64,000 bases of DNA. It comes from Acholoe squamosa. Taxonomy: Eukaryota > Annelida > Polychaeta > Phyllodocida > Polynoidae. Under the pieces are notes generated by a model, which did no database searches, was not told the DNA's origin, and was given only the letters and a program-made list of their open reading frames with translations. Position numbers and translations under genes: made by a program. Below are positions 1 through 64,000 of this stretch, one piece after another (position 1 is the first letter of the stretch; the number at the start of each line of letters is the position of its first letter). The stretch lies in contig OX439036.1 of NCBI GenBank assembly GCA_949317995.1, positions 8,536,356 to 8,600,355 on the forward strand, in the 5' to 3' direction.

Positions 1-27
1 TATAATTATTCCCTGGTAGCAAGATAA

Positions 28-30
<3 letters not shown>

Positions 31-80
<50 letters not shown>
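31..80. repeat. (AT)n microsatellite
   Basis: Uninterrupted AT dinucleotide run of about 50 bp. It lies just beyond the donor of the last visible exon of the minus-strand lectin gene, so it is probably intronic. Confidence 0.95.
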
Positions 81-86
<6 letters not shown>

Positions 87-115
87 GTTGAATTCTCATT
101 TGAAATATCTCTTAC

Positions 116-963
116 CTATACGGCACATGTACTGAAATGCCGATCCGCATGATAGGTCCTGCCATAGGTAACCCTTGTTTTTCACAATTCTAGCACAGCT
201 AGCACCAGCTGCATCAGGGTTTGTTTGATACCATTTTGTATAGTCCATATCAGTGTCATCAGACCAGGTCATGATGGGAGGGGTGCCACTCAGTCCTATC
301 CATGGTCCAGCCATTTGGACCAATCTGAGTAATCAAAGATCTTGTATTGTAATCATTTATGTTTAATGTATCATACTATTCTGTTTAGATCAACAGTTTT
401 CAGTTTCTATGTACTTCTAATCCTTTTAGTATCTTATTTGAATATCATTCTTATCTTAGATATTACAGTTACTGCTCTATGTCAAACAAAACGTACGCAA
501 GGTTGGCTACAAAGTCCTGTTCCTCGCTGCTGTGGATACTGGCTAGGTGACCTCCATCTGCTACACAGGATGCTTCAGCAGCTGCCCAATTTTTGGGGGT
601 GGTGTGCAACTTAAAGCAAGATCTTCCATGAACAGTGTACCCAGGTAGGTGTGAGCAGATATCTGAGGAATATATCACAAATCATATTGTGATATTACTT
701 ATGGTACATTTTGGTTGAAAATGTTATGAGTTTTGATCTGATCTTCCTTGAAAAAATCTATCATGAAATAAGTAAACTATCAACCACCAAAAAGATTTGT
801 GTAGATAGATTTGAAGCTGAAAGCAAGACTGAAATGGAACTACTGAAGTGTATCCTCTCATGGAGTGGTCAGAAATTTTGAAAGATAAGAAAATGTCAAA
901 TATACCAGCTGCTGATAATGATGTCCAGATTAGGACATTAATCATGAACAGAAGATGCCCCAT
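116..963 (-). CDS. Secreted C-type lectin-domain protein, 5' part (three exons; continues off the left edge)
   Basis: Three exons on the minus strand fit by splice phase. Exon 1 (963-906, 58 nt) starts at ATG and encodes the signal peptide MGHLLFMINVLIWTSLSAA, ending before GTATAT in phase 1. Exon 2 (662-497, 166 nt) follows a CTCAG acceptor and carries the first half of a CTLD, with cysteines and the core [16 protein letters not shown]. Exon 3 (324-116, 209 nt) has WIGL, the segment TNPDAAGASC where sugar-binding lectins carry EPN or QPD, and LWQDLSC where the family has WND. It ends before GTAAGA in phase 1. Exon lengths and phases match the complete paralogue at 17273. The PAN-like exons expected next lie outside the window. 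CTLD proteins bind sugars or other ligands outside the cell. The NPD variant makes calcium-dependent sugar binding uncertain. Confidence 0.82.
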
Positions 964-1902
964 GTCTCACTAGATTGGTGTACTCCACATGTAGGACCTC
1001 TTATAAATGCAACCAATACTCAACCTGTAGGTTGGACTCTGGATACTATTATATATGTAACTAGGCTGTGTAAAAATAAATGTGTGTTTCAGGTTTCTTT
1101 TACCTACACAAAGAGAAAAGTAGCTATCATACCAACAAGAAAGCTTTTCCATTAGTCTTTTTTTCATCAGGGGTCATAAAATAAACAGTTAGGGCTACAT
1201 TTAGAAGCACCTACTATGGCCAAAGACAGAATTCTACTGACATCAGAGATCGGGTGAAGGATGAGCTCTGTCAAGAAATGGGAACGGACCTTTCCTCAAC
1301 CTTGCTGTACAGACACCAATGTGAAGCAGCAGTTCTTTCTATGAATTGATCACAACTAAATTCTGACAGTGACAAGAACAAATAGGTACCCACAAGTTAC
1401 CTGTCAATGCACCAATTCTCCTTATTTCAGTCACGTTACCTTAAACATGTAGTGATTCTGCCTTACCCTAAGTGTTCTTAGTTTAGTTCTTTGCTTCAGG
1501 ATAGGTGTGCAAGTAGATTACTGCTTTCTTGCAATTGTAAAGATATTGATTCACCTGGAGGGCAATCGACTGGAACTGGATGTTATTATAGGCAGATCTC
1601 TACTTGAACCTAATTGATTGATCCTCCCCCTTATTGAAGTCAGGGTACAGCTTGTAGGTGAGGATATTAGCTAGCACACAAGTAGGCCTACTCCAAATGA
1701 AGCATTTACCAGTGTAGACTATCCTTAAGATCCACATTATTGATTAACACTAATAAGGTATTCATGAAACACATAGAGAGTAACAAATAAGGGGGTATTC
1801 TGGCACACACTACCCAGTCCCATCAAGTACCTTGGGTAAGCACCTTCCTGGGGCACAATAACAATGATTTGCCCAATTGTATTCTGCCACCCCTTTTACA
1901 CT
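964..1902. other. Unassigned sequence upstream of the minus-strand lectin gene
   Basis: No exon, RNA gene or clear repeat recognised. The promoter of the lectin gene should lie here, but no convincing TATA box in minus orientation was seen. Short ORFs in this stretch look like chance. Confidence 0.4.
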
Positions 1903-2434
1903 TTAACCCTTTAAAGGCTAATGATGTATTGTTGTGCAGGGGCATGGTTTATGATAGCGTTACAAAGCTACCAAGTGGCCAGTTTCCAAGTGGGGCGGTC
2001 ACTCTGGTCTGAGTCAATATGCCGGGGGAGTGGTGGCAGCACTGCTCTCCGGGCTTCTCGGCTTGGACACAAGGGGTTGCCACCCAACCCCTGTGGCTAT
2101 ATAAAGCCGGGTTGGTAGCTGGCAGGGTTAGAATCTTTAGGGGTTCTATGCGAACAGGAGTGCTTTCTCCCCTCTGGTTCCGAGTACTTAAAAAGGTAGC
2201 TTAAATTTGATACGTTTATCAGAATTCAGAAACCCTTTAGTCAGACTGTAATAGGAACTGAATAAAACCTTGTTGCCTCTCCAGTAACCAGAAACTGTCT
2301 CTTGGAAGTCATTTCCGCATATTAAGATAAACCTGAGTAAACATACCATTACAGTTGCATCAGGCCAGTTGGTCGCCATAATGTAGAAATACAGCCCTGG
2401 AGCGTACATCATCAGAGCAACCCTAAGGGGTTAA
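1903..2434. mobile_element. Possible MITE with TTAACCC... ends
   Basis: Begins TTAACCCTTTAAAGGC and ends CCCTAAGGGGTTAA, an imperfect inverted pair of about 14 bp. The same terminal motif bounds better copies at 7146-7404 and 31871-32112. The interior differs from those copies, so membership of the family is tentative. Confidence 0.4.
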
Positions 2435-2832
2435 TATAATCTCACTGGGTCTACATGGTATTCTAATCAAGTGCTCAACACTTATTACAAGGGGGTTTCC
2501 CTCCCTATCAAAAATTGGAGACCGGCTGAAACTCAAGTCCTGTACATGTGCTGTGTAAGGCGGGGCTACTTTGCATTCCTGGGGCTACTTTGCAGTCGGA
2601 CAAAAAAGGTGTTCTTAAAAAACTTACTGGAGAAACTGAAGCCAAACAAAATCCTGCTGGGTCTTATACGCGGGAGGTAAATTGCCTTGAGTTTGGGGTG
2701 CGCCTTATACGCGGGTTTTTCTGACTTTCAATTGGGAGACAGATTGATGTGGCCAAGGAAAACACCCCAAAATCATTAGCTAACCTTTATATATCAATCT
2801 AATATTAATTATGACAGCATCGATTCATAGAT

Positions 2833-3012
2833 GGGCTTCCCTAGCCCACTTAAAAGGGTGTACTCATCTTTCCTATCCCCTCAGGATGTGTGAGGTGCAC
2901 ATATGCGCGGGCACTGACACATTCCTCTTTGAAATTGCGTAATGTCGTTCTCACCATGAATATGACCTTAGCTGTTGAAATGGCGTTAAACATCTATTAC
3001 TCACTCACTCGA
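2833..3012 (+). mobile_element. SINE-like dispersed repeat, copy 1
   Basis: Starts GGGCTTCCCTAGCCCACTTA and runs through TTTCCTATCCCCTCAGGATG to GCGTTAAACATCTATTACTC with an (ACTC)n tail. Related copies lie at 24104-24288 (minus), 33438-33555 (broken), 38528-38702 (plus) and 39931-40113 (minus, with target duplications). The short length, simple-repeat tail and target duplication of the last copy indicate a SINE. Confidence 0.75.
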
Positions 3013-3432
3013 CTCATAGAGCCCTCACTGCGGCAGACCGGTCGGTGTATGCCCACCATGACAGCTTGAACTCATAGAGCCAGCACCACGGCAGACCGGG
3101 AGGTGTCGACGCGCTTGGCGGGTTCAAGCCGACCGTGCGCCGATGACAGCATCGACTCATAGATCCCTCACCGCGGCAGCCCGGTCGGTGTATGCCGACC
3201 ATGCGCCGATGACAGCTTGAACTCATATAGCCAGCAGCGTGGCAGCCCGGTCGGTGTACAGGCGCTCGGCGGGCATTATGCCGACCATGCGCCGATGACA
3301 GCTTGAACTCATATAGCCAGCAGCGCGGCAGCCCGGTCGGTGTACAGGCACTTAGCGGGCATTACGCCGACCGTGTGCCGATGACAGCTTGAACTCATAG
3401 CGCCAGCAGCGCGGCAGCCCGGTCGGTGTACA
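3013..3432. repeat. GC-rich tandem repeat, about 100-bp units
   Basis: Four to five imperfect copies of a unit containing GATGACAGCTTGAACTCATA, then AGCAGCGCGGCAGCCCGGTC, then GGTGTACAGGC and a GCGGGCATTA.GCCGACC stretch. It is much richer in GC and CpG than its surroundings. Long ORFs across it are a consequence of the composition, not genes. Confidence 0.8.
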
Positions 3433-3477
3433 ACATGGGGGTGGGGAGGGGGGTTGGGAAGGGGGGGTGGGGAGGGG

Positions 3478-3652
3478 GGCGCCTTCTACGCGAAACAGCC
3501 CCCCTGTGAGTTGGGGGGCGCCTTCTACGCGGGTTTTTCCAGAAATCAATCCAGAAGAGGTAGGTGCGCCTTCTACGTGAAAAGGCCTTTTCTGAGTTGG
3601 GGGGCGCCTTCTACGCGAGCTGCACCTTCTACGCGGGAGATTACGGTAACCA
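3478..3652. repeat. Repeated GCGCCTTCTACGCG motif ending in a pogo-like terminus
   Basis: Five spaced copies of a motif close to GCGCCTTCTACGCG, closing with GCGGGAGATTACGGTA. The same closing motif occurs at about 25288-25306, and a related form (GCGCCTTATACGCGGG) at about 2700. Ends of this kind are typical of pogo/Jerky-type DNA transposon derivatives. That assignment comes from motif recall, and no transposase is present. Confidence 0.45.
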
Positions 3653-3658
3653 ATCAAT

Positions 3659-3991
3659 ATGGACAGAGTGATCAACCTGCAGAAGATCATCAAAAGCACC
3701 AATCCTCTGACTAGGACGGAGGAGAACTTTGTCGACAAAATGACACCAGTGCTGCTAGAAAAAGAGTTGGAGGCACAGATATTGAAACCTGGAAAGGTCT
3801 CAAAGCATGTGACGTTGACACACGAAAACTCGGCCCTGTACAAGCAATACCTGACGATGTCCAACAAGAGGCGAAAAATGAGAAGTATGGCACACACCAT
3901 GGTTCAAGACATGGAGAGGAGAATGTGCGTGCGAACTAGAGTGCCCGTAGGGTACCAGATGAAGCAAAGTTTTCATGCTGTGAAGCAGTGA
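3659..3991 (+). CDS. Hypothetical 110-aa ORF next to a transposon terminus
   Basis: ATG-initiated ORF of 110 codons, rich in Lys, Arg, Met and Glu, with no signal peptide and no domain I recognise. It starts immediately after the pogo-like terminus at 3652. It could be a short piece of a transposon protein, a captured exon, or chance. The opposite strand is also open over part of this span, which weakens the case. Confidence 0.25.
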   Translation: MDRVINLQKIIKSTNPLTRTEENFVDKMTPVLLEKELEAQILKPGKVSKHVTLTHENSALYKQYLTMSNKRRKMRSMAHTMVQDMERRMCVRTRVPVGYQMKQSFHAVKQ

Positions 3992-4654
3992 GGAAAGTGA
4001 CTGGTAACTCAACCTGAGGCTGATATATGGACATTTCGCAAAATATGTTTTCATAGATTTGTATGTTTTACCAACTTGATTTTTACTAATGCTTTACTCT
4101 TCAAGTTTTCTATAATTTGTACTTTTGTAGAAACATTTAATAGCTGCAAAATCATCACTCAAGCTGTAATGGCCGCCATTTTGGATCCTGATCCAGAGAG
4201 ATAGGAGTCGTTATGTCCTTTACACATGAGGGAATCTGCCCTATGAGATTTCCAGAGATTTCATCAAAACTCAAACCCCAAGATAATCTTCTATGAGAGT
4301 GTAAATTTGTTTGACGTTGCTATGATAAGCAGCATTGCTAAGTTAAGCGCTGTTTAGATGAGCGCTTCTAATGTAAGACACCGGGGGGAAGCACTGAACC
4401 ATAATATGCTTCAGGCTGTATGAGGGTGGGGGGGGATGTTGTCAACAGGGGGTACAGATTGCCTTATAGCACGATTCTGGCACTTCCTGTGCTGATATGT
4501 GCATATCAGCCGTGCATCATTCAGCATATACCACCCATGTGCATTTTTTAAATTTTTGGTATATACTTTTTCGGGGTCAAGTTGGACTTTTTGGGAAATG
4601 TGTGGCAGACATACAAATTCAATCTGGCCATCATTTCAATGTGAAAAATCGTCC
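3992..4654. other. Unassigned sequence
   Basis: No gene or clear repeat boundary recognised. It contains a G-rich stretch near 4420-4450. Confidence 0.4.
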
Positions 4655-4726
4655 AAACTCGTAGGAGAATTGAACCCCGGCCTCAGTGCTTGTTGGCGAG
4701 GACGTTAGCCATAGCGCCACACTGAA
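4655..4726 (-). mobile_element. tRNA-like SINE head
   Basis: On the minus strand an A-box-like TGGCGCTATGGCTA (4719-4706) is followed about 30 nt later by a B-box-like GGTTCAATTC (4677-4668), the spacing of a pol III internal promoter. The arms do not make a convincing cloverleaf, so this is better read as a tRNA-derived SINE head than as a functional tRNA. Confidence 0.55.
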
Positions 4727-4811
4727 CGGTGACGAAAACCAAAGCATAGGTTGAACTCTACTAACCTGATAGTGAAAGGTCCATGTGTCCACCCAGTTTT
4801 CGAATCAAATC

Positions 4812-5102
4812 CAACCATGATAGTCTAGATGATCCCTCCATGCCAAATGAGTCCATAATAATAACAATAAAGAAGAATCCATTGATTTTGCCAACGTATG
4901 CGAGTCGAGGTCCGTCATTCGTGTCTCCCTCCTTTTCCGACGAAAGTGTGTCAGTGGCCCGGATGTAGATATAGGTCATCTCCTCGTGGTACGAGGAAGA
5001 CGCTGAAAATTTCGGACCGGATTGAAAAACCAATGGATTCTTCTTTATTTTGAACATATCGGACATATCAAGCATGGTGGGATCATCTAGAATGTCTAAG
5101 GA
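4812..5102. repeat. Imperfect foldback element
   Basis: The left arm (4812-4884), with GTCTAGATGATCCC and AATAAAGAAGAATCCATTG, is matched in reverse by the right arm (5031-5102), with CAATGGATTCTTCTTTATT and GGGATCATCTAGA. The loop is about 150 bp. The 149-codon minus-strand ORF across it follows from the inverted arms and is not called as a gene. Confidence 0.65.
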
Positions 5103-5771
5103 TGTGTATGTTTTAATATATCGACATGTCATGGTTGGATTCCATACAAAATGTGTGTGTAAACACAGCGGTACCGTTCCTGGCAAGGAACAAAAACAAT
5201 GGCTTCGCACAGAGCGACCTGGGCCGTATCACTTGCACTTACAAAATGTCTATATTCTGTGGATATCAGGTAAGAATTTAATACAAAATGGAGGAAATGG
5301 TGGCATAAACGCAATAGATCTACATTCTGTATATACCGAGCCGCGCATCGGCGAGGGTATATACAGAAAGTACAGCCCTAGGGCCCCGATATCCATGATC
5401 TATTAGCTTACTCACTCTCTAGTGGCGAAGCCACTAGTATTCACCAAATACTGTGAACATTATATTTTTTCTTCTTCTTTGCCTACATATCACATTCTTA
5501 CATCACCTATGCTGATGGCTATGGTATATCTCAAACCTAAGCTTTTTCTAATAGTACTACTAATCCACAATAAAGAGAATTTAAACAAAAACTTCAGTTG
5601 TATATAAGTAAGCCCATCCCAATTTCCGCCTCCACCAATCAATGTCCAGAATAATGGTCATTTGATAGAACAATGGTTGTGTATACAATGCTTTCTCACT
5701 ACTGTGGTAAAGGGAGAGGAATTTGCAATTCTTACCGATAAAAGTTCAATATACTATGACAGAGTCGCATG

Positions 5772-5904
5772 GTAAAGTGTCTTCACTCTCAGTTTCTTTA
5801 CTTGTGGGTGTCTGGGTGTTCCAAATGAGCCCCGAGGGCCCCAAGGGCGAGTTTGGACACCCAGACACCCACAAGTGAAGAAACTGAGAGTGAAGACACT
5901 TTAC
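5772..5904. repeat. Long near-perfect hairpin
   Basis: The left arm from GTAAAGTGTCTTCACTCTC is matched by the right arm ending GAGAGTGAAGACACTTTAC. Arms are about 53 bp with one or two mismatches, and the loop of about 25 bp is GC-rich (CCCGAGGGCCCC). It can extrude as a cruciform or fold as RNA. Confidence 0.85.
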
Positions 5905-5907
5905 ACT

Positions 5908-5992
5908 GAAACTCTATATTCATTTCATGCATGTGTTCACAGGGTTAAATAGAACTCTATATTCATTTCATGCATGTTTTCACAGGGTTAAA
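5908..5992. repeat. Direct duplication of about 40 bp
   Basis: AACTCTATATTCATTTCATG followed by a TTCACAGGGTTAAA segment occurs twice in tandem, directly after the hairpin at 5772-5904. Confidence 0.8.
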
Positions 5993-7145
5993 GCTGGGAC
6001 AAGATCTGAAGTATATATATTTTCCAACTTCTGCATATCTATCATCACCCACTTGTGAAAGTGTCCTGTCAAAATCTCAATCTATTCAGTGCATTCTAAC
6101 CATGTCAAATTCAAGCAGACATGTGTGTAGAAATGAAATGCTTCCAGCATTTTATTCATGTCAACAAGCAGTCTTGATTGTACCAGCACAATGGTTCCAT
6201 CTGAAGCCATAAAGCAGAGTATTCTATAATGGTGGTGAATTCAATTTGGATGCCTGGCAGCAGAGCAGACACCACTCAGTGCTGCCGCCAGGAGGCTGTG
6301 ATCAGAACTAACTAACCAAGTGTTTTCCCTTCCCACCAAAGATGATAGACCAGCTGAAACTAAAGTCCAATGGTGTGCACATAATGAGCCATATCGTGTC
6401 ATAATCATTGGCACCCTATGACTTGGGAAGGGGTATATAATCCTCTGAAATACATATTAGACAATACTATATTAGCTTTTATACCAGCTTTAAATAGAAC
6501 TCACATTTTTCTAGCTGTGGGGCATGCAGAGTGGGGGCTGTGCAGAATGGCTCCGCTTTTCTGCACGCCCACCTCGAGAATGGCATTGCAGTGCTATTAT
6601 AGAGTAGACCATATTCCTACCATGAAATAAATAGACAGACTTTAACGATGATTTGTTATTTCAGGCTGTTTCTTCATGCGTGGTTGTCAGGCTGTCTCCC
6701 ACGAGGCAGGAGGTTGAGTGGGATCCTGACTACCACAAGTGACGAAACAGGCTGAATTGAATTATTTCAGGTGTCATGAGGTAAAAGAGCCCTAAAACTA
6801 ATTTTGATCGAGTAGCTTTAGGCTATTTTGATGACATCACAGTGGAGAATGGGGTCATGGAGAACGGGATCTAGTTTCTTCATGCCCTGCTGGAAAATGG
6901 GTATTCCCATACAAATCTATAGTAAGGCTTGTTCTAAACATGAAATAAATATTGGTACTAATTATGTGCATAGAATACCTAACATCTCATTTCACTGTTT
7001 GTTCAAACCAGAAGAAACATAACGTTGGTCGCTACTCGTAGAAAATGAACCCGTTGCGCAGGTGTTTGGCCATGTAGGTTACCTTTATCTGAATAACACC
7101 ATTTTTGGTATGTTGGTACCTATATTGATTCATAATGTCCACTTA
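5993..7145. other. Unassigned sequence
   Basis: No exon with lectin-type signatures or other recognisable coding sequence. ORFs of 60-80 codons appear by chance. A short inverted pair near 6662-6752 around TTTCAGGCTGTTTC suggests another decayed repeat. Confidence 0.35.
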
Positions 7146-7404
7146 TTAACCCTTTAAGGGCAGATAATGCATTAATGCATCATGCCCATTGGTCGTCATG
7201 ATGCACCGATTAAGTGAGCAGTCTCACCAGCACTTCATGTGTGCATCATGCTGACCATCTAGGGAGTATATGTATCAACCCCGTAGGGTCGGCATGATGC
7301 TGCAATGAAGTGCCGGTGAGCAGTCTTGCCAGCACTTCATTGGTGCATCATGATGACCAATGGACATGATGCACCCCTGCTTCAGTGGTCTGTAAAGGGT
7401 CAAA
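7146..7404. mobile_element. MITE with TTAACCCTTTAAGGG ends
   Basis: Starts TTAACCCTTTAAGGGC and ends TAAAGGGTCAA. The interior has inverted copies of TGCATCATG and CAGCACTTCAT. A sister copy at 31871-32112 and a right-half fragment at 61399-61472 share the TGCATCATGATGACCA core. Confidence 0.65.
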
Positions 7405-8297
7405 GGGTGAACATGTACAATATAGTTCCCTGCAGACATATTGTATTTAGACAATTGATCAAGAAGTACACACTTTCCAATTCTAATCAAGGTTGGCTAC
7501 CTCCCTGGACAAATAAAAGCTTTATATCTAGTCCTAAGCATACATAATTATGTTAAGCCTAAGCTTATTGATAATTTATGATTAAGCTAAGATTGCCCTT
7601 TGTTTACAAACCTGTCAGTATGCTAACTCATGGGTGAGACATACCACACATTTCAATTTAACATTAAAATAATACATAACTAACTTGTATGTTGAGTCAG
7701 AAACTGACTCTTTAAGTCATACTATCATAAAAATTCAGAGGAGGCAAATGCCATTTGGGAGGTTGATATATCTTTTTTTTTCTAAAGGCAGTATATCCAC
7801 TATGAACCATATTGTTTTTACATCTGCCTCAGTTTGATTGATCCCTATATCTTTTGGTCAGTAGTTCTATGTACCACTTGCTCACATCAGTGCAGACAGC
7901 TCAATCATTAAAGGGGCAGCTTAGCAGAGAGGAAATGGGGCAGCTCCTCCTTGTATTTTATTGCCTTATTTCAGCGTCCTTCTCAATGATTGAAGCAAAG
8001 TTAAAATATTCTTGAATTTGATAGTTGCCAAAGCATAATGAATTCAATTGTGATTCAACACCTACACATTAGTGCCGATACAACATTATGTGTTCTATGT
8101 TGAATTGCTTTTGATATGACATTGTTGTAATGTTTATAGTTGATTTTGGATTATCTTTGAAAATGGCATCTTAGATTCAATGGTGACAAAATCAATATTT
8201 TTAATTCATAACCCCTATGACAACTGCAATTATTTAGTATTATTCATAAAATAATATGATGGAAATTTGAAAATTGGATTGAACTGCATTTTCACAG
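7405..8297. other. Upstream of lectin gene A; possible decayed first exon
   Basis: An ATG at 7935 opens MGQLLLVFYCLISASFS, which resembles the signal peptides of the two sister genes. The exon should end after an A in phase 1 at 7986, but the next bases are TGATTG instead of a GT donor. Either the donor is mutated or the true first exon is elsewhere. Nothing else is recognised here. Confidence 0.3.
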
Positions 8298-10955
8298 ATA
8301 TTTGCTCTCACCTTCCTGGATATACAGAATATGGAAACTCATGTTTCAAGTATTTCACCACTAAAAGGACGTGGGCAGATGCTGAGGCATCCTGTGTGGC
8401 AGAGGGAGGTCACCTAGCCAGCATCCACAGCAGGGAGGAACAGGACTTTGTGGCTGACCTTATGTGGGTATCTCTGGTAGTTGAAAGCTTTTAGAAGTTC
8501 TAATGATACAGCTCTCAGACTATTAAGGTTACCGTTTTTGACCTAATATTCACCAGGTCGCTTAAAGAGCAATGGTAGATCAGTACTTAAGAGTTTATCT
8601 GCACCCAAAATCATGATGCATTAGGCTTTTTTCTAGCCTGTAAAAGGCACAAAATAAAGGGGCAGTTATTAGGAGGAGGGAGCTTATTAGGTTGAATACG
8701 TTTTTTTATATACTGTAGCAGAAATTGCTAGATTTCCATTGGTCTGCTGGTTTGAATATTACCTTAGAGACTACCACTGTAGGCAAAGCACAGGGGTACC
8801 TTCTTAACCTGCTTATAATTATCAACGATTGCTACAGAACATATTTAATGCACAGATCACTCAATTAAATCACAGCCACACACTCATATATATTGGGTTA
8901 CTGTGTTTATAAATATTAAAATGATTGTATATATGGAGTTATACCATGGTTATGGCTGATTTGCATATTTTTGCATTCAAGTTTAATGATAAAAGAAGTT
9001 CATGTAACCGCGACTAGAATGAACGATGTTGACACTAAACCGAAAATACCATGACAGCGACTGGGTGTACTTGTATCCTTTACCATAGCAGACAGCGAGC
9101 TGCACATCTTGGCCTTAGTGTCAACCTGCCCTGATGCATTGAAGTCCCGCCATCTGGTGTGTACTGATAGAACTAATCTTCTTCTTGGAAAACAAACATT
9201 TAGCGAAAGGATTATGGCCATTTTGAGGAAATATAGTCTATTGAAACATAGGTGTAGGAAGAAGATCTAGTATTTGCTGTATTAACTCAAATGCTCTATA
9301 AATGGTGTAAATCGGATGTTATTCTCGGCAGACCGCACAGCTTATTGACAAACAAGAAATACAATATGGCGGAATGGCTTCCTCCTCGTCCGCCCTGACT
9401 CACATCAGAATCATATGGTCTTTATACCATAGTATAAAGACTATATGTAAACTTTATTGATCCACTCGTGGATTTTATCAACTTGATACAATCCACGATA
9501 TATCATTGATTGTAGATCAATAAAGCTTATATATCCTCTAAATTTTGTTTTTACCCATCAGGCTGTGTCTCACCACTGTGGTGCAACCAGCTGGTGCAAC
9601 TCTGAGTTTTCTGACTGGGAGGTTTCTAAACGGCTTCTGACCAGAAATAAGGTTATAGGATATAGCTTAATTCCAGAACGAACTGGCAGAACATATTTCA
9701 AGTAAAAATAAACATTAAATATCCTCTATATGAGGCTGCGATTAGCTATTATCTGCCCAGAAATAAAGGTTTCTGACTGGCTGTCATTAACTCCCATCCT
9801 TCTGATTAACCTTAGTATATTACTACACGTTTTCGATTGTAAATGATAGTAAACTCTATTTATTTCTATCAGCTAGTATAGTTGAATAGTAAAACTAGGG
9901 CAGTAGTGAACAGATTTGTTTGATAAAAACTTTTAACAACACACTTTAGCTAACAGGACAAATAAGATTACATGACAGCTGGTCAGAAACCCCGGGTCAG
10001 AAACCTTCATTTCTGGACAGATAATAGCCACTTCCATCCTCATAGAGGATATTTCAGATTTAGTATGTCGTAGATCTGACTCAACTAACAAACGAGGTCA
10101 AGTAGATTTCAGTTGTTTTACTTTTGCAATCTGTGGTAGTAGTATTGTACATATTTTGATATCGAAGTTTTGGGCAAATGGTGTCCTTCTTCAGGATATG
10201 ATTTAAAAATTAATTCTTACTTGAAATATGTGCTGGATAAAATTTTCTGTCAGTTTCTTAAGGAATTCAGCTATTTCCTATAACTTCTTGTCTGGTCAGA
10301 AACCAGTCAGACACCATTCAGAAACCTCCTTCACACTCACCATTGCACCACAGTGGTAAGAGATAGCCATAAAAAACAATCCAAATTATTAATTTTAGAA
10401 AAAGAATTCAGCCGTCTGGACCTTGGATAGGACTGACCAGTACACCTCCAGCTATGGCCTGGTCTGATGGTACAGTTGTAGATTTTGAGGAGTGGGCCCC
10501 ATCAGAACCGGACCGTGACGCTGTAAGCTGTACCAGAATGAAACTAGTGAAGTCGTTGAAGTGGGTGGATGAGCCATGCAGTGGCATCATAAAGTATGTG
10601 TGTCGTGGTGATGGACTTACAGCAACAATAACCCCGCTGGTACCGACACCCGTACCAACAATACCAGCTGTGACAACGGAAGTCCCCCTGGTACCAACAC
10701 AAGCACTGACAACACCACCGGCAACAGCGGCAAGTCCAATTTCAATGGCATCAGGTCAGTATGCATCTTCAGTGTGTGAGATCTGACATTATAGATGTCT
10801 TTGGGGGAAGACACTTCGAAGTACCCTTTTTCCGTAGTATCCCTGACAATGCGTTTAGGAGGCCATTATTTGAGGGCCTGTGAAGCTCTTATCATTTTGG
10901 CTGTGATAAGTGGTTACTTAGCAACAGCAGTATCGAGCAGTAATATGCACTTTTG

Positions 10956-11027
<72 letters not shown>

Positions 11028-12196
11028 CATACATACATACATACATACATACATACATACATCTTTACCATAACCAACCGTCAATGATATAAAAGATCCC
11101 TGGGATTCTAATACAAGTGTTATTGCTACTTATTCATTTAGGTACTTTATAAAAGACCAGTCTCATATATAAACTCTTTAATATTAAATAATACCTTGAA
11201 TAAGCATATGTTTAATATAAGGGGATAATCATTCCACTAAATCTATTTGCGTAAACAAGAAAAATGCTGTGTGCATGGAAATACACCAACTCCTTCTGCT
11301 GTTTAATCACAATCACTCCCTAAATGTACCTGATTCAGATAATGTTGAGGAGCAAAGACAAACCATGTTCAGCAAGATACCAGGTGGTGTACCTGTGGAT
11401 GCAGCTGTTGTACCTTCATCTAATCACATGGTTGTCTCAGTATTTGGGTGTATTCGAAGGTAAGATTGTTAAACTGATTCTATGTTGGTGCTTCAAAGTC
11501 AAATACTTCATTTTTACTGCTTGCCATGAAGCATGAATGCAGCCATGGCAAAGGCCGAGACAACACATAATTTTAGGCTGCTAGTTTATCATTGTGTATA
11601 TATAAAGGCAAGACACTCTGGTCTTGGTCATTTTGTATCACAGTAGGTGGCACCACTGTCTATGTTTTCTCCCATAGACAGTGGTGCTGCCTGTACTGCA
11701 AAGATCAGGGTGGATATCCACTGTCATCTTTGCAGTACAGGTGGCACCACTGTCTATGGGGGAAAATCGTGAACCCTTTCGGGGAGAAACGGTATGATCG
11801 GAAGTGTGTCCCTGGTTCCGGTGGTGAATATGCGAAAGTCTAATGCTCATATTTTACAAGCAAACATGGCGCCCCGTTAGCACTTCTCCTCGAAAGACGT
11901 AACCAATTTCTGATTTCGCTAACTGGTTATAATCGGTACTTCTAATCAATATTATATTATCTTATATTATTATATTATCTCAATTTCATTGATTTCTGTC
12001 CCCAACCCCCCTATATCCTTCAGGTTAAACCAAAACTTTGATTTTTTTCACTAATTCTAGTTGTCAGCGTGATGCCCAATGTGTGCACTTCATCATGAGG
12101 AAAGATGGAGCTAAATACCTCTGTGAGACCTACAGCTCCTTGTACAGACCTCCAACTACAACTCCACCAACCGACAACTACCAGAAGCTTTTCTAG
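8298..12196 (+). CDS. Lectin gene A: CTLD, Thr/Pro linker and PAN-like module (first exon not found)
   Basis: Four exons join in phase: 8298-8463 (166 nt), 10399-10754 (356 nt), 11339-11459 (121 nt) and 12061-12196 (136 nt, stop TAG). Exon 8298 encodes CTLD half one ([18 protein letters not shown]). Exon 10399 gives WIGL, then WAPSEPDRD in the sugar-binding loop and WVDEPC. That exon then continues into a Thr/Pro/Val-rich linker of about 45 residues that the paralogue lacks. The last two exons encode a PAN/apple-like module with the cysteine pattern C..C....CVHFIM....LCETYSS. The donor after 8463 is GTGGGT. EPD is closer to the canonical EPN than the loops of the two sister proteins. The missing or broken signal-peptide exon means expression as a secreted protein is uncertain. 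The large second intron contains a MITE. Confidence 0.72.
9561..10368. mobile_element. Intronic MITE with long imperfect inverted repeats
   Basis: The left end GGCTGTGTCTCACCACTGTG pairs with the right end CACAGTGGTAAGAGATAGCC. Inside, the motifs ATATCCTCTATATGAGG and CAGAAATAAAGGTTTCTGAC recur in inverted order toward the right end (for example GTCAGAAACCTTCATTTCTG). It has no coding capacity. It lies in the intron between the two CTLD exons of gene A. Confidence 0.75.
10957..11062. repeat. (AT)n followed by (CATA)n microsatellite
   Basis: About 65 bp of AT repeat passing directly into about 40 bp of CATA repeat. It lies in an intron of lectin gene A. Confidence 0.95.
11647..11762. repeat. 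Nested hairpins
   Basis: CACCACTGTCTATG pairs with CATAGACAGTGGTG across an 8-bp loop. CCTGTACTGCAAAGAT then pairs with ATCTTTGCAGTACAGG, and a third CACCACTGTCTATGG follows. It lies in the last intron of lectin gene A. Confidence 0.8.
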
Positions 12197-12694
12197 GTGA
12201 CTTTAAGTGTGCTAGGTAATCACTCCCTTCGTGTGACTAGGATATTAGACATACCAGACAGGCACAACACAGAGTATGGAAACTGTTAGAAGCTGCACCT
12301 GAGATATTACCGGTTTTGTATTGTCTTACAGTGCCAAATACCAATATTTATTAGCTACATCTAGAGTTCAGGGGGACTCATAAAAGCTGCAGGACAATTA
12401 TGAAGCAGGGAAAAACATGAGACTGGATAAGATTGAGACCCTGATTGTGTGACTATTATGACAGGATCCTATTTGCTATATTCTTAAGGGCTTATTTGTA
12501 ACAATGACTCCATCCCTGAATTGCCGCATCCACTGCCCACATATGCACCATACGCCTCCCTTTATTAGTGTTTTACTTCATAGAAAACAATGATAAATAA
12601 AAAGGACAAAGCCGACAGATGGTCCATCCATTGGCAGTGGATTCGGCCTTTGAAATAGTAAGTCTCAATAAACAAAGATCAATAATGAATGATA

Positions 12695-13322
12695 AGGCCA
12701 AAACCCACTACATGAAAAATGGGTCTGAAATGTCTGTGATTCTGGATATCGGCAACATTGGACTCTTGCCAATTTCCTAAATCACAAGGGTACTCACTGC
12801 ACTTCTAACCACTCCAAATCCGACTATAGCTGATAGTAGCAGGAGAATCTCTGTGATTTTCATTACTGCACAGATGAGTTGCTAGAATGATTCACAGAGA
12901 TAGAGTATTTGATATTAAAATCACAGTTGTCTCTGACTATTTTCTGTGGTTTGCAATGGTCTCCTGCATAGCATAAACAATGTAACTTGCATAAATCACA
13001 AGCAGAACCCCATTATGACTGTAGTATGTGGAACTTGGCTCCTGATTTATCAAAGACACACCTCTTCTGATTTCCTAGAAACTGTTGTTTTCCTCTAAAT
13101 CACAGGGATTTTGAGTCTATCACAGAGATTTCAAGCCCTTTGTGAAGAAAATATCAAAAACTTTTGATGTAATGTACTCCCTAAATACCAGCACTTTGAC
13201 AGGGATTCTTAGCCTTTATAGGTCTTCCCTAGACGATATTACCACCCCAATATTGGCTAAGTACCAACATATCCTATTTCACAATGATATCCCGACCATT
13301 TTCACGTTGTGGGATTTGGCCT
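12695..13322. mobile_element. TIR element family AGGCCAAATCCCAC, copy 1
   Basis: Begins AGGCCAAAACCCACTACATG and ends CACGTTGTGGGATTTGGCCT. The interior has repeated AAATCACAGGGATTTTGAG-type segments and no transposase ORF. A second copy starts 66 bp downstream. Confidence 0.75.
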
Positions 13323-13388
13323 ATAACAGTCATTTACATTTTGTTGTCTTTTCCAATGTTGGTAAGTTGGAAGCCTGGTTCTTCTAAA

Positions 13389-13915
13389 AGGCCAAATCCC
13401 ACTACGTGGAAAATGGGTCTAAAACGGCTGTGATTCTGGCTATCGGCAGCCTTGGAGTCTTGTCAAAAACAAAATTCACAAGGGTCCCCATGCCACCCCT
13501 ACCTTTATCAAACCCTACTACTAGCAAATATTGGAAAGGAAATTTCTGTGAAATTCATCACTGTACTGAATAGTTGTTACCTTTAGTCACAAGTACAACA
13601 TTCTTATGACTATAGTGTGTGAAACTTGGGTCCTGATTTATGAGAGATAACACACCTCTTGTGATTTACTAGAGATTTTTGTTTTCCTCTAAATCACAGT
13701 GAATTTCTGTATGATACAGAGATTTCTGGCCTCTTGTGAGGAAAATATCAAAAGCTTTGATGTATTCCACTCCTGAAATAACAACACTTTGGCAAGGATT
13801 CTTAGCTATTATAGGACTTCCTTAGACGATATTACCACCCCAATATCGGCTAAGTAACCACATATCCTATATCACAAGGATTTTCTGGCTATATTCGCGT
13901 TGTGGGATTTGGCCT
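13389..13915. mobile_element. TIR element family AGGCCAAATCCCAC, copy 2
   Basis: Ends AGGCCAAATCCCACTACGTG and CGCGTTGTGGGATTTGGCCT, with an interior collinear with copy 1. Both ends share the CCACTACGTGAAAA / TTTTCACGTTGTGG symmetry. Confidence 0.78.
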
Positions 13916-14700
13916 AAAGGACAGAAAACCTAATATTTCCATATCTGAATTGAGGATGAATGAGTTGCATGACAATCCGGATTGTACATGTGTATCTTGT
14001 GCAATGGAAGACACTATGCCTGTACTACTATATCGTATGCACATGTTTACACAGAAATATATCTTAGGAAAAGATCTTTGACAACATTACTCCTAAGTTG
14101 TCAGCTGTGAATGTCAGATCATAAGCTATATTGGAATAAATCCCTGGGACATGTGCAATATTAGTTGAACAATAACTGTGGATTCATAGATTTGTAAGGA
14201 ATACACTTTTTGAGATTTACTTGCTTTATGTCTACAGGAAGAGCAAGGGTTACCTTTTAATCCCAGTGAGGGTGGCAGTTGAATTTATTTTCACACAGAT
14301 GAGTGGCTTGACCTTTCACAACCCGAACCCTTGATTGGGATGATTCTGTCCAAAGGTCACCCATGGTGTTTTTTTATACTTGTCAATTTTGACCTTTGGT
14401 TAAAGGAATTATCAGCAAAAGTTACTTCTCAAGTTTTTCATCGGTGAAAATTAAAAAAGAAAAAAATGATCAGGAATTTTCACTTTTGCCATTTTTTTTT
14501 CACTTTTGCCATTTTCACTTTATCTATTACTACATAATTTGGCTGAGCTTCAACAAAGCTCACAATCACAAAATTCACTGAAAATATAGTATTTTCCTAT
14601 CTTTTTCTTAATTTATTTCTTTTGGAAAAAATTTACTTTTATTTAGCCATTGTAGATACAATTAGATTCATAGGTCCATTGGTTCATGTATCAGGTAAAT

Positions 14701-14769
14701 CAGACCTTGATTACAGAGGTGAGGGGTGACTTTGGCAAAGTCACCACTCACCTCTGTAATCAAGGTCTG
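14701..14769. repeat. Near-perfect 33-bp hairpin with a 3-nt loop
   Basis: CAGACCTTGATTACAGAGGT begins the left arm and ACCTCTGTAATCAAGGTCTG closes the right arm. One mismatch was seen across 33 pairs. No terminator role is implied in a eukaryotic genome. Confidence 0.88.
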
Positions 14770-17272
14770 TGCATAGCAAATAAAAGCACCAGAGGGCAGC
14801 ACTGTTCCCTTTAGTTTCTCACCCTTCTATAGCATATGGATAACACCTACACAGACTAAACCTGGTAACCAGTCCACACCGTGCATGTATTTATTGTTTT
14901 TGGTGCAAAAAGTTCTTAAACTGTATATATGTTGTGTAAAAATAAGTAATGTTGAAAGGTAAGAAAGGGAGTTGGAACAGATTTGTCACACATATAAAGG
15001 AGACTTATGAAATGTTCTACCAAATTCTAGCAAATTCTGGAAAATTGCTTTATGGTAAATCTGCTGCAATGCTAAAGTATTGGAGGCCACGCAGTCACCC
15101 AACCAAATAGAGAGCTGTAAAGTGGCCATCACTACCCCATAGTGAAAACACTACCCCACCCGAGATCACCCTACTGGTTTCTATATAAGTATGTGTACCT
15201 ACCTAAAATTCCAAGAGTAAACCTTTCTCACCAATGTAGAGACTTGTTTCTTACTGGGCAAATGGATACAACATTATCTGTAATCATCAAAGTGTGTAAA
15301 ATAAAAAACTGACACAGTCTGCTTTAAAAAGTTACCGTAGTCGCCTGTTTCAGGGCCTGAGATAAGCATGTGTCTTGAATAAGCATGGCCGATAGGAGTA
15401 TTGAAACGAATCTTGCGCACTAAAATTAGTTTTCAAATAAACTCCAGCATGCGCTTATCAATCTAAATTCCTCTCTACCCCCAGCCTTTATTTAAAACTG
15501 TAGTACATATATTTCATTAGCACAAATTCTGGAATTGCCCCCTCTTAGGGTGTGCAGTTTAGGAATAATTTAGTGGAACAGAAATTTTGACATTGTATAC
15601 TTAGAGAATAGAGTTGTCTATTGTCTTTATAAAACATGTCATCATTTGTACCACACTGATCTAAAGGTCTAAAGCCTACATTTCATTACAATCAATCAAG
15701 TACCCAATCACGGTATATCTAGACCAACTTAGGGTACCTGGCTGATTTACAGCTATGGTGACCTTGCTCAAGCGTGCACTGTACTCCTATAATGCACTCA
15801 AGGTCACTTCTATCATGCAGCAGAGCACTGCCAGCCATTTTATAAAGGCCTATAGAGGGTCCATATTACTGTATTAACGGTAGATTTAGTTGTGAAGAGC
15901 CACATGTTAACCCTACATGTTCAAGGGCTTACCGTTTAACATCTGGAGGTGTTAGGCTCACAGCTTTCTCACACCTATATATAGGGGTATGATGCATGGG
16001 ACCTACCCTGTAAGAGGTCTTACACCCTGGGAAGGGGTTCAACAATAAAACAGAACTTATTTGAATCAATCTGTTTCATGAGAATAAATATCCCTCCTGT
16101 AGTATTCCGAAACTTCCCACATTGCCTAACGTGACATTCAATGCACATCATGATCAGTATAGTCCCCCGGCATTTTGCCTCAAAATAGAATAAAATAAGT
16201 CAAATACATACAATTTCCATTGTCTATACCCACTTTCAGGGTATATGCATCATGCCTGAAAAAGAGTTCCGGCCAAATTCCATCTGGTTTGGCTGTATGG
16301 GGTGTCTCTTCGTAAAATGGGGACTATACTGATCATCGGCAGGAAAAACAGCACATGAAAAGAAAAAGTGACTTCCTGTTGCCTAGTGGAAGTAGCCTGC
16401 ATCCGGGTATTGTCTTCCAGCTCAGAGGATCTCACAAGAAGCTGAGAACAAATCCTACACAGAATTTCCCTGCAAATTGTGCCAGAATTTCCAACCAGAG
16501 GCGCAGACAATTTTCACGCCCTTTCCGATCTATAGTAGTGCACAGACTTTTTGGGTAAAAAGAGGCTGAACTTTTTAACCCTCCCCCCTTTCTAGAGGGG
16601 TCAATAGTTTTTACACCCCCCCCCCATACAACCCACCACCCTGCTGTTGATAAATAATTACCACTCCTTTAGTCATTTAGTTTTCAGGCTGATGGAGTAT
16701 TGAGTACCGTAGCTGGACTCAAACACGATTACACATGCTTTATAGTAAGTTCATGTCACTATGCCGAACCATAGGAATTAGTGTTATCCTTTAGCCACAC
16801 CCCTCCATGGAACCCATGTTAGATGAGTCTCCATACAGTTAATAACCACCGTGGTTAATCAATAGTTGACTATGAATAGAAAATGTGATTATTCAGTACA
16901 AGTGTGCATGCAACCAACATTTATCTAGGATATACGTTGTGTAGGCCAATGATTTGTTCTATGTTTTATATAACTTTACCTTAGTTGTTGTCAAGACACT
17001 TCCTTTATATACCACACAAATAGTTCACAGTATGTACATTAAATCATACACATTTATCTCAAGGAAAATGAAAATAAAAACACTGCTAGAACTAGTTTAT
17101 GCCTCAGTTTTTGCTTAAGTTGGTGCCTGGCTACTCTAGGGCAGGCTTGCAGATATGAATCAAATATTCTCCTGGCTGGTCTAAGGTGGACATCACATTC
17201 GTCAAACCAATATTCCATACCCTCTTCTGCATGTACAGAATCAGCACAGACACTGGGTAGACATTGAAAGTG
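14770..17272. other. Intergenic sequence between lectin genes A and B
   Basis: A dispersed repeat lies at about 15625-15838; see that entry. No other gene or clear mobile-element ends were recognised. A homopolymeric C stretch lies near 16614-16624. The promoter of gene B should lie in the last few hundred bases, without an unambiguous core motif. Confidence 0.4.
15625..15838. repeat. Dispersed repeat shared with 61020-61200
   Basis: Segments such as AATCAATCAAGTACCCAATC, ACAGCTATGGTGACCTTGCT and CACTGTACTCCTATAATG occur in the same order in both places with moderate divergence. Element type unknown. Confidence 0.75.
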
Positions 17273-19680
17273 ATGGGGTGTCTTCTCTGCATTGTTTATG
17301 TCCTTGTGTTGGTGTCAGTGTCATGGGCAAGTATGTATCAACTCATTTTTATCTCTTGGTATATAATGCAATGTTGTATTAGGGTATTAATAATTCAACA
17401 CTATCCTTATCCCCAACCTAGACCCTAAGCCTAACATCTCTAACCCAACTGTTTGTCTAATTAAGTGTCCCCCTACTCTTAAGGTTTAAGTATGCAGGAT
17501 GAACCTCTCCTATCTCTTGCGACAAAAGCTAAATATGGTTTGGTTTTCAGGTAGCTGCCCTCGTCTAGCTGGATACACCGTCCATGGAACATCCTGTTTC
17601 AAAATGTACAACAGTGCTAAGAAGTGGGCAGATGCTGAGGCATCCTGTGTGGCAGATGGAGGTCACCTAGCCAGCATCCACAGCAGTGAGGAACAGGACT
17701 TTGTTGTAAATCTTGTGTAAGTGTTATTGATATATATGCTCAATGACCTTATAGACAAAAGCATTTTGTCCATACTTTATCACATTATATGTGAAATCAC
17801 AGAAATAAAGATAGTGCTAAATATGAAAAGAGAAATATGCTAAAACCTCTCACCTCGAACTAGTACTGGTACTGCTGGTCTGGGTGTAAGGTTGTCATGG
17901 TCAATTTTTCGTTCTGTTTGACCTTGCCCAAGAGGTGCAGCCCCACAAATATGGTCTAATTAATGCTTCCTTGAGTAGCATACTCATCATGGTATATCTA
18001 GATTGCTAGATCCTAGCTTTTTAGTAGAGCATTTGCTCCATAGTTCGGCTGCACTGTAAAAAACTGTAAAAATAACAAATGTAAAAATAACGAATGATTC
18101 CTCGTCCCAAAGTTGCCAAAGATCCGTCCTTATTTTTACAGAGATGTTGTTATTTCCTTGTCCCACCACACTGCCACCTAGAGCCTCTTGTAAACACTAC
18201 AGTGCCACCCTGCTTTACAATTACAGTGGTTCAGTGTTTAAACGTATGAAATTATGCAATTCATCTATTAAAATTCATTTTTTGACCAGAGCTAAGTCTT
18301 CAAGGATCTGGATTGGTTTAATGGGTGTTCCCCCAAACATGGCCTGGTCAGATGGCACACGTGTGGACTATACAGCCTGGAAAGTAAACAATCCCAATAG
18401 CTCGTCTAAAAGCTGTGCAAGGATGGCAGCTAGCGTCTCATTCCTGTGGTCGGATCAACGCTGTACAAAGACTTTGCACTACATATGCAGAGCTGGTATC
18501 TATACCTCCTTACCTTTCTTTTCTTAAAGAACAGTAAGCTAAAGAGGAGTTACACCTGTCAGAAGTTAAAAGTGGCAAGACTTATATGCAGAGCTGCTTA
18601 TTCATTATCTGTCAAGTTTAATCTCCCTAGGCCAATAAGCTTTTCAGGTTGAAAATGTCTTATTTAGTAGAAACTGTAAAACCCCTATTACTTCTTATAC
18701 CCAAGCAAATAGGCTCTCTCTTATTGATAGACAATACTCAACAGCTGATCAAGTCTTGAAAGTATCTGTCTCTCATTCCATGATCATTGTGTGATCAAAT
18801 ATTTGTCTGTACTTCATCTTCATCCAATAATTCAGAAGGCACCCCACATCTTAACCAAGCCATGTTCACCAAGATACCAGGTGGTGTACCTGTGGATGCA
18901 GCTGTTGTACCTTCATCTACACACACGGTGCAGCCAGGCATGGAGTGTGCTAGGAGGTAAGTTTTACTGACTTTGAGGCTGAGTATTTATTTTCATATAC
19001 TCTTTCCTGACAGCAACTAGTTTTGCCATAAGGGGCCGTTCAAATATTACGTAACACAACTTTGGCCACTTTTTTACCCCCCCCCTCCCCCCTTGTGACA
19101 CCTTGTAACAAAATGACCAACCCCCCTCCATAATTATGTAACACTGGTCAGACCCCCCCCCATTTGACTCCCCTCAGTTTGACAAGAATTACAGGCAGAT
19201 GTCTAAAAGTCACCTTAGAATGCTTGTAAATTGTTGAATTTCGCCATGTGATGTTTTTTTTTTGTTTTTTTTTAAAATTTTTGTTATGTAAGACTTGGGC
19301 AGACCCCCCTCCTCCTGTAACAAAGTGTAACAAAATTCATGACCACCCTCTCCCCTATGGCGTTACGCAATATTTGAACGGCCTCTAAGAGATGAGTGAC
19401 TGAATAACTCAGCTGTGGTGAAAGTTATAAATTCAATTGTTTGTTGTTCCCCTTTTGGTGTCTATTCATACCATCAATGTATGGGATTGAATTGAGAGGA
19501 AATTGACTAATGAAAGTGCTGAATATAATGTACATCAATTCCAGGTGTCAGCAGGATGCCAAATGTGTGCACTTCATCATGAGTGAAGATGGAGGTAAAA
19601 ACCTCTGTGAGATCTACAGCTCCTTGTACAGACCTCCAACTACAACGACACCTAATGACAACTATCAGAAGATTGGGTAG
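17273..19680 (+). CDS. Lectin gene B: secreted CTLD plus PAN-like protein, 228 aa, complete
   Basis: Five exons keep one frame: 17273-17330, 17551-17716, 18290-18495, 18836-18956 and 19545-19680 (stop TAG), with GT-AG boundaries and intron phases 1, 2, 1, 2. Residues 1-19 (MGCLLCIVYVLVLVSVSWA) form the signal peptide. The CTLD spans about 21-143, with an extra N-terminal cysteine as in long-form CTLDs, [20 protein letters not shown], and SDQRC before the final CRA. The loop reads NNPNSSSKSC, so it lacks the acidic residue of EPN/QPD. Residues about 150-213 form a PAN/apple-like module (ECARRCQQDAKCVHF, LCEIYSS). Such modules mediate protein or glycan binding outside the cell. It is head-to-tail with gene A, which suggests tandem duplication. 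Confidence 0.86.
19032..19385. mobile_element. MITE with GGGGCCGTTCAAATATTACG ends (ISL2EU-like), TAA target duplication
   Basis: The left end GGGGCCGTTCAAATATTACG matches in reverse the right end GCAATATTTGAACGGCCTC. TAA flanks both sides (19029-19031 and 19386-19388). The C-rich interior holds (C)n runs and no ORF of note. The terminal sequence resembles ISL2EU-type DNA transposons, recalled from family knowledge. It sits in the last intron of lectin gene B. Confidence 0.78.
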
Positions 19681-20217
19681 ATGCTTACTAATAGAATGAC
19701 CAAAATGCTCTTGAAATTCGACGATGTGGTGATATAAATTGTCTTTGGAAGCAGTACACAAAATTATACTTTATGGGAAATATTTATCCTAATCTAACAT
19801 GTCTGTGGTAACACATGAGATGTTGTGTCTTTTTAGTCAGTAGGCTCATATTTTGTCTTTGTTTAAATTTGTAACAGATCAAAGTATATTTTATGAGAAT
19901 ATTGAGGAATGTCCTTTTTCACAGAAGGTGTTTAAAATGGAAATTTCGAAAAAAGAAATTAAAAAAAGAGAAAATATTTTAAGAAGACACCTTTGATGTA
20001 CCTATCCAATACTCAAGGACCATGGAAATTACCCATCTCACATGATTAGGCCTGGTCTATATCTGCTTTATGTATGTATTGGCAACTTTGATAAAAGTTG
20101 GTATATCCACTAAAAATGAATATTTATCCGAGATGGGAATATCAATCATGCTTCTAGTTTTTTGGCTCTTTTCGTGACCCCCCTCCTGACCCCTACATCC
20201 TTATTTGGATATCTTAC

Positions 20218-20446
20218 TCTAAATCACAGGGAACTTCAGTATATCACAGAGATTTCCGGCTTCTTGTGAGGAAAATATCAAAATCTTTTGATGTGGTCCA
20301 CTCCTCAAATAACAACACTTTGACAAGGCTCCATGGCCGTGATGGCCCTTCCTTAGATGATATTACCACCCCAATATTGGCTAAGGAACCCTATCTTCTT
20401 AAATCACAAGGATTTCCTGGTCGTTTTCATGCTGTAGGATTTGTCC
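20218..20446. mobile_element. TIR element family AGGCCAAATCCCAC, truncated copy 3
   Basis: The right half only: AAATCACAGGGAACTTCAGT through ATTACCACCCCAATATTGGC to a decayed end GCTGTAGGATTTGTCC. The left end is missing. Confidence 0.65.
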
Positions 20447-20829
20447 TTTTTTGCAGCTGTTATGTCTAATGTATAAACGTTTGCATCTTTTTAATGTTGC
20501 CAGCATGAAGCCTATCATTTCTTCTTCCCAATTGTATAACTCTAGCAGTAGTCTAGTGCAGGTGCCTCTAAAGAGTGACAACTCTAGAGCTTGAACTTGC
20601 TGTAAATTTATACTTTTGAATATATTCTTTCCACCGATCTAAAACATACATCGATATATGTCCCTGATAATCATGATTGCATCAATGTATGAATTGAAAT
20701 ATTGACATACTTGGTTTTGAACCCCTCCCCCCCATCACACATACAAACACACAAGGGAGGATTTTTTCATAATTTTCTCCATTAGCTTATTTATTATATT
20801 GCATCATTTTCAAAACTTTTATTTCTTAG

Positions 20830-20897
20830 ATATGTGCTCACACCTACCTGGATACACAATTCATGAAACATCCTGCTTCAAATTCAAAAACATCTGT
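20830..20897 (+). pseudogene. CTLD exon fragment, truncated
   Basis: After a TTCTTAG acceptor the sequence reads (D)[18 protein letters not shown], homologous to the start of the 166-nt CTLD exon of the three neighbours. Homology stops at about 20897, where a GGTA-type simple repeat and LINE-like sequence begin. This is the broken remnant of a fourth lectin copy. Confidence 0.78.
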
Positions 20898-20902
20898 ATG
20901 GT

Positions 20903-21250
20903 AGGCAGGTAGGTAGGTGATTGGTTTATTGGCCATAAAATCCCAAAGCATACAATTATGAGCTTTTCCCAAAATAGCCATGTATACAAAAATAAACAAA
21001 GTTCAATACCGTTCAGTCTTTAGTGTGAGAGTGTGAGCATCGTTTGCACCTTAGCCTTTTGAGTGGACCAGGGGAGCCCTCCATGCCCATGGGTCCAGGC
21101 CATGAGCATGGCAGACTTAGCTTTACTGTGGTACTCTTTTGCTGTTCTGCCAGAGAGAACGGCAGCGAAACCCTGCTCTGTGCCTACCATCAGTGCAAAA
21201 AACGACACCTGGTAATCAATAATAAAAGGAGACTTAGAGGGGCCCACATC
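20903..21250 (-). mobile_element. Probable LINE 3' fragment with (ACCT)n tail
   Basis: On the minus strand an open frame (21247-21020, containing LSGRTAKEYHSKAKS and GGLPWSTQKAKVQTML) precedes a non-coding stretch. That stretch ends in AATAAACCAATCACC and an (ACCT)n simple repeat. A short C-terminal coding piece plus a simple-repeat tail is typical of a 5'-truncated LINE. The family is not identified. It interrupts the CTLD fragment. Confidence 0.5.
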
Positions 21251-21257
21251 CCAACCT

Positions 21258-21897
21258 GGAGGTTAATTCAAAAGGTCCTGGGATTTCTACCCCTGCGATC
21301 TTAGCGTAGGCACATATCATAAGATCTAGCCAGTCTACCCTATCTAATGCAGTGGTTGCAGGCCAGTCAGGCACAGCAAGTCCTGAGATTACTTCATTAT
21401 TCCTTTTCCAGTGCTAAGATCACTGCAATCTTAGTGAAATAATTGCATAGTGGTTTCACCTGAGTACAAGAGCACTCACAGGGAACACTCCTGCTCCCAA
21501 GAGTGAATGCCCCTGCTGTATACATATAGAGGGGAGGGGGGACGTTTGCTGAGAGTCCTTGAGGGCTCTTCAGGATACTCAGGCATGAAGTGCAATTGAA
21601 TACTGTACGAGGTCAACTGCACACACTATAAGTAGCTCATATGGGGGGGGGGAATGCTTGTGTAATCACCCTTTTGAGTGTTTCAACTGCTATTCTTTCA
21701 GTATGGGCCTCTTGCCCCTGTGCACAATGTGTTCTACTTGGAATGGTGTAGGAGGGCTGAGGCTAAGATCACTTCGATCTTAGTGCTGGCTGTGAAAAGG
21801 CAAGACAGTCTAATCTTAAGATCACTTAATTGGATAAGGCAGAATAATTCCTAAGATTGCCTAGGTAGCGATCCCAGGACCTTTTGAATTAACCTCC
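21258..21897 (+). mobile_element. 640-bp TIR element, copy 1
   Basis: Ends GGAGGTTAATTCAAAAGGTC and GACCTTTTGAATTAACCTCC. The inversion continues imperfectly for about 150 bp, including AAGATCACTGCAATCTTAG near one side and CTAAGATCACTTCGATCTTAG near the other. There is no transposase. Copies 2 and 3 lie at 22896 and 30987. The exact target duplication is not resolved. Confidence 0.88.
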
Positions 21898-22895
21898 TGA
21901 GAATATCCTTTAACACTTTAAGATCACTAGGCAGAAAGGGAATTGATATGAAAGGCATAATTTTCAGTTTATCTAAATAATTGATTATTTTCTTTACAAA
22001 GTTACAAGAAATAATGTTCAAATTGCGCATTCCACATCCTTTTCATGGTGTTTTCAGCATCCAAAGCACATTTTGAAATCTTTTGATGTAAGGAAATCTT
22101 TTATTATAAGTAGATATTACAGGCAGAATTTCATTTGCCAAATGATGTCCAATTTAAGCCCAATAGACAATGTCATCTCTTAGGTAAGTCCTGATGAATA
22201 GTAACTGTAGAAAGTAGAAACATTGATAGTTTTAGAAATAGTAAAACTTATAGATATCCTACGCTCACTTGCACTGAATGATGTTAGTAACAACTTAGAT
22301 CTGACAAATGTATTAGCTTCTGGAGGAAGTAATGATTTTTTTTCAGTAAGTAGAACTAATTAGGGGTTATTCACAGATAACTCTGTTTTTTATACTATCC
22401 TTTATACTTTGCCATATGATCTGTTTGATATGATGTAAACAAAGATTTGTATCTATATGTTATTGTTTATATAAAAGAAGGTAAATGAAGAAAACATTAT
22501 CCACTCTGACACTTTAAATGTACACAAGTGCTCCACACTTAATTTATTTGTCAGTAATAAAAACCGATTTTAAAAAAAAATCACTGGTACCCCATTACCT
22601 CAAATGTTTGCAAATGCATCCATGAATGTTCTTTGAATTTAATACAAATTTATTGTCTTTTTGTTCATTAAAACTATTGTCCATTAGAATATATGGACCA
22701 CAGTGCAATATACCTGCTATCGAGAAGATGGCCTCTGATGTGATACTTGTTATCTAGTTTTTGAAAAGTGTACCTTTAAATTGGTAAATCTCATGAAAAA
22801 TCGTAAATCAGCTTGCAATCCTAATGTCATAACATGACAGGATCTGCGAAAAGGAACCTTATTCAAGGGGGAATAAGGACTCTTTTCCGAGTACA
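21898..22895. other. Unassigned AT-rich sequence
   Basis: AT-rich sequence between two copies of the 640-bp element. No exon or repeat boundary recognised. Confidence 0.4.
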
Positions 22896-23537
22896 GGAGG
22901 TCAATTCAAAAGGTCCTGGGATTTCTACACCTGCGATCTTAGCGTAGGCACATATCATAAGACCTAGCCAGTCTACCCTATCTCATACAGTGGTTGCAAG
23001 CCAGTCAGGCACAGTTAGTCCTGAGATCCCTTCACTATTCCTTTTCCAGCCATAAGATCACTGCAATCGTATTGAAATAGTGGTTTCACCTGAGTACAAG
23101 AGCACTCACAGGGAACACTCCTGCTGCCAAGAATGAATGTCCCTGCTGTATGCATATAGAGGGGAGGGAGGACATTTGCTGAGAGTCCTTGAGGGCTATT
23201 TAGGCTACTCAGGCATGAAGTGCACTTGAATACTCTACGAGGTCAACTGCACCCTATACTCTATGAGTACCTCATATAAGCGGGGGGGACACTTGTGTAA
23301 TCACTTTTGTGAGAAGGAGTGTTTTCACTGTTATTCTTTTACTATGGGCCTCTTGCCCCTGTGCACAGTGTGTTATACCTGCAATGGTGTAGGAGGGCTG
23401 AGGCTAAGATCACTTCGATCTTAGTGCTGGCTGTGAAAAGGAAGACAATCTAATCTTAAGATCACTTAATTGGATAAGGCAGAATAATACCTAAGATCGT
23501 TGAGGTAGCGATCCCATGACCTTTTGAATTAACCTTC
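22896..23537 (+). mobile_element. 640-bp TIR element, copy 2
   Basis: Collinear with copy 1 in the same orientation. Ends AGGAGGTCAATTCAAAAGG and CCTTTTGAATTAACCTTC, more decayed than copy 1. Confidence 0.87.
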
Positions 23538-24103
23538 AGTTCACATACGAACATATACATATTGAATCGATACTAGGAACCATTACTGTCACTGTGACAC
23601 CAAATTGTATATTCTAAAAGACAGGGCCTGGTCCTATTCTTATGCAGTAAAAATGAATTCCAAACTCAGATCCTACATTCTGGCTAATATCATCAACTGT
23701 TGGACCTAGTTACAATTTTACTATCTGGTGTTTCACCCACGAAACACTTAAATGCAGGGTCATGTATACATGGAGGGCATGTAGTCCAATCCGTCAAACA
23801 GGAAACGGTCAATTCCAGCACACCCTGTCAATCGGACAGAGTGGCACGGCGGAACGTCACCTCAGACATATAGGTACACTGCAAAAAATTTGTTTCAATA
23901 TATTGACAGAATCCTCGTCCCAAAGATGCTTCTTGTAAAAACTATACTGGCTCCATTCTATAATAAATATGGTGGTTCACTGTTCAGTTTCACAAGGATC
24001 CCTGGTAGATTCACCAGTTATTTTTTATATTGTGGTTTATGAACTGTGAATTCCTATAGGTTACGGCATGGTTCCGTGATCTAGATTATTAAAGAAGAGT
24101 GAG
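23538..24103. other. Unassigned; weak repeat shared with lectin gene B intron
   Basis: About 23880-23990 (CCTCGTCCCAAAG then CTTGTAAA and GTGGTTCA) resembles 18085-18235 in an intron of lectin gene B, so an old dispersed repeat may be present. No gene seen. Confidence 0.35.
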
Positions 24104-24288
24104 TGAGAGTGAGTAATAGATGTTTAACGCCATTTCAACAGCTAAGGTCATGTTCATGGCGAGAACTACATTACACAATTTCAAAGGGAAATGTGTCGGT
24201 GTCCGCGCATAGAGGCCCCACACACATCCAAGGGGATAGGAAAGAGGAGATATAGACCCTTTTAAGATGGCTAGGGAAGCCCGTATTA
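24104..24288 (-). mobile_element. SINE-like dispersed repeat, copy 2
   Basis: Reverse-strand copy from GGGCTTCCCTAGCC through GCGTTAAACATCTATTACTC to a (ACTC)n tail, matching the copy at 2833. Confidence 0.8.
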
Positions 24289-25459
24289 AAGAAGAAGTTA
24301 AGATGTTAGTATCCTGCAATACCTGTGGGGTGTTTCAGAAGCAGGTAATGTTTACAACCGGTCATAAGGAGATATGATAGCAGTTTTAATAGTGATTGTA
24401 GGCTTATAACTGCATGTGTTTCTAAAGCATTACCATTATCTTACTGTGTCTATAACTATATGACTGGCGAGAGATGATAATGGTTGCAGTTGTAAGTTTA
24501 GAATCTTAGAGTTTTAGAAACAGATATTTAATGTTCATTATCATGTCCGGCTTCTGAAACACCCTACTGGTCTATGATGTTCACCCAACATATAAGACGC
24601 CCCCTGTGAACAATTTTGGTGAATTTGGACATCATATTTATTTTGTACTCGTTTAAAGCTTTAAAACCGCCATTTCAAGATCGAAATGCTTGTCTAAATT
24701 CAACATCCTGAGAAAAATATGTTCAACTTATATCATTTGCACTGTTGATTTGGTGTTGATAAAACCTCTTTCAGAAGCTAACTCCTAACTTCAGGACAAC
24801 TTAGACGCCGAGTTTTGGACCATTTAGACATGGTTAAACTCTTGTTCAGTTGATTTATAACCTCCCTCATAAGGCGACCCCCCCCCCCTCATAAGGCGAC
24901 TCAACTAAGTGAACTCTATAAGCCGAATTTGGGCTCAAATCCCAAATTTTGGTCGGCTTCTGAGGGAGCTTTAACTGTAATCATAAAAACTGTACCCTTT
25001 GAAACAATATCACAACCATGATTTTTGTGCCATTCATTCTTGAGCTGGACCTAGAATGTACAGACCTAAAATGTGGTTCCCTCTTTTTTATAACTTATAT
25101 CTCAAAGAATGTACCGTTATCTCCTGCGTATAAGGCGCATCACACCTATAAGATGGTAAAAAAAATGGACGCCCAAGATGCTCGCCTAACCCCACGGATC
25201 CCATATGCAGCTGATGAGGTTATATGGGCACGGCGATATGGGAATGTAAAATATTGATCAAAGGAAATGTCTTGGTATCCACCTTATATGCGGGAGATTA
25301 CGGTAGTAGAAATCTAGATGCTCTAATATCCCTTTTAACGTATAAAATCATATAGCAGGCAAATCTTTATTTTTGCCGACTCTCACTTATCAAAGCCAGC
25401 AGCGGGTGCATTATGACTAAATCAAAACATAGGGGCTTGCATAGGTCTATCAAAAGCTA
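24289..25459. other. Unassigned, with pogo-like motifs
   Basis: Phrases such as ATATAAGACGCCCCC, CATAAGGCGAC, TATAAGGCGCATCAC and TATGCGGGAGATTACGGTAG recur between 24588 and 25307. They resemble decayed ends of pogo/Jerky-type elements. No transposase or host gene recognised. Confidence 0.4.
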
Positions 25460-25676
25460 GGGATCCACTGGTGCGAGTTTCTTGCGACTTGCACTCATGC
25501 GTATTTTCTCGCAGAAGACGTTCCAGCAGTGGATCTGCTGCTGCGAGAAACGTCATGCGACGTCCGAGCGGTGTGCGACGACATTCGCAAAAATCAAAAT
25601 AATTTGATATTTGCGAGTGCTCTGCGAGGGCACACGCACGAGTACAATTCGCAACAAACTCGCACCAGTGGATCCC
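25460..25676. mobile_element. CpG-rich MITE with 21-bp TIRs and TA flanks
   Basis: Starts GGGATCCACTGGTGCGAGTT and ends AACTCGCACCAGTGGATCCC, perfectly inverted, with TA on each side. The 217-bp interior is unusually rich in CG dinucleotides (TGCGACGTCCGAGCGG, GTGCGACGACATTCGC) for this AT-rich region. No coding capacity. Confidence 0.85.
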
Positions 25677-26370
25677 TAGCTAAAGAGAGGTCCTTTCAAC
25701 ATTTCATGCAAATTCCATAGCATAATTCTGGGCCAATTAAGGTGGAAATGCTCCTTTCAGATGGTACAAATTTAATGGTTTTGTAATGTTTGGGTATGTG
25801 TTTGAAATATGTTTGGGTATAACATTTTTGTAAATGACGTTTTACTGACATTTTAAACGTTCTCAATCATTTCCAAATGTTCAGAACCATTCAGAATGAT
25901 AATATGTTACATGATCAACCTTTTGGATATTATTCTATATTGTTATGCAAAGGAACTATGATTAATCTATGTGACATACGTGGGCAGATTCACTGAGCGA
26001 TGTTTGGGCCTATTTTATGGACTTTTTGGATTTGAGGAGTTACAGTGAGAAATGTAGACCACCATCCTTCCTTATTCTAGTCACATTTGATATAATACAT
26101 CTTGAGAATCAAGCAGAGGGTAAATCTATGTATATCGGCCTATAATTTGATAAGTTACGGAAGCTCGAAGTTGGGCGATACACCAAAAAAGCCCTTTTTT
26201 GTCCAATTAAACATCATTCCCATCTATATTATTAAGCTAGACAGTACTAGACTGTCATAAACCTATTTTTCATTTGGTGTTGGGTCATAGCTATCTATCA
26301 AAAATCACTTGGCTTTGTCACTACCTCAACTTTCTTTCACATATGCCTTATAATATTGAACTGTGAGCAT
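25677..26370. other. Unassigned sequence
   Basis: AT-rich, no gene or repeat boundary recognised. Confidence 0.4.
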
Positions 26371-27843
26371 CCTCACGTACGTAACACTTTTTTTAAGTCT
26401 AAAACTACCATAATAACAAAGTACCCTCACTGTTCTTATTAACTGTGATAAGCAGGGTTCCTAGGGGGGTTTTGATGGAAATTAGATAAAAGTACTGGCT
26501 TGCCGCAGATACGAGCTAGATCTCATAAACCAAAATTCAACTCCAGACAGTGTTACGTACATGAGGTTCACTTTTACATGTTTATAGGCTAATTGAATGA
26601 GAAAATCTTTATCTATTGTCTATTCTAGTTTAGGATGTATAGAAACTGAATGTTTGAAACTAAAATCAGGGCCAAAGTCTGCATAGTAAGGCCACATTGG
26701 GGACGACTTGGAGAATTCTGTCTAAATCCTCACATACGTAACGTTTTCAATTTTTCACAAAAAATCATAGTAAAATGAACTTGATGGTTCTAAATGATGG
26801 TATATCTTGAGTATCTGTTTTGCAATTATCAAAAGACTTAGGTGCCTTGTTGAAAAAGAGTATTTGGGTACCTTGGTCTGCATTCAGGTAGGATTTGAAA
26901 TGTGCTCAGAGAGAGAAGTGTCGTGAAAATGTGGGATTTTTTTTTCAAAGCGAGGGAAATGACCAATAATGGGCCTAAAGTGTGTAGATATGCCTTTAAA
27001 GTAGTAAGTTAACATGTTCTGTACGAGTAATTATGATACAGAAGATCTGAGATGTTTTAAAGTATTGTTCACGTGGACAAGAATCCATTGAATTCCTCAT
27101 GTACGTGACGTTTTTGAGTGTTTGCGACAAGTCATAGTAGAATGAACTTGATGGTCAGGAACAATGGTATATGTTGTTTATCTGTTTTGCAATGATTAAT
27201 AGACTTATGGGCCTTGTTAAGGAAGAGTATTTGTGGTACCCTAGTCTGTATTTACGTAGGACATAACATGCCCTCAGAGTGAGAAGTGCTATGAAAATGT
27301 GAGATTTTTTTCAAAGCAATGGAAATGACCAAATGAGTGGCCTAAAATGTGTAGATATGCCTTTAAAATGGTAATCTAACATATTCTGTACAGGAAATAG
27401 TGACTCAGATGATCGTTAATGTTTAAAAGTATTGCTCAGGTGAAAAATCATTTGAATTCCTCACGTACGTAACGTTTTTTTGGTATTCAGAAACACCCAT
27501 GCAGATCTGGACCAGAATGTCTGCATGCTATATTGTTGCAAAAGGGTAACATTAATTGTAAGTAGGGTCACTCTAGATAATAGAGATTGATTTTCATGAA
27601 GATCTACTCATTTTTAAATGTATGAGGTTAAAATTAAGAATGCTAAGCTACATGTTCACAACTTTCGCTAATCTTCATATTTGGCGATGAGGTGTAGTAA
27701 AAAAAAGGTCTTGATACAGGGATTTGATTTTTACTACACTTAAAGACATGTGTTATAACATTATGGACATGAAATATGATGTAGATAGGATGATATCTAA
27801 TAGGTTTTATGACTATCTTTTGGAAAACGTTACGTACGTGAGG
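26371..27843. mobile_element. Composite element with CCTCACGTACGTAAC ends and internal tandem units
   Basis: Left end CCTCACGTACGTAAC at 26371 and right end GTTACGTACGTGAGG closing at 27843. Forward copies of the end recur at 26728, 27095 and 27459, spaced 367 and 364 bp, and the intervening units are collinear (AATGAACTTGATGG, GTAGATATGCCTTTAAA). A reverse end at about 26551-26565 closes a possible 195-bp short copy. No transposase ORF. Confidence 0.78.
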
Positions 27844-28204
27844 GTAAAAACTATGGTTTTATGCTGTGGGCAATAAAATCTGACATGTTAGGAGTTGGTG
27901 ACTTGAATGAACCTTTCTAGTAAGCCAAGATATAGGGTTTCCAATAAAATAAAGTGTTATTGAGTAATATTGAGTTTGTGATTCCAATGGTCCTCAGGCT
28001 GGTGAATATCCTTCACTGAATCACACCATGTGTCTTTTTGTGTTTCTTTTTGTGTTTTCACTTCATCTGTCATTCTGAAAATCATGTGACGTGAGTGATC
28101 TAGTCATAATTATTTATGTTAATTTATGTTTATTACACGACCTCTGCGATTTTGGGTGCTTTTTCTGGATATTCCCATTCTGATACCTGTTGATATTGCA
28201 GGTC
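27844..28204. other. Unassigned sequence
   Basis: No gene recognised. A phrase, TTTTTGTGTTTC/TTTTTGTGTTTTC, repeats near 28035. Confidence 0.35.
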
Positions 28205-28275
28205 CTAGGATTGCTGATATCCTGGATATGAGCACTCCTAGGAGTGCTGATATCCAGGATATCAGCACTCCTTAC
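28205..28275. repeat. Nested palindromes
   Basis: GCACTCCTAGGAGTGC is a perfect 16-bp palindrome. It is flanked by GCTGATATCCTGGATAT on one side and ATATCCAGGATATCAGC on the other. Confidence 0.85.
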
Positions 28276-28329
28276 ATGTCACATGTCCTAACATGTCATT
28301 TGTTACATGTTAAAACCCACGAATTTTTC

Positions 28330-28402
28330 ATGGCCAGGGTAGGGGTCGAACCTGCAGTCTCAGATCCCAAATCCAACTCCCTATGCATTGCGCCACAGGG
28401 AC
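28330..28402 (-). mobile_element. tRNA-like SINE head
   Basis: The minus strand carries A-box-like TGGCGCAATGCAT (28395-28383) and B-box GCAGGTTCGA (28355-28346) at tRNA spacing. The acceptor arms do not pair well, so a SINE promoter is likelier than a functional tRNA. Confidence 0.5.
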
Positions 28403-28529
28403 TAATGAGAAACAGTGTGTGTTTGCCTCGTTAGCTGGTAGAGGTAGGCCGGACAAGTCCCGGTCCGGGCGTTTTATGCTGTAGCTGTCCGCTACGACTG
28501 CGGGACGGGTTCAGACCAAACCAACAGAC

Positions 28530-28640
28530 CCGGTGGTCTAGTGGTTAGCGGCCACTCGTTACGATATCCTACGATACACTGAATTTGGTGCCCGTTAGCC
28601 CATTCATTACTCTCTTAATACATGTAGATTCGAGTCGGAG
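28530..28640 (+). mobile_element. Possible second tRNA-like promoter
   Basis: A-box-like TGGTCTAGTGGTTAGCG at 28534, followed about 80 nt later by GATTCGAGTC at 28627. The spacing is longer than in a normal tRNA, so this is a tentative SINE or decayed tRNA-derived sequence. Confidence 0.35.
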
Positions 28641-28844
28641 CACTCTGGCTATGGCCACCTTCCAAATTAATTATTCAAATTCATAATGTAACCATAGAGT
28701 GAATATGTTGAATGTCCCAAAAGTGGCCACATGAGGAAAAAAAGATAATGTGTTCTTATACTTTGGCATTTTTGTTACACGATCCTCAAATGTTTAACCA
28801 AGAATGTTGTCACCATTTGGGTGCTCGACAGACATGATAATTTT

Positions 28845-30545
28845 TCACGGGGGTGTTATAGTGATTCCAAATCCAAATGTTATGCAGGGATTAAGACTAA
28901 TGGCGTATTTTCTGTGACTATAGTAGTATTTGTTATGATCGGTCTCCTGCATTAACCCTAATGCTCTCATCAGACGTTCATAGTTATTACACCAGTCTGA
29001 AGTGACACTCGCACCGTCAGGAACACAGTTTGCTATTACTATATCCATGGATGGTCTCCTCCATAGGTTCCCGTTGATGTCATTCAAGACGCAGTACCCG
29101 TAGGTTAAACCTGCAATGTCAGCTGGATTACATACTACGTCACCTGGGAACCTGCAACCTGCAAATTATTGATAGAACTTTGTTGTCAAAACGTACAGTA
29201 ACGGCATCAAAAAAGGAGGCATATATAACTCAGAAGGTGTTATATGTATTTATTCCCAGAAACAGAGCTCCTAAATCGGTAAGACCTCATACTCACTTCA
29301 AAACACAGGTCTGTTTATGAAATTCTACACTGTCAGCCCGGCACAAGGGTTTTACAGTAGAGTGCTTCTATTTCTGGAATACAGTGATAGCTGCTGTCGG
29401 TACAAAAGCAATGACCCAATGTGGGTCCTGGTGTTTGTACTACAGCGGTTTAAATAGTCCATGTACAATTGGGGTTGTGAGTGTATGGTGTCATATTCAT
29501 AAAGAAATAAAAAGCTCTATATCCATTAATTTATTAACAAGCAATATTTATCATCCATTTTAATTTTACCTATACGTTAACTTTTTTATGCATGTATATA
29601 TTGTGCTCATAACAGGATATTTGAATAGCATATGTTCCTCAAAATGCTCTTTTCAATTTCAAATAATCAACTATGTATTCAGCTTGGTACATATGTCTCT
29701 GATCCTCAGGTATGAACCCTGGATTCATGAATTTGAGTTTAACAGGTTTTACTGGCCACATAACGTATACAGTTAAAACATTTCAGGAGCAGGCAAGTAT
29801 AAATGATACATAAACCAATACAATCATTGCCCGTTAAGGGAATGGTAGAAAAAGCGGCTCATCGGTGAATACCGCCATTACGCTTTTGGACAATTCCTCT
29901 GAAATAACCCAGCTTGACTTACCATTCCTATCCAGGTAGGGCATTCTGATGGGAAGAGGTCTCCTCTTGTTGTGAAGCCCATCATACACTCTGTGGTCAA
30001 TGTAATAACCACTGAATGTATGTCCACTGGCCCGACTCCTCAACCTCCTCCTGGAGTCAGAAGATGCAAATCTAGAAGGTCTAGCAGCATGTGCTACTAA
30101 GATTTTATAGGAAAAGGGAGGTCTAAGAATTATTGATTATCAATCTCAAAAGAAATTCTTCGATCTTAGTATATAGATGCACTTTCACTTAAGTCAGAAA
30201 TACCTGAATAACGCATTAAATAGCTGAAGGGGCTTCCACTTTTAGCATAATCCCCCATGAAGAAGGAGGCACACTTCACATATATTAGCAAACCCAAAAT
30301 TTGAGGTTTTCCTCTGTTATTTCTGTGTGTATAAGCCGCGCCTTTATTATTGTCATAGTAGAAAGTTTGAAGTAACAAAACTATTGAAACATCTCTTTTC
30401 TACGAATATTATTCAAACCCAAAAAATAGTTTTCAAACTCATCATAAATCGCTAAGACAATAAACGATGTTGTACATAAGTTAGACTAGGCCTATATCAA
30501 ATGTCACCTACCTGAGACAATCAGCAGTATCGGTATAGCTAACAT
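28845..30545 (-). CDS. Secreted Arg-rich protein of unknown family, 173 aa, three exons
   Basis: Exon 1 (30545-30512) encodes MLAIPILLIVS and ends before GTAGGT in phase 1. Exon 2 (30096-29923) continues VAHAARPSRFASSDSRRR, which completes a textbook signal peptide (AHA cleavage motif), and ends before GTAAGT in phase 1. Exon 3 (29158-28845) follows a TTTGCAG acceptor and closes at TGA. All phases agree and there is no internal stop. The mature protein of about 158 residues starts basic (SRRRLRSR), has a dibasic stretch NKRRPLPIRM, and carries six cysteines in its second half (CRFPGDVVC, YGYC, ANC, DWC, NPC). I do not recognise the family. A secreted peptide, matrix protein or defence effector are all possible. 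An open stretch at 30378-30166 lies between exons 1 and 2 but is not needed. Confidence 0.62.
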
Positions 30546-30986
30546 GGTGGTAAGGTGTCCTATACATCACCTTCTGACCTATACCAAGAACTACACATCA
30601 GCAAGGTGTGGTTGTAAATGATGGATTATTATTATACTGACCCCCAATAATAAAGGACATGGCAAACAGGTTCAGCCCAGGTCATCCCCAGGATGACATA
30701 TACTATTACTGCTCCCCTTCAAATCATAGTGAGAACCCTACACTCTCAGCCCCAACTGTTGGTCAGCGCTAACTACCACTGTACGTAGGCAGTCAAACCA
30801 CCTACAGCACTATATACATCCAGTATAGGCCATCATGCTTGTAGAAGGTATTACTGTAGGTCAAAATAAAAAGCGTTGCACTGTTTATTTATGTGGGCAG
30901 GCTCAGAGTGTAACTATATTGCCTGTAAAGTCCTATACTAGTGTTCACTAATGCTTGAACCAAGCAATCTCTCTGTAACCACACCA
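30546..30986. other. Upstream of the secreted-protein gene
   Basis: Should hold its promoter. No unambiguous core element or other gene recognised. Confidence 0.35.
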
Positions 30987-31619
30987 GGAGGTTAATTCAA
31001 AAGGTCCTGGGATCGCTACCTCAGGGATCTTAGGAATTATTCTGCCTTATCCAATTAAGCGATCTTAAGATTAGGCCGTCTTGCCTTTTCACAGCCAGCA
31101 CTAAGATCACAGTGATCTTAGCCTCAGCCCTCTTACACCATTCCAAGTAGAACACACTGTGCACAGGGGCAAGAGGCCCATACTGAAAGAATAGCAGTGG
31201 AAACACTCCTTCTCACAAGGGTGATTACACAAGCATTCCCCTCCCCCTATATGAGCCACTTATAGAGTATAGGGTGCAGTTGACCTCATACAGTATTCAA
31301 GTGCACTTCATGCCTGAGTAGCATGAAGAGCCCTCAAGGACTCTCAGCAAACGTCCTCCCTCCCCTCTCTATGTATACAGCAGGGGCATCCACTCTTGGG
31401 AGCAGGAGTGTTCCCTGTGAGTGCTCTTGTACCACTATGCAATTATTTCACCAAGATCTTAGTGCTGGAAAAGGAATAGTGAAGTGATCTCAGGACTTGC
31501 TGTGCCTGACTGGCCTACAACCACTGCATTAGATAGGGTAGACTGGCTAGGTCTTATATCATGTGCCTACACTAAGATCACAGGTGGTAGAAATCCTAGG
31601 ACCTTTTGAATTAACCTCC
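30987..31619 (-). mobile_element. 640-bp TIR element, copy 3
   Basis: Inverted relative to copies 1 and 2. Ends GGAGGTTAATTCAAAAGGTC and CCTTTTGAATTAACCTCC, full length, with the same internal palindromes (CTAAGATCACAGTGATCTTAG). Confidence 0.88.
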
Positions 31620-31870
31620 TGGTAAGTGCAGACCAGTCATAATGCACTACAGTACAGGTAACTGTCGCCATTTTGCAGAGTTTCAAATCGTAGTTACTGG
31701 GTAGAGTCGTAGTGCCTTAAGAAATGACCTCTTGGTTTACTTCCATACCACAGCTATTAAGACAGGTTGTTTCGAAACAACCTAAGGAAGATCACAAACA
31801 TATGCAGAGTTAATCTGATCATCATTGTCCCCCACACAGGCCGAATGATAATCAATTCCCTGGACACAAA

Positions 31871-32112
31871 TTAACCCTTTAAGGGCCCCTGATTCATAAG
31901 TGCATCATACCCATTGGTTGGCACAGAAGGGCTGGTAAGCACGTCATGGGAGCATCATGCTGACCCTCCGGTTGTATCAAACCCTTTAGGGGTCTGCATT
32001 ATATGATATATAGCCCTCATGCGTTCCTCGCCAAGGCTGCATTCATGCATCATGATGACCAAAGGACATGATGGCAGATGCATTTATGCATAAGTGGCTC
32101 TTAAGGAGTTAA
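31871..32112. mobile_element. MITE with TTAACCCTTTAAGGG ends, sister copy
   Basis: Starts TTAACCCTTTAAGGGCCCCT and ends CTCTTAAGGAGTTAA. Shares TGCATCATGATGACCAAAGG with the copy at 7146. Confidence 0.68.
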
Positions 32113-32780
32113 CCTAAGTCCATTGTTATTCCCAGGCGGTTATAGCTTTGGTGAGAAGAATAATAACCTTCTCAATTACAGCCAGTGAGGGAGTTACTGA
32201 TATTAAATTTTATTTAACGCCATGTCAACAGGTCAAACCAATGGTGAGAACTTTTCATCTGTTTTCAGTTAAAAAGCCCTCCATCACTACAGGTTCTAAG
32301 GGCATTTTTATCCTACAGACAATCGACAGGGGGAGGTAAAAATTATTTTCGTGCACGAACCCACCGACCCCCCCCCACCTCCTGTTGTTGAAAAATTATC
32401 ACGCCCTCAGAGTTTCAGCGATGAATGCACTTAACACCCAGCCCAACTTAGGATGGATCCATCTACAGATGAATGGACACATGTATTCATCTATTGAAGT
32501 ATTGTCTAACACAGTTTACTAACCATCACTTGCCATAGCTGTTGAAACCTCTTCACTTCTTTCTCACTGGCATTAGCAATGACTCCCAACCGCTGCCAGT
32601 CTCTGGCGCCCAACTGTATCAATAGTACAGTCTGGGGGTACTCATACTACCCATGGTGACCACTTGGGGGCAGTGCTAAATGTTGCATTGGGTAGTTGCA
32701 CTGGGTAGGGAGTGGTGGGGTTGTGTTTTCCTTGTACTTCCTTTGCAACATGAGTTGTGTTTCTCAGTGTGTTTGTAAAC
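32113..32780. other. Upstream of the RecQ-like locus
   Basis: No gene or clear mobile element recognised. A C-rich run lies near 32370-32382. Any promoter for the RecQ-like locus should be here. Confidence 0.35.
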
Positions 32781-32994
32781 ATGACTACTTTGAAGGCTAC
32801 AACAATGACATGCAATATTCAGCAAGCAATACAGAGAGCTGCAGCAAATTCAGGGTACATACTGAGAGAAAAGCAGAGGGAGACCCTGAGTTGCGTGCTA
32901 CAGGTAAGTAACCAGTTCTCTAGACCCATAAATTTGACATGGTGATGGGTCCATTTCTCAAATTCGACATGAGGTCTAAATTAGGGTTAGATTG

Positions 32995-33430
32995 ATGCTA
33001 AAAGTCACCAGGGGCCTGTTTTCCTATTCCATGGATGTCCGTATGTAACATACTTATATAACTGTGTGTCTCTATGTAAGCAATCAGGTCAAGATGAGGG
33101 TAAGGTTAAAGATAAACGTCACCAGGGGCCTGTTTTTCCTATTCTATGGGCGTCTGTATGTAACATACTTATGTGTGTCACCATGTAAGCGATCAGGTCA
33201 AAATGAGGGGGATGTTAAAGATAAACGTCACCAGGGGCCTGTTTTCCCTATTCTATGAATGTCTGTATGTAACATACTTATACATGTGTGTGTCACTATG
33301 TAAGCAATCAGGTCAAAATGAGGGGAAGGTTAAAGATAAAAGTCACCAGGGGACTGTTTTTCCTATTCTATGGATGTCCGTATGTAACATACTTATATAT
33401 CTGTGTATGTCACTATGGAAGCGACCAGGT
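32995..33430. repeat. Intronic tandem repeat, about 110-bp units
   Basis: Four copies of a unit with GTCACCAGGGGCCTGTTTT, TATGTAACATACTTAT, and ATCAGGTCAAAATGAGGGG then GGTTAAAGATAAA, in the first intron of the RecQ-like locus. Overlapping ORFs here are produced by the repeat and are not genes. Confidence 0.88.
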
Positions 33431-33437
33431 CAAAATG

Positions 33438-33555
33438 ACGGGCTTCCTTAGCCCACTTAAAAGGGTCTACTTCTCATCTTTCCTATCCCCTCAGGATGTC
33501 GGGCCTCCCCAGCCCCAGGCCCGGGCTTCCCTAGCCCACTTAAAAGGGTATATAT
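33438..33555 (+). mobile_element. SINE-like repeat, two truncated copies
   Basis: GGGCTTCCTTAGCCCACTTA with CTTTCCTATCCCCTCAGGATG, then a second start GGGCTTCCCTAGCCCACTTA at about 33523. Both lack the 3' part and tail. Confidence 0.7.
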
Positions 33556-33902
33556 CTTTGTGCAGAGTTCAATCATTAACAGTTTATTGTGACATTTTAC
33601 AATTTTCTTTCTATATCATAACAGCAGCAGGATGTACTCGCAGTGCTGCCCCAAGGGTACGGTAAGATGCTAATGTTTGCACTCCTGCAGCGTGGGATGA
33701 CCTGACCTCCAGTCCCAAAGGTAAACTTGAAGATGGGATATTAAGAGCTAACCCAATGTATACTATGTTTTCAACTTGTTTACTACCTGCATAAAAGCAC
33801 AAAAAACAGTTCTCAAATAAATGTTGGGCTTGAACACGGTCTTGGGGTACAGGGGTGCTGACATTTATAATGCCCAGCCATCTAAATGGACCACTATGGT
33901 AT

Positions 33903-34025
33903 ATCCCACTTGGCATAAAAACGTTTTTTTTACGTTAAAAAAACGTTTTTATTGGTTTCCCTATTGGTTATTTGGTTGAAAATTGGTTAAAAAAACGTTT
34001 AAAAACGTTTTTTGCCAAGTGGGAT
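33903..34025. mobile_element. 123-bp MITE rich in AAAACGTTTT
   Basis: Starts ATCCCACTTGGCA and ends TGCCAAGTGGGAT, a perfect inverted pair of 13 bp. The interior repeats AAAACGTTTT and TTGGTT. It lies in the second intron of the RecQ-like locus. Confidence 0.85.
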
Positions 34026-36126
34026 GCTTATCTTTTCACACATAAACTAGTTTGTACCCTATACATGCTGTCTTTCAGGTACCTCAATAGTAGTTGTCAT
34101 CTCACCCCTTGTTGCGCTTATGGAGGAGCAGATTGTGCGCATGAACACACTGGGGGTCCCAGCTGCTTACCTTGGTTCCGCTGAAAATACACCTGGTGAG
34201 TTAATTTCCTTGTCTAATATGGATTTACTGCTATTGCAGTCTTTATAGCCATGCATTAAAATATTGTGACTTTTCATTTCCTTTATTTTTCTTTCTATAT
34301 TTCAATGTCGGCTAAAAGAACAAGCTATATAAATCATCCTGTTGTTTATTGTTTATTTCTGATCTATGCCAATATAATTATGGTGTGAAATAATTACATT
34401 ACATCATGACTTGGAATAATTTGTAAACTATGTCCTTTTCTGTCAGAAACACTGCAGCAAGTCCGGGATGGGAAATTTCCAATCGTAATGTTAAGTCCAG
34501 AAGCCGTGTTTACAGAGAAGTGGCGTGATGTACTTGACTCTCCAACATACCGATCGCGAGTAAAGACCATAATTGTTGATGAAAGCCATGTCTGCGTTAT
34601 CTGGTAGAGTATTCATCTTTTTAAATGTTCCCTATCATAGAACCTCCCGTATAAAAGCTGCACTTTCACCCAGAACCTGTCTTTTAGAAAAAGCTACTGA
34701 AAGTATATAAAATCCTCTCCAACACTTTCATGCTAATATACCTCTTATCAAATAACTGAGATTTTCTTTCAATACTAAACTTAATGTCATACCTGTTCAA
34801 CCTGAAAAGATCTTCCTACTTTGATTATCAACTTCCAGAGGGAGACTAAAAGAGATAACTTATAGTTAGATTATCTAGAAATGCAAAACTTTCCTATATA
34901 AATTTACAATGTTTGCATTATATCTAAGACTATACCATTTTGCCAAAAAGTTTCTTTTCATTACTTTCAAGGGTTGACAAATTCCGCAAGGATTATGGAC
35001 GGATTGGAGAATTCAGGAGCTTGCTGCCAAATGCCAATTTGTTGGCATTAACAGCCAGCGCCCCACCGAGCATGCAGCCAAAGATGTTTGAGATATTATG
35101 CATGAAGCCCAAAAAGGTCCGGGTAATAGAACTATCAACAGACCGGCCAAACATCTTCTACACCTGTGTACCAGGCACACTAACTATTGATTCCTCACTG
35201 TATTGGTTGGCTAATGAGTTGAAGGAAAAGAAGTTGGAATGCCCCAAATACATCATATATTGTAGGAGTGTGAAGGAGTGTGCTCTGTTGTACGATTATT
35301 TCGAGGAACAGCTTGGCGATGAGGCATACCTTGGAGTGCCTTCCTTTCAGAGTAGGCTTTTTGGCATGTTCCATAGACCGATGAAGAAACGCAAAAAAAG
35401 GTTTATAGTGGAGACATTCTCCCAACCAGACAGCCCTGTAAGGGTTGTGATTTCCACAATTGCGTTTGTATGGGGGTCGATGTGCCCGATATAAAAGGTG
35501 TGCTCCATTGGGGTGCCGCAAAGACCTTCGAGGGTTTCTTTCAGGAAAGTGGAAGGGCTGGCCGCAATGTAGAAAAAGTTCCACATGCCTTTTCTTTAGT
35601 CTACTATAAAAACACAAACATTAGTAGCATAGCATGTGCCTCCAACATGAGAAAGTACTGTCTTAATGAGGATGCTAAGTGTCGTAGATCCTTTATTTCA
35701 AACCACTTTTCCCCCAACATACCTGCTGCAGCACTGACATTTAAACACAACTGTTGTGATGTCTGTCAAAAAAAGTGCAAATGCGGTCACTGTCCTGAAC
35801 ACTTTCCTCCTCCACTTGAAATAACTGACACAGAGCTAGCTCACCTATCCATTTACCCACAATCATCTGTTCTCGGGCGCAACATCACAAACAGTCAAAA
35901 GGATGTTTTGAAAATTGCCCTTCTATGCCTAAGAGATTCTTATGACCTCGACTGCTCATTCGTGAATGGGGCATTACGCACAGGAGTGGACGATAAAAAA
36001 GTGGTCAGCATTGTAGAAGGGGCGACTCAAATATATTCTGTCGATGATCTAATGACCGAATATCTGTATGACACAACCATTGCCCTAGCAGTAATGAGGA
36101 AAATTGATGAAGTATTTGATGACTAG

Positions 36127-37300
36127 GGGAATGTCATTCATGTCTAGTTCTTCAGTTTTTGCTTTCAGCTGTGTACACCCCTTTAAAGTATTCATAAATA
36201 ATTTTTCGCACATTTGTGCTGAAGATTACATTGCATTGTCATATTTTGAGGCATACCTTGTACAACCATAGCTGCTACTGTATAATGCATAATAATAACT
36301 ATGAGACTTATTTATGGTAATATACACACTACATTTCCATGTCTGAGAAATCCTTAAAATATCACTATTCAATCCATTGTATCACACTTTGTACCAATAT
36401 ATGATTTACACAACCAATCACCAGAATGGTGTGTATTAGGAAATATCATAATCTCAAGTTGGGATACATGTTACAATTTTATTCAAATTTGAATTACTTC
36501 AACAGATTAAATGTGTAGTTGAGGAGGAACATGTTGTTGACAATGACCAGTTTATATGTTTTGATGAGATATTTGATGACTAGGGGGATGTGATTCATGT
36601 CATTCTACTTCTTCAGTTTGTGCTTTCAGCTGTGTACATCTCTCTAGAGTATTCATAAATAAATAAGCAAATGTCCACGAGCATGGGCATAAGCATAAGG
36701 CCTCGTTGAATACGGGCAGAAGCACCTCTGGGAATACGATCCAAAATTATCCCATTGGAGTAGACATTTGCATTTATTATATGGCCCACGGGTTTAAATT
36801 GCTTTTAAATAAAGGATTTCAACAATATTTACTGGTTTTGAAGGCATAGCTTCATCCCGGTTTGTTATGATCCGCCATTACACCTTGCTCGATGAAATTG
36901 GTCATGTGATACGGAGCTAGCCGCTACTTTTAGTTTCGATATAAATGTTCCTTGCGCAGGGCAATATCTTCTTTTTTAACATGGCGCTAACACTTAGATA
37001 TACCTTAAACCATTCATAACATATTATTTAACTAGTTCAATCATTCTTTTTTTGCGTAAAACTTCTAATAACCATACCTTAATACGAAACTAGTTAGCTC
37101 TGTATGAATTTCAAAATGGCACTGCCGAATATGCGAGGATCGTATTCCACCCCCCATTAAATACGGAGTAAGTAGTACTAATCTATAGTGTCGTCGATAT
37201 TAGCCATATAATAAGTGCTGAAGGTTGCATTGTCATACAGTCAGATACACCTTGTATAGGCCATGGCTGTTACTATATGATGCATAATGTTTCCTTTCAT
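36127..37300. repeat. Duplicated 3' end of the RecQ-like locus with an insertion
   Basis: The segment from ATTTGATGACTAGGGG through CTTTCAGCTGTGTACA and AGTATTCATAAATAA (36110-36205) recurs at 36568-36662. The continuation GTGCTGAAG.TT.CATTGTCAT with CCTTGTA.A.CCAT (36217-36290) recurs at 37207-37290. About 540 bp of unrelated sequence separates the two parts of the second copy. The second copy carries only the last codons and 3' flanking sequence. Confidence 0.75.
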
Positions 37301-38384
37301 GGCTATCCATTGTATACTCCTTGCCGACATAGCAACTTATCGCAACATAAATCACTGTGGACACCAGAGGTAGCCAACACACTATCAAGTGTCATTTCCT
37401 TGCTTCGATTACAGCAAAGAAGTCCTTCTTTCCTAACAGATTTCCATTTTCCTCATACTTCAAATGATATTTAGATATGCATATATCTGGTTAGTGATAC
37501 TACATGTGTGTACAACCCCCAATCTATGAACGGCATCCCTGAAGGTTTTGCAGATATACATTGTCCATTTTATCTGTTGACCAAGGTATTTCTTGTCATG
37601 CTGCTGCCAGATTCCCCATATACTTTCTTACATGTTCCCCAAAGACATTGCATTGTAGGATTTCCCTTAATCAAACTCTCTGTTCAAATGAGTTCAAGGG
37701 GTCTTGATCATTGTACTTTTACTTTTGATGCTGATGCTATCACACATTATGAGTGACAGCTTTTTAGCTAAGAGAAGAACCCAACAAATATATCCCACTC
37801 AACTTCTTTTTTCTTCCAAGCATATTTCAACAAGAAGCACTTCAGACAAACTATCATTTGTGAACAAATGTGGGATATCATGTTGTCTCAATCACCCAAC
37901 CTACTGCAGCAAAAGAGGGCTGACCTCAGGTTTTCTACTGAACTTTTTCATACATTTTAAAGATTCACATACTTTCATTTGGTAAGTTTCAGGCCCCCTT
38001 CACAGGGCTAAAATCTTTTTTTTTCTTTTTTTGAACGTTCGTAACAATTACATGACACAGCATGTCACGGAATATCCAATTAATTTGCACATGGATCTCT
38101 CATTAAGATTGATATTGATATGATTTAGCTCAAACACCATTAATTTCAGACTTTATCAAATGTTTTTTACCATGAGTCACATTTTGTTTTGCAGATTTCT
38201 AAATCTGCAGGCCTAGTTCATTTTTGTTCTAAAGGAAAGATGGCTTTTTATTTCTCCCTGGATTGTCTAAAAATTACTTGCCCTCATACTGAGCAGTCAA
38301 AGTTATCTGGCCACCCTTGAAATCCACCAACTCCCTGTTGATGAATAATGAGCACTCTGTACGACCAAACTAAAGTCCCAAGGT
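37301..38384. other. Unassigned sequence
   Basis: Open frames of 65-93 codons occur but show no recognisable domain or splice context. AT-rich. Confidence 0.35.
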
Positions 38385-38527
38385 GGACTTATAACGTTGT
38401 CTATCACAGTGTCCTGTGCTTGGGTTATTGTTGATTTACATCCCTTCCACCAAAACATGACATGCATTTGCCACGGTGGAACCTTACGATGACAATAGTA
38501 AAGTTTGTCAGTATACTTATTCTCTTT

Positions 38528-38702
38528 CGACTTCCCTAGCCTACTTATAAGGGTCTATATCTTAACTTTCCTATCCTCTCGCATGTGTGGTGCACATATG
38601 CATGGGCACTGACACTTTCCTCTGTGAAATTGTGTACTGTAGTTCTCGCCATGAATATGACCTCAGCTGTCAAAATAGCGTTAAACACTATTACTCACTA
38701 AA
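38528..38702 (+). mobile_element. SINE-like dispersed repeat, copy in the satellite
   Basis: CTTCCCTAGCCTACTTATAA through TTTCCTATCCTCTCGCATG to GCGTTAAACACTATTACTC, inserted in the 80-bp array. Confidence 0.75.
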
Positions 38703-39930
38703 TTATGCTCTTCTATCAAATCATGACATGTACGTATTTGTCATGGAGAAATGGTGGGTGACAAGAGTAAAGCACTTCAGCATACTTATTCCCTTCTACC
38801 AAAACATAACATGTATTTTCCATGGTGGAACATTACCATAACAATAGTGAAGTATGTTAGTATACTTATTCTCTTCTATCAAATCATGACATGTATTTGT
38901 CATGGAGAATGATTGGTGACAATAGTAACGTACAATGGTAAAGGTGAACGATGTTGAATTTGAGGCGTCCATTTCTTCACGAGCGGGATTCACGAGTGTG
39001 GATCGAACCAGACCCGCTCGCGAAGAAACTTCTGTCAAATCATGACATGTATTTGTCATGGAGAAATGGTTGGTTACAATAGTTAAGTAATTCAGCATAC
39101 CTATTGCCTTCTACCAAAATACAACATGTATTTGTCATGGGGGAATCTTACCATGACAAAAGTAAAGCACTTTAATATTCTAGTTCTATTAAATCATGAC
39201 ATGTTTTTGTCATGGAGAAATGGTTGGTGACAAGAGTAAATTACTTAAGCATACGTATTCCCTTCTACCAAAAAATGACATGTATTTGCCATGGTGGAAC
39301 ATTACCATAACAATAGTAAATTATGTTCGTATACTCATTTTATTTTCTATCAAATTATGACATGTACTTGACATGGAGAAATGATTGGTGACAATAGTAG
39401 AGTACTTCACCAAACCTATTGCCTTCTACCAAAATATGACATGTATTTGTCATGGTAGAACCTTACCATGACAACAGTAAAGCACTTTAATATTCTAGTT
39501 CTATCAAATCACGACATGTTTTTGTCATGGAGAAATGGTTGGTGACAAGAGTAAATTACTTCAGCATACGTATTCCCTTCTACCAAATAATGACATGTAT
39601 TTGCCATGGTGGAACCTCACCATGCCAATAGTAAAGTATGTTAGTATACTTATTCTCTTCTATCAAATTATGACATGTATTTGTCAGGGAGAAAGGATTG
39701 GTGACAATAGTAAACAACTTCACCATACTTATTGCCTTCTACCAAAACATGACATATTTGCCATGGTGGAACCTCACCATAACAATATCAAAGTATGTTA
39801 GTATACTTATTCTCCTCTATCAAATTATGACATGTATTTGTCAGGGAGAAATGATTGGTGACAAAAGTAAAGTATTTCACCATACTTCTTGCCTTCTACC
39901 AAAATATGACATGTATTTGCCATGGTGGAA

Positions 39931-40113
39931 TTGATTGATTGATTGATTTGTGTTTTACAGCACTTTAGCGGCACTAAGTGGCTATCCCGTGCTTCACAGG
40001 TTGATAATTTAACAGAGGAATGTGTCAGTGCCCGTGCATATGTGCACCACACACATCCTGAGGGGATAGGAAAGAGGAGATATAGACCCTTTTAAGTGGG
40101 CTAGGGAAGCCCG
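39931..40113 (-). mobile_element. SINE insertion with 13-bp target duplication
   Basis: Flanked by TGCCATGGTGGAA at 39918-39930 and again at 40114-40126, which is satellite sequence duplicated on insertion. Read on the minus strand it starts GGGCTTCCCTAGCCCACTTA and ends GCTGTAAAACACAAATC plus a (CAAT)n tail. Its 3' half differs from copies with the GCGTTAAACA tail, so at least two 3' variants exist. Confidence 0.9.
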
Positions 40114-42110
40114 TGCCATGGTGGAACCTCACCATGACAATAGTAGAGTATGTTAGTATACTTAGTCTCTTTTATCAAATTATGACATGTATTTGTCATG
40201 GAGAAATGGTTGGTGACAATAGTTAAGTAATTCAGCATACCTATTGCCTTCTATCAAAATATAACATGTATTTGTCATGGTGGAACCTTACCATGACAAC
40301 AGTAAAGCACTTTAATATTCTAGTTCTCTTCTATCAAATCATGACATGTACTTGCCATACTAAGTAATTAAAACTATTTATTCCCATACATCACATCATG
40401 ACATGATACCAATTCCCCTCTACCAAATCATGACATGCATGTGCTATGGTGAAACGGAAACAACATTGAAGTACTTTAGGATCTAATTCCCTTCTATCAA
40501 ATCATGACATATATTTGCCATGGTGAAACCAGGACAACAATAAAGTTCTTTAACATACTAATTCCCTTCTAATAAACTATGACATGTATTTGCCATGTTA
40601 AACCTGAGACAACATTAAATTACTTTAGTATAGGAATTCCATAAATACCAAAACATGACATGTATTTACCATGTTGAAACTGAAACAAAATTGAAGAACT
40701 TAAGTATGCTTATTCAATTCTGTATAAACATGACATGCATTTGACATAGTGGAATGTTAGGGTGACAACAGTAAAGCATTTTAATATTCTCATTCCTTCT
40801 ATCAAATCATTACATGTATGTATTTGGCATGTTGAAACTGAGAAAAAATAAATGTACTTATTCCCTTTAAATAAAACATGACATTTATTTACCATGTTGC
40901 TACAGAGACAAAATTAAAGTACTTTTGTATCTTTATTGCCCTCTACCAAAACATGTTAAAACCGAAAGAAGTCTACTAATAATGATCTTGAAAGTGGAAA
41001 GAGTGAAGTTGTTGTACCTAGAATAATTAATTTTCATTCATGGCATGTCACATTTCTGTCATGTTGAAATGTGGACAAGGTGTAAAATGAATAAATCAAA
41101 TCCAAAACCTTCAATACCTTCCTAGTACATAGGATTTATTTCCTAATTGAAATCTGGATGTCCATAGTCACAATTTGCCTTTTCTCCTGATGCAAGGCAT
41201 GCATTTGCCTTGCATTAATCTTGATGAGAAAAATAGGATTGGAATATTTGCCTCAAACTATTAAAACATGACATGTATTTTTCACATGGAAATGTTTAGT
41301 GACGGTGGTAAAGTACTTCAGCATTCTTATTCACTTCTACAAAGACCTGGCAGATATTTGCATGGTGCAACCTTTCCATGACAACAGTAAATTACTTTAG
41401 CAATCTTATTCCCTTCTATCAAATCATGACATGTATTTGCCATACTACAACCTCACAGTGACATATTTATTCCCTTATATAAAGTTATAACATGTATTTG
41501 TTATGTTGAAACCAAGACAACATCAAAGTACTTTAGTATACTAATTTCCTTCTACTACAACATCACATATATTTGCCATGCTGGAACCGGAACAACAATA
41601 AAGTACTTTAGTATACTCATTCCCGTCCAGCAAATCATGACATGTATTTGCCATGGTGAAACCAAGACAATATTAGAGCACTTTAGGAAATTCAACACTG
41701 GCCAAAATGACCTGTGTGGAAATTGTCTACACGGGACATTTTTGTCTTACACCCAAAACTTCTGGTGGGGCAGGTGTACTTTGCAGACACTGCTTTATTA
41801 TACTGATTCCCCTCTACTAAAACATGTTATGCATTTGCCATGCTAAACATCTTATCTTGACAATGGTAAATGGCTTAGTATTTTTATTCCCTTCTATCAA
41901 AACATGACATGTATTTGGCATGGTGAAACCAGGACATTAAAGTATTTTAGTATGCAGTTCCCTTTTCCTAAAACATGACATGTCTTTGCTATGCTGAAGT
42001 CTTATGGTGACAATGGTCAAGTACTATAGTGTACTTATTCCCTTCTGCTAAAAATATAGCATGTATTTACCACACTAAAGTGTTATTGTGACAAGAGTAA
42101 TGAAATGAGA

Positions 42111-42616
42111 AACACAGTAAAGGATTTGTCTGGTCAAATCATTTGATTTATTGTAGGAAATGGTATGGAATTGTTAGGTTGAAAGATATAAAAAGGGAAG
42201 CAAGAATTTCCATTACTAAAATGTTCAATTTTCATCTTGGAATAACACATTTGCAGGGTGTACACCCATGTCAACTTTGTGAAAGCACCTATTTCTATAA
42301 AACAAACAGAGGAAATTGTTTTCCTGTTGAAATGATTTTATAAATCATACGAAATGGCATGTACCATAGAGCCCTATGAATAAGTAACACTCATGTATAG
42401 CTGCACCTCTAAGCTGCAGCTGGAGGCTAAAATAGTTTCCATTTCTTGGTATTTCTATATAAGTAGAAGCCCTCTTCTCATGCCTACCCAGAATTCAGGG
42501 TAACCCTTTAAGCAACATCAAGGGTCTGAAATGGTCTATAAGCTGTGGCTTAGAAAACATTCAACAACTATCAACATAACCTCATCATTACACTTATTTT
42601 ATATATTTTTACCATG
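42111..42616. other. Unassigned between satellite and LTR element
   Basis: No gene recognised. The last four bases (CATG, 42613-42616) form the left target-site duplication of the LTR element. Confidence 0.4.
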
Positions 42617-43289
42617 TGTCAATGGACCATTCTGGGTATTATTATTACTTTTCATATTTACTAAATTCTTCGCCATATAAAGCCTAAGCTCTGCCCATGA
42701 TCCACACTAAATAATCTCCTGTATTCCTCAATAGGAACCAGGATCCTTTAGTCATCACAAACACACTTCCTCTATTAGACTCTGTGACATAAGGTACAAG
42801 GATGTAATAACATTCCAACCTTATCTACTCAGTCCAACTGGAGGAAGTGGGATCCACCCGTGGTGCCATATTTGGAATGAGAGGATATTTCACAATCTCC
42901 TCTCAATCCTCATTAACATAATCTACCCACAGGTGGCACTCTCTCCTTATGACATGTGTCACTATTCTATTGAGCCACATGTACAGAACATTTCACAACA
43001 CTGTGAGCTGCTCAGGCTCTTAGTATATAAGGTAGCTTGAGCAGCTCCCAATCATCTATTCTAAGCTATCTATTCTAAGATCATCTCTCCCAACTTACAC
43101 CTTACACCTATACCTAGAACCTACGACAGGTTGAGCTATAGGATCGGAGGCAGAGCTTAGATCTTGGCGAGTGTTATCATTGTTACCACCTTTATGAAAC
43201 ACTCACGTCAGCTATGCAATAAAAGGATCAAATGAACTTCCCTGGATTCCGTGTACATTCACTTCACCACATGTAACCGTCCGTTGACA
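42617..43289 (+). repeat. 5' LTR (673 bp) with TATA box and poly(A) signal
   Basis: TGTCAATGG...CCGTTGACA ends. TATATAAG at 43024-43031 is a likely core promoter, and AATAAA at 43219-43224 a likely polyadenylation signal, the usual U3-R-U5 layout. Confidence 0.9.
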
Positions 43290-43341
43290 CGATGGTGGAT
43301 GAACCCTCCAAGAATATCCCACTACCAACCTCTCATTAAAC

Positions 43342-43599
43342 ATGAGCAATAGTGAGACATCACCTAAGGAGCCAGCTTCAGAACAACGCACCTTTACATC
43401 ACCTGGGCTAGACGCGCCCAACCATTCCACAAGTGATACTACACACCACTTCCAGAGGCAAACTTCATCACCTGACGCCTTCAAAATGACCCAGCTATAC
43501 CCACCCGACACACCAAGGAACACCACCCCTGGTAGGAGCTATACAGCGCCACAATCTGACGCCGACAGCGACAGCCCCAGGAACAGTCACAATAATTAG
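43342..43599 (+). CDS. Short gag-like N-terminal ORF of the LTR element
   Basis: 85-codon ORF beginning MSNSETSPKEPASEQRTFTS, rich in Ser, Thr and Pro, 53 bp after the 5' LTR, where gag normally starts. It stops at TAG. The following sequence stays open in patches, which suggests decay of a longer gag. No zinc knuckle seen. The gag assignment rests on position. Confidence 0.5.
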   Translation: MSNSETSPKEPASEQRTFTSPGLDAPNHSTSDTTHHFQRQTSSPDAFKMTQLYPPDTPRNTTPGRSYTAPQSDADSDSPRNSHNN

Positions 43600-43832
43600 G
43601 ATTCAGGGAACGGAACTACAGCACCTATAGTCCCCGACCCCCACCCTACAGGAACCGACCACATGACCGCCCACCACTACTCCTGCTCCTACTACTGAAG
43701 CAGAAGTTGACTCTCAATTGACTCTCACACCTCCAGGACTCTTGCACTGACAATGAAAAGCACAGCCAGGATACCTCGATTCTGGAGCCTAAAAGCAAGT
43801 CTGGTCAATATAGACAGTAAGGTAAGGCCATT

Positions 43833-43946
43833 TTCGTTGATACAGAATTGACTAAGAGTGCAGTATCTGTTAACATGGACAACCACTTGTATAGAGCTCT
43901 CGTTGATTCTGGCGCCTCCTTGTTTTTATTAACCAGAAATGGTTGA
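43833..43946 (+). pseudogene. Retropepsin remnant
   Basis: Reads AIFVDTELTKSAVSVNMDNH followed by LYRALVDSGASLFLL, then a TGA stop at 43944. ALVDSGAS is the aspartic-protease active-site motif of LTR retrotransposons, with Ser in place of Thr. The flap region and everything after it are missing. It places the element in an LTR class with gag-protease order, likely Gypsy-like. Confidence 0.75.
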
Positions 43947-46900
43947 TAGAATAGCAAGCACACATTTTGAAATATGTTAGGAACCTTAGACTCACAGTGT
44001 TACTGGCTGATAAAACCCTTCTCCTCCAAAAGCATCCTACAATGTCTATATTCAGAATATAGGCACCCCCCCACCTCTCCCCAAACCCCCCCCCCCGCCC
44101 CCACCCCAGCCCTACACACCAATCTATTATTTCTAACAAACTCACCCATGGTAACCTTCTTACCACCCTTAAAACAGACATACATAGAACCACTTAGACA
44201 CTATAGGCATATTTTCTTTGTGTAATAGATGTCCCCTCTCCATTTCCCATATATTATTTCAATGGAGAGTACTCATTAGAACCGCCAAATTTTTTTATGT
44301 TTTATTTTTCCACAAAAATTCAAATTATTCCTTCCAACACATCAAAACCTTAGTACCACAACTAAGTGAGTGACATTGCCAAAAATTTTATTTAATTTTC
44401 TAAAGGCTCAGGCAGCCGTAAACTGAATGATCTGGTTGGCACGCCACATAAATTACCCACGGTCACAGCGTACACTCGGTTTGTGTCCCATTAAATTGGG
44501 GCATGCATGCGCCGGTTTGTTACAAGCTCAGGGCTCCTCTATACCCTAAGGTATTACCAAATGACGGCCTACTGTAGGAGAGCAGCTCTCTTGCATCCTG
44601 ATCCGTGTTTATACCTCTGTTTACCATTGGTACTGAATGTTTGGTGAGACACTTAATCAAATAATTCAGCACAGTTCCCTGCTGTGTTATCACAACAGGA
44701 ACAAGTGCACCCCTGGTAGGCTGACTAATCTCAGCAGCACAGCCATTACTCCCCTCTTGATTATATTCAATATTCAGATCATCAAATGATCATCCATACC
44801 GCGCGCAAGGTACCCCTCCTCAATTTGCATATCACAGGCATGTCATATGCAAAACAACCAATAGCTAGGCCTCGTGCCATATATGGGTGAGACATACCTC
44901 ATCAGGAGGCATGTAATGAGGAATTAGCCAACCTCATGAAGTGCTTATAAGCCTCACCCTACCCCCATCTTTCCCACTTCCCAAACAATATACCAAACTT
45001 ACCAAACCCAGTCACCATTTGGAGCAAGTATCCGGAGACCACAGGGCCAAATGCCGAGGCTGCCATGCAACCAGCCCAGGTAGGTTTTTGTCTTATGTGT
45101 CCATTAGTAGCGTCATCAATCGTTCTAGCATGACAATGATGGATTATGCCATCATGTGACCCAGATACCCATTACATGCCAATGGTAGTGTGCGCCCAGA
45201 GTGCTTTGTAAAATGTGATAGTTGAATTCGCAGTCCACTTCATGCCTTTCTATGACGGCCTGACCACTTTAGATCTTACTTATCAATCTTTTGGCAACAC
45301 CCCACCCACCCCACCCACCCCACACACAACCCATCCTACCTCAGATTACCCATTTATTTAGCACTAATTTTTAAGCCTTAAGGCACCAAAGTCATATGGA
45401 TTCAATCCAGGGTGGCCCATCCATAGCCTTCTAGGCGCACATGGCAAATAGGAGCAAGGCCATGGATCTGTTTTGGCAAGCTGTTCACTGTTATCAAGCC
45501 AAACGCCCCCACCACTGTATTGAACCATCTTAGCTCACTAGTCACTAAACCTCTTACAAAAGTCAGGGTAAAAATACATCAATTACTAGCCATAGAATAA
45601 CCTAACAAACTAGTCTATTTTAGAAGTTATGCCTAACAGTGTCCTATTAGCAACACACCCCAAACAACAACCCCACAAAATTTTGTATAAAACTTTTCAT
45701 TTTTCCGACCCAAAATTCACTGCGCCCCACACCCCACCTTTTTCTCTCACACAAAACCAAGCCCCCCCCCCACTCAACCACCCAAGCCCTATTTCCCCCC
45801 CAAATCAAAATTTGTATGAGTCACTATTGCAGTAGAGTACATGTGCACTGGCAAAAATCAAAACAAACCGTTTTGTCAGTATACCCGTAACCATAACAAC
45901 GGGGGAATCACCCATTCTATTTATAGAACAGGTGTCCCCACGCTGTAATAGTGGATGCTCGGCGAAGTTTAGCCACGGCATCGTCCCCCGATCCAGGAGA
46001 GCATACCAGATAGAAAGCTTGGGCCCAAACGGCGGTGAAGCAATTCAGGGCTGCTGAAACCCCAAGAAGCCCAGCACCCCAACTATCTATATATGTTTAA
46101 ACTCAACCTGGCTGAGAGGGCCACATACATAGTCTATGGTAGGTAAAATTTCGACTCACCATTCCAACATGGCCGATTTCGGTTCATGACGGAGACCACC
46201 GTCCAACCTCAGCGACTGCCGGCCACCCCCACAATCATATAACTTAGGACCGTCCCGAGGTTATACCCAAATGTCAGTAGCGTTTGGAAGATACCATCAC
46301 ACTTATGTGGGGATGGCAGGTAGCCCTTACACATACGCCGCAAAGACGCTTATGTGGGGATCGCCCCCCCAAACTAGCCTACCCTTCACCCCCGCCCCCG
46401 CCCACCCCACATTGAACCCCCCAGCCTATGCAAGACGCCCAAAACACACCCATACACAGCCATCATCAACCACACTGAGCTAAACAACATCATAGCCACA
46501 GCTAAGCCTAACCAACACAATAGATTGGCCTACACTAATGTTCATCAATATTGGCACCGGCTGCAGCGTCTGGCCCGATCGATGTAATCAGCCAGGCAAC
46601 TTTCACGCCATACGCGGCAGCCCGGCGCCATCTTGGTTTCGTTTTAGTTACCGAAACTGACGGACGTCACGGCCGTCACCATGACTACCATGGGTCATGT
46701 GACATCCGCACGTGGCATCTCTACCACAACAACAACATTAGCACATGTTCAAACTTTAACTTGCTCAGATCGAACTTACCTCAATAGCCATTAGGCATTC
46801 CGCCAGGCAGGACAATTACCCACTGGATCTGTGTGATGCTGAAATACAATCCAAGAAGCGGATTAGACCAAAATGCCCCACGTCTCGACCCTCAAAATTA

Positions 46901-48559
46901 TCAAAAATTCGAATATCACCCTTTTGTAAATCAAAAATACTTACAATCCACCCGACATAGTGATGGTTAGATGCAGGATTGTGCCGTTGGGCATGACGAG
47001 CTCGACCTCGTATACCTCCATCTTTAGTTATGTAACATTATGACATCACGCACCCCCCTTTTATAGCAGCCCGGATCAAAATTTTGGCGATACAGGATAG
47101 AAAATTTTTTTTTCTCGCCCCCCCCATTTTGGCCCAAAAATTTAAATTTCCCTCCAATCAACATCAACAGAGTTCTTTCCAGGATATTTGAGACAGGTAG
47201 GAGTCAACCTGAGCAGGTCACACCTGTATTAATCCCCATAACTTATCTGATTTTTCGCCATTACGGTGCAGCGCCAGCTCGCTACCACCACCTGGTGGAG
47301 TTTAGATAAACTAACCATAGCGTCCCTGGATACAGGACCCGCGCTAAGCCAAATGAACCAATTGAGCTCTGTACTTGGGTTTTGTACGTTGACAAAATGA
47401 TATTGATCTCGATTCCTTTTTCTGTATTGACCATGGCCTGTCTGCAACCCATAACAGACATACTATAGGTCGATGAATTGTCTCCTCTTCCTGTTGTTTC
47501 CTTAACAGGCCTACCACCAACACAGCATCGTTTCCTTCAGTGCCAGAAGCCAACCCCAAGGAGAAAGGACCAGTGCCATCAAGTCCAGAAACAACCAACA
47601 CCAAAACAACATGGCAACTTATAACCCAGTAGCTTCCTAGTCATGGAACTTTTCAGGCCACAAATGACAATATCACCATAAGGAACATCAGAACCTATTT
47701 CCCAGCAGTATACACCCAAATTGACACTTCAAGAAACACAAATAGACACTTTTTCAAAACGAATTTTCATATAACCATATTTTAAATCCAAATCGCTGAG
47801 ACACAATTGTGACGTTAATTTATGATTTTTGATGAATTTTATGAGAGACACACCAAAAATATCCTTCTGACTTGCCTCTCTAGGTGATAGCACATCACCT
47901 TTACCACTGTTTTTCAAGCTCAACTATGACATGTATTTATGAGTTTTAGTCAAATTAGTTATCCATAATCAACAGGTTGTATACATCCCATTTTTGTATA
48001 TTGTCATGAAAATTACCACGTTTCTAGTCAACAGTAACACTGAATACCACTTTGACTTATACCTTATACCCGACTGTGTAGCAGACCCTACACAACTTCA
48101 GTTATGAGCCTTGGTGTTGTGGAGCCAAAAACTCATCACCCTTGTGTTGATTGTTGACCCCACAATACCAAGAATCACCAAACTTGGTTAATTTTCATCT
48201 GGATTTATTTCATTGCGTATTATTGTATAAAACCAACATGTCATCAAATCAGAAAAATTTTCATTTTCCCATGATAACATACCGGTACATATATATTTTA
48301 GGCATTGTACATATCCCGGCATTTAAAACCTGTATATATACATTAAGTCACTTGATCCATACAAAAACTTTATTTTTGTAATTCCATAAAGGAACCTTTT
48401 TTTATACTGCATATAATGTCAAACCCATCAGGTTTTTCACAAAACCCAGTATTTGTATCATAATACCCATAATTGTCAATGGACTTGGCAAAGCCTCATC
48501 GTTTCTACTTATTTTTCTCCCTTTACACTCGTGCAGAGACTAGTAGGAATGTGGGGATT
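43947..48559. other. Non-coding or decayed interior of the LTR element
   Basis: No polymerase motifs (such as YxDD) recognised. Several C-rich tracts (44080-44105, 45300-45325, 45760-45800, 46365-46405). A Pro/Thr-rich open stretch near 47506-47630 could be a captured or decayed coding piece. Confidence 0.5.
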
Positions 48560-49232
48560 TGTCAATGGACCATTCTGGGTATTATTATTATTTTTCATAT
48601 TTACTAAATTCTTCGCCATATAAAGCCTAAGCTCTGCCCATGATCCACACTCAATAATCTCCTGTATTACTCAATAGGAACCAGGATCCTTTAGTCATCA
48701 CAAACACACTTCCTCTATTAGACTCTGTGACATAAGGTACAAGGATGTAATAACATTCCAACCTTATCTACTCAGTCCAACTGGAGGAAGTGGGATCCAC
48801 CCGTGGTGCCATATTTGGAATGAGAGGATATTTCACAATCTCCTCTCAATCCTCATTAACATAATCTACCCACAGGTGGCACTCTCTCCTTATGACATGT
48901 GTCACTATTCTATTGAGCCACATTTACAGAACATTTCACAACACTGTGAGCTGCTCAGGCTCTTAGTATATAAGGTAGCTTGAGCAGCTCCTAATCATCT
49001 ATTCTAAGCTATCTATTCTAAGATCATCTCTCCCAACTTACACCTTACACCTATACCTAGAACCTACGACAGGTTGAGCTATAGGATCGGAGGCAGAGCT
49101 TAGATCTTGGCGAGTGTTATCATTGTTACCACCTTTATGAAACACTCACGTCAGCTATGCAATAAAAGGATCAAATGAACTTCCCTGGATTCCGTGTACA
49201 TTCACTTCACCACATGTAACCTTCCGTTGACA
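48560..49232 (+). repeat. 3' LTR (673 bp)
   Basis: Same length as the 5' LTR, and collinear. Differences seen include AAATAATC/CAATAATC, ATGTACAG/ATTTACAG, CCCAATC/CCTAATC and CCGTCCG/CCTTCCG. CATG follows at 49233-49236. Confidence 0.92.
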
Positions 49233-49236
49233 CATG

Positions 49237-50571
49237 TAAACAAAATGACTCTAACAATGTCACAAGTGTGAACCATCCATTCCAACTGGACCAAGAAAAT
49301 AAAATATTCCCCTTTTCAGCTACATAAATATAAAACAAAACTGCTCATGGAAGGCCTTAGTCCTTCAAAAGTGATCAAATACCTAAACTTTGAATACCAC
49401 ATGAGTATTTTCATATCCCACTCAGATTCATTGATCTATATGTTCTACATGCACTATTATGTCTTTGCTCACATGTAAGTTAACTTCAAACATATCTGTC
49501 CAAGTCATTTAACATTTTTGAACATAATTATTCAATTTACATAATAATTTATTTTCTTTTAAAACCCTTTCTTGATTTACCATTACATAACAATTTTCTT
49601 TTTTCACATTCTAAATATGTTTCATGACATATTAAGCAATTCGGAAAGTTATAGGTGAGTAAATATCCTTTGCTGTATTACTGTTTACTTGATCCATGTA
49701 ACTTGAATATGCACCACTTAACTATACAGAGAGTTTTCAATAAAAATAGCCATTCTGTATAGCCTTAGGGTAGCAATCTTGAGTAGCATCTGAATGGTAT
49801 AAAATGTCTGTCCACTAGTGTAGCAGATACCCATGAACCATCCTGGGATATGTTCAGCTGTAAGGGATAATAAAATAGAAAACAAAATATATATCAAACA
49901 CAACAGTTTTTGCTTAGTAAACTAACAAAATAACACTTCTCTCAATACCATTAGGAACCGTTCCTATCAACAGGCAGAACCTAAAATAAAAGGAGCCAAA
50001 AGTACTTAATGGAATATAGATCACAATTGTCGCAATTCACGAAGGCGATGATAAAGCTTCTGTGTATCTGTACATAGAAACAATGAAAATTTCATTTATC
50101 ATAGTTGGTTATCAACAAATGTATGGCTGTAAAATGGATGGCAGCAGCCCATCTGTGTACCAACTGTGTTAGGGAAAACTGTGTTAAGGTTGAAATAAAA
50201 GGATCACAAGGCCAGGGCAAACATGGCATGGCCCAAAGTAGTTTTGGCGATTATACCAATACCAAAGCTGGAAGGGAAGCAGACATTAGGGGATACTGAC
50301 TGAGCTGGCTGGTATTCTGTAGCCAGTATGTAGCAGTATGATCCTTTAAAAAGGACCTGTAGATATTGTAGAGAGGTATAAGTCTATGTTGGGTGTGAAA
50401 GAATCACATTGTAAGTACAGGAGAAATATACCAGTTATGTGTATCAATTGATATATCTAACATGTTATATCTAAGGTTCTGAACCAACAATGTTATGAGG
50501 GTGGACTGTAAAACCACTAGAATTTGAAAATAGAATTTTCCAAGGAGGGCATGTGATAAAAGGAAAGACAT
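49237..50571. other. Unassigned AT-rich sequence
   Basis: No exon or repeat boundary recognised. Confidence 0.35.
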
Positions 50572-50712
50572 ACGCATGTATTTTGGACTGCTATAATATT
50601 ACCTGAATAACACTCCTAATTGTGAAAAAATGTTCAAATGCAACAATCCCTGTAATAATATATAGATAGAATCATATCTACATTTACTATAATACTTTGC
50701 TTAAAAGCTTTT
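50572..50712. repeat. Direct duplicate of 51795-51942
   Basis: GTATTTTGGACTGCTATAAT, then AATAACACTCCTAATT and AATCATATCTACATTTACTA, occur in the same order in both segments at more than 90% identity by eye. Confidence 0.85.
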
Positions 50713-51594
50713 GCCTATACACAAATCATATCCCTTAAAGATTGACATAAAAATATAGAGTTGTCAATTACGCACAATAAAGGTTGACAATCAATGTTCA
50801 AGTATTAGAAAGAAAGGACTTACGACACAACTATGAGGACTTGTGGTGGGTATTTGCCTAAGCTGTGAAGGGGAGATGGCACACATGACCTGGTACAGAC
50901 TGCAGCTGGGTGGTGAAATTTGGGATGATGACTAGCATTGTTTCCAGGAGTGGGCCAAGGTTGCATCCATCCAACATGTCTGTCTATACTTGTATCTGAC
51001 GATCACTCTATTTCTAGATATTGGAAAGTGCTGTTGTTGATGCCTTCAACCTTAGATATTACCCTGAGTTCAGGATTAACCTATAAGCCACACCAGGGTC
51101 TGAAATGGTTCATAAGCCATGGCTTATATGTGGGGTGTTATGGTAAGTGTTACTACAGGGTTTACATGGTATATAAGTGTTATACAGGTAGTAAAGTAGT
51201 TACGAGAGCCAGACTCACCAAAAGATATTAATCGAAATTAGCCGTTGGTGCAGACTGATCCAGGCAGTGAACCATGTAGGCTGGTGCAGAGAGTTAACCC
51301 TTGCAATTGCAGGCAGCATTTACACCCAACTGAAAGGAAAACAATTCATAATTCAACAGAAGTGAGATGTGGGTGCTGGCAGTGAGATATGGGTGGTTGT
51401 TTGCATCTCACACAGGTCATTGACATCTTAAGGCACTGATACAAACATATTCATTCTAATAAGCGCACGTGTGCGGAAATTTAATTGTTAGATGCTCAAA
51501 ACATCAATACAAAATTAATTCTAATAAGGGCAGCCCCTAAAGCATAAAAATAATTGTTTTTGCCCTTAAAACTTCTTTTATTGCATTTTGTAGA
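50713..51594. other. Unassigned sequence
   Basis: A 97-codon ORF at 50938-51231 has no recognisable domain. No RNA gene seen. Confidence 0.35.
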
Positions 51595-51715
51595 AATGAG
51601 CCCGTTCAAGCCTAGGCCTATGGGCATTGTCCGAAAATAAATCAACTCGTTCTCCGCAAGTACTGAACCCCTTTCTATGAGAATTTTAATCTGGACTCCT
51701 TGTGAGCAAAGAAAA
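51595..51715. repeat. Dispersed repeat shared with 61222-61340
   Basis: TTCAAGCCTAGGCCTATGGG then GGGCATTGTCCGAAAATAAA, TTCTCCGCAAGTACTGAACC and GAATTTTAATCTGGACTCCT. The first part occurs a third time at 51755-51795. Confidence 0.8.
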
Positions 51716-51794
51716 AGTCGCTGCTAGTTACAGAATGATTTGAATATTTTGTAGAGATGAGCCTAGGTCTATGGGCATTGTCCGAAAATAAATT

Positions 51795-51942
51795 GACACA
51801 TGTATTTTGGACTGCTATAATGTTCCTTGAATAACACTCCTAATTATGAAATATTGTTCAAATGCAACAATCCCTGTAATAATATAAATATATAGAATCA
51901 TATCTACATTTACTATAATACTTTGCTTAAAAGCTTCTGCCA
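51795..51942. repeat. Direct duplicate of 50572-50712
   Basis: Second copy of the pair. It ends just before the 40-bp minisatellite. Confidence 0.85.
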
Positions 51943-51950
51943 TAGAGCAC

Positions 51951-54595
51951 CTTAGTGCAGTTAATGGTAGCAGCACTCTGTGAGGCCCTACAGCAGCTTA
52001 GTACTGGTACCGGCACTCTGTGAGGCCCTACAGCAGCTTAGTACTGGTACCGGCACTCTGTGAGGCCCTACAGCAGCTTAGTACTGGTACCGGCACTCTG
52101 TGAGGTCCTCCAGCAGCTTATTACTGGTACCGGCATTCTGTGAGGTTCTACAGCAGCTTAGTGCTGCTACCAGGACTCTGTGAGGTCCTACAGCAGCTTA
52201 GTACTGGTACCGGCACTCTGTGAGGTTCTACAGCAGCTTAGTACTGGTACCGGCACTCTGTGAGGTCCTACAGCAGCTTAGTACTGGTACCAGCACTCTG
52301 TGAGGTCCTACAGCAGCTAAGTGCCGGTACCAGCACTCTGTGAGGTTCTACAGCAGCTTAGTACTGGTACCGGCACTCTGTGAGGTCCTACAGCAGCTTA
52401 GTACTGGTACCAGTACTCTGTGAGGCCCTACAGCAGCTTAGTGCTGCTACCAGGACTCTGTGAGGTCCTACAGCAGCTTAGTACTGGTACCGGCATTCTG
52501 TGAGGTTCTACAGCAGCTTAGTGCTGCTACCAGGACTCTGTGAGGTCCTACAGCAGCTTAGTACTGGTACCGGCACTCTGTGAGGTTCTACAGCAGCTTA
52601 GTACTGGTACCGGCACTCTGTGAGGTCCTACAGCAGCTTAGTACTGGTACCAGCACTCTGTGAGGTCCTACAGCAGCTTAGTGCCCGTACCAGCACTCTG
52701 TGAGGTTCTACAGCAGCTTAGTACTGGTACCGGCATTCTGTGAGGTCCTACAGCAGCTTAGTACCGGTACCGGCATTCTGTGAGGTCCTACAGCAGCTTA
52801 GTGCCGGTACCAGTACTCTGTGAGGTTCTACAGCAGCTTAGTGCTGCTACCAGGACTCTGTGAGGTCCTACAGCAGCTTAGTACCAGTACCAGCACTCTT
52901 TGAGGTCCTACAGCAGCTTAGTACTGGTACCGGCACTCTGTGAGGTCCTACAGCAGCTTAGTACTGGTACCGGCACTCTGTGAGGCCCTACAGCAGCTTA
53001 GTACTGGTACCAGCACTCTGTGAGGTCCTACAGCAGCTTAGTACCGGTACCAGTACTCTGTGAGGTTCTACAGCAGCTTAGTGCCGCTACCAGGACTCTG
53101 TGAGGTCCTACAGCAGCTTAGTACTGGTACCAGCACTCTGTGAGGCCCTACAGCAGCTTAGTACCGGTACCGGCACTCTGTGAGGTTCTACAGCAGCTTA
53201 GTACCGGTACCGGCACTCTGTGAGGTCCTACAGCAGCTTAGTACTGGTACCAGGACTCTGTGAGGTCCTACAGCAGCTTAGTACCGGTACCGACCCTCTT
53301 TGAGGTCCTACAGCAGCTTAGTACAAGTACCAGCACTCTTTGAGGTCTTACAGCAGCTTAGTACCGGTACCAGTACTCTGTGAGGTCCTACAGCAGCTTA
53401 GTACCGGCACTCTGTGAGGTCCTACAGCAGCTTAGTACCGGTACCGGTACTCTGTGAGGTCCTACAGCAGCTTAGTACTGGTACCGGCACTCTGTGAGGT
53501 CCTACAGCAGCTTAGTACCTGCACTCTGTGAGGTCCTACAGCAGCTTAGTACCAGCACTCTGTGAGGTCCTAGAGCAGCTTAGTACTGGTACCAGCACTC
53601 TGTGAGGTCCTACAGCAGCTTAGTACTGGTACCAGTACTCTATGAGGTCCTACAGCAGCTTAGTACCAGCACTCTGTGAGGCCCTGCAGCAGCTTAGTAC
53701 TGGTACTGGCACTCTGTGAGGTCCTACAGCAGCTTAGTACTGGTACTGTCACTCTGTAAGGGCCTACAGCAGCTTAGTACTGGTACCGGCACTCTGTTTG
53801 GTCCTACAGCAGCTTAGTACCGGTAACAACACTCTGTGAGGTCCTACAGCAGCTTAGTACCAGCACTCTGTGAGGCCCTGCAGCAGCTTAGTACTGGTAC
53901 TGGCACTCTGTGAGGTCCTACAGCAGCTTAGTACTGGTACTGTCACTCTGTGAGGTCCTACAGCAGCTTAGTACTGGTACTGTCACTCTGTGAGGTCCTA
54001 CAGCAGCTTAGTACTGGTACCGGCACTCTGTGAGGTCCTACAGCAGCTTAGTACCTGTACCAACACTCTGTGAGGGCCTACAGCAGCTTAGTACCGGTAC
54101 CAGTACTCTGTGAGGGCCTACAGCAGCTTAGTACTAGTACCGGTACTCTGTGAGGGCCTACAGCAGCTTAGTACCGGTACCGGTGTTCTGTGTGGGCCTA
54201 CAGCAGCTTAGTACTGGTACCGGCACTCTGTGAGGTCCTACAGCAGCTTAGTACCGGCACTCTGTGAGGTCCTACAGCAGCTTAGTACCGGTACCGGCAC
54301 TCTGTGAGGTCCTACAGCAGCTTAGTACCAGTACCAGCACTCTTTGAGGTCCTACAGCAGCTTAGTACCGGTACCGGCACTCTGTGAGGGCCTACAGCAG
54401 CTTAGTACCGGCACTCTGTGAGGTCCTACAGCAGCTTAGTGCCGGTACCAGTACTCTGTTAGGTTCTACAGCAGCTTAGTGCTGCTACCAGGACTCTGTG
54501 AGGTCCTACAGCAGCTTAGTACTGGTACCAACACTCTGTGAGGTCCTACAGCAGCTTAGTACCGGTACCGGCATTCTGTGAGGTCCTACAGCAGT
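51951..54595. repeat. 40-bp minisatellite, about 66 units
   Basis: The unit is CAGCAGCTTAGTACTGGTAC, then CGGCACTCTGTGAGGTCCTA. Most units are exactly 40 bp and highly similar. From about 53400 onward some are about 32-34 bp because the GGTACC part is missing. Each unit contains in-frame stops and 40 is not a multiple of 3, so it is not coding. Higher-order patterns (GTGCTGCTACCAGGACTCTG every few units) are visible. Confidence 0.96.
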
Positions 54596-54712
54596 TTGTT
54601 AGCAATTAGTCAATATATGACAGTAATTACTCACAGAAGAGTGAGTATTTATTGATGTATTTTGACTGATATATAGTGACTAACTACTGATATATAGTGA
54701 CTAAGTAAAGGT
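54596..54712. repeat. AGTAATTACTCAC satellite, part left of the LINE
   Basis: AGCAATTAGTCAATATATGACAGTAATTACTCAC and diverged inverted forms (GAGTGAGTATTTATTG, TATAGTGACTAA). The same satellite resumes at 60480, so the LINE sits close to or inside it. Confidence 0.75.
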
Positions 54713-54810
54713 CTGGCCCTGCCTATGGGACCAGGCAAATAAAAGAACCCTTGCTATCCTTCGAAAAGAGTAGGGGAATGAAGCCTCGGTAGCAGTTTTC
54801 CACCTCACCC

Positions 54811-54826
54811 CTCATAGATTCGGTCA
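54811..54826. repeat. Target-site duplication of the LINE, left copy
   Basis: CTCATAGATTCGGTCA, immediately before a T12 tract that is the complement of the LINE 3' A-tail. The same 16 bp occurs at 60337-60352 and 60353-60368. Confidence 0.93.
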
Positions 54827-55237
54827 TTTTTTTTTTTTGTTTTGAATTCACTTTATTTGTCAAAATTTATTTCATCGTAAGTAGTTAACGGTAAAGACAA
54901 TAATATTGACAAAAGGCAAAGAGGAAAATATAACTGGACAAGTTGTTAGACAATAAACAAAATGAGAGTCAATAGTATTATGAGTTCAGGTTCAAGTAAA
55001 GACAAAAAAGAAGGCAGAGGACCTCATCCCCACAGAAGTGTTTGGGTTGATACTTCTGGTCCTACCTGACTTATAGATTATTATAGAAACTTATGACACT
55101 TAATTATACAAAAACTAATAATGTGGAGAATACGGGGGGGGGGTATACTAGTATATCAGCGAAATAAAAGTAACAGTGAGTTATCAATCGGAAGGTAATT
55201 CATGTACACACATCACGCATCACATAATAGTGGTGGA

Positions 55238-58108
55238 CTAAGCCTCATCATAGGGCAATAAGCTTTTCAACAGAGTATTTGTATCATTTTTAAATTTTTT
55301 AAATTCCAAAGTGTTTCTTCGATCTTTAGATAAGGAGTTCCAAGTAATGGCACCATTGAATTCTACACTTTTAGCATAGGAAAGACAGTTTGGGGTAATA
55401 CATTTTACCATGGGGGCATCATGTAAACGAGTATTTAGATTTCTTTTGTCACTATACATATCACATCTTGATCGATTGTACATGTAATTTAATAAATGAG
55501 CTTCTCTCCTATCATCCAGCATATTCACTCTAGAGGTATTATGTACATATTTGGTATTGGTTAGGTGCGGAACCTTTAAACAAATTTTTAAACACCTGTT
55601 TTGTGCATATTGGAGTGGGTCCAGATACTTATCATAAGTAGACATGAATATAATATCTGCATATTCCATATAAGGTAATATAGTTGATTTGTATATTTGT
55701 ATAGCCAATTTGACATCTAGATATTTTCTTAGTAAACATAGTTTGTAAGTCTTGTATGCTATAGTTTTGACTTGATTAGTTAAATGCAGGTTGTAAAGAA
55801 GAAGTGGGTCCAATAAAACACCTAAGTACTTATAACTGGGTACGACTTGTAATAGTTGATCGTTTAGTTTGATGTTAGCGGTTAGTGTATTTAATCTCCT
55901 TGTACTGGAGGAGAAAAACATAATTTTTGTTTTAGAGGCATTTATGGATAACTTGTTTTGTATACACCAGGTTTCGTAAGCCTCTAAGTCATTCTGTAAA
56001 TATGTTTTTGCTTGGTCAAAGATATTATGGGAAGAGTATATAACAGTATCATCAGCATATAGTCTAACATCACAATTTTTCACACATTTAGTAACATCAT
56101 TGACATAGATTAAAAAAAGTAAAGGGCCTAAAATCGAGCCCTGGGGTACGCCACATAATACTTTAGCTCGATCAGATAGTATTCCATTAGCCAAGGTAGT
56201 TTGGTATCTGTTTTCTAAATAATTTTTAAACCAGTGATATGTATTCGATCGGATACCATAGTGGTGTATTTTGGTTAGTAAAACTGAGTGGTTTACAGTA
56301 TCAAAAGCTTTCTTGAGATCTATAAAAGCAGCTACTGTTGACTTACCCACATTTAAATTTCTTTTAATGTCGTCAGTAAATTTTGCCAATGTATCAATAG
56401 TACTAAAGCCAGACCTGAATCCACCCTGCTTCGCTGTTAGTATGTTTTCTTTTATTAAAAATCCATAAACTCGATTATGTACAATTTTCTCTATTAGTTT
56501 ACCTGGTAAAGGAAGTAGTGAGATCGGTCTATAATTGTTTACTAATTTCTTGTCACCCGCTTTGGGTATAGGGGTAACCTTTGAAATCTTCCATGAGTTA
56601 GGGATACAATTTTGGGCAAAAGACAGATTGAAGATTTTGACTAATTTAGAGGGAGCATGCTTAAAAACTGTTTTTAGTATAGTTGAAGATATATTTTCAA
56701 TGGCTGAAGACTTAATAGTTTTTATATCATGTACCAGTTTAACTACTTCCTGTACATTGGTTTCAATATTATCAATTTGATTCATCACATATTCATCGTA
56801 TGGTTTCCATGGTATAAATAGGTTTTTGGCAAGCAAGGGACCAATATTAACGAAATACTGGTTGATAAAATCAGGAACTTTTTCCTCTTCAATCGGATTA
56901 TTATTATTCTCATGATCAACTAGTGAGATTTTATTTGATCGATTGGGGTGACCCGGTAGAATATTATTAATGGTTCTCCAGAATTTTTTATGGTCACTCT
57001 TGTGTACTTCCAGTTGTTCTTTAAAGAAATTTTTTCTTGCTTTATTTATAATTTTGTTAGCTTTATTTCGTGCTTCTCTTAATGATTTCCAGTCTTCCTC
57101 CTTACCAGATCGTCTTGCTTTCCAAAGTTTCGCATTTTTTTCGCGTATAATCTCATACACATTTTGAGACATCCAGGGATCCCTATATTTATTAACCAAA
57201 AATTTATGAACTGGACAGTATTTATCCAGGATTTTCCTTATAGCTGATTCCATATGAAACCAAGCACAGTTTACATCATTGGTATTATTGAATACATTCC
57301 AATCATAAGCATCAAATTCCCTCAATAGTGTATTATTATCTAATTTAGAGTATGATCTACCGGTAATATAGACCTTTTCAGTTTTTGTTTTCCATTTCTT
57401 TCTTATCAGAAACACTGGTAAATGATCAGTTATAATATTATTACAGACACCCGTGTAGATATAATTCCTTCTTAAATTGGTGAAAATCAGGTCTAGTATA
57501 GATTTTTTCCTAGTACCAGACTTAATTTCTTGATTTAAACCAATGCCCTTCATCTTATTCAATAAGTCGTGGACATATTCGCAATCTTCAGTAATATTGA
57601 AGTTAAAATCGCCCATGGCTATAATTTCATATTGATTTTTATCGTCTATTGTAGAAACCTTTTCAATTAATGTATCTATAAAAACAGATTTAGACCCGTC
57701 AGGGGGTCTGTACACATTAAATAGTAAGATCGGTTTCATATGTTCCTTAGTTATAGTAATACATTGGAGTTCGATATTAGGATCTGAGTGGAGTAATGTA
57801 GAGTATTTATCATAATCATGTCTCAGTCCCTGCTTAATATAGATACATACACCACCACCAGTTTTAATATTGCCTTTTTCATCTAGCACTTGCCTATCTA
57901 ATCTATACCGTGTATAGCCAGAAAATTGATAATTCGATTCATCATCTTCACTTTTAAACCAAGTTTCAGAGAAAGTAAAAATTTCAAAATTAGCAGGATA
58001 AATTTCAGCACAGATACTAGCATAATTACATTTAAAGCTACGAGCATTCATATGCATCAGTCGTAGACCCTTGGTGCTTGATAGGTCATTCAGTAATGTG
58101 TGTTGCAT
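55238..58108 (-). CDS. LINE ORF2: endonuclease and reverse transcriptase, 956 aa
   Basis: Residues 1-235 form an apurinic-type endonuclease: LMHMNARS (17-24), SETW (Glu48), NVYRPPDG (131-138), MGDFNFN (165-171) and ITDHLPV with Asp228-His229. Residues about 505-745 form the reverse transcriptase: NNYRPISLLP (524-533), AFIDLKKAFDTVNH (594-607), GVPQGSILGPLLF (653-665) and LYADDTVIYSS (683-693) with the catalytic YADD. The C-terminal 200 residues match the usual tail of CR1-group proteins. The endonuclease nicks the target and the reverse transcriptase copies the element RNA from the nick. There are no stops or frameshifts. Assignment within the CR1/L2/Rex1-type group needs a tree. Confidence 0.96.
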   Translation of the reverse strand: MQHTLLNDLSSTKGLRLMHMNARSFKCNYASICAEIYPANFEIFTFSETWFKSEDDESNYQFSGYTRYRLDRQVLDEKGNIKTGGGVCIYIKQGLRHDYDKYSTLLHSDPNIELQCITITKEHMKPILLFNVYRPPDGSKSVFIDTLIEKVSTIDDKNQYEIIAMGDFNFNITEDCEYVHDLLNKMKGIGLNQEIKSGTRKKSILDLIFTNLRRNYIYTGVCNNIITDHLPVFLIRKKWKTKTEKVYITGRSYSKLDNNTLLREFDAYDWNVFNNTNDVNCAWFHMESAIRKILDKYCPVHKFLVNKYRDPWMSQNVYEIIREKNAKLWKARRSGKEEDWKSLREARNKANKIINKARKNFFKEQLEVHKSDHKKFWRTINNILPGHPNRSNKISLVDHENNNNPIEEEKVPDFINQYFVNIGPLLAKNLFIPWKPYDEYVMNQIDNIETNVQEVVKLVHDIKTIKSSAIENISSTILKTVFKHAPSKLVKIFNLSFAQNCIPNSWKISKVTPIPKAGDKKLVNNYRPISLLPLPGKLIEKIVHNRVYGFLIKENILTAKQGGFRSGFSTIDTLAKFTDDIKRNLNVGKSTVAAFIDLKKAFDTVNHSVLLTKIHHYGIRSNTYHWFKNYLENRYQTTLANGILSDRAKVLCGVPQGSILGPLLFLIYVNDVTKCVKNCDVRLYADDTVIYSSHNIFDQAKTYLQNDLEAYETWCIQNKLSINASKTKIMFFSSSTRRLNTLTANIKLNDQLLQVVPSYKYLGVLLDPLLLYNLHLTNQVKTIAYKTYKLCLLRKYLDVKLAIQIYKSTILPYMEYADIIFMSTYDKYLDPLQYAQNRCLKICLKVPHLTNTKYVHNTSRVNMLDDRREAHLLNYMYNRSRCDMYSDKRNLNTRLHDAPMVKCITPNCLSYAKSVEFNGAITWNSLSKDRRNTLEFKKFKNDTNTLLKSLLPYDEA

Positions 58109-58429
58109 ATATAAATAATATCAAGTTGAGCAGTATAGAATACACTTGTTACAGAATAAATTTTATATATACAATTACAACTAGAGCCCCCCCGGACTCC
58201 ATAAACAATTATCAAATATTTTACCACGAAAGGGGCATAGGCCTTAGTGCCGCACCCTCTACCGGTATAGTAGGATTTCATCAGTTGATACAGGTGTGTT
58301 GAATCATAGCAGCAGCATGAAAGCGATCAAAAAACAAATACATGGGATAAGGTGGAAACAATTCTGTATTTAAATATAGGTATGTAATAACTATATGGGT
58401 AAGTAATATATATATATATACATCAATAT
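58109..58429 (-). other. LINE inter-ORF spacer
   Basis: 321 bp between the ORF1 stop and the ORF2 start. It contains a short (AT)n tract near 58409-58420. Confidence 0.7.
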
Positions 58430-59992
58430 TTAGTTTCTTTTAGCATCTTGTAGCCTAACTTCTTCAGCTGTTGGTAGTGGGTTTTCATTTGTATGCTTGT
58501 ACCTGAGTTTCATAAGCATTTCCCCCAGTTTATTAGAACATTCAAGTTGGTTGTGGGCCACATTTTTTATAGTTATTTGGTCTCTCTGACCTAGGTGGAA
58601 GCCAATACCATAGGTGTTGTGGTATGTGGCCTCGTACAGGTATTTTCCTTTGGAGTCAACCAAGGCTTGGAGTAGGTTAGGCTGTGCAAATTTTATTTCA
58701 AGTAATCTGCTCATAACCTCTTCATCAATGTCGTACCAGTCGTTCGAGATATTACATTGTTTGGCTACGTACATGCTGTCCATAGGAGTCTTAGCAGTGA
58801 GGACCTTCCTTAAGGTGTTCATCTGGTTACTAACTATACATTTCTTAGCATGATAGGCCCTTTCCACTGAGTCGTATTGTTGGTTTTCAAATGTGATGGG
58901 ACATTTGTATAGATTAGAAAATATAGAATGTTCTCCTTGGAAAGCTAGCCCGTCTGGGGTTTCAATCGTCTTAGCATTCTTTAGAGACAAGTCGTATGGT
59001 AGATTATTGATTTCCTTGTATGGGAATAACTTGCCTTCTATCACCAAGTTTGTACCTTTGGCAGTACAGTCAATTTCTTTACTTCTGGCTAGGGCCTGTA
59101 TTGCCCTTACGTCCTTCTGCATTCTTTTCTCCTCTGGTGAAATATCGTCTGCAAGGTGTAGTCCCTTCCATGTAGGGTTTCCTTGAAGTTTCTTGATATT
59201 CCCAAACATTCTCAATTTGTATTGAGCAGAGGAAAACACTACAACTACTGGTCGGTTTGGTATCTTGAAATGAGGATTCTTTTTTTTTTGCTGGGGGGTT
59301 GGGATTTTCCTTTTGCCTCTACGGTAGATTGCTTCAGCAGCAGTGTTGTTAAAGTCCAATGAGAGGTCATGCAGAAGCTGATCCAATGTTTCTCTTAGAC
59401 TCGCAGGCTTGTCTTCATTTAGACCTTCAATAATGAGGATTTTTTTCTTACGGTCTACATCAATACGTGTGAATTGGTCTTCATGTTTATCTGTTAAACT
59501 GCGAATTTTCCCAGTTTCAGCTACATTACTTTCAATTTTATCACTGTGGGTTGATACTGATTCCTCCATTTCAGTGAGTTTTTGTTCAATCTTTGGTATT
59601 GACATTGACTCGTTCGCAGGGAAGCCATTAGGACCAAATAAGCGAAGTTCCATTCCGCGCAGTAACCGTACCGTGCTTTGATTTATGGTTTCCTGGGATT
59701 TTAAGCGAGCTTCCAGTTCATTTACCTTATCTACCAGGTCCTTTGTGCTGGCTTTATAGTTTAATTTCGGTAAATATTTCATTTCTTCACCTTCTGAATC
59801 AGAATTTTCAGGTTGTGGTATGTTGATTTTAGTCCTACCGGAAGCCGCCATCTTGGATCTGGCTGTATTGGGTAGAGCTAGGTGCGGAGAAAGTTTCGTA
59901 CTTCTAGTGGCTTTTTGCGACATAAGTTTCGGAGTTGGTATGGACCAAGGTGTAATACAAATTTGTACAAAAATATAGTGAAAACTGTTCAC
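58430..59992 (-). CDS. LINE ORF1: coiled coil, RNA-binding region and C-terminal NADAR (YbiA-like) domain
   Basis: The frame is 520 codons. The likeliest start is Met48 (59851), in the context CCAAGATGGCG. Residues about 84-180 look like a coiled coil. Residues about 184-335 resemble the RRM plus C-terminal part of L1-type ORF1 proteins (KKILIIEGLNED, PVVVVFSSAQYKLRMF, ADDISPEEKRMQKDVRAI). Residues about 349-500 match NADAR: FQGEHSIFSNLY (351-362), YDSVERAYHAKK (373-384), DW (418-419), KF (434-435), YEATYHNTYGIGF (453-465) and SNKLGEMLMKLR (486-497). Family-conserved positions Glu377, Ala382, Lys384, Trp419, Asn487, Gly490 and Met494 are retained. The usual Trp before the GxG is Tyr461. NADAR enzymes remove ADP-ribose from guanine bases. 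Some CR1 ORF1 proteins carry a different C-terminal enzyme, an esterase; here NADAR takes that place. Confidence 0.88.
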   Translation of the reverse strand: MNSFHYIFVQICITPWSIPTPKLMSQKATRSTKLSPHLALPNTARSKMAASGRTKINIPQPENSDSEGEEMKYLPKLNYKASTKDLVDKVNELEARLKSQETINQSTVRLLRGMELRLFGPNGFPANESMSIPKIEQKLTEMEESVSTHSDKIESNVAETGKIRSLTDKHEDQFTRIDVDRKKKILIIEGLNEDKPASLRETLDQLLHDLSLDFNNTAAEAIYRRGKRKIPTPQQKKKNPHFKIPNRPVVVVFSSAQYKLRMFGNIKKLQGNPTWKGLHLADDISPEEKRMQKDVRAIQALARSKEIDCTAKGTNLVIEGKLFPYKEINNLPYDLSLKNAKTIETPDGLAFQGEHSIFSNLYKCPITFENQQYDSVERAYHAKKCIVSNQMNTLRKVLTAKTPMDSMYVAKQCNISNDWYDIDEEVMSRLLEIKFAQPNLLQALVDSKGKYLYEATYHNTYGIGFHLGQRDQITIKNVAHNQLECSNKLGEMLMKLRYKHTNENPLPTAEEVRLQDAKRN

Positions 59993-60336
59993 AACTCCTC
60001 AGGAAAAGAGACTCCCCAGTCTTGTATGGTGTTGTAGTTATTTAGACATCAATTTAGCTTGTTTACAAACCGTAGCAATCGACAAATTTATGGGCGCCGC
60101 CATGTTGGATTTTTCTTCAGTATCAAGAAGACGGAACTTACAAACATCAAAATATCCAAGGTATGTACATGAAACTGTCTGAAGAATCCATAGATACATT
60201 CACCGATCCTTCCCACGTCGATGGTTTGTAAAAATATACTTTGAGCAATGAGGTTTCGCTGTTAAACCGCTATATGCTGCACTCTGTCCACGCCACACGA
60301 GTTCAGCCCTGTGCCATTGTTTCGCTTTCGATTCAT

Positions 60337-60368
60337 CTCATAGATTCGGTCACTCATAGATTCGGTCA
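60337..60368. repeat. Target-site duplication of the LINE, right side, two tandem copies
   Basis: CTCATAGATTCGGTCA at 60337-60352 and again, directly abutting, at 60353-60368. One is the ordinary target duplication. The extra copy is probably a by-product of 5'-end joining during insertion. Confidence 0.9.
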
Positions 60369-60479
60369 CTGCTGTGTCAGGCAGGCAGCATATAAATACC
60401 TGTCTAAAAAGAAAAGAAAGAACTTAATGTCCGAGAACCATTGAATGTCTGAGTTCCTCGATGGCCCCCGGACGTAAAA

Positions 60480-60940
60480 CTAAGTAATGGCATATATTGA
60501 CTGTTTGCTGACAAATAGTGAGAAATTACTAACAAATATTGATTAATTGCTTACAAATAGTGAGCAATTACTGACATATATGGACTAATTGCTGTTATAT
60601 AGTGACTAAGTGCTAACATATATTGATGTATTTTGACTAATCACTGACAAAAAGTGAGTAATTACTCACTCTTTGTCAGCAATTAGTCAAAATATATCAG
60701 TAATTACTCACTATATATCAGCAATTAGTCAATACATGTCAGTATTTACTCAGAATTCATCAGCAGCTAGCCAATATACGTCAGTATTTACTCGCATTTT
60801 AATGAATAAATGTTAGTAATTACTCACTAGCAGTTGGTCAATATATGTCAGTAATTTCTCACTATTTGTCAACAATTAGTCAATATATATGTCAGTAATT
60901 ACTCGCCATTTATCAGCAATTAGTCAATATATATATTTAG
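60480..60940. repeat. 42-bp satellite that reverses orientation
   Basis: Units contain TCAGTAATTACTCACTATTT then GTCAGCAATTAGTCAATATA. From 60490 to about 60655 they read in the opposite sense (TGACAAATAGTGAG, ATATTGATTAATTGC). The switch is at a perfect palindrome, AGTGAGTAATTACTCACT (60654-60671). The whole is a large inverted repeat built of tandem units. Confidence 0.87.
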
Positions 60941-61019
60941 AGAATAGACACTGATCTTCTTCACATCAAGACTGTTGTCCTATAATGCACGAATGCATCT
61001 GAGTGAAGAAGGAGTTGTC

Positions 61020-61200
61020 TGTTGTCTTTATAAAACATTGTACATTTCATTCCAATCAATCAAGTACCCAATCAAGGTATTTTTAGCCCAATTAATGATA
61101 TTTGACTGGTCTACAGCTATGGTGACCTTGCTCAGGCATGCACTGTACTCCTATAATGAACTCATGGTCACTTCTATCGTGCAGCCGAGCACTAGTTACA
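61020..61200. repeat. Dispersed repeat shared with 15625-15838
   Basis: Shares AATCAATCAAGTACCCAATC, ACAGCTATGGTGACCTTGCT and CACTGTACTCCTATAATG in order with the copy near 15.7 kb. Confidence 0.75.
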
Positions 61201-61221
61201 GAATGCTTTGATTTTTTGGTA

Positions 61222-61340
61222 GAAACAACCCCCTTCAAGCCTAGCCCTATGGGCATTGTCGGAAATTAAATTGACTCATTCTCCGCAACTACTGAACCGA
61301 TTTCTATGAGAATTTTAATCTGGACTCCTTGTCCTCTCCC
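61222..61340. repeat. Dispersed repeat shared with 51595-51715
   Basis: Shares CTATGGGCATTGTC, TTCTCCGCAA.TACTGAACC and GAATTTTAATCTGGACTCCT with the copy near 51.6 kb. Confidence 0.78.
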
Positions 61341-61398
61341 TCCATCCACCCCCTGTTCCACTCTTTCTTGCTGTCTCCCAAAACTAAAGGATTCACGC

Positions 61399-61472
61399 CA
61401 GCACTTCATTGGTGCATCATGACGATCAATGGGCATGATGCATTAATGCATCAGCGAACCTTAAAAGGTTAA
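61399..61472. mobile_element. MITE with TTAACCC ends, right-half fragment
   Basis: CAGCACTTCATTGGTGCATC then CATGATGCATTAATGC, closing with CCTTAAAAGGTTAA, as in the copy at 7146-7404. Confidence 0.6.
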
Positions 61473-62648
61473 ACACTTAAGCGCTGTAACAGGCAACTAC
61501 GGTAGATAATCATGGATGCTCTTTTATTTAGTGTAATCTTACAAAAGCAGGTTTTCAACACATATCCTTATTACAGACAGAAACTGTCAAGGTAAGTATA
61601 ATTTATAGCTTTAGGTTTAAGGGCAGACCTGTGGATGATTCAGCACATATTAACTTTGTAAAAAGCAGATAAACAGGGATATAATGGCCCTAAAGTAGAT
61701 AAGGTGAAGCAGAGATGGAGTGGGTTGATTACTGGAGATTTGGGCTCCAACCCAGTGCCACCAATGGCTTAACCCAGCAAATTGTCGTGAGTCCTCGTCA
61801 AGCTGTGTGAAGTGGCTAACACATGTCGTTAGATGGAACACGACGTCGTTATAGCACAAGATCACCAGGAATAGCAATTGCTATGCCATGTGAGTCTAAC
61901 ACACAGTGGCGAAAGATGATGGAATGAGTGATCACTCAAAAAGGAGTCACCATTGATGACCAATCATGGCGACAGATGACGACAATTTGCTGGGATTATT
62001 TTCCCCTCAACACACCACTGGGCGGGATGAGTGTAGAGGGGAATATTTGGGTGCTTTCCCTGACATAAACAGCCTATTACTAGGATTAGGGTTAATTAAC
62101 GCTGCTTATTAGTCACCATATCCAATGTACTCAAGGGGAGAGGGGCAGGATGGGGCACAGTGGATGGAAGGGGGGGGGGGTGGTAGGTCCTGCAAGAGTG
62201 GATTCTAAACCACATTATTCACTGATCATGTCTAAAACATTAGTAGAAATTCGGTATTTTTCCTAAGTCGGCGTTTGTTTTTTTTTAGTAGCCCTCTTCA
62301 AGAGATGGAAAATCGCATGAGCACACACATTCTTATGAAAATATCACAATGCCTCAATGCCTGAGCACCTGAACCCCTAGCTCCCCCCTCAACTGAACGC
62401 CTCCGCCCCTCATGTCAACATATGCCTATAAACATAACATGCACTGCACACAAGGTCCATGCACATGTACTGGAAAATACATTGTAGCAAAATGTCTCCC
62501 CGCTGCCTAGGCCAGGCATAAAAGACAATTTTTTTTCATAATTTTGTACAAAGTAATATATGTTCTAGTATTCTAAGTGAAGAACAATGTCTGCATATAT
62601 AATATATTCTATTGTGTTTTGTACCTTAATTTAGACTATTGATTATAC
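61473..62648. other. Unassigned sequence
   Basis: No gene recognised. A G-rich run lies near 62170-62180. The last eight bases (GATTATAC) are the left target duplication of the next element. Confidence 0.35.
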
Positions 62649-62932
62649 CAGAGGCGTAGGAAGCAAATCTTCATTGGGGGGGCCCAGTGAGGGCCCCATC
62701 GCGGCCATCTTGAATTGTTGGTTGAAACTTGAAGACGTCTATATAGAACGTATATATATATAGAAATTGTGTAGAAATGTAATTTTTAGGTCTAGACCCC
62801 ATTTTCCATTAATCTAAATTGAGATGCAAAGTTTAAGATGCTTTTCCATTTTGTTTACGATTTCTTGGAGATTTTTTTTGGGGGACCCAGACATACTCAG
62901 GCCCCACCTCCCTCCCTTTTCCTACGCCCCTG
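62649..62932. mobile_element. 284-bp hAT-type MITE with 8-bp target duplication
   Basis: Ends CAGAGGCGTAGGAAG and CTTTTCCTACGCCCCTG, flanked on both sides by GATTATAC (62641-62648 and 62933-62940). CAGNGGCGTAG termini with 8-bp duplications are the hAT signature. No transposase. Confidence 0.92.
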
Positions 62933-63285
62933 GATTATACACACACCCAAGTGGGGAAGTGTTAATGAGGCACATATAGCATAACCAACGATGATGGATG
63001 AAATATAGTGAGAATATACAATGCTGGTATGGAGGTAAAAGGGCCGAGTGCTTTACATATCACACTGTCATGCCTGCAAGCTGCTGACTCATACAATACA
63101 CATGTTGTTTACGACACCACACAGCATAAGCTTCCAAGGGCCGCTTATACAGGATATGCTAACTGCAGGGTTGGAACTCACATTGGTGATTCTTACATTT
63201 TATTTTGAATTTACATTGCATCAATGATGGTTGTCTCTTTCATTTTTAGGGGGTGGGCTGGGGCAAAGCAGATATTAAGGACAGG

Positions 63286-63400
63286 GATGATGGATAGGGG
63301 TTTCACTTGATGCTTTTATCCCAGATAAGGGAACAAGGCCGGAGGCTGAGTTCCCCTTATCTAAGGAATAAATGCACCGAGTGAACCCCTATCCATCATC
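63286..63400. repeat. Imperfect hairpin of about 52-bp arms
   Basis: GATGATGGATAGGGGTTTCA begins the left arm and AACCCCTATCCATCATC closes the right. The arms also share CAGATAAGGGAAC / GTTCCCCTTATCT. The loop is short and G-rich. Confidence 0.83.
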
Positions 63401-64000
63401 TATGATGTTTACCATGGTTTCCACCACTAAATTAAACATTTTTACCCTTTAAAACCATTAAATTCAATGTTATTTGTTGCAAGCCTATAAACAGTGCTTT
63501 TAGTACATAATAAAAGCACCGTAAAACGGTGCCTAAACTGGATAACCATGGTATAAGAAGGGATATGACATAGTTAATACAGTAGAGTAGAGTACCTAAT
63601 ACCAAAACTCTTCTATTCTTCTGACCACCACACGCCTTACCACCAACACCTATACCTTAACACTCTGTACAATATGCTGGAATAAATGCACCTTTACTGC
63701 TAACTGATACGCAGTCTTGTCCTATCGGTAATGTATATACAGTTATACCACGATTCTGGCCGTTTCAGTGCCGAAACTGGACAATCTGAGTGCTTTTATT
63801 AGGTGATAGAGGCACTGATTTGACTTTGACATTGACAGATGATACATTTCCTATGTATGACAGCTTATTCAATCTCTTCTAGGTATTCAGTACTGTTCCT
63901 ATGTGTGACAGCAATACAGATGAACGTCTACTGTATGTCCATGTGAAAACTGACCAGTGGTTTGAATAGAACCCAGGCCTGCAGGGAGGGTCCGATCTGA
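63401..64000. other. Unassigned sequence to the right edge
   Basis: No gene recognised. A small palindrome, GCACCGTAAAACGGTGC, lies at about 63517. Confidence 0.35.

Follow-up and report, generated by a model that had tools for sequence, protein, structure and literature searches.

A LINE retrotransposon of the polynoid annelid Acholoe squamosa encodes an ORF1 protein that ends in a NADAR (YbiA-like) domain, joined to an ORF2 which, by sequence comparison, is of a kind other than Tx1, the LINE group in which a NADAR-bearing ORF1 was already known from oyster. The element lies in the window analysed here, a stretch of 64,000 nucleotides from a 1.48-Gb animal genome. Within this one genome the NADAR-ORF1 is found on three distantly related kinds of ORF2, and is thus not peculiar to the Tx1 LINEs of oyster. 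The published precedent is a single sentence noting that the ORF1 of several Tx1 LINEs from Crassostrea gigas contains a NADAR (PMC12477816, 2025; here and below, papers are cited for the sections available to us). These resemble the window element in having a YbiA-kind NADAR in the ORF1 of an animal LINE, but they belong to the L1 superfamily whereas the window ORF2 is not L1-like, and, unlike in the oyster case, the annelid host also has NADAR-ORF1s with a Tx1-like ORF2 and with a third ORF2 type, the last having an esterase-like part in ORF1. The initial annotation had left it undecided whether such a LINE family was already described; the oyster Tx1 ORF1s answer this for the domain, while the window ORF2 is of another type. 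A NADAR is also contained in the Pol of an Ectocarpus Gypsy element, its blastp matches outside Ectocarpus being almost only bacterial (PMC12477816); this is likewise a NADAR recruited by a retrotransposon, but in an LTR element, in another protein and in another lineage. No other paper joining NADAR or YbiA with retrotransposons was found among the matches listed, Repbase, closed papers and preprints falling outside their scope, and the main texts of an ORF1 survey (PMC4120745) and of two mollusc LINE papers (PMC10294476 and PMC11203168), as far as available, hold no occurrence of NADAR.

The whole insertion occupies positions 54827..60336 on the minus strand (approximately 5,510 bp, 5' end at 60336), its bounds being set by a target-site duplication. 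The left copy of the latter, 16 bp of the sequence ctcatagattcggtca at 54811..54826, matches the right copy at 60337..60352 exactly (no strand is assigned to either), and an extra tandem copy adjoins at 60353-60368; the 14-bp core occurs three times in the window compared with a mean of 0 in shuffles. The end coordinate first given for the element, 60352, is therefore that of the right duplication copy, the element itself stopping at 60336. At the 3' end there is an A12 tail (54827..54838, minus strand; T12 on the plus strand). Boundaries drawn by similarity to fetched copies lie mostly at 54826-54835 on the lower-numbered side (55001 with L024) and at 60319-60325 on the higher-numbered side (60200 with L010), and the nearest fetched copy, present as two overlapping pieces (L018 and L010) which jointly cover 54831-60200, is 98.8% identical. 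Both ORFs are intact, and the LINE features of an endonuclease and reverse transcriptase ORF2, a target-site duplication, a 3' tail and interspersed copies are present; the window element is a young non-LTR retrotransposon, probably recently active.

ORF1 is 497 aa long when read from its first ATG (58433..59923 on the minus strand without the stop, which lies at 58430-58432) and 520 aa in a longer frame from an upstream GTG at 59992 (58430-59992, minus strand). Its layout is that of a coiled coil followed by an L1-ORF1p-like RRM/CTD and then by NADAR, the RRM/CTD being encoded at 58973..59458 (minus strand; about residues 179-340 of the 520-aa frame, placed with an 11-sequence profile) and NADAR with its edges at 58478..58972 (minus strand; residues 341-505, placed with Pfam and profile matches). 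A profile search of the NADAR region, as the initial annotation had proposed, matched Pfam NADAR PF08719 on residues 354-498 of this frame (E 1.9e-16) with 61.2 bits against a curated cut-off of 35.1; TIGR02464 matched at E 8.1e-16, its 58.6 bits falling short of the 73.7 set for that model. When the window protein was compared on its own with the PDB, YbiA 2b3w came first (E 0.0031), a profile of 14 window-family ORF1s matched NADAR 8bau at 1.3e-5 and YbiA 2b3w at 3.5e-5 with no further PDB match at E up to 0.01, and the 11-sequence ORF1 profile matched 8bau at 1.2e-29 and YbiA at 1.5e-21. A profile-profile comparison of the 14 window-family ORF1s with 15 standalone NADARs aligned 151 columns (probability 95.8, E 7.6e-9), and the NADAR motifs listed at the outset are all present, the single Trp being W419. 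On these matches the domain belongs to the NADAR superfamily PF08719, its YbiA fold being a prediction from profile matches only, and the LINE ORF1 ending in NADAR originally described is borne out.

The coiled coil and L1-ORF1-like RNA-binding region described at the same time were also recovered, the 11-sequence profile matching LINE-1 ORF1p (2ykp/2yko) at an E-value of approximately 4e-5 over the coiled coil and RRM, and the LINE-1 ORF1p entries without a coiled coil at 0.0013 (2ldy) and 0.009 (2w7a). The window ORF1 protein alone gave no LINE-1 ORF1p-type Pfam match at E up to 1; it is from the 11-sequence profile, and not from the single protein, that the coiled coil, RRM and CTD of a type II ORF1p are predicted. 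The remaining matches of the 11-sequence profile were nearly all to coiled-coil or fibrous proteins.

A first look at the genome yielded 3,224 NADAR candidates, and all of the 150 that were scored lay above the cut-off. Twenty of these 150 loci (L025-L044), hand-picked for differing scores and taken with 8.4 kb of their surroundings, are in every case followed on the same strand by a LINE ORF2 match, and thus the NADAR-ORF1 is no stray fusion. For the window ORF1 there were 3,647 candidates, with 67 of the 83 scored matches lacking an inner stop. The sampled NADAR loci fall into 12 families at 70% NADAR identity, a broken locus (L003/L025) being left out of this count; an ORF2 type was assigned for 11 of the 12, the sequence of L005 having been taken without its ORF2. 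Three further NADAR-bearing ORF1s (P0001, P0002 and P0123) come from outside this genome. Bacterial contamination was ruled out, the fetched frames lying in contigs of 54-127 Mb beside LINE ORF2s. The mitochondrial COX1 of the host follows the invertebrate code (ATA Met, AAA Lys, AGA Ser), evidence against an echinoderm, hemichordate, cnidarian, sponge or vertebrate; the mollusc haemocyanin domain PF14830 had 0 matches in the genome, but also none in the control, and carries no weight.

NADARs hydrolyse guanine-ADPr, an activity for which an E, a K and an E-or-D residue are required (PMC11543638); positions are numbered here after the P. nicotianae NADAR of that paper and were verified on an 8bau alignment, which is offset by two. 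The window NADAR has catalytic-type residues at E377, K384 and E454, plus W419, and E454 is also the last-strand glutamate which, as opposed to D or H, sets the YbiA subfamily apart (PMC11125620, PMC11543638). Equivalents of E43, W89 and E125 are invariant in all 16 family representatives (13 from this genome and three from outside), which have a mean identity of 31% and only eight invariant columns in all. In the window family E377 and E454, the E43 and E125 equivalents, are kept in 18/18 insertions, so that the randomisation of catalytic positions across copies, which the initial annotation had named as a sign against its proposal, is not seen at the glutamates. At the position of the catalytic lysine, K50, the 18 window-family insertions examined all have K (K384), as do 6/6 elements with a type 3 ORF2 (see below), whilst R is found in 4/4 Tx1-like elements; arginine is tolerated there in vitro (PMC11543638). 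Ten other genome loci have K (nine) or R (one), the outside ORF1 P0001 has C, and the sister subfamily has M in 7/7 copies, with K at the adjoining K49 position.

Two further pocket positions differ in the window family and its sister. The D130 position is H (H458) in 25/25 window and sister copies, including 18/18 from the window family, but the remaining 20 genome loci have D; the W133 position is Y (Y461) in 24 of the 25, with one gap (17/18 in the window family), but W in the type 3 (6/6) and Tx1-like (4/4) elements and mixed elsewhere. By their spacing these two positions look like the D and W which, together with an E, were mutated in nematode SNA-3 as homologues of YbiA-critical residues (PMC9303266). 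That the glutamates are invariant speaks for an enzyme, whereas the changed pocket positions argue for a different substrate or efficiency, and the sister subfamily may be impaired.

The dN/dS of the window family was taken as the median over 66 pairs from 12 copies (65 pairs usable for the RRM/CTD), L013 having been excluded for its short frame. It was 0.045 for NADAR (bootstrap 0.029-0.067), 0.057 for the RRM/CTD (0.038-0.087) and 0.120 for the N-terminal/coiled-coil part (0.073-0.164), values obtained from best-scoring, mostly intact matches, so that dN is lowered across ORF1 and not in NADAR alone. The constraint on NADAR thus equals that on the RRM/CTD and exceeds that on the coiled coil, and the comparison of dN/dS across copies, suggested from the outset, shows purifying selection when set against wrong-frame controls of 1.75 and 2.31 over the same NADAR stretch. 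The sister subfamily gave 0.063 for NADAR (seven copies, 21 pairs), and ORF2 gave 0.059 for the endonuclease, 0.090 for the reverse transcriptase and 0.197 for the C-terminus (seven copies, 18/21 pairs). Young Tx1-like and type 3 NADAR copies, with values of 0.31 and 0.25, show few changes and are weaker evidence than the window family; there was no usable pair in the other NADAR families, and the NADAR comparison of the window family with its sister at 60% is saturated (0 usable pairs). As strong purifying selection is accompanied by the retention of both catalytic glutamates, the NADAR does a job.

We tentatively favour, with a confidence that falls a little short of even, the reading by analogy that the NADAR catalytically de-ADP-ribosylates nucleic acid of the element or has a close relative of such an activity. 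ORF1p would package the element RNA via its coiled coil and RRM/CTD, and the NADAR module, working on this ribonucleoprotein, would as a glycosidase free guanine in the element RNA, the cDNA or the nicked target of ADP-ribose or of a similar N-glycosidically linked adduct. Removal of ADP-ribosylation by the host or by stress may then keep reverse transcription unblocked, to the benefit of the element against host defence; being tethered to the LINE RNP, the NADAR would be positioned to clean the template or target. E. coli and phage NADARs share the guanine-ADPr activity, and in-vitro NADAR activity alone gave no antitoxin function in tests (PMC11125620); NADARs contained in animal RNA-virus polyproteins are argued to target macromolecular ADP-ribosylation (PMC9503650), a guanine-N2 DNA ADP-ribosylating activity has been reported in six clams (PMC11209040), and eukaryotic NADAR roles beyond the known systems have been called unclear (PMC11125620). 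The LINE NADAR has in common with DarT1-NADAR toxin-antitoxin pairs and with the animal RNA-virus NADARs the domain family and the likely chemistry. Unlike in both of these, it is part of an RNA-binding ORF1p, and the host genome is without a DarT match (PF14487, 0 matches; one control genome gave a match). An anti-defence role, as first proposed for this element, would fit NADAR biochemistry and the RNA-virus NADARs, but the pocket changes and a host genome without a DarT match sit less easily with it.

The alternative which survives best is that of a structural or RNA/nucleotide-binding RNP module without ADP-ribosyl hydrolysis; we regard it as on the unlikely side, though a serious contender. 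The H and Y in the pocket of the window family and the M at the catalytic lysine of the sister subfamily would suit such a module, and there are precedents in the retrotransposon esterase, argued to serve membrane targeting (PMC4120745), and in a nematode three-NADAR protein that is essential in SL1 trans-splicing, an RNP role (PMC9303266). However, contacts with the distal ribose are made by the very glutamates that are invariant in the 16 representatives, a conservation hardly to be expected from binding alone, and the catalytic-type mutations in SNA-3 impair its function, an effect on folding not being excluded by the authors (PMC9303266). A rather improbable alternative is that the target of the NADAR is no nucleic-acid adduct but a soluble immune signal derived from ADP-ribose, or a toxic metabolite, which it would destroy. 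YbiA-type NADARs are reported to be N-glycosidases on riboflavin intermediates (PMC9303266) and soluble ADPr derivatives are argued to be the main substrates of phage NADARs (PMC9503650), but the fusion to an RNA-binding protein would place this NADAR on nucleic acid, the two changed pocket positions are seemingly those important in YbiA, and the NADARs of eukaryotic RNA viruses are argued to act on macromolecules (PMC9503650).

Returning to de-ADP-ribosylation of element nucleic acid, a wider proposal can be built on it, namely that the NADAR is an RNP-borne LINE counter-defence glycosidase, clearing ADP-ribose from guanine in RNA or nascent DNA of the element and present with three ORF2 types, probably shared by ORF1 exchange, and that animals ADP-ribosylate LINE nucleic acid; this we consider doubtful. 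If true, animals would restrict LINEs through nucleic-acid ADP-ribosylation. We know of no host pathway that holds retrotransposons in check by ADP-ribosylating nucleic acid. A constrained NADAR in the ORF1s of many LINE families makes both the role of NADAR and this question of host restraint testable, and the LINE NADAR should reveal which substrate is worth removing.

ORF2 of the window element (55238..58108, minus strand, 956 aa) encodes an AP-type endonuclease and a reverse transcriptase according to Pfam, RVT_1 matching at E 6.5e-40, well above the Pfam cut-off, and Exo_endo_phos_2 at E 7.9e-5 with 22.9 bits where 27.4 are required. There are 48 scored genome matches to it at 85-100% identity, the window's own counted in. 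It is about equally near R2 (5.8e-15) and LINE-1 ORF2p (9.6e-14), and is therefore not L1-like. The same ORF2 type (type 1) is found in L026, L029, L034, L035, L041, L042 and L044, plus L027 from a neighbourhood search, and where complete is approximately 950-967 aa long. Its size and a C-terminal motif suggest that it may be CR1/L2-like. The window ORF2 matched seven other type 1 ORF2s at 185 (L042) to 422 bits, compared with only 70-126 bits for the other two types and no match to L028. Type 2, which is L1/Tx1-like, comprises L028, L032 and L036, plus L043 from the neighbourhood search; L032 matches human LINE-1 ORF2p at 5.8e-68, and its zf-RVT match of 24.6 bits is just under the cut-off of 27.5. 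Type 3 comprises L030, L031 and L037-L040; its ORF2 frame, 1,167 aa long in L037, L039 and L040, matches LINE-1 at 1.5e-26 and R2 at 7.6e-19. Its ORF1 has a coiled-coil-like part, then NADAR, then an esterase-like C-terminus, for which the sole PDB match was a weak one to the ZfL2-1 ORF1p esterase 4c1b (E 0.075) and the Pfam SASA match (0.0017) was below cut-off; RTEX elements can carry esterase ORF1s (PMC3905857), and the type 3 ORF2 may be RTEX-like.

It is very improbable that the window ORF1 comes from a Tx1-type LINE as in oyster and that nothing here is new. Tx1-like NADAR elements such as L032 do occur in the same genome and the outside ORF1 P0002 groups with the L032 NADAR (100/96), but the window ORF2 matches LINE-1 ORF2p no better than R2 and has only 70 and 72 bits to L032 and L036; Tx1 membership of the window element itself was ruled out by its 9.6e-14 to LINE-1 ORF2p against the 5.8e-68 of L032. 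Chance resemblance or a neutral hitch-hiker can virtually be dismissed, for although the window NADAR has only about 20-28% identity with single standalone NADARs, PF08719 is matched at 1.9e-16 and in 14/14 family ORF1s (E up to 0.01), the dN/dS of 0.045 contrasts with values well above 1 in the frame controls, and the domain recurs in 12 sampled families, so that E-values, copy numbers and dN/dS together rule out a chance match or dead passenger.

As for the origin of the domain, a tree of 62 NADARs was built in which the standalone rows were drawn from best matches. The sampled standalone animal and bacterial NADARs form a group that excludes the LINE NADARs, and YbiA, on a long branch, falls among the latter. 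With YbiA omitted, a branch (98/86) has the full set of 23 LINE rows to one side, which is no longer so once YbiA is included; a single clade for the type 1 NADARs was not rejected (p-AU 0.24). The simplest reading would be one NADAR capture followed by exchange of ORF1 between LINE clades, but given how the standalone rows were chosen and how long the branches are, no firm claim is made for a single capture. Such exchange has been proposed for esterase and PHD ORF1s (PMC4120745), and the type IV (esterase) ORF1s of CR1, L2, RTEX and Penelope bear comparison in that an enzyme domain is present in ORF1 and is likewise shared by several LINE clades, exchange of ORF1 having been put forward (PMC3905857, PMC4120745). 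Unlike these, the NADAR-ORF1 has a different enzyme fold, and the window ORF1 is without an esterase match in Pfam. The standalone animal NADARs share with the LINE NADARs the Pfam family and the catalytic glutamates, but they are not fused to an ORF1 and are apart in the tree (YbiA excepted). To them belong L001 and L002, the two best-scoring NADAR loci of the genome, which have no frame of at least 250 aa in their 3.4-kb loci and look like standalone host genes, and which keep every ligand-contact position checked.

In five of the type 3 LINEs from the same genome (L030 and L037-L040), which carry a third type of ORF2, a single ORF1 protein holds both the NADAR domain and, in its C-terminal part, a domain resembling SGNH/GDSL esterases. 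The esterase-like domain of L040, the copy tested against the PDB, had as its sole match the esterase of the zebrafish LINE (ZfL2-1) ORF1 protein, 4c1b, at an E-value of 0.075.

At the border between the two reading frames in these NADAR-plus-esterase LINEs, ORF1 is closed by one TAG and ORF2 follows directly in the same frame, as seen for example at L040:4018-4050. The first methionine of ORF2 in L040 and L039 is residue 157, which lies within the endonuclease, and the sequence around the ORF1 TAG is almost the same in 5/5 copies. Taken together, the single in-frame stop, the late first methionine and the near-identical stop context suggest that ORF2 is produced by stop-codon readthrough or reinitiation.

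Two NADAR frames of the host genome, L001 and L002, appear to stand alone. Their best hit is the protein P0005, at 66-70% identity, and every ligand-contact residue checked is retained in both; it is possible that they represent the source, or a host counterpart, of the NADAR domain of the LINEs.

A minisatellite of approximately 67 copies of a 40-bp unit (51965-54594) stops approximately 230 bp short of the 3' end of the window LINE (minus strand, 54827-60336). Approximately 150 bp past the 5' end of the LINE begins an AT-rich segment (60481-60932) that resembles itself in inverted orientation, part of which is made up of a 42-bp array (60657-60932). Elsewhere in the window, diverged arrays of 75-79-bp units with a core in common lie side by side at 38704-40819, and an overlapping pair of ORFs, of 184 and 218 aa, is found on the plus strand at 34940-36126, the second of which gave only weak domain hints (Helicase_C, E 0.03; SGTA_dimer, 0.086).
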